43,834 nucleotides of DNA from Candidatus Thiopontia autotrophica (GTDB lineage Bacteria > Pseudomonadota > Gammaproteobacteria > GCF-002020875). Position numbers and translations under genes: made by a program. Shown here piece by piece: positions 1 through 43,834 of the stretch (within the stretch, counting starts at the first letter, position 1; every line of letters starts with the position of its first letter). The notes under the pieces were generated by a model. The model saw only the letters and a list, made by a program, of their open reading frames with translations, had not been told where the DNA came from and ran no database searches. The DNA lies in contig JACNFK010000029.1 of NCBI GenBank assembly GCA_014384675.1, forward strand, positions 1 to 43,834, in the 5' to 3' direction.

Positions 1-101
1 CCAACTACGGCTGCGCCCTCCATCTGGCAGAGGGTATGGAGATAGAGAGAACCCCAATTGAGGTTATCCACCCGGTAACACTACTTGCCCGCCAGCTGTA
101 A
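1..101 (+). CDS. 3' end of an unidentified gene (partial)
   Basis: An open frame enters from the left edge (first full codon at base 3) and ends at a TAA at 99-101, giving 32 residues that end in VIHPVTLLARQL. The piece is too short for me to place in a family. It reads toward prk, whose start is 116 bases downstream, so it could be the preceding gene of the same transcript or an unrelated neighbour. The adjoining sequence shows no strong terminator. Confidence 0.5.
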   Translation, partial: NYGCALHLAEGMEIERTPIEVIHPVTLLARQL

Positions 102-180
102 TGGGGTCAGAGGATGGACGGAGAGGCCAACTGACGGTAGAATTGCAGAATCATTTTGTACGCAGGGAGGCGTGCGGTAG

Positions 181-211
181 CTACTCCTCCTCCGACCAAA
201 CCCAGGAGTAG
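181..211 (+). promoter_or_regulatory. Hairpin that would occlude the prk ribosome-binding site
   Basis: CTACTCCT (181-188) is perfectly complementary to AGGAGTAG (204-211), with a 15-nt loop between. The right arm contains the whole AGGAG Shine-Dalgarno sequence (204-208) of prk, whose ATG is at 218. If this 8-bp stem forms in the mRNA it would block ribosome access, so it is a candidate for translational control. The rest of 102-217 shows no convincing promoter. Confidence 0.45.
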
Positions 212-217
212 ATAAAT

Positions 218-1108
218 ATGTCAGCAAAACATCCAGTTGTTGCGATCACCGGTTCCTCCGGTGCCGGTACCACCACAGTAAAACGTGCCTTTGAGCACAT
301 TTTCACCAGAGAGAATCTAAATGCTATGGTGGTTGAGGGTGATAGCTACCACCGCTATGATCGCGCTGCAATGAAGGAGAAGGTTGCTGAAGAGGAGACG
401 AAGGGCAACAAATCATTCAGCCACTTTGGACCGGACGCCAACCACTTTGATCTGCTTGCGGACAATTTCAGGGCCTATGGCGAGAGTGGTGAGTGTGATC
501 GCCGCTACTATCTTCATAGTGATGAGGAGGCTGCCGAGCACAACGGTCGCCTTGGCACGGAGCTTACTCCTGGCCAATTCACCCCCTGGGAGAAGGTTGG
601 TGCAGGTACAGATCTTCTCTTCTATGAGGGTCTGCATGGTCTGGTCAAGAGTGATGATGTGGATGTTGCCAGCCAGGTAGATCTCGGTATCGGTGTGGTC
701 CCTATTGTGAACCTGGAGTGGATTCAGAAGATCCACCGTGACAATGCAGAGCGTGGGTACTCTGAAGAGGTGATTGTAGACACCATCCTGCGCCGCATGC
801 CTGACTATGTGAACCACATCACCCCTCAGTTCTCCGAGACTGATATCAATTTTCAGCGTGTATCTACTGTAGATACCTCAAACCCGTTTATTGCACGTGA
901 TATCCCGACACCGGATGAGAGCTTTATCGTTATCCGCTTCAAGGACCCTGCAAAGCACAATATCGATTTCTCTTACCTGCTGGATATGCTTCAGGACTCA
1001 TTTATGTCCCGCCGTAATACTATTGTGATCCCCGGGGTGAAGATGGGCTTTGCGATGGAGATTATCCTGGCTCCAATTATCCACAACATGATGGGGCTAC
1101 GCGGGTAG
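218..1108 (+). CDS. prk: Phosphoribulokinase, proteobacterial class I (PrkB type)
   Basis: Phosphorylates ribulose 5-phosphate with ATP to ribulose 1,5-bisphosphate, the CO2 acceptor of the Calvin cycle. The 296-residue length matches the octameric proteobacterial class (about 290). The Walker A loop GSSGAGTTT is at residues 12-20. EGDSYHRYDR follows near residue 40, FYEGLHG near 136 and VPIVNLEWIQK near 162, all family signatures. The start is fixed by AGGAG at 204-208, 9 bases before the ATG. It converges on argB with 11 bases between stop codons. PrkB homologues also occur in bacteria without RuBisCO, so the enzyme alone does not prove CO2 fixation. Confidence 0.95.
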   Translation: MSAKHPVVAITGSSGAGTTTVKRAFEHIFTRENLNAMVVEGDSYHRYDRAAMKEKVAEEETKGNKSFSHFGPDANHFDLLADNFRAYGESGECDRRYYLHSDEEAAEHNGRLGTELTPGQFTPWEKVGAGTDLLFYEGLHGLVKSDDVDVASQVDLGIGVVPIVNLEWIQKIHRDNAERGYSEEVIVDTILRRMPDYVNHITPQFSETDINFQRVSTVDTSNPFIARDIPTPDESFIVIRFKDPAKHNIDFSYLLDMLQDSFMSRRNTIVIPGVKMGFAMEIILAPIIHNMMGLRG

Positions 1109-1119
1109 CAGGGTGAAAC

Positions 1120-2022
<903 letters not shown>

Positions 2023-2036
2023 TTACCACTGTTGGT

Positions 2037-2211
2037 TAAGGAAGCTCTGATCAGGTCACCTCATGACCCAACCGGATCTCCCTCACAAGTTATCCTGTGG
2101 GGGAAGGATTGTGTTTCAGTATATCACCGAATTGGTAAAGCGAGAACAGAGGCATGAATCCTTGTGAATCCAAATCCCTGCACGACCATCATGCCCCCTG
2201 GTGAGAAATGC
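2037..2211 (-). repeat. Dispersed intergenic repeat, copy A (most complete)
   Basis: This fills most of the algC-argB gap. Read on the minus strand, the left end GCATTTCTCACCAGGGGGC (2211-2193) begins 3 bases after the algC stop and recurs exactly at 7073-7091. The right part, CCCCCACAGGATAACTTGTG followed by a GGGAGATC box and an AGCTTCCTTA end, recurs with few changes at 17152-17193. A central CACAAGGATTCATGC resembles CGCAAGGATTTATAC at 17091-17105. No open frame of interest lies inside. It looks like a non-autonomous mobile element or REP-like unit; I do not recognise the family. Confidence 0.6.
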
Positions 2212-2214
2212 TGG

Positions 2215-3591
2215 CTAAAATGGGAGCTCAAGGTCTGGCTGTACTTTCAGCAGCTCCTTGCGGAATGCATCCTGCACCTGTCTGATATCATCCTCACTAT
2301 CTGCCTCAAAGCGGAGCACCAGAACCGGGGTTGTATTTGATGGCCGCACCAGACCCCAGCCATTTGGATAATCTGCACGCACCCCATCAATACTGTTTAC
2401 CTCTGCGCCATCAAATGTTGCCTGCTGTTTCAGCTGCTCCATAAACGCATAGTGTTCACCCTCGGCAAACTGAATATTAAGCTCCGGGGTATTTACCGTA
2501 TCCGGCAGATCTCCAAATATATCCTCTGTTGAGCGCTCTGTTGCCGACACTATCTCAAGCAGTCTTGCTGCGGTGTAGAGGGCATCATCAAAGCCATACC
2601 AACGCTCCTTGAAAAAGATATGTCCACTCATCTCGCCAGCAAGAAGCGCGCCACTCTCTTTTAGTTTTTTCTTGATAAAAGAGTGTCCAGTCTTCCACAT
2701 GGTAGGAACACCACCAGCCTGACTGATGATCTCTGGCAGATTGCGGGTACACTTCACATCATAGATCACCTCACCACCAGGATTCCGCGCCAGAATATCC
2801 TGGGCGTAGAGCATCATTTGGCGATCCGGGAAGATCAGATTTCCTGCAGAGTCGATTACCCCCAACCTGTCGCCATCCCCATCAAAGGCAAGACCGAGAT
2901 CCGCACCGCTCTGCAGAACCTGCTCTCTCAGTTCGGCAACATTTTCCGGCTTGCTGGGGTCAGGATGGTGGTTGGGGAAGGTGCCATCTACCTCACAGTA
3001 GAGTTCTGTCACCTCACAGCCAAGCTCACGAAGCAATTTTGGTGCAACCCCACCGGCAACTCCATTGCCACAGTCAACAACCAGTTTAAGTGGGCGGCCA
3101 ATCTTGATGTCACTAATTACACGCTGGATGTAGTCACTCTGGATATCCATCTGGTGCAGAGAACCGCTACCAGTCAGCAGATCACCATCAACAATACGGT
3201 GACGTATATTCTGAATGGCATCGGCAGAGAGGGTCTCACCAGCTGCAACGATCTTTAGTCCATTGTAGTCGGGCGGATTGTGGCTTCCGGTAACTGCCAC
3301 GCAGGATGATGCCCTGAGGTGAACTGCACCAAAGTAGATCATCGGTGTTGGAGCCTGACCTATATCGATCACCTCCATCCCTGAGTGTTGTAGTCCTCGC
3401 ATTAGTGCAGACTGCAGAGACGGGCCAGAGAGGCGCCCATCACGGCCCACCACAATGGTTTTTGCTCCACGGAGCTGGCTCTCACTCCCTACTGCCTGGC
3501 CGATCTTCTCAACCACATCTTCAGTCAGGGTCTCATCAACAATCCCTCTGATGTCATAGGCACGAAAAATTGACTCCGGAATATTAACCAT
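2215..3591 (-). CDS. algC: Phosphomannomutase/phosphoglucomutase
   Basis: Interconverts 1- and 6-phosphates of mannose and glucose, supplying precursors for lipopolysaccharide and exopolysaccharide. The protein shows TGSHNPPDYNG (catalytic phosphoserine loop), DGDGDRLGV (Mg site), GEMSGHIFF (sugar-binding loop) and RPSNTTPVLVLR (phosphate-binding loop), in the usual order for the four-domain family. I chose the ATG at 3591 (MVNIPESIFRAYDIRG) because it starts on the conserved FRAYDIRG motif and lies 4 bases after the dut stop. A longer frame would run back into dut without conserved sequence. Length 458 residues, typical. Probably coupled to dut. Confidence 0.93.
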   Translation of the reverse strand: MVNIPESIFRAYDIRGIVDETLTEDVVEKIGQAVGSESQLRGAKTIVVGRDGRLSGPSLQSALMRGLQHSGMEVIDIGQAPTPMIYFGAVHLRASSCVAVTGSHNPPDYNGLKIVAAGETLSADAIQNIRHRIVDGDLLTGSGSLHQMDIQSDYIQRVISDIKIGRPLKLVVDCGNGVAGGVAPKLLRELGCEVTELYCEVDGTFPNHHPDPSKPENVAELREQVLQSGADLGLAFDGDGDRLGVIDSAGNLIFPDRQMMLYAQDILARNPGGEVIYDVKCTRNLPEIISQAGGVPTMWKTGHSFIKKKLKESGALLAGEMSGHIFFKERWYGFDDALYTAARLLEIVSATERSTEDIFGDLPDTVNTPELNIQFAEGEHYAFMEQLKQQATFDGAEVNSIDGVRADYPNGWGLVRPSNTTPVLVLRFEADSEDDIRQVQDAFRKELLKVQPDLELPF

Positions 3592-3595
3592 TCTG

Positions 3596-4051
3596 TCAGC
3601 TCTTGCCGGTATGGCCAAAACCACCGGCACCACGCTCTGAGGTGTCAAATTCTTCAACCACCTCAAACTCTGCCTGGATTACCGGCACAAATACCATCTG
3701 GGCAATACGCTCGCCCGGCTCAATGGTGAAGGTGGTATCACCACGATTCCAGCAGGAGACAAATACCTGACCCTGATAGTCCGAGTCAATCAGCCCCACC
3801 AGATTACCGAGCACCACCCCATGTTTGTGGCCCAGACCTGAACGAGGCAACAGAGTAGCAGCCATCTCTCGATCATCCATATGGATTGCGATACCGCTTG
3901 GGATCAGCTCGGTCTGCCCAGGCTTCAGCTCAAGCGGTGCATCAATACAGGCCCGCAGATCCATTCCTGCCGAACCATCTGTAGCGTAGTGCGGCAGAGG
4001 ATATTCTCCACCAATACGGCTGTCCAAAATCTTCAACTCAACTTTTTTCAT
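3596..4051 (-). CDS. dut: Deoxyuridine 5'-triphosphate nucleotidohydrolase (dUTPase)
   Basis: Hydrolyses dUTP to dUMP and pyrophosphate, keeping uracil out of DNA and feeding dTMP synthesis. The 151 residues match the trimeric family. Signature motifs are present: GSAGMDLRA near residue 27, [10 protein letters not shown] near 69, [10 protein letters not shown] near 85, [10 protein letters not shown] near 114 and the C-terminal [10 protein letters not shown] glycine-rich arm. It sits in the common coaBC-dut-algC order, 21 bases downstream of the coaBC stop and 4 bases before algC, so the three genes are almost certainly one operon. Confidence 0.96.
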
Positions 4052-4072
4052 CTTATCTTCCGTGACTGTTTG

Positions 4073-5290
4073 TTATCTTGTATTACCCACATCCGCAATC
4101 AGCTGGAGCAGTTGCCTCGCCAGCTGGCTCTTGTTGGTGCGCTCCAGCTCGGCCCTCCCGCCTTCCCACAACAGGGTGAGTGCATTTTCATCAGTATCAA
4201 ACCCCGTATCCCTGTTACCAACCAGATTTGCTGCAACCATATCAACCCCCTTGGATATGCGTTTCTGCTCGCCATTTGTGGTCAGGTTTTCTGTCTCTGC
4301 CGCAAACCCGACGGTAAATGGGGGCTCTTCTCGTGATGCAACCTCGGCGAGAATATCACGATTTTTTATCAATCTTAGCTCTATCTCGTCTGCACTCTTT
4401 TTGATCTTCTCTGTTGCCATATCTACAGGCCTATAGTCAGCAACAGCGGCCGTTGCAATAAATATTGTTGCCCCCTCAACCTCCCGGGCAACAGCCTGAG
4501 CCATCTCTTCGGCACTCTCCACATCAACCCTGCGGACACTGCGTGGAGTCTCCAGCGAAACCGGTCCCGCCACCATGGTTACTGCAGCACCCGCATCTAC
4601 CGCCGCCCGGGCAATGGCAAACCCCATCTTTCCAGAGCTGCGATTGGTGAGAAAACGGACAGGATCCAGCGGCTCTCTGGTTGGCCCTGCAGTTATCAGC
4701 ACCCGCTCTCCCTGTAGAATGCCTGTCTCGAACTGTTCCGCAATAGTATTGGCCAATATCTCTGGCTCTACCATTCGTCCTGGACCCACATCACCACAGG
4801 CCTGCTCCCCACTATCTGGTCCAACAATCTTCACACCATGAGCACTAAGAACCTTGATATTCTGTTGCGTAGCAGGATCAAGCCACATCTGTTCATTCAT
4901 TGACGGCGCAATCAGCTGTGGGGATTTGGTCGCAAGAGAGATGGCAGTCATCAGGTCATCAGCCCTTCCTGTTGCATGACGGGCAATAAAATCTGCAGTT
5001 GCCGGGGCGATCGTGACAAGGTCAGCCCAACGGGCCAGCTCTATGTGCCCCATCCCGGCCTCTGCACCGGGGTCCAACAGATCTCTGTGTACCGGATTCC
5101 CTGAGAGCGCCTGAAAGGTAAGCGCCCCAACAAACTTCTCTGCAGCCCTGGTCATTACAACCCTTACCTCTGCACCTGATTTCACAAGGATACGAACCAG
5201 CTCCGCACTTTTATATGCGGCAATACCACCGGTCACCCCCAAGAGGATTCTGCGGTTTTGCAGGTTCAGAAGAGTTGGTCTGTTTTTCAT
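4073..5290 (-). CDS. coaBC: Bifunctional phosphopantothenoylcysteine synthetase/decarboxylase
   Basis: Carries out two consecutive steps of coenzyme A synthesis: CTP-dependent joining of cysteine to 4'-phosphopantothenate (CoaB, C-terminal half) and FMN-dependent decarboxylation (CoaC, N-terminal half). CoaC signatures are VTGGIAAYK near residue 20, MGHIELARWAD with the catalytic histidine near 80, and APSMNEQMW. CoaB signatures are ITAGPTREPLDPVRFLTNRS near 200 and the EKIKK lysine motif. Length 405 residues, normal. The ATG at 5290 lies only 8 bases downstream of a TATAAT box, so the transcript may be leaderless or nearly so. First gene of the coaBC-dut-algC operon. Confidence 0.95.
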   Translation of the reverse strand: MKNRPTLLNLQNRRILLGVTGGIAAYKSAELVRILVKSGAEVRVVMTRAAEKFVGALTFQALSGNPVHRDLLDPGAEAGMGHIELARWADLVTIAPATADFIARHATGRADDLMTAISLATKSPQLIAPSMNEQMWLDPATQQNIKVLSAHGVKIVGPDSGEQACGDVGPGRMVEPEILANTIAEQFETGILQGERVLITAGPTREPLDPVRFLTNRSSGKMGFAIARAAVDAGAAVTMVAGPVSLETPRSVRRVDVESAEEMAQAVAREVEGATIFIATAAVADYRPVDMATEKIKKSADEIELRLIKNRDILAEVASREEPPFTVGFAAETENLTTNGEQKRISKGVDMVAANLVGNRDTGFDTDENALTLLWEGGRAELERTNKSQLARQLLQLIADVGNTR

Positions 5291-5298
5291 GATAGAAA

Positions 5299-5329
5299 AT
5301 TATACGCTAATGGCAATGTATCTATTCAA
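5299..5329 (-). promoter_or_regulatory. Probable coaBC promoter
   Basis: On the minus strand a perfect TATAAT (5304-5299) follows TTGAAT (5329-5324). The spacer is 19 bases, which is long, so the -35 assignment is weak. Transcription would start about 2 bases before the coaBC ATG at 5290, leaving no room for a Shine-Dalgarno sequence. Confidence 0.5.
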
Positions 5330-5455
5330 CTCACCTCTGAAATTCGCCATATCTTTGTTAGAAAATAGCCATTTATCCGTATACACTCATACTTTCTGTC
5401 TCGATATGACGGATCTCAGAGGCAATCTCGACAGATACAACCTGGTACTGAATAC

Positions 5456-6133
5456 ATGACAATCAAGGATTGGCCTGAAGGTGAACGACCAAGAGAAAAA
5501 CTGCTGGAGCGGGGCGCAGAGTCTCTCTCCGATGCTGAGCTTTTGGCTATTTTTCTACGCACAGGGGTAAAGGGCAAATCAGCGGTTGATCTTGCCCGTG
5601 ATCTACTCGACCACTTCGGAGGGCTTCGACAACTGCTGGAGGCCAACCGGGATCAGTTCTGTGCCGCCAAGGGTTTGGGTGATGCAAAGTATGTTCAGCT
5701 CCAGGCCACTATGGAGATATCATCCCGACACCTGAAGGCACAACTAGTCAAAGAGGATGTGATAACAAACCCACAATTGACCAGACGCTATCTCAGCAGT
5801 CGCCTGCGAGGCTATCCTCATGAGGCATTTGGAGTGCTGTTTCTGGATAACAGACATCAGATCATCACCTTCGAGATCCTCTTTACCGGCACTATTGATG
5901 GTGCCTCTGTGCACCCAAGAGAGGTCGTGCGCAGTGCCATGAACCACAATGCAGCAGCTCTGATTTGTGCCCATAACCACCCATCCGGAGCTGCCGAGCC
6001 AAGCCGGGCTGACCGTGATATTACCGAGAGATTACGGGATGCACTTGGGCTGATTGATGTCCGTCTGCTTGACCATGTCATTGTAGGGGATGGTGAATCA
6101 ACCACGTCGCTGGCTGAACTTGGCTGGATCTGA
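5456..6133 (+). CDS. radC: RadC/MPN-domain protein (DNA-repair-associated family)
   Basis: A 225-residue RadC protein: an N-terminal helix-hairpin-helix-like region (about residues 20-75) and a C-terminal JAB1/MPN metalloprotease-like domain. The metal motif [18 protein letters not shown], near residue 172, supplies two histidines and an aspartate. The cellular role of chromosomal RadC is not settled, and the old link to radiation repair has been questioned. It is divergent from coaBC, a common arrangement in this class. Its TGA overlaps the ATG of the following pilin gene (TGATG at 6131-6135), implying co-translation. The upstream ribosome-binding site is poor. Confidence 0.93.
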
Positions 6134-6684
6134 TGCGAGGTTTTACCTTGCCGGAACTGCTGATCACACTGGCACTTTTGGCAATTGTCCTTAGCCAACT
6201 GACACCTGACCTATCAACCATTCTGCAACAAAACCGGGCCTATTCTGTTGCCACAGAGTTTAGTCGAGAGCTGCAACTAACTCGTAATGAGGCGATCAAA
6301 CGCAACCGCAAGGTGACGCTCTGCAAGAGTAGCAGTGGTGACGACTGTAACAGCTCAGACCAGTGGGAGTCGGGGTGGATCATGTTTGAGAATTCTGATG
6401 GAGATGGCAAAGTTGATGCTGTTGATATTGTATTGCGAACTCATGGCACTCTACCTGTTGGTATTACCCTGCGTGGCATAGGAAACTTCAAAAACAGAGT
6501 CACCTATAAACCGACCGGAGATTCCACCAGCTTCAGCCGGCTGGTGATATGCAGCGACAACCAGCTGGAGGGGGCGCAGGTCATCTACATCAACAGTACC
6601 GGGCGTATTCGCATTGCAGACGATGGTGATGGTGACGGCATTCCGGAGGATAGTAGTGGGAACAACATCAGTAGCTGCGGATAG
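6133..6684 (+). CDS. Minor type IV pseudopilin, GspH/FimT family
   Basis: A 183-residue prepilin-like protein. A very short leader (MRG) precedes the FTLPELLITLALLAIV hydrophobic segment, with the Glu at mature position 5 required for processing by PilD. The region from about residue 40 (ATEFSRELQLTRNEAIKRN) is the classic GspH/FimT signature, followed by a cysteine-containing globular domain with aspartate-rich loops (DGDGKVDAVD, DDGDGDGIPED). FimT-type minor pilins sit in the pilus-initiating tip complex and in some species take part in DNA uptake. Translation is probably coupled to radC through the TGATG overlap. The prepilin peptidase pilD lies 3 kb downstream. Confidence 0.88.
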   Translation: MRGFTLPELLITLALLAIVLSQLTPDLSTILQQNRAYSVATEFSRELQLTRNEAIKRNRKVTLCKSSSGDDCNSSDQWESGWIMFENSDGDGKVDAVDIVLRTHGTLPVGITLRGIGNFKNRVTYKPTGDSTSFSRLVICSDNQLEGAQVIYINSTGRIRIADDGDGDGIPEDSSGNNISSCG

Positions 6685-7069
6685 GGGAGGATTCACTCTT
6701 ATCGAGATGGTGATTGCATTGGCAATTATCGCCATACTTATGGCTGTCTCTCTGCCTAGTTACGAGGAGCAGATGGTTCAGGGCAGACGCAGTGACGGCA
6801 CTACCGCATTGACCATCTTCTCCCAGCGGATGGAACGGTATTTTCTGGAGAATGGCAGCTACAGTGGGGCAACCACCTCCATCTACAAGAGTACGTCAGA
6901 CAACGAATATTACCTATTATCAGTAACCACTACAGGAGAGAGTTACCAACTACTGGCAACAGCAACCGGAATCCAGGCTGGTGATGCGGTTTGCGGCAAT
7001 CTTACTCTCAACGAGAAGGGTGAACGCGGGATTACCGGGTCTGGTAGTGCGATTGATTGCTGGCATTAA
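6656..7069 (+). CDS. Type IV pilin-like protein, PilE family
   Basis: The start chosen is the GTG at 6656, because GGAGGA (6645-6650) lies 5 bases before it. This gives a 137-residue protein with a 12-residue leader ending in GG, then FTLIEMVIALAIIAILMAV, the type III prepilin signal with Glu5. The next segment, PSYEEQMVQGRRSDGTTAL, is typical of PilE-like minor pilins. Two C-terminal cysteines (AVCGN and IDCWH) could form the D-region disulfide. The gene overlaps the end of the FimT-like gene by 29 bases. A longer frame from a TTG at 6614 has no good ribosome-binding site. It may be a minor pilin rather than the major subunit. Confidence 0.85.
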   Translation: MGTTSVAADRGGFTLIEMVIALAIIAILMAVSLPSYEEQMVQGRRSDGTTALTIFSQRMERYFLENGSYSGATTSIYKSTSDNEYYLLSVTTTGESYQLLATATGIQAGDAVCGNLTLNEKGERGITGSGSAIDCWH

Positions 7070-7072
7070 CCC

Positions 7073-7206
7073 GCATTTCTCACCAGGGGGCGCGATGATC
7101 GCTCTGTCCATCCAGCCGGTTGCGACCAAGAGGGTCCACAATCGAGCGACAGATGGATCTGCCTGAGCGATCTGCATGGTCAGAATAACCATCAGGTTTT
7201 AACCAA
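7073..7206 (+). repeat. Dispersed intergenic repeat, copy with internal hairpins
   Basis: Begins 3 bases after the pilin stop with GCATTTCTCACCAGGGGGC (7073-7091), identical to the left end of copy A after algC. It contains an 8-bp inverted repeat GATCGCTC (7097-7104)/GAGCGATC (7165-7172) and a smaller apical hairpin (GACC-AAGAG-GGTC). CCACAATCGAGCGACA (7136-7151) is, with one mismatch, the reverse complement of 17028-17043. TTAACCAAC near 7199-7207 also occurs at the far end of copy A. Together these suggest a mosaic repeat unit, possibly also serving as a 3' end structure for the pilin mRNA. Confidence 0.55.
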
Positions 7207-7212
7207 CCGTAA

Positions 7213-8145
7213 TTATCTTAACTCAGCCGGAAGCGGAAAGAATACATCCTCATCTTCCATATTTGACTCCCCACCCCACTCTGCTCCCAGCTGCTTCAGG
7301 CGCTCAATTACACCTTCTACCAGAACCTCGGGAGCAGATGCCCCCGCGGAGACACCGACACAGTCAACGTGATCAAACCACTCTGACTGAATCTCGTCTG
7401 CTCGATCAATCAGATATGAGGTTGTACCTGATGATTCTGCAATCTCTCGCAGACGGTTGGAGTTGGAGCTGTTGGCGGATCCCACAACCAGCACAACCTC
7501 ACATCTGGATGAGAGCTCCTTGATTGCATTTTGACGGTTCTGGGTTGCATAGCAGATATCGTCACTCTTGGGACCCTGCAGTAACGGGAAGCGCGCTCTC
7601 AGAGCATCAATTATCTCTGCTGCATCGTCCATCGAGAGGGTGGTCTGAGTCGCATAGGAGAGAGTATCCGGGTTATCGATATGCAATTTTCCTACCGTCC
7701 TGACACTGTCTACAAGATGAATCTTGTCCTGCCTGTTTTCCGGGTATCGTCCCATAGTACCCTCCACCTCCGGGTGGCCGGCATGGCCGATCAACACAAC
7801 CTCTCTCCTCTCCCTGGCATTACGAGTAATCTGTAGATGAACTTTGGTAACCAGGGGACAGGTTGCGTCAAAGACCTTTAGCCCGCGCTCTTCTGCCTCT
7901 CTCTCTACAGCAGTGGATACTCCGTGTGCACTAAAAATCAGACGTCCGCCAGTGGGGACCTCACTAATCTCCTGGATAAAGACCGCCCCTTTGGAGTGGA
8001 GCTGATCTACCACATAACGGTTATGTACCACCTCATGGCGTACATATATGGGGGCACCAAAACGTTGTAATGCCTGCTCCACAATGGCAATTGCGCGCTC
8101 TACCCCTGCACAAAATCCACGTGGTCGAGCCAGCTCAATTCTCAT
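7213..8145 (-). CDS. ispH: 4-Hydroxy-3-methylbut-2-enyl diphosphate reductase
   Basis: Last enzyme of the non-mevalonate (MEP) isoprenoid pathway, making IPP and DMAPP at a [4Fe-4S] cluster. The three cluster cysteines are visible: GFCAGVERA near residue 12, [12 protein letters not shown] near 95 and [11 protein letters not shown] near 196. [13 protein letters not shown] and the [13 protein letters not shown] segment are also present. The ATG at 8145 ([14 protein letters not shown]) gives 310 residues, the normal size; upstream in-frame sequence belongs to fkpB in another frame. Overlap with the fkpB end is 11 bases, matching the fkpB-ispH pairing in E. coli and implying translational coupling. 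Confidence 0.96.
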
Positions 8146-8611
8146 CAATCTCTCCACTGCGCTCTCTGATGGATATAACCTCAATCTCAAATCGTAGATC
8201 TCTGCCTGCCAGAGGGTGATTGAAATCAACCAGAACACCGTCACTACTCTCTTTAACCACAGTTGCAGGAAGCTGCTCACCTGATGGAGACTCAAAGGAG
8301 AAGACCATTCCCGGGGCAAGCTCCAGGGAGCTATCGAATTCCGTTCTGGAGATAGTATGAAGCAGTTCATGATCCGGAGCCCCAAAAGCATCCTCTGCAC
8401 CAACCAGGAAGCTCTCTCTGGCCCCAGCCACCAGCCCCAACAGAAGGTGCTCCAGCCCTGTAATCAGTGAACCATCTCCTGTCACAAAAATAAATGGATC
8501 CTCCCTGGATGCACTATCAACCTCCGTGCCATCTGCCATTGAGAGGGTATAGGCTAGCGCAACCTCTGTGCCAGAACTTATAACTGCTCTGTTTTTTTCT
8601 TGATCTTCCAT
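8135..8611 (-). CDS. fkpB: FKBP-type peptidyl-prolyl isomerase, SlpA/FkpB type
   Basis: Cytoplasmic prolyl isomerase/chaperone with an insert-in-flap domain. The FKBP core has [17 protein letters not shown] and [17 protein letters not shown]. The flap contains [18 protein letters not shown], and the end shows [19 protein letters not shown], a signature of this subfamily. Two ATGs are possible, 8617 and 8611. I chose 8611 (158 residues) because the TATACT box at 8623-8618 would start transcription almost exactly there. It is the first gene of the fkpB-ispH operon and diverges from pilC. Confidence 0.9.
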
Positions 8612-8632
8612 CTGCATAGTATACTGCACTGA
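8611..8632. promoter_or_regulatory. Symmetric bidirectional -10 element between fkpB and pilC
   Basis: AGTATACT at 8618-8625 is a perfect 8-bp palindrome, so TATACT is read on both strands (8620-8625 on plus, 8623-8618 on minus). The pilC ATG starts at 8632 and an fkpB ATG starts at 8611, each 10.5 bp from the palindrome centre, where transcription from each -10 should begin. No Shine-Dalgarno sequence precedes either ATG. This implies divergent, possibly leaderless transcripts. The -35 elements are weak; TTGATC at 8600-8605 is too close for the plus strand. Confidence 0.5.
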
Positions 8633-9816
8633 TGGCACGCTATTACTGGAGAGGGGTCAGGGAATCCGGTGGGGCTGTTCGAGGGCAGCTGAGGGCAGGC
8701 AGTCGTTCCCACGCAATAGAGAAACTTGGTGCCATGGGTATCACCCATAAACTGCTATTGCCGCTCCCAAATCTACAACCTTCCCTCTCATCAACCCAGA
8801 TCACCTTGCTGATTCGCCAGTTGTCCACTCTTCTATCTTCAGGACTAACTCTGGCACGCTCACTGGAGGGGATTATTCAAGGCCTTGCTGATGGCCCACT
8901 ACGAACCTTGAGTGAGGATATTCTGCTAGAGCTACAACAGGGGTCTCCATTCTCCAGGATCCTTGCACAACGCCCGGAACATTTTGATCCCTTCCTTATT
9001 CATCTCATAACGTCTGGTGAGGCTACTGGCCAACTCTCCACACTGCTTGCCAGAGCAGCAGAGTATAGAGAGCGAACAAGAGCTCTGAGACGGCAGTTAT
9101 GGAAGGCTCTCTCATATCCTCTTGGCGTATTTATCTTTACTTTGGCAATCTCACTTTTTCTTCTGTTGCAGATAGTTCCCCAGTTTGAGATTCTATTCAA
9201 TAACCTTGGTGGTGCCCTGCCCCCTCTCACCAGGCACATTCTTGATGCTGCCCATTTTCTGGATCACAACCTTGGTGAGATTATAGTGGCCCTGCTTTTA
9301 CTGGTTACCTTCATCACCATGCTCTACAGCAGGGTTCCCCGTTTCAAATTTAAAATGGATCAATTACTGCTCTCCATTCCACTACTTGGAACCACTATAA
9401 GAGAGGTTATGGTGGCCCGATTGAGCCGAACGTTGGCAACCCTGCAGGAGGCTGCGATCCCCACCCATATCGGCCTCGATACATCGACAAGAATGACCCA
9501 CAATCTTCCTCTGCGCAGAGCAATCCAGAACGCCCACAGCCTGGTACTGCAGGGGGTAACCCTCTCTAATGCTCTTGCTGAACAGGGGCTGTTTCCTCCT
9601 GTCGCCATCCAGATGATTCGGGCTGGAGAGGATAGTGGAGAGCTGTCACAGATGTTGAACCGGCTTGCGCTCTATTATGAGGATGAGGTTGAACACAGAG
9701 TTGAACAGCTAACAACTATCCTTGAGCCGCTGTTGATTCTGCTAATTGGTGGTATGGTTGGTGTCCTGGCAATCGCACTCTATCAACCTATTTTCCAGAT
9801 TGGACACCATTTTTAG
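8632..9816 (+). CDS. pilC: Type IV pilus inner-membrane platform protein
   Basis: A 394-residue GspF/PilC-family polytopic membrane protein that couples the assembly ATPases to pilin polymerisation. Two repeated GspF domains are visible: LIRQLSTLLSSGLTLARSLE from about residue 61, and the second-half equivalent ARLSRTLATLQEAAIPTHIG near 263. Membrane segments lie near 163-185, 210-233 and at the C-terminus (LEPLLILLIGGMVGVLAIAL). The ATG at 8632 starts with MARYYWRG, matching the usual start of PilC. The usual upstream pilB (extension ATPase) is absent; the divergent fkpB takes its place. pilD follows after one base. Confidence 0.93.
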   Translation: MARYYWRGVRESGGAVRGQLRAGSRSHAIEKLGAMGITHKLLLPLPNLQPSLSSTQITLLIRQLSTLLSSGLTLARSLEGIIQGLADGPLRTLSEDILLELQQGSPFSRILAQRPEHFDPFLIHLITSGEATGQLSTLLARAAEYRERTRALRRQLWKALSYPLGVFIFTLAISLFLLLQIVPQFEILFNNLGGALPPLTRHILDAAHFLDHNLGEIIVALLLLVTFITMLYSRVPRFKFKMDQLLLSIPLLGTTIREVMVARLSRTLATLQEAAIPTHIGLDTSTRMTHNLPLRRAIQNAHSLVLQGVTLSNALAEQGLFPPVAIQMIRAGEDSGELSQMLNRLALYYEDEVEHRVEQLTTILEPLLILLIGGMVGVLAIALYQPIFQIGHHF

Positions 9817-9817
9817 C

Positions 9818-10684
9818 ATGAACATACTACTGGAGCCAGTGTCATTCATGGTTGTGGCCATAATATCAGGGGCCATTGCAGGGAGTTTTCTATCAATGGT
9901 GGTACATCGACTTCCTCTGATCATGAGGCAGCAGTGGAAAAGAGAGTGCCGGGAATTTCTTGAGCTAGAGGGTAAAGAGGCGAGTGGTGCCAGCGAAATC
10001 TCACTTTCAGCTCCGCGCTCACACTGCCCCCTCTGCAACCATCAACTTCGTCTTGTAGACAATATTCCGGTTATCGGGTTTCTGCTCAACCGTGGCCACT
10101 GCAACCATTGCAACCACCCCATTGGCTGGAGATACCTGACGCTTGAGCTGCTCGGTATCACAGTTGCGATAACTGCCACCCTCCACTTTGGCCCATCCAG
10201 CAGTGCCGTTGCCAGCATGTGGTTTGGATGGATTCTGCTGGCTCTGCTCTTTATTGATCTGGAGCACCGACTGCTGCCAGATCAGCTAACTTATATTCTG
10301 CTCTGGAGTGGACTCATAATCAACCAGTGGGGGCTATTCACCACCCCGTCCGGAGCGCTATTCGGGGCTGCGGCAGGGTATCTTGTGTTGTGGTCCATAT
10401 TCCATCTATACAAGATGGTTACCGGGCGCGAAGGCATGGGAGGAGGAGATCTGAAATTACTGGCCGCTCTTGGGGCGTGGTGTGGCTGGACACTACTGCC
10501 ACAAATCCTGTTGGTTGCTTCACTGTGTGGACTGCTGGTAACTGTTCCATGGATTCTATTGAAAAAGGAGAGCTCTTATCCCCTGCTACTCACGGCAATT
10601 CCATTTGGTCCATTTCTGGCGGTTGCTGGATGGATTGCCCTCCTCTGGCCGACTCTGCTGGATATAATGTTATGGGGCCGGTAG
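9818..10684 (+). CDS. pilD: Prepilin leader peptidase/N-methyltransferase
   Basis: Cleaves the leader of type IV prepilins and methylates the new N-terminus; the two pilin-like genes at 6133-7069 are obvious substrates. The ATG at 9818 (MNILLEPVSFMVV) follows the pilC stop by one base and gives 288 residues, the family norm. GAIAGSFLSMVVHRLP, near residue 17, is the N-terminal signature. A zinc-type double CxxC (CPLCNHQL and CNHCNHPIGWRY) lies near residues 70-105. The catalytic aspartates are in the FIDLEHRLLPDQLT segment and the GMGGGDLKLLAALGAW motif. Several transmembrane helices fill the rest. Operon with pilC and coaE. Confidence 0.94.
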   Translation: MNILLEPVSFMVVAIISGAIAGSFLSMVVHRLPLIMRQQWKRECREFLELEGKEASGASEISLSAPRSHCPLCNHQLRLVDNIPVIGFLLNRGHCNHCNHPIGWRYLTLELLGITVAITATLHFGPSSSAVASMWFGWILLALLFIDLEHRLLPDQLTYILLWSGLIINQWGLFTTPSGALFGAAAGYLVLWSIFHLYKMVTGREGMGGGDLKLLAALGAWCGWTLLPQILLVASLCGLLVTVPWILLKKESSYPLLLTAIPFGPFLAVAGWIALLWPTLLDIMLWGR

Positions 10685-10689
10685 ACCAG

Positions 10690-11304
10690 ATGACACCAAT
10701 AATCGGGCTCACTGGGGGGATAGGAAGCGGAAAAAGTACAGTCGCCAACCTTTTCAAGAAGCTTGGTGCATCTATTCTGGATGCAGATGTGGCTGCACGC
10801 AGAGTAGTTGAGCCGGGAAGCAGTGGACTGAGAGATCTGACCGAGGCACTGGGAGAGGATATTGTAAAAGATGACGGGGAGCTTGACCGGACAAGGTTGC
10901 GACAACAGATATTTTCCAACCCTGCACAGAGAGAAGTTGTTGAAGAGATTCTGCACCCCAGGATTTTCGACATGTTGCAAAAAGAGATTGCAGAGACTAC
11001 AGCCCCCTATATTATTCTTGTGGTGCCTCTGTTGCTTGAGAGTGACAGAGAGTACCCCGTAGGGCGAATTCTGGTTGTGGATCTACCAGAATCAGAACAG
11101 ATTAGACGGGTGATGGCGCGCGACCATATGACTCAACCGGAGGTGGAGAAGATTATTGCTGCACAGGCCTCGCGAGAGGAGCGTCTGAATCGCGCTGATG
11201 ATGTAATATCAAACATTGACGCCGCCTCGGTTCCGGAACAGGTAGAGCGGCTTCACGAGAGTTATCTTCAACTTCCCAAATCCCCGGATAGAAACGTAGG
11301 ATAA
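10690..11304 (+). CDS. coaE: Dephospho-CoA kinase
   Basis: Final step of coenzyme A synthesis, phosphorylating the ribose 3'-hydroxyl of dephospho-CoA. The P-loop is GLTGGIGSGKST at residues 6-17. DADVAARRVVEPGSSGL and HPRIFDMLQ are family segments, as is VPLLLES before the lid. The ATG at 10690 (MTPIIGLTGG) was chosen over an in-frame ATG at 10672 because it matches the usual family start. Length 204 residues. It follows pilD by 5 bases, the common pilC-pilD-coaE order. The last dozen codons (ending SPDRNVG) lie inside the left arm of the palindrome at 11266-11443, so this C-terminus may be element-derived. Confidence 0.94.
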   Translation: MTPIIGLTGGIGSGKSTVANLFKKLGASILDADVAARRVVEPGSSGLRDLTEALGEDIVKDDGELDRTRLRQQIFSNPAQREVVEEILHPRIFDMLQKEIAETTAPYIILVVPLLLESDREYPVGRILVVDLPESEQIRRVMARDHMTQPEVEKIIAAQASREERLNRADDVISNIDAASVPEQVERLHESYLQLPKSPDRNVG

Positions 11305-11443
11305 TGTGCAACAGATTGACCCATAGAGCAAATTTGATTCCGCGCGGTGTACTTATTGATACACCCAAGGAAGCAAATATTGCTATATGGGTCAAGATGT
11401 TGTGCAGTATTCATGTTTCTATCCGGGAATTTTGGAACTTGCA
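11266..11443. repeat. 178-nt near-perfect palindrome (giant hairpin) at the coaE 3' end
   Basis: Two arms of about 70 nt are complementary with almost constant register (paired positions sum to 22710-22711). Perfect blocks include CCCGGATAGAAAC (11283-11295) with GTTTCTATCCGGG (11415-11427), TTGACCCATA (11316-11325) with TATGGGTCAA (11386-11395), and an apical GGTGTA (11346-11351) with TACACC (11360-11365). Some mismatches are G-U compatible, as expected if the structure matters as RNA. The left arm covers the last codons of coaE, and the right arm ends 65 bases before zapD. Short frames on both strands encode mirror-like peptides, a by-product of the palindrome. It resembles a MITE or structured RNA; I cannot name the family. 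Confidence 0.8.
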
Positions 11444-11508
11444 GAACAGTAGAATCTCGCCGAAAATAGGCATCTTGAGTAACAGTCAACCACTACAGGT
11501 CTAACCCT

Positions 11509-12276
11509 TTGTCAGACACCATCATCTATGAGCAACCACTAAACGAGCGCATCCGTACGTTGTTGCGTCTGGAATCTCTATTTGTAAACATCCAGGATAC
11601 TTTAAACGAGCCGTCACCAGCAGGTAGCCATGCAACTCTGGAGCGACTTGAAGAGATTCTGACACTAACTGATCGCTCGGAGCTGAAAAAGGATCTAATG
11701 AAAGAGCTAGAGCGCAACTATATGACTCTTGCCGCACTCAAAGAGCGTTCCGGGGTAAACCACCAACAACTTGATGACTTCCTGAACAAACTCAAACAGT
11801 TGGGTCAGGAGCTGGACGCAGAGCGAGGAAAGCCTGGACAGGAGGTGCGTAACTCTGAGTTTCTGAAAGGGTTTAGACAACGTCTGGGAACCCCGGGCGG
11901 GCTCTCCGACATTGATTTTCCACATTATCACTTCTGGCTAAATCTCCCTGTAGAGCAGAGGGTTGCCTCACTGACCGAGTGGATCTCATGTTTTGATACT
12001 ATTCGTGATGCTGTCAGCTTGGTGCTGGATATGATCCGCAGAAGTGCCACTCCATCAACTGTGATTGCTACAAATGGGTTTTATCAACACAGCCTGGACA
12101 AGGATACTCCGTATCAACTGATTCGTATCACTCTACCAGTAGATTCTCCATACTATGTCGAAATTAGTGGTGGAAGACACCGTTTCTCTGCACGAATGAT
12201 GATTCCAAATCTGAACGAGAGACCTGCGCAGGCAACAGAGGATGTCTCCTTCCTCTTAACTACCTGTATCCTCTGA
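11509..12276 (+). CDS. zapD: Cell division protein ZapD
   Basis: Cytoplasmic FtsZ-binding protein that bundles Z-ring filaments. The 255-residue length and the start MSDTIIYEQPLNERIRTLLR match the ZapD (YacF) family, with the helical LERLEEILTLTDRSELKKDL region and the FLKGFRQRLGTPGGLSDIDF loop. The apparent start is a TTG at 11509 with only a weak ribosome-binding site, suggesting low expression or dependence on upstream structure. Its usual partner yacG is missing downstream; instead the TGA abuts the stop of the convergent TenI-like gene with no base between (TGATCA at 12274-12279). The upstream palindrome separates it from coaE. Confidence 0.92.
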   Translation: MSDTIIYEQPLNERIRTLLRLESLFVNIQDTLNEPSPAGSHATLERLEEILTLTDRSELKKDLMKELERNYMTLAALKERSGVNHQQLDDFLNKLKQLGQELDAERGKPGQEVRNSEFLKGFRQRLGTPGGLSDIDFPHYHFWLNLPVEQRVASLTEWISCFDTIRDAVSLVLDMIRRSATPSTVIATNGFYQHSLDKDTPYQLIRITLPVDSPYYVEISGGRHRFSARMMIPNLNERPAQATEDVSFLLTTCIL

Positions 12277-12846
12277 TCAGCCCCAAAATGCTGTAATTGC
12301 AGCCACCCCTTGTCCTCCCATCTGCACAGAGAGTCTGATATGACTCTGACCTACACCACCAAGCGCATAAACAGGGAAAGATGCCATTTTTACCAGTTGT
12401 GCAAACCTCTCCCACCCAAGTGGTTCCCGACCGGGGTGGGTCTGGGTTGGCAACACCGCAGAGAGCACTGCAAAATCGACTCCAACCACAGCTGCCTGCT
12501 GTAACTCCTCTTCATTGTGACATGAGGCAGAGATTAAAAGATCATCGGCAAGTGGTCTTGTTGAGAGCTCTTTGAGACGGTGACCGTTAAGATGTATTCC
12601 ATCGGCACCAGTCATCTCCACCCATGCCGGATCCCCATTAAGCAGGACTTTTGTGCCGTGTGCGTGAGAGTGCTTCACCACTCTGGATGCCATCTCAAGA
12701 TAATCATCCATCTCAAGATCTGGTGCCCTGAACTGTATCAACCTGATGCCACTCTGTAGAGCAGATTCAAGTTTCTCCATGAAGTGGGTACGGTTGTCCG
12801 ATTTCCCAGTGATCAAATAACGATCTGGTAGAGTCCAGTGCTGCAT
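12277..12846 (-). CDS. Thiamine-phosphate-synthase-like (TenI-like) domain protein, stand-alone
   Basis: A 189-residue TIM-barrel protein of the ThiE/TenI family. Visible signatures are SGIRLIQFRAPDL (residues 32-44), GADGIHLNGHRL (80-91), LLISASCHNEEEL (103-115), DFAVLSAVLPTQTHPG (124-139) and PVYALGGV (158-165). In related gammaproteobacteria the gene after argJ encodes a MutT Nudix hydrolase fused to this domain; here the frame begins at the barrel, one base after the argJ stop, so the MutT half is absent. The lysine expected in the QxRxK motif is a proline (QFRAPDL), and the usual Asn-Asp pair reads LNGDP, so canonical thiamine-phosphate synthesis is doubtful. Function unknown. Confidence 0.8.
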   Translation of the reverse strand: MQHWTLPDRYLITGKSDNRTHFMEKLESALQSGIRLIQFRAPDLEMDDYLEMASRVVKHSHAHGTKVLLNGDPAWVEMTGADGIHLNGHRLKELSTRPLADDLLISASCHNEEELQQAAVVGVDFAVLSAVLPTQTHPGREPLGWERFAQLVKMASFPVYALGGVGQSHIRLSVQMGGQGVAAITAFWG

Positions 12847-12847
12847 A

Positions 12848-14068
12848 TCAGGTACGATACTCTGCATTGATTGTAACGTAGTCATGAGAAAGATCTGTTG
12901 TCCAGACAGTCTCTTCTGCAATGCCGCGTCCAAGATCAACATGAATGGTGATCTCTGCACGATCCATGACCTCTTGACCATGCTCTTCCCTGTATCCTGC
13001 AGCTCTGCCACCATGTTCAACAATACATACATCATCCAGCCACAAGGAGACTGCCTCAATTTCCAGATTGTCTATACCTGCACGTCCAACGGCAGCAAGA
13101 ATTCTCCCCCAGTTTGGGTCAGAGGCAAATAGTGCCGTCTTTACCAAAGGAGAGTGGGCAACGGTAAATGCAACATCAAGAGCCTCCATAGAGTGCTTTG
13201 CTCCACCCACCTTTACCGTTACAAACTTGCTGGCCCCCTCGCCATCACGCACCATCTTCTGCGCCAACTCCACGGCCACTGCTTCCAGTGCCTGAAGTAG
13301 TTGCTGAGCCTGCTCACTATCCCCCTGACTCAGCTCTGGTAAAGTACTTTTCCCTGTTGCCACAACCACAAAGGAGTCATTGGTCGAGGTATCACCATCA
13401 ACGGTAATCCGATTAAATGAGCGTTTAGTAGTATGCTCTACCATGCTTTGCAGAAGCTCATGCGACACCGCTGCATCAGTTGCAATGTATGCCAGCATGG
13501 TTGCCATATCCGGATGGATCATTCCTGACCCCTTGGCAATCCCGGTAATTGTTACCAGATTTCCATCAATCTCCAGTTGACGGCTTGCCCCTTTGGCAAC
13601 GGTATCTGTTGTCATGATGCCATATGCTGCATCATCCCATCCCGACTCAGAGAGAGAGGCGACTGCATCGGGCAGCCCACGAACAATGGCAGAGACCGGT
13701 AGTGGCTCCCCTATAACTCCTGTAGAGAATGGAAGAATATCCTCTCGCTTCAGTGATACGAGTTCTGCCATTGCATCACAAACCGCCTCTGCATCGGCTC
13801 TACCCTGTGCCCCTGTTCCGGCATTGGCATTTCCGGTATTTGTTACCAGATAACGGGGACTCCCTTTCTTGAGGTGCTTCCTGCAGAGTATTACCGGCGC
13901 CGCACAAAATGCATTTTGGGTAAATGTGGCGGCGATAGCTGACTCTTCAGCACACTCCATCACCACCAGATCACGCCTTCCATCTACCCTGATGCCTGCT
14001 TCTGTTGTACCCAAGGCAAAGCCTGCCACTGGGTGCATCTCTGGAAATATTACTTTTCCTGCTGTCAC
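12848..14068 (-). CDS. argJ: Glutamate N-acetyltransferase / ornithine acetyltransferase
   Basis: Bifunctional arginine-pathway enzyme: recycles the acetyl group from N-acetylornithine to glutamate, and may also acetylate glutamate from acetyl-CoA. It is an Ntn hydrolase that self-cleaves before a catalytic threonine; the site is visible in KGSGMIHPDMATMLAYIA (ATML). The 406-residue length is normal. The start is a GTG at 14068 with AGGAA about 10 bases upstream. It follows secA by 19 bases, the usual secA-argJ order. argB lies elsewhere in this window. Confidence 0.95.
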   Translation of the reverse strand: MTAGKVIFPEMHPVAGFALGTTEAGIRVDGRRDLVVMECAEESAIAATFTQNAFCAAPVILCRKHLKKGSPRYLVTNTGNANAGTGAQGRADAEAVCDAMAELVSLKREDILPFSTGVIGEPLPVSAIVRGLPDAVASLSESGWDDAAYGIMTTDTVAKGASRQLEIDGNLVTITGIAKGSGMIHPDMATMLAYIATDAAVSHELLQSMVEHTTKRSFNRITVDGDTSTNDSFVVVATGKSTLPELSQGDSEQAQQLLQALEAVAVELAQKMVRDGEGASKFVTVKVGGAKHSMEALDVAFTVAHSPLVKTALFASDPNWGRILAAVGRAGIDNLEIEAVSLWLDDVCIVEHGGRAAGYREEHGQEVMDRAEITIHVDLGRGIAEETVWTTDLSHDYVTINAEYRT

Positions 14069-14087
14069 TGTTTAAAGATTTCCTGAC

Positions 14088-16817
14088 TCAGCCCAACTTG
14101 CCACAACACTGTTTGTATTTCTTGCCGGAACCGCATGGACATGGTTCGTTCCTCCCCACCTTACGCTCACTGCGCACGAATGGCTTATCTTCGCTCTCTG
14201 CTTCTGCCTCCATCTCTGCCACCTCTTCCGAGGCCGAGAGAGTACCAGCCGAGGCGTGCTGAAACTCCATCCCCTCAATCTGACGTCGCTGTGACTCTAC
14301 GGCCTCCACATCCTCTTCTGTACGGACCTCAACCTTGGTCACAATCCCCAGGGTATCCTGTTTGATTCGATCCAACATTGTGGAGAACATCTCAAATGAC
14401 TCCCGCTTATACTCCTGTTTAGGATTTTTTTGAGCATAACCCCGCAGATGAATCCCCTGACGCAGATGGTCCATCGCCTGCAGATGCTCCTTCCACTGCT
14501 GATCCAGAATCTGCAACATTACCGCCTTCTCAAAGTGACGCACTGTCTCTGAACCGGCCAACTGCTCTTTTTCTGCGTAGGTCTGCTCCATCTCCTTGAT
14601 TACTCGCTCACGCAGAGTCTCTTCATGCAGATTATCATCATCCTCCAGCCACTGCGCAATATTGAACTCAAGGTTGAACTCCTGCTTTATTGCCTCTTCA
14701 AGACCAGGAATATTCCACTGCTCTTCCATACTCTGCGGAGGCACAAAATGGTCCATAATCTGATTAACTACATCCTCGCGAATGGCAACGATAGTCTCGG
14801 ATATATCCTCTACATCCATCAGCTCATTACGTTGCTCGTAAATTACCTGACGCTGATCATTGGCCACATCATCGTATTCCAGTAGCTGTTTACGAATATC
14901 GAAATTGTGTCCCTCAACCTTGCGCTGTGCATTCTCGATTGCCTTGTTGACCCATGGATGCTCAATTGCCTCGCCCTTTTCCATCCCCAGCTTCTGCATC
15001 ATTCCCGCAAGACGCTCCGAGGCAAAAATCCTCATCAACGAGTCCTCCAGGGAGAGGTAGAAACGGCTGGCACCAGCATCTCCTTGTCGCCCCGAGCGTC
15101 CTCTAAGCTGGTTATCAATACGCCGTGATTCATGACGCTCTGTTCCAATAATATGTAACCCTCCAGCATCCAGGACCTGTTGATGACGCTGCTGCCAGCT
15201 TGCGCGAACTTTCTCTATCTCTGAATCTGATGACTCTCCCAACGCCTTCAGTTCTGCCTCAAGATTTCCTCCGAGAACAATATCGGTTCCACGGCCTGCC
15301 ATGTTGGTAGCAATAGTGACCGCCCCAGGCATGCCGGCATTCTCGACAATATGTGCCTCTCGCTCATGCTGCTTTGCATTCAGCACCTCATGAGTGATCC
15401 CCTTTTTTTCCAATAAACCCGAGATCAGTTCCGAATTCTCGATCGAGGCGGTACCAACCAGTACCGGCTGCTCTTTTGCCATACATTCACGGATATCCTC
15501 AATGATTGCATTGAATTTCTCCTCGGCAGTCAGATAGACAAGATCTGCACGATCATCACGAATCATGGGGCGATGGGTTGGTATCACTACCACCTCAAGA
15601 CCATAAATCTGCTGGAATTCGTAGGCCTCGGTATCTGCCGTTCCGGTCATGCCGGAGAGCTTTCCATACATCCTGAAGTAGTTCTGGAAGGTGATGGAGG
15701 CCATGGTCTGATTCTCATTCTGAATCTCCAGCCCCTCCTTGGCCTCTACAGCCTGGTGTAACCCGTCTCCCCAGCGCCGTCCCTGCATGGTACGACCGGT
15801 AAACTCATCCACAATAACGACCTGACCATCCTTTACTATATAGTGGTCATTTTTTGCAAACAGAACATGGGCACGCAGAGCTGCATAGAGGTGGTGCACC
15901 AGGGTGATATTCTGTGGATCATAGAGACTCTCGCCCTCCCCAAGAACTCCAGCCTCTACCAACAGCTCCTCTACATGTTCATGTCCGGTCTCTGTTAACA
16001 GAACCTGGCGCTGTTTCTCATCAACTGTGTAGTCCCCAGTCTCACCACCCTCTTCAGCAACCTCCTCATGCTGCCTGGTCAACTTGGCAGGCAGACTATT
16101 CATAGATTTATAGAGCTCTGAGTTATCATCTGTAGGGCCAGAGATAATCAACGGGGTACGAGCCTCATCGATCAGGATTGAGTCAACCTCATCAACAACT
16201 GCAAAATTACGCCCCACCTGAACCCGCTCGGAGGCGGAGAATGACATATTGTCACGCAGATAATCGAACCCAAACTCATTATTGGTTCCATAGGTAATAT
16301 CAGCTGCATATGCCACCTTGCGCTGTTCGTGCTCCAGTGCAGGGATAACCACACCAACACTCATCCCCAGAAAATTGTAGAGCTGGCCCATCCAGGCGGC
16401 ATCACGACTTGCCAGGTAATCATTTACAGTAACAACATGAACACCCTCTCCCGAGAGTGCGTTTAGATATACCGCCAGCGTTGCCATAAGGGTCTTACCC
16501 TCACCAGTACGCATCTCGGCAATTTTCCCCTGATGAAGCACCATGCCACCTATTAGCTGTTCATCGTAGTGCCGCATCTGGAAAACTCGTTGCGAGGCCT
16601 CGCGAACCACTGCAAAGGCCTCTGGCAACAAATCATCAAGGGAAGAGCCGCTCTCAACTCGAGAACGGAACTCACCGGTTTTACCCTGTAGCTCATCATC
16701 GCTCAGGAGATGAAACTCATCCTCCAGTGCATTGATCTGCTCAACCGTCTTTCGCATCTTGCGAATAGTGCGTTCATTGCGACTGCCAAAGACCTTTTTG
16801 AATACTTTTTTAATCAT
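14088..16817 (-). CDS. secA: Preprotein translocase ATPase SecA
   Basis: Motor of the Sec pathway, driving unfolded preproteins through SecYEG. Length is 909 residues. Walker A is [14 protein letters not shown] near residue 103. The Walker B region is [20 protein letters not shown], the second nucleotide domain has [11 protein letters not shown], and the [11 protein letters not shown] helicase motif follows. The C-terminal zinc-binding SEC-C tail is intact ([17 protein letters not shown]), allowing SecB binding. A probable promoter lies at 16914-16942, giving a leader of about 90 nt. I see no secM-like arrest peptide upstream. secA heads the operon with argJ and the TenI-like gene. Confidence 0.97.
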
Positions 16818-16913
16818 GATTAGGTGTTATATCCCGGCCTCTCAGCCGATATCTGGACAACCTTCAGCCCCATACTGACTCTGTAGTTGTACTGTATTGA
16901 TTACGAAAGGGGA

Positions 16914-16942
16914 ATCATAAATGATGCGCAGTTGAACGCCAA
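16914..16942 (-). promoter_or_regulatory. Probable secA promoter
   Basis: On the minus strand TTGGCG (16942-16937, 4 of 6 consensus) is followed after exactly 17 bases by TATGAT (16919-16914, 5 of 6). The predicted start would leave a leader of roughly 90 nt before the secA ATG at 16817. It is the best promoter-like pair in the 373-bp lpxC-secA gap. Confidence 0.5.
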
Positions 16943-16969
16943 CAAAAACCGCCACAAAACAGGTGGTAT

Positions 16970-17100
16970 GAATTCGTGCGAAAGTAATCGCAACCTCACC
17001 CATGCAGTACGCTCAAGCACATCCCTGTGTCGCTCGACTGTGGCCATCCAGGCCGCAGACTACTGCCCGTGTGAGGTTGCGATTACTTTCGCAAGGATTT
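16970..17100. repeat. Long inverted-repeat element upstream of secA
   Basis: A 22-bp perfect inverted repeat has its left arm at 16978-16999 (starting GCGAAAGTAATCGCAACC) and right arm at 17071-17092. Pairing continues outward with a few mismatches to about 16970 and 17100, and a short GCAGTA match continues inward. The 71-nt centre carries its own GGCC-ATCCA-GGCC hairpin (17042-17054) and TGTCGCTCGACTGTGG (17028-17043), which recurs in inverted form at 7136-7151. The element lies just upstream of the secA promoter. Frames across it are not convincing genes. It looks like a MITE or REP-type unit. Confidence 0.7.
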
Positions 17101-17193
17101 ATACGTTGCAACAGATATATTTTTGAAAATGGAGGAGGGGTGTACACCATTCCCCCACAGGATAACTTGTGCGGGAGATCTGAGCTTTCCTTA
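17089..17193 (+). repeat. Dispersed intergenic repeat, copy B (right-hand part)
   Basis: CCCCCACAGGATAACTTGTG (17152-17171) and the following GGGAGATC match copy A in inverse orientation with one mismatch over about 31 bases. The ending GAGCTTTCCTTA (to 17193) corresponds to copy A's GAGCTTCCTTA, with 23 or so bases of copy A missing between. The end abuts the lpxC stop codon. The left boundary CGCAAGGATTTATAC (17091-17105) also has a counterpart in copy A and is continuous with the inverted repeat at 16970-17100, so the two may be one composite element. Confidence 0.55.
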
Positions 17194-18099
17194 TGCTGTC
17201 AGTGGCACAAAGGATATTGGAGATTTTGAGCCACTCTCTCCAAAGGTTACATATTCCCACGCATCCTTGGTTGCAAGAATTTTTCTGGTGAGCTTATTGT
17301 TAAGATCATGTCCAGACTTGTACCCGTGATAGGCGCCAAGCACCGGACTTCCCAATAGATAGAGATCACCTACCGCATCAAGAATTTTGTGGCGAACAAA
17401 CTCGTCCTTGAAACGGAGCCCGTCCTCATTAAGAACACGGAACTCATCCAGCCCAACAGCATTCTCCAGGCTAGCTCCAAGTGCCAACCCCTGCATCCGC
17501 AACGACTCTACATCCTTGATAAATCCAAAGGTGCGGGCACGGCTTATATCTTTCTCGTAACGCAGAGAGGAGAACTCAACCTCGTGATTCTGTAACTCTT
17601 CACTGAATACCGGATGTTTAAAATCAATCCCAAAGGATAGACTAAAACCATTGTAAGGATCCAGACGGGCCCATTTGTCCCCATCACGAACCTCTATACT
17701 CTTTTTGATCCTGAGATAACGTTTGGCAGTACCCTGCTCCTCCAGCCCGGCACTCTTCAACATAAACACAAAGGTACTGGCACTCCCATCCATAATTGGA
17801 ATCTCTGATGCATCAAGGTCAACATATGCGTTATCGATCCCGAGACCGGCAAAGGCCGACATCAGATGTTCAACTGTAGAGATTGTAGCCCCATCCTTCA
17901 TCAGGGTTGTTGAGAGTTTTGTATCCCCGACACACGATGGACAGGCTGAAACCTGCGGAGATCCACTCAAATCTGTTCTACGGAACACAATACCGGTATT
18001 CACCGGCGCAGGACGAAGCGTCAGATGGACCTTCTTTCCCGAGTGCAGGCCAATTCCTGTTGAATGGACCTTGGACTTTAATGTTCTTTGATAACTCAT
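17191..18099 (-). CDS. lpxC: UDP-3-O-acyl-N-acetylglucosamine deacetylase
   Basis: Zinc enzyme for the committed step of lipid A synthesis. The ATG at 18099 (MSYQRTLKSKVHSTGIGLHSG) matches the family start and gives 302 residues. The zinc ligands are visible: ISTVEHLMSA near residue 79 and HKILDAVGDLYLLG near 240. AYHGYKSGHDLNN follows with the catalytic histidine near 266. Upstream of lpxC one expects ftsZ, but ftsA is next, 153 bp away, with two promoter-like pairs between, so lpxC is likely transcribed on its own. In E. coli LpxC is degraded by FtsH through its C-terminal tail; the tail here (SPISFVPLTA) is hydrophobic too. Confidence 0.96.
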   Translation of the reverse strand: MSYQRTLKSKVHSTGIGLHSGKKVHLTLRPAPVNTGIVFRRTDLSGSPQVSACPSCVGDTKLSTTLMKDGATISTVEHLMSAFAGLGIDNAYVDLDASEIPIMDGSASTFVFMLKSAGLEEQGTAKRYLRIKKSIEVRDGDKWARLDPYNGFSLSFGIDFKHPVFSEELQNHEVEFSSLRYEKDISRARTFGFIKDVESLRMQGLALGASLENAVGLDEFRVLNEDGLRFKDEFVRHKILDAVGDLYLLGSPVLGAYHGYKSGHDLNNKLTRKILATKDAWEYVTFGESGSKSPISFVPLTA

Positions 18100-18141
18100 A
18101 AATATGCTTATTATTGTTTTTACAATAGCTAACGAGAGCGC

Positions 18142-18170
18142 ATTATATGCAATTATTCTCTTGAATACAA
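18142..18170 (-). promoter_or_regulatory. lpxC promoter, proximal
   Basis: TTGTAT (18170-18165) and a perfect TATAAT (18147-18142) are separated by exactly 17 bases on the minus strand, 42 bases before the lpxC ATG. This is one of the best sigma-70-type promoters in the window. It supports independent transcription of lpxC where ftsZ would normally be the upstream gene. Confidence 0.65.
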
Positions 18171-18204
18171 GCGCATAAAAAAGACATTTTTTGCGCATAA
18201 GTTG

Positions 18205-18234
18205 ATTCTAGTGGTAAATCACCCACAAAATCAA
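18205..18234 (-). promoter_or_regulatory. lpxC promoter, distal
   Basis: TTGATT (18234-18229) and TAGAAT (18210-18205) are separated by 18 bases on the minus strand, upstream of the proximal lpxC promoter. Two direct copies of GCGCATAA lie between the two promoters (about 18171-18178 and 18193-18200). A 6-bp AT-rich stem at 18228-18242 is too weak to call a terminator for ftsA. Confidence 0.45.
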
Positions 18235-18252
18235 GCTGATTTCAACGAACCC

Positions 18253-19478
18253 CTACAAATTTCTTGAGAACCAGCGTCTCATACGCTTCCAAAGATTGGC
18301 GGCTCCACCATTCAGCACCCCTCCATCCTGGGAGCGGTAGCGTGCGCTATGAATCAACAGCCCCACACCAGTTGCATGAACAGGTGTGCGTACAACATCT
18401 ATCAGGCCATCAATATTCTGTGGTGAGCCGAGACGCACAGGCTTATGGAATATCTCCTCTGCCAGCTCAACTGCCCCCTCCATTTTGGAACTTCCCCCAG
18501 TCAAGACAACACCGGCATTTACCATCTCCTCAAAACCACTGCGGCGCAGTTCTGCCTGAACCAGGCTAAAGAGCTCCTCATAGCGAGGACCAACCACCTC
18601 TGCAAGCCCCTGTCGTTTCAGGCGTCGCTCTGGTCGATCTCCAATACTGGGGACTGCAATCTCCTCTTGTGGATCAACCATCTCGGAGAGGGCACATGCA
18701 TACTTGACCTTGATCTCTTCGGCATGATGGGTTGGGGTACGGAGGAAGACCGCAATATCATTGGTTACCTGGTCTCCGGCAACAGGAATAACGGCAGTAT
18801 GACGAATTGAGCCATCGGTAAAGACTGCAATATCGGTGGTTCCTCCACCAATATCAATCATGCAGACACCAAGCTCTTTCTCATCATCACTCAATACAGC
18901 ATAACTGGATGCCAACTGCTCCAGCACAATATCTTCTGCCTCCAGACCGCAGAGTCGAATACATTTCACAATATTTTGGGCCGCACTAATTGACCCCGTT
19001 ACAATGTGGACCTTTGCCTCGAGACGAACACCAGACATGCCAAGGGGCTCATGAATACCCTCCTGATTATCAATAATGAACTCTTGAGGAAGGGTATGGA
19101 GAATCTTTTGATCAGCTGGAATTGCAATGGCCTTGGCAGCATCAACCACCCGGTCGACATCAATTGCGGTCACCTCACGAGTACGAATTGCAACAATACC
19201 GTGCGAGTTCATCCCCTGAATGTGGCTTCCCGCAATACCGGCAGAGACTGACCCAATCTCACACTCGGCCATAATCTCGGCCTCTTCAACGGCACGCTGA
19301 ATGGATTTGACAGTGGACTCAATATTGACCACCACACCCTTCTTCAACCCCTTTGAAGGATGGGTACCAATACCCAGAATCTCGAGATCACCACCCGGCT
19401 TCAATGCACCCACAATGGCGGCTATTTTTGTGGTACCAATATCAAGCCCTACAATCAATTCATGATCTTTCTTACCCA

Positions 19479-19479
<1 letters not shown>
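18253..19479 (-). CDS. ftsA: Cell division protein FtsA
   Basis: Actin-like ATPase that tethers FtsZ filaments to the inner membrane. The 408 residues begin MGKKDHELIVGLDIGTTK (phosphate-1 motif). CMIDIGGGTTDIAVFTDG is the phosphate-2 motif near residue 205, and GVVLTGGSSKMEG the adenosine motif near 335. The C-terminal amphipathic helix LWKRMRRWFSRN is the membrane target. The ATG at 19479 overlaps the ftsQ stop (TGATG); a GTG 3 bases earlier is an alternative. Unusually, ftsZ does not follow: the next gene is lpxC, and FtsZ is encoded 16 kb upstream at the head of the same cluster. Confidence 0.96.
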
Positions 19480-22239
<2,760 letters not shown>

Positions 22240-23631
22240 CCGTCCCGGCCCCGGAAATCAGTAACAGATCTCCCTCCTCTACTACTGTTGGCAGTATCTT
22301 TATCAGCTCATCAACATCCCTGACAAACAGTGGATCCACCTCTCCACGAAGACGAACCGTGCGCGCCAGACTTCTTCCATCAGCACCCGGAATTGGCTCT
22401 TCACCTGCAGGGTAGACCTCCATCAACAACAGAATGTCTGCCGTGGACAGCACATCAACAAAGTCATCGTAAAGGTCTCTGGTTCTGGAGTAGCGGTGCG
22501 GTTGAAATGCCAGGACCACTCTGCGTCCAGGCCAACTATCACGTATCGCCTTCAGGGTTGCCGCAAGCTCTCTGGGATGATGTCCATAATCGTCAACCAG
22601 CTGAACCTCTCCCCGAGGGAACTGACAGAACCCATAATTCTGGAAACGTCGTGCAATACCCTGAAACCTTGCCAGAGCGTTGACCACAACATCATCATCC
22701 ACCCCAAGATAGGATGCCACTGCAATAGCCGCCAGTGCATTCAATACATTATGGTGACCAGGAAGGTTCAAGGTAATGGGGATTGGTGCACGTTGCGGGC
22801 GACGGAGTTGAAATCGACTCACCCCATTTGAGATTTCAAGTTGCTCCGCCCCAAAATCCACCCCACTGGAAAAACCGTAACTCAGGAATGGGCGGGAGAT
22901 GTTATCCATAATTCTGGAGACTCCAGGATCATCCACACAAAGCACTGCTTTCCCATAAAATGGCAGATGGTGAATAAACTCTTCAAAAGTTTGATCAAGC
23001 TTGTCAATATCACCACCATAGGTAGACATATGGTCTTCATCAATATTGGTAACTACAGCAATCATCGGCTGCAGATGGAGAAATGAGGCATCACTCTCAT
23101 CAGCTTCCGCAACCAGATAACGACCACTACCAAGTTGTGCTCCCCCATCATCAATATCTTCTGCCTGTTCACCACGATTAATGCGGCCACCGATTACGTA
23201 TGTTGGATCCAGCCCCGCCTCCTCAAGCAACATGGCAATCAGGCTAGTGGTAGTGGTTTTACCGTGGGTACCGGCAACAGCAATTCCATAACGAAAACGC
23301 ATCAATTCAGCCAACATCTCGGCACGGGGGATTACTGGAATAGAGTGATCTCGTGCAGCAACCACCTCGGGATTATCTGCACCAATTGCACTGGAGATCA
23401 CTACCACATCTGCTCCTGCAATCTGTTTGCCGTCATGACCAATATTGATGTCCGCTCCCTGCTTTATGAGGCTGCTAATGATTTTGGACTCTGTCTGGTC
23501 AGAACCTGAGACCTCAAAACCAAGGTTTAATAGCAGCCTGGCAATACCATTCATCCCCGCACCACCGATCCCCACCATATGAATCCTGTGGATTTGGTGC
23601 ATAGCCTCTGCCAGTTCTCGACTATCTGCCA

Positions 23632-24720
23632 TCAACAGAGCTCCTTACAGATTGATACCACATCTGCTGCCGCCTCTGGCCTCGACAACTCTCTAGCCTT
23701 CTCTCCCATCTCCGATATCATCCCTGGATGCTGAATAAACTCCCTGATCATACCTAATAACCTCTCTCCATCCAGATCTCTCTGCTGGACGAGCAGTGCT
23801 GCATCATCACTCTGCAAAAAATTTCCATTTGCTGTCTGGTGATCATCCACAGCAAATGGAAAGGGGACAAGAATAGCTGGGCGTCCCACCATTGCCAGCT
23901 CAGAAACTGTCATTGCCCCTGCTCGACACAGCACCAGATCAGACCATTGATATGCCTCTTGCATATTCTCAATATAGGCGACAACACGACTATTTTCTCC
24001 GCTGTCAAATACAACTCCATGCTTTATGTATTCCAACTCTGTATCTTTCAGATTACTCTCACCAGTCTGATGGTAGATCTCCAGCCTCTCCTCAGGCAAC
24101 AACATTGATATCATCTCTGGAATCAGCTGATTAATTCGTTGCGCACCCAAACTGCCGCCCAGCACCAGTAGACGAAGGGGATTATGTGAAGAGGCTATCT
24201 CCATATCCATCAATCTGCTACGTAGTGGATTACCTGTCTGCACCACTTTTTTGCCGGGTCCAAATGTTCCAGGAAATGCCTCCAATACCCTTCTGGAAAC
24301 AGTAGATAACAGTCTGTTGGTTAACCCCGCAACTGCATTCTGCTCATGAATAACCAGCGGCCTTCGCATAATCCATGCAGCAACTCCGCCTGGACCAGCG
24401 ACAAACCCGCCCATCCCCAATACAACATCAGGCTTTATCCTCCAGATAGCACCTATTGATTGTGCTATCGCCCGACTCAGATGAAATGGAGCGAGCAATA
24501 GGCTTATTATCCCTTTTCCACGCAGTCCATGAATAGAGATCCACTCCACCCCTATCCCTGCCTCTGGAACCAGTCTGGATTCCATTCCAGTCCTTGTCCC
24601 CAACCAGATAACCTCATCCCCACCGCGCCTCCACAGTTCCGCAACAGCAAGGGCTGGATATATATGTCCTCCAGTGCCACCAGCCATAATCATCAAACAT
24701 TTTTTCTTGTGCGCTGTCAT
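23632..24720 (-). CDS. murG: UDP-GlcNAc transferase MurG (lipid II synthase)
   Basis: Peripheral inner-membrane glycosyltransferase (GT28) that adds GlcNAc to lipid I to form lipid [22 protein letters not shown] near residue 10 is the lipid-I binding glycine loop, [17 protein letters not shown] a second such loop, and [16 protein letters not shown] near 124 is a family signature. [25 protein letters not shown] near 262 forms the UDP-GlcNAc site. The 362 residues are normal. It overlaps ftsW by 4 bases (ATGA), implying coupled translation. Confidence 0.96.
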
Positions 24721-25961
24721 AAATGATCTCGCCTCGCTCCCCTGTTATTTCTTGCCTTTCTATGCACCAGCGGGCAAATCTCATACTCCACCCGCATCAA
24801 CAGGGCGATAGCAATCATCATCACCAACAGGCTACTGCCGCCATAACTCATTAGTGGCAGAGTTAACCCCTTGGTTGGCAACAGATTCATATTAACACCA
24901 AGATTAATCAGAGCCTGCAGCCCAATCCAGGTTCCAATACCGTAGGCAAGATAACTTGCATATGGTTGCCGGCACTCACTAGCCTGAGAAGCCAGCCAGA
25001 ATGACTTCCAGACCAGAAAAGCGAACAGGGCAACCACTGAAAGCGTTCCGATTAAACCCAGCTCCTCCGCTATAACCGCCAAAATAAAATCCGTGTGCGC
25101 TTCGGGAAGATAGAAGAGTTTTTGTAGCCCCTCACCCAGACCAAGCCCCTGCCATCCTCCACGGCCATAAGCAATCAAGGCCTGGGTTATCTGATAGTTG
25201 CGTCCCTGGGGATCAACCAGAAATGGGTCATCTCCAAGAAATGAGGCTATTCTGGAGACACGGAAAGGCTCCATCCATATAGCTACAGAAAGAAACAGTA
25301 GGCCACACAAGATAAAGAGCATAAATTGTGAAAAGCGCACCCCTCCAAGCAACATCATGACCATAACCACAACCATCATTACAAATGCCGCACCTAGATC
25401 AGGCTCAATCAAGATCAATACGCCCACCCCGGCCAACAGTGCAATTGGACGCAGAACTGCGAACAACTCATTTGAGACTTTTTCTCGATGACGCACTAGG
25501 TAGCCTGCAAGATAGAGAAATGCAGCCAATTTGGTAAATTCCGAGGGCTGAAGACGAATTGGACCAAGTACTAGCCAGCGATGTGCCCCATTTACCTTAT
25601 CCCCAACAAACAGAACCAATATCAACAAGAGAGCACTGATTAAGAGTAGCGTTGGAGCAATCTTCTCCCAAAATTGCAGGGGGATCTGCAGAACCACCAT
25701 GCCAACCATCAACCCGATAGAGGCAAAACCAAACTGTCTCAGCAGATAGTGTAACGGCTCACCAAATCGTTTTTCTGCAATAGGCATGGATGCAGATGCC
25801 ACCATAACCAATCCAAACAGCAGGATAAAAAGAGCTACAGGAAAAAGTCCGGACTCCGCAACAGTACGGCCTATACTACGTGCTCCAGCTGGTCTGGGTT
25901 TTCTGGATCTGTCACTACCTCCCCAGGTAAACCACCCTTGAAACAGGCTATGCTTGCTCAT
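24717..25961 (-). CDS. ftsW: Septal peptidoglycan polymerase FtsW
   Basis: SEDS-family membrane glycosyltransferase that polymerises lipid II at the septum together with FtsI. About ten transmembrane helices are predicted by eye over 414 residues. Family signatures are visible: LGPIRLQPSEFTKLAAFLYLAGYL near residue 132, GEGLQKLFYLPEAHTDFILAV with the AEELG acidic motif near 280, and LPTKGLTLPLMSYGGSSLL near 360. It overlaps murD by 4 bases and murG by 4, in standard dcw order. Confidence 0.96.
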   Translation of the reverse strand: MSKHSLFQGWFTWGGSDRSRKPRPAGARSIGRTVAESGLFPVALFILLFGLVMVASASMPIAEKRFGEPLHYLLRQFGFASIGLMVGMVVLQIPLQFWEKIAPTLLLISALLLILVLFVGDKVNGAHRWLVLGPIRLQPSEFTKLAAFLYLAGYLVRHREKVSNELFAVLRPIALLAGVGVLILIEPDLGAAFVMMVVVMVMMLLGGVRFSQFMLFILCGLLFLSVAIWMEPFRVSRIASFLGDDPFLVDPQGRNYQITQALIAYGRGGWQGLGLGEGLQKLFYLPEAHTDFILAVIAEELGLIGTLSVVALFAFLVWKSFWLASQASECRQPYASYLAYGIGTWIGLQALINLGVNMNLLPTKGLTLPLMSYGGSSLLVMMIAIALLMRVEYEICPLVHRKARNNRGARRDHL

Positions 25962-27361
25962 AACGCACCCTCTATAAGATCAAACAGGTCATCTCTAAAT
26001 ATCGTCCCACGCTCCTCAAACCCGCTGTACTGATCAAAGCTGGCGCATGCAGGAGACAACAAGACCATATCACCATGTTGTGCCACCATGTCTGCTGCGC
26101 CCACTGCTGCACTCATATCCTCTACAAATATCTCAGGGACAACACCATTAAATGATTTTGAGATTATATCGGCATCCTCCCCCATCAAGATTACTGTCCG
26201 TACATGCCTCTTGAGCAGTGGTTGCAGAGAACAGAAATCACCATCCTTGCCCTGACCCCCGACAATCAGAACAATCTTTCCGCTATCACCAGCTGTCTCT
26301 GTTAACAACCCCTTGATGGCCGCCTCTGTTGCCCCTACATTGGTCCCTTTTGAATCATTGATCCAGACAACTCCATTATGGTCGGCAACCCACTCCGTGC
26401 GATGGGGCAGGCCACGAAACTCTTGCAACGCCTCAACCATTGAAGCCATACCCATTCCAGCAGATTCACCAAGAGCCAATGCTGCCATTGCATTCAGATA
26501 GTTGTGCTCCCCCATGATATGTAACTTATCTGTAGAGAGCAGAAAGTCGCCACCTCTACAGATCCATGTTTTTCCATCTTTCGTCATGATACCGTAAGAA
26601 TCTGCCCCATCTGGTGGGCCTGCATGGTAGGAGTGCAGTTTTGATGATCCATTTTGCTGGTTTACCAATTCGCATACTATCTCGTCATCTGAATCATAAA
26701 TCAGATGTGATGCATGACTGTATATACCTCCTTTGGTCTCTGCATAACTCTGTAGATCAGGGTATCGATCCATATGGTCAGGGGTAACATTCAGTACAAC
26801 AGAGGCAACAGGCATCAGAGTTTTCATGGTCTCAAGCTGGAAGCTGGAGAGCTCCAGAATATACAGATCAGGCTCATCCTCACCCAAAAGATCAAGTGCA
26901 GGTATCCCGAGATTACCGCCATAACGGACATCAAGAGCCGCTTTCTGTGCCATCCTGGCAACCAGAGTTGTAACTGTACTTTTTCCATTCGATCCGGTGA
27001 TGGCAATAACCGGCGCTTTTGCGTAACGGGCAAACAATTCGATATCACCAATTAGCTCAACCCCGCTATTAACCGCCTGCTGAATAGCTGGAGAGTCTTT
27101 GGATACTCCCGGACTCAATACAATACACCTCACCGATGACAGCAGCTCTCCATCCAGTGGTCCCAATACAATATCCAGATCAGGATAGCGATCCTCTATT
27201 TCTGCCAGTTCAGGCGGAGAGTTACGTGTATCAGTCGCCACTAACGGCACCTCATATCTGGAGAGGAACTGCAGAACAGATTGTCCGCTCTTCCCCAGGC
27301 CGACAACCATGGTCTTGTCCTTGATCTCAGGATCTCTCAACTTGTTGTCAGACACCACCAC
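25958..27361 (-). CDS. murD: UDP-N-acetylmuramoyl-L-alanine--D-glutamate ligase
   Basis: Adds D-glutamate to UDP-MurNAc-L-Ala. MVVGLGKSGQSVLQFL near residue 18 binds the UDP-sugar, [18 protein letters not shown] near 120 is the P-loop, LELSSFQLE near 168 and NDSKGTNVGATEAAI near 335 are metal/nucleotide motifs. The start is probably one of three consecutive GTG codons (27361, 27358, 27355) just after the mraY TAG, with AGGT about 9 bases before the first; I list 27361. No ATG lies near the expected N-terminus. Length about 467 residues, slightly above the E. coli 438. Confidence 0.93.
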   Translation of the reverse strand: MVVSDNKLRDPEIKDKTMVVGLGKSGQSVLQFLSRYEVPLVATDTRNSPPELAEIEDRYPDLDIVLGPLDGELLSSVRCIVLSPGVSKDSPAIQQAVNSGVELIGDIELFARYAKAPVIAITGSNGKSTVTTLVARMAQKAALDVRYGGNLGIPALDLLGEDEPDLYILELSSFQLETMKTLMPVASVVLNVTPDHMDRYPDLQSYAETKGGIYSHASHLIYDSDDEIVCELVNQQNGSSKLHSYHAGPPDGADSYGIMTKDGKTWICRGGDFLLSTDKLHIMGEHNYLNAMAALALGESAGMGMASMVEALQEFRGLPHRTEWVADHNGVVWINDSKGTNVGATEAAIKGLLTETAGDSGKIVLIVGGQGKDGDFCSLQPLLKRHVRTVILMGEDADIISKSFNGVVPEIFVEDMSAAVGAADMVAQHGDMVLLSPACASFDQYSGFEERGTIFRDDLFDLIEGAL

Positions 27362-27366
27362 GTCTG

Positions 27367-28449
27367 CTACCTGATTTTGAGTGTTGCCAACCCAATCAAC
27401 ACGAGAATAAAGGTGATAATCCAGAACCGTACAATTACCCTTGGCTCGGGCCATCCCTTGAGTTCAAAGTGATGATGTATCGGTGCCATCCTGAACACCC
27501 GCCTGCCGGTCAACTTGAAGGAGGCCACCTGAATCATTACTGAAACTGTCTCCAGCACAAACACCCCTCCCATAATAAGCAGAACCAACTCCTGGCGCAC
27601 CAGTATTGCCACCATCCCCAATGCTGCCCCAAGTGCAAGAGCACCTACATCACCCATAAATACCATTGCCGGATAGGTATTGAACCAGAGAAACCCCAGA
27701 CCTGCCCCAACCAGAGCACCGCAGAATACAGCCAGCTCTCCAGCCTCTGGCAGTGATGGAATTGCAAGATATCTGGCAAACTCCACATGCCCACTCAGGT
27801 ATGCAAAAACACCCAGTGCCCCGCCCACCAGTACTGCAGGCATAATAGCCAGCCCATCCAGCCCATCAGTCAGATTAACTGCATTACTGGATCCCACAAT
27901 CACCAGAAATGCCAATGGCAGATAGAGCAGCCCAAGATCAATAACTATATCCTTGAAGAAGGGGACAAACAGCTGGGTCTCGGTTACTGTTGATGCAGAC
28001 ATATAGACCCAGACTACAGCAACGGTTGCAATGAATGATTGCCCAAGAAATTTGGATCGTGCAGAGATTCCATTTGGATCCTGGTAGACAACCTTACGAT
28101 AATCATCCACCCAACCTATTGCACCAAAACCGAGCGTTACCAACAATACTGCCCATAGATAACGGTTGGAGAGATCCCCCCACAACAGAGTAGATACTGT
28201 AACTGCAACCAGAATGAGTGCACCGCCCATGGTTGGGGTTCCCGCCTTTGCCAGATGAGATTGGGGGCCATCCTCTCGAACAGCCTGACCCACCTTGTAG
28301 TGGGTCAACTTCCGAATCATTATCGGACCAACCATAAAAGATAGTACAAGGGCAGTTAGTGCTCCCAGAATTGCTCGTAGAGTCAGATACTGAAACACGG
28401 AGAATCCCCCATAAAAATCTGCCAGATAATCTCCTATATAGAGCATCAT
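27367..28449 (-). CDS. mraY: Phospho-MurNAc-pentapeptide transferase
   Basis: Polytopic inner-membrane enzyme that transfers phospho-MurNAc-pentapeptide to undecaprenyl phosphate, forming lipid I. Motifs: KAGTPTMGG near residue 69, WVDDYRKV near 112 (catalytic DD pair), [13 protein letters not shown] near 190 and the histidine loop [15 protein letters not shown] near 322. Length 360 residues with ten or so membrane helices, identical in size to the E. coli protein. The ATG at 28449 overlaps the murF TGA (ATGA). Confidence 0.97.
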
Positions 28450-29798
28450 GACTGGTCATCTGCCTCCTTAACCGTAATCTTCCTTACAATCTGTTCCATT
28501 TTCATAAACCGGGACCCTTTCACCAAAATAACCCTTCCCATGGCCAACTCATCTGCCAGGGCAACCACCAACTTCTCACTATCCTCAAATAGAGCTGCGC
28601 CATCTCCAAATCCTGAGACATACTCAGAGGCACTACTACCAAGCGCATACATACTGTCAATACCGGCTGATTTGGCCATAACACCAATCTGTTTATGGAG
28701 ATGTGGAGAATCCTCGCCCAATTCACCCATGTCACCAACCACAAGGATTCTTCGACCTTCCATAGATGAGAGCACCTCTACTGCCCGCATCATAGATTCC
28801 GGACTCGCATTATAGGTATCATCAATAACTACAGCCCCTCCTCTCCCCGGTTTACTCTCCAGCCTACCTGGTATGGCCTGCATGGACTCCAAACCATTTT
28901 TTACCTGTCCAAGTGAGGCGCCAGCCTGGACAGCAAGGGCTGCAGCAGCAAGCGCATTCATTTTGTTGTGTTCCCCTGGAAGGGGTAATTCTACCTTCAA
29001 TGACTCTCCTTTATAAGATATCTCAAAAGGTTCTCGGCTCTTGATCACAGCAGAGATCAGAGATGGCTCACAGCAAGATCCATAGGTTTGAACCTCTCGT
29101 CCTGTAGCCATAGCCACCCAGTCATCTGCTTGCGGCAGGTCACAATTGATGAGTGCAACACCATCACTACGTAGCCCGGCATAAATCTCACCTTTGGCTC
29201 TGGCTATATTTCTGATTGAACCAAACCCACCAAGGTGGGCAGAACCAACATTATTTACCAGAGCTATCGTCGGCTGTGCAATTGCAGATAATCTCGCAAT
29301 TTCTCCCAGAGCACTTGCCCCCATCTCAATAACTGCCCACCTGTCACCTGAAGAGAGATTGAACAGCGTCAGTGGAACTCCAATATCATTGTTCAGGTTT
29401 CCCTTGGTAACTGTTCCAGGACCAAGCTGGGCCAGTATCAACGCAACCATCTCTTTTACTGTAGTCTTGCCATTGCTGCCAGTAATAGCCATGAGAGGAA
29501 TATCAAATTGATCTCTCCAGGCAGATGCAACCATACCTAATGCAGATAGAGTATCGGTAACCACAATCTGCGGCAGACTGCTCTTATATAGCTGATCTGT
29601 AATTGCACCTACCGCACCTTTCTTGAGTGCAGTATCAAGATATTCACCACCACTAAAATTGGGGCCACGAAGCGCCACAAACAACTCTCCACTCTTAAGA
29701 GTTCTGGTATCACTGCTTACCCCCCGAAAACCGCTATCTCCACCAATAAGTGGGGCATTCAATAGATCTGCAATATGGGAGAGTTTTTTCAACATCAC
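28446..29798 (-). CDS. murF: UDP-MurNAc-tripeptide--D-Ala-D-Ala ligase
   Basis: Adds the D-Ala-D-Ala dipeptide made by DdlB, completing the pentapeptide precursor. [21 protein letters not shown] near residues 28-48 binds the UDP-sugar, [18 protein letters not shown] near 105 is the P-loop, [12 protein letters not shown] near 156 and [11 protein letters not shown] near 327 are family motifs. Length 450 residues. The start is either the GTG at 29798, directly abutting the murE TAG, or the ATG 3 bases later; both lack a clear ribosome-binding site, so it depends on coupling to murE. Confidence 0.95.
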
Positions 29799-31313
29799 CT
29801 ACATCCCGGAGAGGTTAGACCTCATCAATGAGGCTGCCAACAGTCGGTCACTAAACGGGATCTTTCTCTCTCCAACCAACTGCCACTCCTCATGCCCCTT
29901 TCCTGCAATCAATACAATGTCATTTTGGTTACTCTCGCTGAAGCAGTGGCGGATTGCCTCCTCCCTGTCATGAATCACTGCCGCCCTCTCTGCCTGCTGC
30001 ATCCCGGCAAGAATCTGTCTGGTGATATCTACAGCTGACTCACCTCTTGGGTTGTCATCGGTTAGTACCACCACATCTGCATACTGTTCCGCAATCCTTC
30101 CCATTTCTGGACGTTTCCCACTGTCACGATCACCTCCACAACCAAACAGAACCCAGAGCCTTCCAACACCTGATACATCTTGCAGGTGCTCTCTGGTTGC
30201 AGTTAGTGCCGCCGCAAGTGCACCAGGAGTATGGGCATAATCGATTATCATGGTGGCGTACCCATCTCCCACAAATGGCTCCATACGACCAGAAACTGGC
30301 TCGGTTTTTTCCAATATCTCCACAGCCTCAGAAAATGGCACTTTCCAGCTAATCAACAGGGCCAATGTAGCCAGAAGATTACTCGCATTGAATCTGCCAT
30401 AGAGGTTGCTACCAAGCATCTTCTTTTCACCATGATACTCAATCTCCAGCACCATTCCATTGCGATCCTGGATAATGACCTCACCATAAACATCAGGTTT
30501 TATATTGCCACTTTCAGAGCCATAACCGATACATTCTGCTGTTCTGGTTGGGTCAAGATAGATCTCACGGCCCAGCTCATCATCCAGATTAACCACAACC
30601 GAAGATAGTCCGGGATAATAGAACAGACTCTTCTTAATCTTACGGTAGGCAGCGACAGAACCATGATAGTCCAGATGGTCTCGCCCCACCTGCGTCAGTA
30701 CGGCACTGGTAATCTCACTGCCTGAGAGTCTGAACTGCTCTATTCCATGTGACGAGGCCTCAATTGCCACACTTTTTACTCCAGACTCAACAAAGCCTGA
30801 GAAGAGCCTCTGCAGCTCAATTGGAGGAGGAGTTGTGTGGCCGGTGGCAATCGTGTCACGACCTCTCTCCATCAACCTTCCACCAAGCGTTCCAATAACA
30901 GCTGCGCCCCCCTCAAATCGCTCCATTGCTGCTGCAATAAAGTGGGTAACTGAGCTTTTCCCATCTGTTCCTGTTACAGCAACAACCTTTAACTTATGAG
31001 AGGGATTCCCATAAAACCTGCTGGCAATCTGCCCCAATACTTGCCTCAGATTTGCCACCTGAATTCCAACATGGTGAGTTATTGTTCCACTATCAAACAG
31101 TATGGCAACAGCCCCTCTCTCCACAGCCTGATCAATATAATCAACCCCATCCAGACCTGAGCCGGCAAGCGCAATAAAGAGATCACCATGACAGAGTGTT
31201 CTGCTATCCACAGAGAGCCCCATTACTGTAATCTCACTGAGATCCTGAGGTACAACTGTAATACCATCCAGAATCTCCCCCAAGCTCCACTCCATATCTC
31301 TCTTATTCATCAT
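29799..31313 (-). CDS. murE: UDP-MurNAc-L-Ala-D-Glu--meso-diaminopimelate ligase
   Basis: Adds the third stem-peptide residue. The specificity motif DDNPR (LTDDNPRGESAVDI near residue 420) indicates meso-diaminopimelate, as expected for a Gram-negative wall. Other signatures: SVDSRTLCHGDLFIAL near 34, VTGTDGKSSVTHFIAAAM near 113, and TTPPPIELQRLF near 164. Length 504 residues. The ATG at 31313 overlaps the ftsI TGA (TGATG), with a second ATG immediately following. Normal dcw position. Confidence 0.96.
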   Translation of the reverse strand: MMNKRDMEWSLGEILDGITVVPQDLSEITVMGLSVDSRTLCHGDLFIALAGSGLDGVDYIDQAVERGAVAILFDSGTITHHVGIQVANLRQVLGQIASRFYGNPSHKLKVVAVTGTDGKSSVTHFIAAAMERFEGGAAVIGTLGGRLMERGRDTIATGHTTPPPIELQRLFSGFVESGVKSVAIEASSHGIEQFRLSGSEITSAVLTQVGRDHLDYHGSVAAYRKIKKSLFYYPGLSSVVVNLDDELGREIYLDPTRTAECIGYGSESGNIKPDVYGEVIIQDRNGMVLEIEYHGEKKMLGSNLYGRFNASNLLATLALLISWKVPFSEAVEILEKTEPVSGRMEPFVGDGYATMIIDYAHTPGALAAALTATREHLQDVSGVGRLWVLFGCGGDRDSGKRPEMGRIAEQYADVVVLTDDNPRGESAVDITRQILAGMQQAERAAVIHDREEAIRHCFSESNQNDIVLIAGKGHEEWQLVGERKIPFSDRLLAASLMRSNLSGM

Positions 31314-33037
31314 CAGGATATCTCATCCCTGTTTTCCGGGTCTGGAGAAATACCCATCACCCGTAGCGCTCCCTCCATAACCTCGGAAAATACCGGGGCT
31401 GAAACCCAGCCTCCGGTATATCTTTTACCTTTTGGATCATCAACAACTACAACCACAACAATTTTTGGGTCGTCAACCGGTGCCATTCCAGCAAACAGGG
31501 CAGTGTGCCCAAGAGCCTTGCCATCACTATCGTAATATCTCCCATCAACAAGCTTATCAACCGTGCCGGTCTTGCCTGCAACCCTATACTCTTTTACCCT
31601 GGCTCGCCGTGCTGTCCCCTCGTTTTGGGTCACGCTCTCCATCATCAGACGGACAGCTTGCGCTGTCTCTGCAGATAGAACCTTGCGTACACTTCCTCTA
31701 TCTTCCTCATCTCGTTGGCGCAAAAAGGTAACAGGCTTAATCACTCCATCCTCGGCAATTGCAGAGTATGCCCGTGCCAACTGTAGCGGGGTCATATTTA
31801 GTCCGTACCCGTAAGAGAGGGTTGCTCTATCAACCTTCCTCCATCTTGCATAGTCGTGCAAAACTCCTGTCCCCTCTCCAGGGAAGCCCGATCCAGTTAG
31901 CTCTCCAATCCCGGCAAGATCAAGGACTCTCCATAACTGCTGCGGCTTCATCATTAAGGCAAGCTTGGCTGATCCTACATTACTGGACTTTTGCACCAGG
32001 GTCTTTAAATCAATTTTTTTGTAATTATGGTTTTTAAATTCCCGAATAACCTTCCTCCCAATTTTCAATCTACCAGGGGATGTATCAATAATTGTCTCAA
32101 GGTTAACTACCCCACTATCAAGGGCAGCTGCTACAGTAAACGGCTTCATGGTTGAGCCTGGCTCCAACAGATCGGTAACTGCCCGATTTCGCAGTGCGCC
32201 GCCCTTTCTCTGTGATGGGTCATTTGGATTAAAAGATGGGAGGCTCACCATTGCCAATACCTCACCACGGTCTGAATCCAATACAACCACTGAACCTGAT
32301 GATGCATCATATTCAGTTATTGCCTTACTCAGGGATCTGTATGCAAGAAACTGCAGGCGACGATCCAGACTCAGGTGAAGCCGTTTCCCCTCCTCTCCAT
32401 GCTCAATCAGGCCAAGTGTCTCAATTGGCTTTCTGGATGCATCCCGAACCACCTGGACTATATCTGGAGAACCATTAAGCCATTCATTATAGGCCAACTC
32501 TATCCCCTCCTGCCCCTCGTCCTGCCGGTTGGTAAAACCGAGAAAGGACGCCATTGCCTCACCCTCTGGATAATAACGTCTTACGCCCCGACGAAACTCA
32601 ATGCCTGCAATATTTAGTGACTCAATTTTTTTCTTTATGTGTGGTGCAACCTGTCTTTTCAGCGGGATATATTTTTTCGCTGAGTAGCGTGCCAGTTTTT
32701 TATTGAGCCAACCCTCGCTCTCACCCAACAATTTTGCCAGTCTGATTCGTATCTCACGGGAGTCTGGAAATTTTTGCGGATTACAGCCAACAGTCACGAC
32801 CGGGGTACTCAACGCAAGCACTGAGCCATTTCGATCTACAATCTCACCACGTATTGCCGGAATCTCCATCTTGCTTATATGCTGGGCAACCCGGCCGGGC
32901 AATCTTGTGCTTACCTCTTCTGGAAACAGATGCAACATGACTGCTCGCCACACCAGAATAGCCATTGCAACCAGCAGAGGAATCCCAACAGCTATCCGTC
33001 GAACCATGGTATCGCCAGTTACTGAACCTCTCTTCAC
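31313..33037 (-). CDS. ftsI: Septal peptidoglycan transpeptidase FtsI (PBP3)
   Basis: Class B penicillin-binding protein that cross-links septal peptidoglycan, partner of FtsW. It has an N-terminal transmembrane helix near residues 16-31, a pedestal domain with the EIPAIRGEIVDRNG motif near 58, and a transpeptidase domain. The catalytic SxxK is STMK at 295-298, SxN is SSN at 351-353 and KTG is at 489-491. Length 574 residues. The GTG start at 33037 overlaps the ftsL TGA (GTGA); an ATG at 33007 is a possible alternative. Confidence 0.95.
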   Translation of the reverse strand: MKRGSVTGDTMVRRIAVGIPLLVAMAILVWRAVMLHLFPEEVSTRLPGRVAQHISKMEIPAIRGEIVDRNGSVLALSTPVVTVGCNPQKFPDSREIRIRLAKLLGESEGWLNKKLARYSAKKYIPLKRQVAPHIKKKIESLNIAGIEFRRGVRRYYPEGEAMASFLGFTNRQDEGQEGIELAYNEWLNGSPDIVQVVRDASRKPIETLGLIEHGEEGKRLHLSLDRRLQFLAYRSLSKAITEYDASSGSVVVLDSDRGEVLAMVSLPSFNPNDPSQRKGGALRNRAVTDLLEPGSTMKPFTVAAALDSGVVNLETIIDTSPGRLKIGRKVIREFKNHNYKKIDLKTLVQKSSNVGSAKLALMMKPQQLWRVLDLAGIGELTGSGFPGEGTGVLHDYARWRKVDRATLSYGYGLNMTPLQLARAYSAIAEDGVIKPVTFLRQRDEEDRGSVRKVLSAETAQAVRLMMESVTQNEGTARRARVKEYRVAGKTGTVDKLVDGRYYDSDGKALGHTALFAGMAPVDDPKIVVVVVVDDPKGKRYTGGWVSAPVFSEVMEGALRVMGISPDPENRDEIS

Positions 33038-33327
33038 TGGTGAATTACCACTCTTTGACTACCGTCAGGATAGGACATGCTCAACTCAGACTGTGCACGA
33101 TCCTCAATTTTCGCAAGATTTCCCCATGCCGCCTCCTCTAAACGGAGCCGACCCTGCTCTTCAAGAGCACGCCCATACTGTTTTTTTAGCCCCTGCAGAT
33201 GGATATAGAGCTGGATCTCCCGATGTTGAAGATAGATAACCCCCATTGCACTCCCAATCACTAGCAAAATAAGCAGTGGCAACAGACCGCCACGAATAAT
33301 GAAGTTTGCCTCATACCAGCGTGTCAC
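33034..33327 (-). CDS. ftsL: Cell division protein FtsL
   Basis: Small bitopic divisome protein, 97 residues. A short cytoplasmic tail precedes a membrane helix at about residues 12-30 (GGLLPLLILLVIGSAMGVIYL). A periplasmic coiled coil follows (HREIQLYIHLQGLKKQYGRA and LEEQGRLRLEEAAW), which pairs with FtsB. Sequence identity in this family is low, so the call rests on size, topology and place between rsmH and ftsI. The start GTG at 33327 overlaps the rsmH TAG by one base. Confidence 0.9.
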   Translation of the reverse strand: MTRWYEANFIIRGGLLPLLILLVIGSAMGVIYLQHREIQLYIHLQGLKKQYGRALEEQGRLRLEEAAWGNLAKIEDRAQSELSMSYPDGSQRVVIHQ

Positions 33328-34295
33328 TACTCTCCCCTCTCACCAGGAAGCTCAAGCTTCTCGGCAACCCTCAATACTGCACTTCTGGAACGTGGGTTAA
33401 TCGATATTTCGTCTGCAGAGGGAAATTGCGCCTTGCCGATCACTCGCATTACTCCGCTATGCTCTATGGAACGAATTGGCAGATCTGGTGGCAGATTGCT
33501 CTCCCCTTTTTCACATTTTCTAAAAAACCGTTTTACCATTCTATCCTCGAGCGAATGGAAACTGATAACAGCAACTCGCCCCCCCGTATTAAGAAGTTCA
33601 ACGGCCTGATCGAGAACCTCTCCGAGCTCATCAAGTTCTCTATTTAGATAGATACGGATAGCCTGAAATGTTTTTGTTGCAGGATGACGTTTCTGCTTCC
33701 CTGGAATGGATCTCCTGACAATTTCTGCAAGCTGCAGTGTAGTATTAATTGGATCCTCGTCACGAGCCCTGACAATGGCCCTGGCAACTCTTCTGGAGTG
33801 ACGCTCATCCCCAAATTCCCACAATACATTTGCAATCTCATCTTGAGAGGCATCCTTGATCCACTCTGCGGCACTTGTCCCCTGCTGTGGGTTCATTCGC
33901 ATATCAAGAGGACCCTGCTTCATAAAACTGAATCCTCGCTCCGCCTGATCAAGTTGCGGAGAGGAGACCCCAAGATCCAATAATAGACCATCAATTGCCA
34001 TATCTTCATGTAGCAATACCATTTTCAGATCGGAGAATGGGGCATGGACAATCGAAACCCTGGAATCTTCGGAGAACCTCTCCTCTGCAGCCTGGACAGC
34101 TACCGGGTCACGATCCATAAGCAGAAGTCTGCCATGTGAAGAGAGTCGTTTCAAAATCTCGGCTGCATGCCCCCCTCTTCCAAAGGTTGCATCCACATAA
34201 AACCCGTCTGGCTTTATATTGAGGCCGGCAACTGCCTCCTCCAACATGACTGAATAGTGGGCAACATGATGGTGCCCTTGATCAGATATAGACAT
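33327..34295 (-). CDS. rsmH: 16S rRNA (cytosine1402-N4)-methyltransferase
   Basis: SAM-dependent methylation of the ribosomal P site at C1402 (N4); the partner enzyme for the same nucleotide, RsmI (2'-O), is encoded 2.3 kb upstream on the same strand. HYSVMLEEAVAGL near residue 12, VDATFGRGGHAAEIL near 34 (SAM loop), DLGVSSPQLDQAERGFSFM near 107 and VISFHSLEDRMVKRFF near 258 are family motifs. Length 322 residues. It overlaps the end of mraZ by 14 bases. Confidence 0.96.
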   Translation of the reverse strand: MSISDQGHHHVAHYSVMLEEAVAGLNIKPDGFYVDATFGRGGHAAEILKRLSSHGRLLLMDRDPVAVQAAEERFSEDSRVSIVHAPFSDLKMVLLHEDMAIDGLLLDLGVSSPQLDQAERGFSFMKQGPLDMRMNPQQGTSAAEWIKDASQDEIANVLWEFGDERHSRRVARAIVRARDEDPINTTLQLAEIVRRSIPGKQKRHPATKTFQAIRIYLNRELDELGEVLDQAVELLNTGGRVAVISFHSLEDRMVKRFFRKCEKGESNLPPDLPIRSIEHSGVMRVIGKAQFPSADEISINPRSRSAVLRVAEKLELPGERGE

Positions 34296-34725
34296 CCTCG
34301 AGCAGACTCAGATCTTCCTTGCTGAGCCCCTCCTCTTCCAATGAGGCCTCAATCCAGTCTACCTCATTCCAGAGCTCCAGCTTATATCCAACCCCTGCCA
34401 AAACCGCTGATTTCTCCAGCCCTGCATAATCACGCAACTTCTGAGAAAGCAAAATACGTCCGCTCCCATCCATCTCACACTCCTGTGCCCTGCCAATAAC
34501 TGCACGACGCAACAGGATCTGCTTTTTGCTATCCAGGGTATCTATATAGTTCTCAACCTTCTCTTCCCACTCATAGAGTGGAAACAGATCAAGAGATGAA
34601 GAGCGGAAGCTGGGTGCTACAATGACAGTGCCGCCAGATGCCTCAAGCAATCTGGTCCGATAGTGGGAAGGGATCGAGATTCTCCCCTTGCTGTCGAGAC
34701 TTACTGTCTTGTTCCCCCTAAACAT
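34282..34725 (-). CDS. mraZ: Transcriptional regulator MraZ
   Basis: Ring-forming DNA-binding protein of the AbrB/SpoVT superfamily that represses the dcw operon. Both half-domains show the DxxGRI loop: SLDSKGRISIPSHYR at about residues 9-23 and MDGSGRILLSQKLR near 80. Length 147 residues. In nearly all gammaproteobacteria mraZ is the first gene of the cluster; here ftsZ precedes it by 29 bases, and the MraZ-type operator lies before ftsZ. The ATG has no recognisable Shine-Dalgarno sequence, so it may rely on read-through from ftsZ. Confidence 0.94.
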   Translation of the reverse strand: MFRGNKTVSLDSKGRISIPSHYRTRLLEASGGTVIVAPSFRSSSLDLFPLYEWEEKVENYIDTLDSKKQILLRRAVIGRAQECEMDGSGRILLSQKLRDYAGLEKSAVLAGVGYKLELWNEVDWIEASLEEEGLSKEDLSLLEDVYI

Positions 34726-34754
34726 AATCTATAGACCAAAAATATGCCTTGAAA

Positions 34755-35903
34755 TCAGTTCGCCTGAGCTCTCAAGAAGGCAGGTATGTCAAACAGCTCT
34801 TCATTAAACTCACCATCTGTCGACTCACCCTGCTCATCACGGATATAGGTTGGCTGATCATATTCACCGCCTGTACCTGTCGGCTTTGCTGCCTCAACCA
34901 ACGTAGGTTTGATTACCTGAGGTGCCACCTGCTTCTCCACAGCAGCCCCACCCAGGCCGGTAGCCACTACAGTGACACGAATCTCATCACTCATATCGGC
35001 ATCAAAACCAGCACCTACCACAATAGTTGCATCCTCTGATGCATATTGTCTAACCGCTGTACCTACCTCATTGAACTGACCCATAGTCAGATCATATCCA
35101 GAGGTTACATTCACCAGAATACCTCTTGCACCACGCAGATCCACATCCTCAAGCAGAGGACTATGCAGGGCAGCGTCTGCAGCCTTGGAAGCGCGATCTT
35201 CTCCTGTAGCAGATCCTGTTCCCATCATTGCCATACCCATCTCTGACATTACTGTTTTGACATCGGCAAAGTCGACATTAATCATTCCCTCACGGGTAAT
35301 AAGCTCTGCAATACCCTGGACTGCGCCGCGCAAAACACTATCTGCCTCACGGAATGCATCCATTAGCGTCATGTCTTCGCCAAAAACTGTCATCAATTTT
35401 TCATTTGGAATTGTAATAATGGAGTCAACATGCTTGCTCAACTCCTCAATACCCTCGAGAGCAACCTTCATTCTGTTGTTGCCCTCCATAGAGAATGGCT
35501 TGGTAACCACAGCAACTGTAAGAACTCCCATCTCCTTGGCAACCTCAGCTACAACTGGTGCTGCACCTGTACCAGTACCGCCGCCCATACCAGCAGTAAT
35601 AAAGAGCATCTCTGTGCCGTCAATAAGTTCACGAATACGTTCACGATCCTCAAGTGCTGAATCACGTCCGACCGTCGGTTTGGCACCTGCGCCTCTACCT
35701 CTGGTCGTCTGTGACCCAATCTGAATTACCGTATCTGCAGAAGATTTTCCCAATGCCTGTGCATCAGTATTTGCGCAGATGAACTCTACCCCCGCAATCT
35801 CTGACTCCACCATATGTTCCAAGGCATTACCACCTGCTCCCCCGACACCAATTACGCGAATGATTGCGTTATCTGTATATGCATCGACTACCTCTTCAAA
35901 CAT
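34755..35903 (-). CDS. ftsZ: Cell division GTPase FtsZ (relocated)
   Basis: Tubulin-like GTPase that forms the Z-ring. The GTP signature GGGTGTG is at residues 107-113, the N-terminal nucleotide loop RVIGVGGAGGNALEHM near 16, and the T7 catalytic loop INVDFADVK at 208-216. The conserved C-terminal peptide ELFDIPAFLRAQAN, which binds FtsA, ZipA and ZapD, is intact. Length 382 residues. AAAGGGG lies about 8 bases before the ATG. Its position is abnormal: it is upstream of mraZ instead of between ftsA and lpxC. The sequence looks fully functional, with no sign of decay. Whether another copy exists elsewhere cannot be seen here. Confidence 0.97.
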   Translation of the reverse strand: MFEEVVDAYTDNAIIRVIGVGGAGGNALEHMVESEIAGVEFICANTDAQALGKSSADTVIQIGSQTTRGRGAGAKPTVGRDSALEDRERIRELIDGTEMLFITAGMGGGTGTGAAPVVAEVAKEMGVLTVAVVTKPFSMEGNNRMKVALEGIEELSKHVDSIITIPNEKLMTVFGEDMTLMDAFREADSVLRGAVQGIAELITREGMINVDFADVKTVMSEMGMAMMGTGSATGEDRASKAADAALHSPLLEDVDLRGARGILVNVTSGYDLTMGQFNEVGTAVRQYASEDATIVVGAGFDADMSDEIRVTVVATGLGGAAVEKQVAPQVIKPTLVEAAKPTGTGGEYDQPTYIRDEQGESTDGEFNEELFDIPAFLRAQAN

Positions 35904-35928
35904 TGTGCTACCCCTTTAATATTACACT

Positions 35929-35991
35929 CACCAGAAATTAACCACTTTGCCCCACAAGTCACCACTATACGCCACTTTTATCCAATATCAA
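35929..35991 (-). promoter_or_regulatory. ftsZ/dcw promoter with MraZ-type operator
   Basis: On the minus strand TTGATA (35991-35986) and TATAGT (35969-35964) are 16 bases apart. Four GTGGN pentamers lie at an exact 10-bp period: GTGGC (35975-35971), GTGGT (35965-35961), GTGGG (35955-35951) and GTGGT (35945-35941). A further TGGTG lies at 35933-35929, slightly out of register. MraZ of E. coli binds GTGGG-type repeats with 5-nt spacers at the dcw promoter, so this is very probably the MraZ operator, overlapping the -10 box and the start region. The ftsZ ATG is about 60 bases downstream. Confidence 0.82.
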
Positions 35992-36013
35992 CCAAAAAAT
36001 AGAAAAAGTTGCT

Positions 36014-36032
36014 TTATAACAGGAGGTTATAA
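36014..36032. repeat. Short inverted repeat upstream of the ftsZ promoter
   Basis: TTATAAC (36014-36020) and GTTATAA (36026-36032) form a perfect 7-bp dyad around AGGAG. It lies about 25 bases upstream of the ftsZ -35 box, between rnpB and ftsZ, and could be a regulator site or mark the insertion boundary of ftsZ. The rest of 35992-36182 is AT-rich without a gene and without a strong terminator for rnpB. Confidence 0.35.
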
Positions 36033-36182
36033 TGTTTGTTAAATGAGGAAACTCACCAACAGACACCTTTTATATTTCATGCGGTTATTGAAACAAGCTA
36101 GGTTTTCCATAAGAAACCTTGCGCAACCAGAAAAAGTTGTGTGAAAAAAATATGGTATTGAGCAGTGCAGAAAGCAGTAAAG

Positions 36183-36553
36183 AGGTGGAAGTCGGCCGAT
36201 AAGCCGGGTTCTGTCGAGGACAACCATTCATCTGGGATGCATGTCGCCACGCACCTCAAGCAACCTACCCGAGAGCAGAGCGAGCAGCTCCTGTAGCTCT
36301 CCTATTTGGTCTTGCTCCAAGCGGGGTTTACCTTGCCACAAACAGTTACCTGTTGTGCGGTGCGCTCTTACCGCACCATTTCACCCTTACCGGTACGGAA
36401 TCCGTACTTAGGCGGTATATTTTCTGCGGCACTATCCATAGGCTTATATCTCTCAAGACTTTCACCTCCCAGGCGTTACCTGGCGCTCCGCTCTATGGAG
36501 CCCGGACTTTCCTCTGTATCAATGATTGATACAGCGATTGTCTGGCCGACTTC
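36183..36553 (-). ncRNA. rnpB: RNase P RNA, bacterial class A
   Basis: Catalytic RNA of RNase P, which trims tRNA 5' leaders. On the minus strand the 5' end reads GAAGTCGGCCAGACAATCGC, followed by AGGAAAGTCCGGGCTCC (conserved CR-I). The core GGTAAGGGTGAAATGGTGCG and TAAGAGCGCACC follow, then GAGCAAGACCAAATAGG, AGATGAATGGTTGTCC and the 3' closing CGACAGAACCCGGCTTATCG. Length about 371 nt, close to E. coli. The P3 helix is a short plain hairpin (CTGTATCAA-TCA-TTGATACAG). It sits between rsmI and the dcw cluster, the common location. Ends are accurate to a few bases. Confidence 0.96.
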
Positions 36554-36561
36554 CGACCATA

Positions 36562-36590
36562 ATGATACAGACATCCACAATAATAGTCAT
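36562..36590 (-). promoter_or_regulatory. rnpB promoter
   Basis: On the minus strand ATGACT (36590-36585) and TATCAT (36567-36562) are separated by exactly 17 bases, and the RNA begins about 8 bases after the -10. The pair fills the gap between the rsmI stop codon and rnpB. Confidence 0.6.
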
Positions 36591-37412
36591 TTACTCCACC
36601 AGCGAGCGATATAGTTTGTTCTTTCTGACTCCGGTAATCTCTGCAGCAACTGCCGCTGCTTTGCGTGGCGCCAACTCTCGGGCGATAATTTCGACTATAC
36701 GGTATGCCTCGGAATCATCCTTATCCTCCTCTTGCGCCCCCTCAACAACCAGCACAAACTCACCCCTCCGGTTGTTAGAGTCACTCTCCATCCACTCAAT
36801 CAACTCACAAAGTGGAGCGGTATGGACTGACTCATGAATTTTGGTCAACTCTCTGGCAACCGATACTCTTCTTTCCGGGCCAAAACAGCTCCTCATGGCT
36901 TGTAACGACTCCACAACTCTCCGGGGTGACTCAAAAAAAATCAGGGTTCGTGTTTCGGCAGCAAGCTGCTGCAAGAACTGCTCCCTGGCTACTGCACGTG
37001 AAGGTATAAACCCCTCAAAGCTGAAGCGGTTGACCGGAAGGCCGGATAGCGAAAGCGCAACAACAGGAGCGCTTGGGCCGGGAATTGCTGTTATCTCAAT
37101 ACCCTCTTCGCGTGCTCTTCGCGCCAACAGGTATCCCGGGTCATTGATAAGTGGCGTTCCTGCATCACTTATCTGCGCAACAGAGTCGCCCTGCAGCAAC
37201 CTCTGGATCAGAGAGTCAATCCGGTTTACCTCATTATGTTCATGTAGTGAAAAAAGAGGCTTATCAATTCCAAAATAGTTCAGCAGATTTCGGCTGTGGC
37301 GAGTATCTTCAGCTACAATCAGGTCAACGGATGAAAGTGTCTGCTGCCCACGCGGAGAGAAATCACCGAGATTTCCTATCGGTGTAGTCACGATATACAG
37401 TACACCACTCAC
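36591..37412 (-). CDS. rsmI: 16S rRNA (cytidine1402-2'-O)-methyltransferase
   Basis: Tetrapyrrole-methylase-fold SAM enzyme that methylates the ribose of C1402, the same nucleotide modified by RsmH. Motifs: YIVTTPIGNLGDFSPRGQQT near residues 6-25, VAEDTRHSRNLLNYF near 33, ISDAGTPLINDPGYLLARRA near 78, IPGPSAPVVALSLSGLP near 108 and FESPRRVVESL near 158. Length 273 residues with a GTG start at 37412. It is divergent from yraN, with 49 bases between starts. In many gammaproteobacteria lpoA lies between them; here there is none. Confidence 0.95.
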   Translation of the reverse strand: MSGVLYIVTTPIGNLGDFSPRGQQTLSSVDLIVAEDTRHSRNLLNYFGIDKPLFSLHEHNEVNRIDSLIQRLLQGDSVAQISDAGTPLINDPGYLLARRAREEGIEITAIPGPSAPVVALSLSGLPVNRFSFEGFIPSRAVAREQFLQQLAAETRTLIFFESPRRVVESLQAMRSCFGPERRVSVARELTKIHESVHTAPLCELIEWMESDSNNRRGEFVLVVEGAQEEDKDDSEAYRIVEIIARELAPRKAAAVAAEITGVRKNKLYRSLVE

Positions 37413-37461
37413 AGCCTTATAATCCCCTGATCCATTCCAATGATACTAACACCCAAATCCT

Positions 37462-37872
37462 GTGCCACTATTGAAACAGAGACTGCCAATAAATAAAACC
37501 ATAACCTCATCCATGGCTGGCCATGATGCAGAGATGGCTGTATCCGAGTTTCTGCAACAGAGCGGATTGATACCAATAACCTCGAACTATAGCTGCAAGG
37601 CCGGGGAGATTGACCTGATTATGAGATCTGATCAATCAACCATCATCTTTGTGGAGGTGCGCTTACGCAATAATCGAGATTATGGAAGTGGCGCAGACAC
37701 GGTTACCTCTGCAAAACAGCATAAACTATCCAGAACTGCTCTCCATTATCTACAGAGAAACCCGCAATACGAGGAGTGGTCCATTCGGTTTGATGTGGTC
37801 TCTGTAATCCGTGAACAAGATCACTACAAGTTCAGCTGGATAGAAGAGGCTTTCTGGCCTGGAGATAATTAG
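37462..37872 (+). CDS. yraN: UPF0102 family nuclease-like protein YraN
   Basis: A 136-residue protein with the restriction-endonuclease-like fold of the YraN family. The signature AGHDAEMAVSEFLQQSG near residue 19 is followed by SCKAGEIDLIMR near 45 and the catalytic-type strand IIFVEVRLRNN near 61, with Arg where most family members have Lys in the ExK position. Its biochemical role is uncharacterised in most species. The GTG at 37462 is listed; an ATG at 37513 (MAGHDAEM) is a plausible shorter start. Followed after 44 bases by the BON-domain lipoprotein gene. Confidence 0.88.
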   Translation: MPLLKQRLPINKTITSSMAGHDAEMAVSEFLQQSGLIPITSNYSCKAGEIDLIMRSDQSTIIFVEVRLRNNRDYGSGADTVTSAKQHKLSRTALHYLQRNPQYEEWSIRFDVVSVIREQDHYKFSWIEEAFWPGDN

Positions 37873-37916
37873 TATATACTCCAATGTGCCATAGAAACAA
37901 AACTCCGGAAAAGGCC

Positions 37917-38504
37917 ATGTTACAAAAAATATTCTCTACAACCATCTTTCTCTCTATCTTCATCTACCTGCAGGGGTGCTCCACTACAGCAACACTGGCC
38001 ACTACAGGTGGTGGTGCGGCAGTAACATCTGCTGATCAGAGATCAATGGGCTCAATCCTTGATGACAACTGGAGCATTGAACATGCGGCCGGCTATGTGA
38101 TCAACGAGGATCCTGAACTGGCAGACAAGACCCATATAAACATTACCAGCTATAACGGTATTGTGCTGATTTCAGGAGAGGCTCCAACCGACAAACTCAA
38201 AATCGATGTTGAGAGAGTTATAAAATCCATGCCAAAGGTGCGACGAATCCATAATATGGTTACAGTGGCTGCGCCCAGCTCATTCCTGACCAGAACCAGT
38301 GATACCATGCTAACCACCCGTATCAAGGCATCCATGCTGGGAGAGGAGAACTTTCCAGCCAGCAAGATAAAGGTGGTTACCGAGAACGGGAGCACCTATT
38401 TGATGGGGCTCGTTACTCGCGCAGAGGGGGCATCTGCCGTTACCATTACTCAGGGGATAAGTGGCGTCCAGAAAATTGTGAAACTCTTCGAATACACAGA
38501 CTAA
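37917..38504 (+). CDS. dolP: BON-domain outer-membrane lipoprotein, DolP/YraP-like
   Basis: A 195-residue lipoprotein. The signal peptide MLQKIFSTTIFLSIFIYLQGC ends in the lipobox LQGC (Cys at about residue 21), then a glycine/threonine linker. Two BON domains follow: DKTHINITSYNGIVLISGEA near residues 67-86 and SKIKVVTENGSTYLMGLVTR near 143-162. DolP-type proteins help maintain outer-membrane integrity and localise to division sites in E. coli. The ATG at 37917 has GGAAAAGG close upstream. The usual diaA gene between yraN and dolP is absent. Gene symbol given by similarity of architecture and context. Confidence 0.85.
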   Translation: MLQKIFSTTIFLSIFIYLQGCSTTATLATTGGGAAVTSADQRSMGSILDDNWSIEHAAGYVINEDPELADKTHINITSYNGIVLISGEAPTDKLKIDVERVIKSMPKVRRIHNMVTVAAPSSFLTRTSDTMLTTRIKASMLGEENFPASKIKVVTENGSTYLMGLVTRAEGASAVTITQGISGVQKIVKLFEYTD

Positions 38505-38543
38505 CCAACCACATTACAGATACAGTCCTGACAAAATATCAGA

Positions 38544-39920
38544 GTGGATGCATCTATTCTCTCCCGGTTTAGATCCATCGTTGGTGACGATGGATTGCTG
38601 GATGACAGTGCTGACCTACTGAGCTACAGCTACGACAACAGCCGGATCTCCACCATACCTGAAGCAGCTCTTCTTCCCTCTACCCACAACCAGGTTGTTG
38701 AGATAGTCAGGGTCTGCAGAGAACACCATATCCCCATAACCCCTCGCGGAAGAGGCAGCGGGACCTCCGGTGCGGCAGTACCAGAAGATCACGGAATCGT
38801 GCTCTCGACAGAGAGAATGAGGAGTATCATTAGGGTCGATACAGACAACAGATTGATGATTGTTCAGCCTGGTGTAACAAACCAGGAGGTACAACAAGAG
38901 GCATCGCGTCACGGCTTTTTCTGGGCTCCAGACCCAAGTAGTAGTTCATTCTGTAGTGTTGGGGGAAACATCGCCTGCGGCTCTGCCGGCCCTCGTGCCG
39001 TCAAATATGGAACTGTCCGGGAAAACATACTTGGACTAAGAGCTGTTACTGGAGATGGCAAGGAGATCAAGACAGGAACAGAAACCACGAAATGGGCTGT
39101 AGGGTATGATCTTACCCGTCTAATAGTGGGCTCAGAGGGTACATTGGCAATAGTAACGGAGGCGACTCTCAAGCTACTGCCCAAACAGCAAAAAAGTAGC
39201 CTGATGCGTGCACTCTATCGAGACATGCAGAGCGCTGCTGATGCAGTTGCAGCGATCATGGCCCAGCCGTTCACCCCAAGCGCGCTGGAGTTCATGGACA
39301 GCAATAGTCTTGGCCTGATCAGATCACAGCTCGGCAGTGACTTTCCCGCAGAGGCAGGGGCAATGCTGATGATAGAGGCAGATGGATCAATTGAGAGCGT
39401 TAAGGAGGCTGCCGAGGCACTTCAGGCCAGTGCCACAAATAGCGGGATGGTGGATTTTTACCTCGCTTCCACTGAAGCTGAGGTCAAACAGCTCTGGAAA
39501 GCACGCAAAATACTCTCCCCACGCCTGAGAGAGGTATCTCCCAAAAAGATAAATGAGGATATTGTTGTACCTGTCTCCAGCATACCTGAACTTATTGCAT
39601 CAATAGACTCACTGTCTACCAAACACCAGATCATGATTGCCAATTTCGGTCACGCTGGAAATGGAAACCTCCACACCAATCTGCTGATAAATCCAGATGA
39701 TTCTGCCGAGATGGCGCGTGCCGAGGAGTGCCTTGATGAGATCTTTCAGACTGTTCTTGAACTGAATGGGTCAATCTCCGGAGAACATGGGGTTGGATTG
39801 ATAAAGCAGAAATTTGTTTCTCGTGAGATTCCAGACACCGAGCGGAGACTCATGAGCGAAATCAAACTGCTATTTGATCCAGACAGTATACTGAATCCTG
39901 GCAAAGGGCCTCAGCAGTAG
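38544..39920 (+). CDS. FAD-linked oxidase, glycolate oxidase GlcD / D-lactate dehydrogenase type
   Basis: A 458-residue VAO-family flavoprotein that oxidises an alpha-hydroxy acid (glycolate or D-lactate). The FAD domain has PRGRGSGTSGAAVPE near residues 68-82, SVGGNIACGSAGPRAVKYGT near 137 and GYDLTRLIVGSEGTLAIVTE near 187. The C-terminal domain has NFGHAGNGNLHTNLL near 370 and SGEHGVGLIKQKF near 416. It starts with a GTG at 38544. No iron-sulfur subunit (GlcF) or GlcE partner is adjacent, so substrate and electron acceptor are open. In a carbon-fixing cell, oxidation of photorespiratory glycolate would be a reasonable role. Confidence 0.85.
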   Translation: MDASILSRFRSIVGDDGLLDDSADLLSYSYDNSRISTIPEAALLPSTHNQVVEIVRVCREHHIPITPRGRGSGTSGAAVPEDHGIVLSTERMRSIIRVDTDNRLMIVQPGVTNQEVQQEASRHGFFWAPDPSSSSFCSVGGNIACGSAGPRAVKYGTVRENILGLRAVTGDGKEIKTGTETTKWAVGYDLTRLIVGSEGTLAIVTEATLKLLPKQQKSSLMRALYRDMQSAADAVAAIMAQPFTPSALEFMDSNSLGLIRSQLGSDFPAEAGAMLMIEADGSIESVKEAAEALQASATNSGMVDFYLASTEAEVKQLWKARKILSPRLREVSPKKINEDIVVPVSSIPELIASIDSLSTKHQIMIANFGHAGNGNLHTNLLINPDDSAEMARAEECLDEIFQTVLELNGSISGEHGVGLIKQKFVSREIPDTERRLMSEIKLLFDPDSILNPGKGPQQ

Positions 39921-39934
39921 CTGTTACCGCACTC

Positions 39935-40345
39935 CTACTTTACGATTTTGAGAGCTGGGGCACTCTTCTCTGAAACACCGCCATCTTGATTGCCCTGTTT
40001 CTCCTCCACCGCCTCCGGAAAGATCATTCCCTGACCATTTTCCTGTGCATAGATTGCACGAACCGCAGATGGAGGAAAAGAAATATGTTCAGATGCACCG
40101 GAAAACCTGGCACTAAAGCTGATCCAGTCATTCTCTATAGACAACCCTGATACTGCACTGTAACTGCTATTCAGAACAATCTTGTCATCATCAACATGAG
40201 CCACAGGAACCGTAACCATGGAATCTGTTGCATCAACAACAATATATGGTGTCATCCCATTATCACTAATCCACTCATGTATCGCACGGATCATATATGG
40301 ACGACTGGAGCTCATCTCCTGGCCGGACTGTGATTTCTCACTCAT
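39935..40345 (-). CDS. sspB: ClpXP adaptor SspB (stringent starvation protein B)
   Basis: Binds ssrA-tagged proteins from stalled ribosomes and delivers them to ClpXP. The globular domain is SSRPYMIRAIHEWISDNGMT near residues 12-31, PYIVVDATD and IVLNSSYSAVSGLSI. A flexible linker ends in the ClpX-binding motif SAPALKIVK. Length 136 residues. It overlaps the end of sspA by 8 bases, the normal sspA-sspB operon, and converges on the GlcD-like gene with 14 bases between stops. Confidence 0.95.
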   Translation of the reverse strand: MSEKSQSGQEMSSSRPYMIRAIHEWISDNGMTPYIVVDATDSMVTVPVAHVDDDKIVLNSSYSAVSGLSIENDWISFSARFSGASEHISFPPSAVRAIYAQENGQGMIFPEAVEEKQGNQDGGVSEKSAPALKIVK

Positions 40346-40961
40346 CTAGCTCACGCTCCTCCTCAGTCAGGCTATCGAGGAATGAGTCACGATCAAATAT
40401 ACGCTCTGCATACTCCATAACTGCATTTGCTGAGGTTGGCAGAGCAATCTTCATGGACTTCAGTCTCCACAGGATAGGAGCCAGACTACAATCCACCAGG
40501 GAGAACTCATCGCTCATAAAATATTTATGTTGCTTGAATAGCGGTGCCAACATTGTAAGGCTCTCTGTCAACTCCTTCCTTGCCTGCTTTGCCACCTTGT
40601 CACTACCAAACTCAATCTCTTCCATCCGTACTAACCAGTCTCGATCAATCCTGTCGATCATTAGACGATCATTTGCCCTTGCCACAGGATCAACCGGCAT
40701 TAGTGGAGGATGAGGAAATCTCTCGTCCAGATACTCCATAATTACTCTGGAACCAAAAAGGGTAAGATCTCTGTCGGCAATAGTCGGTAGTATCTGGTAT
40801 GGACTCAACTCAATAAAGTCCTCCTGAGGATCAGAGAGATCAACACTCTCTGTTTCATGAGTAATCCCCTTCTCTGCCATCACAATCCTTACCCTGTGAC
40901 TCATGGCATCCAAAGGCCCTGAGAAAAGCATCATTACTGAGTGCCTGCTTGCAATTGTCAT
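40338..40961 (-). CDS. sspA: Stringent starvation protein A (RNA polymerase-associated, GST-like)
   Basis: A glutathione-S-transferase-fold protein that binds RNA polymerase and modulates transcription under starvation and acid stress. SVMMLFSGPLDAMSHRVRIV near residue 8 is the typical start, LPTIADRDLTLFGSRVIMEYL near 57 is the thioredoxin-like domain, and FPHPPLMPVDP near 85 carries the Pro-His-Pro surface pocket known to be needed for function. Length 207 residues. AAGGAAA lies 6 bases before the ATG. A 20-bp palindrome sits 31 bases upstream. Confidence 0.95.
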   Translation of the reverse strand: MTIASRHSVMMLFSGPLDAMSHRVRIVMAEKGITHETESVDLSDPQEDFIELSPYQILPTIADRDLTLFGSRVIMEYLDERFPHPPLMPVDPVARANDRLMIDRIDRDWLVRMEEIEFGSDKVAKQARKELTESLTMLAPLFKQHKYFMSDEFSLVDCSLAPILWRLKSMKIALPTSANAVMEYAERIFDRDSFLDSLTEEERELDE

Positions 40962-40991
40962 AACTTTTCCTTGTTATCAACTCTGTCTCTA

Positions 40992-41011
40992 CAAATATCA
41001 GATGATATTTG
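40992..41011. promoter_or_regulatory. 20-bp palindrome upstream of sspA
   Basis: CAAATATCA (40992-41000) and TGATATTTG (41003-41011) form a perfect 9-bp dyad with a 2-base centre, 31 bases upstream of the sspA ATG. It is AT-rich and has no T-run, so an operator is more likely than a terminator. I do not recognise the regulator. Confidence 0.4.
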
Positions 41012-41051
41012 GACTGTTTTGGCAGCCTGAGACTGCTCTTGTATCAAGACA

Positions 41052-41090
41052 AAACCCCGGACTCAACAGACGATGCCGAGTCCGGGGTTT
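41052..41090 (-). terminator. Rho-independent terminator after petC
   Basis: A perfect 13-bp stem, AAACCCCGGACTC (41052-41064) with GAGTCCGGGGTTT (41078-41090), has a 13-nt loop. On the minus strand it is followed by TTGTCTT. It lies 23 bases beyond the petC stop codon and before sspA, ending the petABC transcript. It could partly work in the other direction too. Confidence 0.88.
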
Positions 41091-41113
41091 CATCAACCCA
41101 ATTTAACAGTGGA

Positions 41114-41860
41114 TTAGTGTACGTCTTTCCAGTATTCCTTCTTCAAGCGGTAGGAGAGAACCAATAGAATCAACAGGAAGGCAAGCACATACCAACCCAG
41201 AGTCTCTCGATATTCTTTGGCAGGCTCGCCAACGTATACCAGGAAATTAACCAGATCACCAACAGCCTTGTCATATTCTGCTGGCGTCATGCTTCCGGAG
41301 CCATCGGCAACCAGTTTTTCGGTAACCTTCTCACCACCATACGCCATATTCACCTTCTCCTCCTGAAGATATTGCTTGCCCTGCAACCCCTCCAGCACAT
41401 GAGGCATACCAACATCCTGGAATACAATGTTATTTACCCCCATTGGGCGTGATGTATCCACATAAAACCCTCGCAGATAGGTATACAACCAGTCTGCTCC
41501 ACGAGAACGTGAGATCACGCTCAGGTCCGGTGGAGTTGTTCCAAACCAGGCAGCAGCATCCGATTCGGGCATTGCGATCTCCATAGTGTCATGGATTTTA
41601 GCACCTGTGTAGACCAGATTCTCCAGAACCTCACTATCTTCCATACCCAGATCATCTGCCATTCTCTTGTAACGCATAAACTTGGCAGAGTGACAGCTGA
41701 GACAGTAATTCATAAACAGCTTGGCACCTCTCTTCAGCGACTCGTGGTCAGTAACATCCACAGGCGCATGATCCAGATGCACTCCGCCGCCAGATGCAAG
41801 AGCAAATGTTGGGAGAATTACAAGCAACAGTGTATTGATTTTTTTCATCATCTTTTTCAT
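41114..41860 (-). CDS. petC: Cytochrome c1 of the bc1 complex
   Basis: Haem c subunit of ubiquinol:cytochrome c oxidoreductase, accepting electrons from the Rieske protein. A signal peptide (INTLLLVILPTFALASG) ends near residue 24. The haem motif is CLSCH at 53-57, and a methionine in the GVNNIVFQDVGMPHVLEG region, near 165, may be the axial ligand. A C-terminal membrane anchor (WYVLAFLLILLVLSYRLKKE) closes the protein. Length 248 residues. AAGGAGAAC lies 6 bases upstream of the ATG. It follows petB by 12 bases; a strong terminator follows. Confidence 0.95.
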   Translation of the reverse strand: MKKMMKKINTLLLVILPTFALASGGGVHLDHAPVDVTDHESLKRGAKLFMNYCLSCHSAKFMRYKRMADDLGMEDSEVLENLVYTGAKIHDTMEIAMPESDAAAWFGTTPPDLSVISRSRGADWLYTYLRGFYVDTSRPMGVNNIVFQDVGMPHVLEGLQGKQYLQEEKVNMAYGGEKVTEKLVADGSGSMTPAEYDKAVGDLVNFLVYVGEPAKEYRETLGWYVLAFLLILLVLSYRLKKEYWKDVH

Positions 41861-41872
41861 CGATTGTTCTCC

Positions 41873-43120
41873 TTAATGCTCTGGCAGACGCTCAGGTACC
41901 GGCTTCGTCTTATCCATCTTCGAGTAGAAAGGCATCAACAGGAAGAAGGCGAAGTAGAGTACAGAGAAGATTCGTGCAAACATGGTTGCTGTTGGTGTCG
42001 CTGGCTGTGTTCCCAACCATGAGAGGACAATAAAAGTGACCACGAAGATTGCCAGAGTAACCTTGGAGATCATCCCCTTGTACTTGATGGATTTAACCGG
42101 ACTACGATCCAGCCACGGCAGCAGGAAGAGCACAATAATTGCTCCAAACATCGCCATAACCCCAAGGAACTTATCAGGCACTGCACGTAGAATTGCGTAG
42201 AATGCGGTGAAATACCAGAGCGGAACGATGTGCTCCGGAGTCTTCAATGGATCTGCAGGGACAAAATTGTCCTTCTCCAGGAACCAGCCCCCCATCTCCG
42301 GCACGAAGAACATGATGGCAGAGAAGATCATCAGGAAGACAACCACGCCAACAATATCCTTGACAGAGTAGTATGGGTGGAATGGGATTCCATCTGTAGG
42401 TGCTGTATCACTCCAGCGGTTTCCTTTTGGACCATCCTTGATCTCAATGCCGTCAGGGTTGTTTGATCCAACTGCATGCAGTGCAATGATGTGCAGGAAT
42501 ACCAGCATAGCCAGCACCAGCGGTACCGCGATAACGTGGAATGCAAAGAAGCGGTTCAGAGTGGCGTCAGCAATAACGAAGTCACCACGAATCCACAGGG
42601 CGATCTCCTCACCTACGTATGGAATTGCACCAAACAGGGAGATAATAACCTGCGCACCCCAGTAGGACATCTGGCCCCAAGGTAGCAGATAACCCATAAA
42701 GGCCTCCGCCATCAAGGCGACATAGATCACCATACCGAAGACCCAGATCAATTCACGGGGCTTGCGATAGGATCCGTACATAAGCCCACGGAACATATGC
42801 ATATAGATAACCACAAAGAACATTGAGGCACCGGTAGAGTGCATGTAACGCATCAACCAGCCCCACTCCACATCACGCATAATATATTCAACCGAAGCAA
42901 AGGCCAGCTCTGCATCAGGCTTGTAGTTCATGGTAAGGAAAATTCCAGTCACAATCTGCAACACCAGCACCAGCATAGCCAGTGATCCGAAGAAGTACCA
43001 GAAATTGAAATTCTTTGGCGCATAGTACTGTGCCAGATGCTCATTCCAAACTTTCAGCAGCGGAAAGCGTTGATCAAACCAGCCCAGTACGCCGGTTGCT
43101 TCTGTATTTCTAAGTCCCAT
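41873..43120 (-). CDS. petB: Cytochrome b of the bc1 complex
   Basis: Membrane subunit carrying both haems b and the Qo and Qi quinone sites. The four haem ligands are His94 and His108 (RYMHSTG, YMHMFRG) and His195 and His210 (FFAFHVIAVP, LVFLHIIALH). The second pair is 15 residues apart, against 14 in mitochondrial-type proteins. The Qo motif, PEWY in many species, reads PLWY at residues 300-303 (TPEHIVPLWYF), so the usual glutamate is missing. Length 415 residues, about eight membrane helices. Its ATG overlaps the petA TAA by one base (TAATG). Confidence 0.96.
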   Translation of the reverse strand: MGLRNTEATGVLGWFDQRFPLLKVWNEHLAQYYAPKNFNFWYFFGSLAMLVLVLQIVTGIFLTMNYKPDAELAFASVEYIMRDVEWGWLMRYMHSTGASMFFVVIYMHMFRGLMYGSYRKPRELIWVFGMVIYVALMAEAFMGYLLPWGQMSYWGAQVIISLFGAIPYVGEEIALWIRGDFVIADATLNRFFAFHVIAVPLVLAMLVFLHIIALHAVGSNNPDGIEIKDGPKGNRWSDTAPTDGIPFHPYYSVKDIVGVVVFLMIFSAIMFFVPEMGGWFLEKDNFVPADPLKTPEHIVPLWYFTAFYAILRAVPDKFLGVMAMFGAIIVLFLLPWLDRSPVKSIKYKGMISKVTLAIFVVTFIVLSWLGTQPATPTATMFARIFSVLYFAFFLLMPFYSKMDKTKPVPERLPEH

Positions 43121-43713
43121 TACGCTACTCCTTGATCTACACCAATCAGCACTTTGGAATCACTGATATATTTATGAGGAGGGACAACCAGGTTTGTAGG
43201 TGCTGGTACCCCTGCGTAGACCCGTCCAGCCAAATCGAAACGGGAGCCATGACATGGGCAGAAGAAACCACCCTTCCAATCTGGACCGAGGTCAGCTGGA
43301 GCCATCTCTGGACGGAAAGTTGGAGAACATCCAAGATGGGTACATATTCCAACAGTTACCAGGTACTCAGGCTTGATGGCGCGAGAATCATTTTTACAGT
43401 AATCAGGTTGATCCGACTCATCTGATGCCGGGTCACGCAGAATACCATCAAATGTTTTCAGAGTATCCAGGGTCTCCTGAGTACGACGAACAATCCATAC
43501 CGGCTTGCCACGCCATTCGACAGTCATCATCTGCCCCGGCTCCAACTTGCTTATATTTGCCTCAACAGGAGCGCCAGCCGCCTGTGCTCTCGCACTAGGA
43601 TTCATGGACTTAACGAAAGGAACAGCTACAAAGCCGACCCCTACTGCGCTCACTGCAGAGGTCGCAGCCGTCAGAAAGCGGCGCTTACCCAGATCTACAG
43701 TCTCTGTACTCAT
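43120..43713 (-). CDS. petA: Rieske iron-sulfur protein of the bc1 complex
   Basis: Moves electrons from ubiquinol to cytochrome c1 through a [2Fe-2S] cluster. The ATG at 43713 (MSTETVDLGKRRFLTAATSA) is backed by GGAGA 7 bases upstream; longer frames have no support. The N-terminal twin-arginine stretch GKRRFL with a hydrophobic helix (VSAVGVGFVAVPFV) is an uncleaved Tat anchor. Cluster ligands are CTHLGC near residue 125 and CPCHGS near 152. Length 197 residues. First gene of petABC. Confidence 0.96.
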   Translation of the reverse strand: MSTETVDLGKRRFLTAATSAVSAVGVGFVAVPFVKSMNPSARAQAAGAPVEANISKLEPGQMMTVEWRGKPVWIVRRTQETLDTLKTFDGILRDPASDESDQPDYCKNDSRAIKPEYLVTVGICTHLGCSPTFRPEMAPADLGPDWKGGFFCPCHGSRFDLAGRVYAGVPAPTNLVVPPHKYISDSKVLIGVDQGVA

Positions 43714-43834
43714 ACAGTTTCTCCGAAAATAAAAAGGTGGATCCAAACAGAATCCACACCAAACCCAAAATTTTGTGGGTGAGAATATTACCACAAGTCA
43801 AACAGGTGATTGAACCATTTTTAAGCCGCACTAA
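43714..43834 (-). other. Upstream region of petABC with two small hairpins
   Basis: No gene is visible. Read toward petA it holds an ACCCA (43763-43767)/TGGGT (43776-43780) dyad around an AAATTTTG core and a second stem, GTGGAT (43737-43742)/ATCCAC (43752-43757), just before the ribosome-binding site. A TTGACT lies at about 43800 and TAATAT at about 43790, but the spacing of these boxes does not make a clear promoter. Both stems could lie in the petA leader. Confidence 0.3.

Follow-up and report, generated by a model that had tools for sequence, protein, structure and literature searches.

The locus raised the question of whether a run of GTGG repeats in front of ftsZ is the operator of the regulator MraZ, and of how ftsZ came to lie between such an operator and mraZ. 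Few gene orders in bacteria are as stable as that of the dcw genes, and MraZ is among the most conserved of regulators. The reason for the retention of MraZ is unclear because, to our knowledge, its loss in E. coli has no clear phenotype. The window, i.e. the whole stretch of 43,834 nucleotides that was analysed, corresponds to contig C29 of the gammaproteobacterial genome G000 (1.58 Mb). The order on its minus strand was rsmI, rnpB, 280 bp of non-coding DNA, ftsZ, 29 bp, mraZ, and then mraW to ftsA and lpxC:

36184..36553, minus strand: rnpB (RNase P RNA; Rfam RF00010), ancestral neighbour upstream of the dcw promoter
34755..35903, minus strand: ftsZ, 382 aa, gene 1 of the dcw operon (Pfam PF00091, PF12327; TIGR00065)
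34726..34754, minus strand: ftsZ-mraZ gap, 29 bp, free of boxes
34282..34725, minus strand: mraZ, 147 aa (PF02381; TIGR00242 above cut-off; aligned with E. coli)
18253..34295, minus strand: remainder of the dcw operon, mraW-ftsL-ftsI-murE-murF-mraY-murD-ftsW-murG-murC-murB-ddl-ftsQ-ftsA, all gaps 2 bp or less
18199..18252, minus strand: ancestral ftsZ site, closed, with ftsA then lpxC directly (G005 alike)

The canonical dcw cluster has mraZ first and ftsA-ftsZ(-lpxC) last; here ftsZ was first, and none was present between ftsA and lpxC. The encoded protein is a bona fide, full-length FtsZ with the GTPase domain, the FtsZ_C domain and the usual DIPAFLR C-terminal peptide. A second canonical ftsZ in the genome was considered and rejected, the other match being a divergent paralogue without FtsZ_C. 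A 323-aa protein on contig C28 (L021:8320-9291, plus strand), with an N-terminal hydrophobic segment, matched PF00091 at 5.5e-19 and had no FtsZ_C; it is possibly a membrane-anchored FtsZ paralogue. A weak match of the same type was seen on G004 C186.

The product of mraZ has the marks of the MraZ family, for which solved structures exist, namely two AbrB-like halves with DxxxR motifs (PF02381/TIGR00242). In the alignment with E. coli MraZ both motifs were kept (D11-R15 and D86-R90). The 29-nt gap before mraZ (34726-34754) had no obvious ribosome-binding sequence, unlike that of the relative G005, and translation of mraZ in the window genome may depend on ftsZ.

The following elements were located upstream of ftsZ:

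35976..35994, minus strand: two weaker in-phase TGG (TTTGG, ATTGG), reaching over the -35 and the spacer
35964..35991, minus strand: sigma-70-like promoter TTGATA-16-TATAGT, score 10/12
35941..35975, minus strand: MraZ-type operator of four GTGGN boxes, 10-bp period, shared with four sister species and with the regions before mraZ in outgroup families
35904..35963, minus strand: -10 to ftsZ ATG, 60 nt, including boxes 3 and 4; ribosome-binding stretch AGGGG

A preliminary description of this DNA had reported NCCAC starts at 35941, 35951, 35961 and 35971 of the plus strand, and these were recovered exactly as four minus-strand GTGGN boxes of 10-bp period (GTGG starts at 35975, 35965, 35955 and 35945; GTGGC-gtata-GTGGT-gactt-GTGGG-gcaaa-GTGGT). 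The four boxes stood as described, while the two weak in-phase boxes and the reach of the array into the -35/-10 spacer had been missed. Counting TGG alone, six copies were in phase from 35994, with ATTGG and TTTGG upstream of the four GTGG. The overlap with the promoter was also borne out, the promoter-like site running from 35991 to 35964. Box 2 begins with the two bases that close the -10, the -35/-10 spacer holds box 1, and boxes 3 and 4 fall around and past the expected start. An MraZ operator has at least three GTGG-type boxes at 10-bp period, overlapping or abutting the dcw promoter, and both features were present. Its usual, not strictly defining, place is directly before mraZ; here ftsZ was found between, with mraZ next in the operon.

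GTGG in four copies at period 10 occurred once in the window against a chance expectation of about 7e-5, and no other 4-mer in the window recurred four times at a constant period anywhere between 5 and 15. The array was moreover conserved in five species, and a chance origin, whose probability we regard as negligible, was ruled out by the shuffles and by this conservation. The ftsZ-mraZ gap had been described as free of such repeats, and no in-phase TGG run longer than one was found in the 150 nt before mraZ. A genome-wide scan for four in-phase TGG gave a sole other match (CTGG/ATGG, contig C13), which was background-like. The array in front of ftsZ is thus without a plausible MraZ-type counterpart in the 1.58-Mb genome; another MraZ target was considered and rejected, the matches being background-like only.

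Similar arrays are known from MraZ systems in other bacteria. The E. coli MG1655 Pmra carries GTGGG three times at an exact 10-bp period, between the promoter and dcw gene 1, and the 16-mer TTGTGGGGCAAAGTGG is common to E. coli and the window. E. coli differs in having mraZ first, three boxes, and ftsZ as the last gene of the cluster. That E. coli MraZ binds such arrays and represses the cluster is reported in PMC7761207 and PMC8475190. In Burkholderia cenocepacia, MraZ bound a 10-bp-period array downstream of the -10 in EMSA (PMC7761207). The bound fragment of PmraBc resembles the window in its four repeats of 10-bp period beside the -10 and over the transcription start (PMC7761207), but mraZ is first, ftsZ is far downstream, and every box is downstream of the -10. 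In Mycoplasma genitalium, MraZ is a repressor and loss of mraZ raises ftsZ (PMC8475190). M. genitalium and M. gallisepticum resemble the window in their GTG-containing repeats before a short ftsZ operon, the only site in the genome (PMC8475190); they differ in gene order (mraZ-mraW-MG_223-ftsZ, with ftsZ behind mraZ) and in motif (AAAGTG[T/G]).

A class-wide set of 140 genomes was drawn, nearly all one per family; mraZ was present in 123, and 120 loci including E. coli were scored. At least three in-phase TGG were found within 150 nt before mraZ at 95 of the 120 outgroup loci, against 0.55 expected from dinucleotide shuffles. The -10-like hexamers nearby were in one register relative to the boxes in 68 of 87 cases, most arrays overlapped a TATAGTG core as in the window, and the class-wide mraZ promoter consensus was TTGaca-17-cTATAGTGt....AaGTGGg..aaAGTGGg. 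Comparison with the mraZ upstream regions of relatives, proposed in the preliminary description, thus gave the same boxes, TATAGTG and leader length (median 58 nt in the outgroups) directly before mraZ in most of the 120. Helical phasing is compatible with many proteins, and a 10-bp periodicity might be a promoter or DNA-bending feature serving a regulator other than MraZ. We regard this as very improbable, since the same array occurs at mraZ promoters class-wide, matches the E. coli boxes almost letter for letter, and tracks the dcw promoter and not other genes.

The outgroup arrays (L131, L078, L062 and others) varied in length, with up to six in-phase TGG, and some were near-perfect (GTGGACAAAA three times). 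Array length appears to evolve quickly.

The lineage of the window is a small group of marine gammaproteobacteria. Its order is represented in the database by six genomes, all of one genus; their named counterparts are MAGs, several apparently from Saanich Inlet sets judging by isolate names. In all six, ftsZ was directly upstream of mraZ. In the genus mraZ started 16-43 nt past ftsZ, with no boxes in the gap. The region before ftsZ was readable in five, and each had four in-phase TGG around an invariant GTATAGTGG. The 16-nt spacing and TATAGT were retained in the four sister species. Of the two weak boxes TTTGG and ATTGG, both were present in G005, one in G001 and one in G002. Invariant positions across the genus numbered 26 of 60 from -20 to +39 around TATAGT, versus 2 of 40 just upstream. 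The array was kept even though MraZ identity across the genus fell to 47-67%. A leftover array before mraZ, within the 3' end of ftsZ, was looked for in five genomes and rejected.

At the outgroup loci ftsZ was adjacent to mraZ in 0 of 120. A joint pattern of TATAGTG, two boxes and an ftsZ start was found in 4/4 genus members and 0/365 other genomes, as a pattern that requires the TATAGTG register and would miss some arrays. A search of 369 genomes for an ftsZ tail followed by an mraZ start matched the genus only, with a sensitivity of about a quarter that gives it little weight; the adjacency count and the joint pattern are the stronger tests. The upstream neighbour is shared: of 18 outgroup loci examined for it, 17 had rnpB upstream of mraZ (E. 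coli being the exception; the 18 were picked mainly for having rsmI in reach). At the other end of the cluster, ftsA preceded ftsZ in all of the best 28 FtsZ loci outside the genus, and lpxC followed in 27, being undetected in one. In the two genus genomes with a readable site (G000 and G005), ftsA was followed directly by lpxC without ftsZ.

The boxes stand before mraZ in the outgroups and before ftsZ in the genus, and the old ftsZ site is empty; the operator therefore kept its place while ftsZ came in between it and mraZ, as the preliminary description had supposed. We consider it very likely that the class-wide MraZ operator and dcw promoter stayed in place, that ftsZ was inserted before mraZ, and that MraZ represses ftsZ first. 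The array would be the class-wide operator, joined with the dcw promoter (Pmra) and fixed behind rsmI-rnpB. In the ancestor of the genus, ftsZ would have left the ftsA/lpxC slot and settled between the leader of the operator and mraZ. Its start codon would have replaced that of mraZ in position, because the leaders match (-10 to ATG of 53-60 nt in the genus, against the outgroup median). One observation fits this account less well: the boxes were at -1, 0, +1 and +2 relative to the -10 in the genus, and mostly at 0 (a degenerate GTGT), +1, +2 and +3 in the outgroups. Since the register differs, part of the array would have changed after the insertion, with a displacement of one box in the direction of the -35 when compared with the outgroups.

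Today's gene order would look no different had ftsZ come to lie behind the operator through horizontal transfer or as an additional copy, with the old copy lost afterwards. On the tree, genus FtsZ branches apart from the sampled families on a long stem, as such an origin would predict. The FtsA of the same genomes, however, has a similarly long stem (1.2 versus 1.53 for FtsZ), both single-gene trees being poorly resolved. FtsZ identity to other families is also ordinary (60-65%), with the nearest matches in the same class, the only class searched. Transfer is accordingly unlikely, and the ftsZ copy is probably the lineage's own.

The evolutionary part of the favoured interpretation, a retained operator and a moved ftsZ, is supported by the comparisons above; the regulatory part is plausible. 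MraZ, as the product of gene 2 of the ftsZ transcript, would bind several boxes jointly from the -35 to about +16 and, judging by this position, shut out RNA polymerase. The result would be negative autoregulation, with ftsZ as the first and nearest target, followed by mraZ itself and the wall-synthesis genes through ftsA. MraZ would set FtsZ, itself and the operon because of the anatomy of the locus and the experiments in other bacteria, and ftsZ is probably under direct MraZ control in the genus. It might be argued that MraZ mainly autoregulates and that the FtsZ level comes from promoters elsewhere, within the region or before it, e.g. by read-through from rnpB. Repression by E. coli MraZ is given for mraZ to murC only (PMC7761207), and one weak promoter-like match lies inside ftsZ. 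On the other side, ftsZ directly follows the operator as gene 1, the one good promoter of the region lies under the array, and promoter-like matches there did not exceed those in shuffles (6 versus 4.1), so that we find this account improbable.

The arrangement, with ftsZ moved from the end of the cluster to its very front, is a lineage-restricted new variant of the known MraZ regulatory system. A literature search found no report of an ftsZ gene that precedes mraZ. The placing of ftsZ first behind the operator suggests that MraZ acts in a meaningful way through the dosage of FtsZ, and the lineage is a natural rewiring of MraZ control that is open to experiment. The rearrangement also parts ftsZ from ftsA, which lies 15 genes downstream in the window, and the ftsZ:ftsA ratio matters in division. 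Tentatively, MraZ could be a dedicated homeostat of the FtsZ level, a possibility that we take seriously and hold with some doubt. The only operator in the genome would then have been lengthened to as many as six in-phase boxes with ftsZ first, and FtsZ synthesis would be set by MraZ feedback, uncoupled from ftsA and from the promoters around ftsQA.

Three gammaproteobacterial genomes (1.1-1.9 Mb) had ftsZ only 1-3 kb downstream of mraZ (G129 C1:396044-399068, G054 C1:1534166-1536640 and G040 C2:69668-74122), which suggests shortened dcw clusters.
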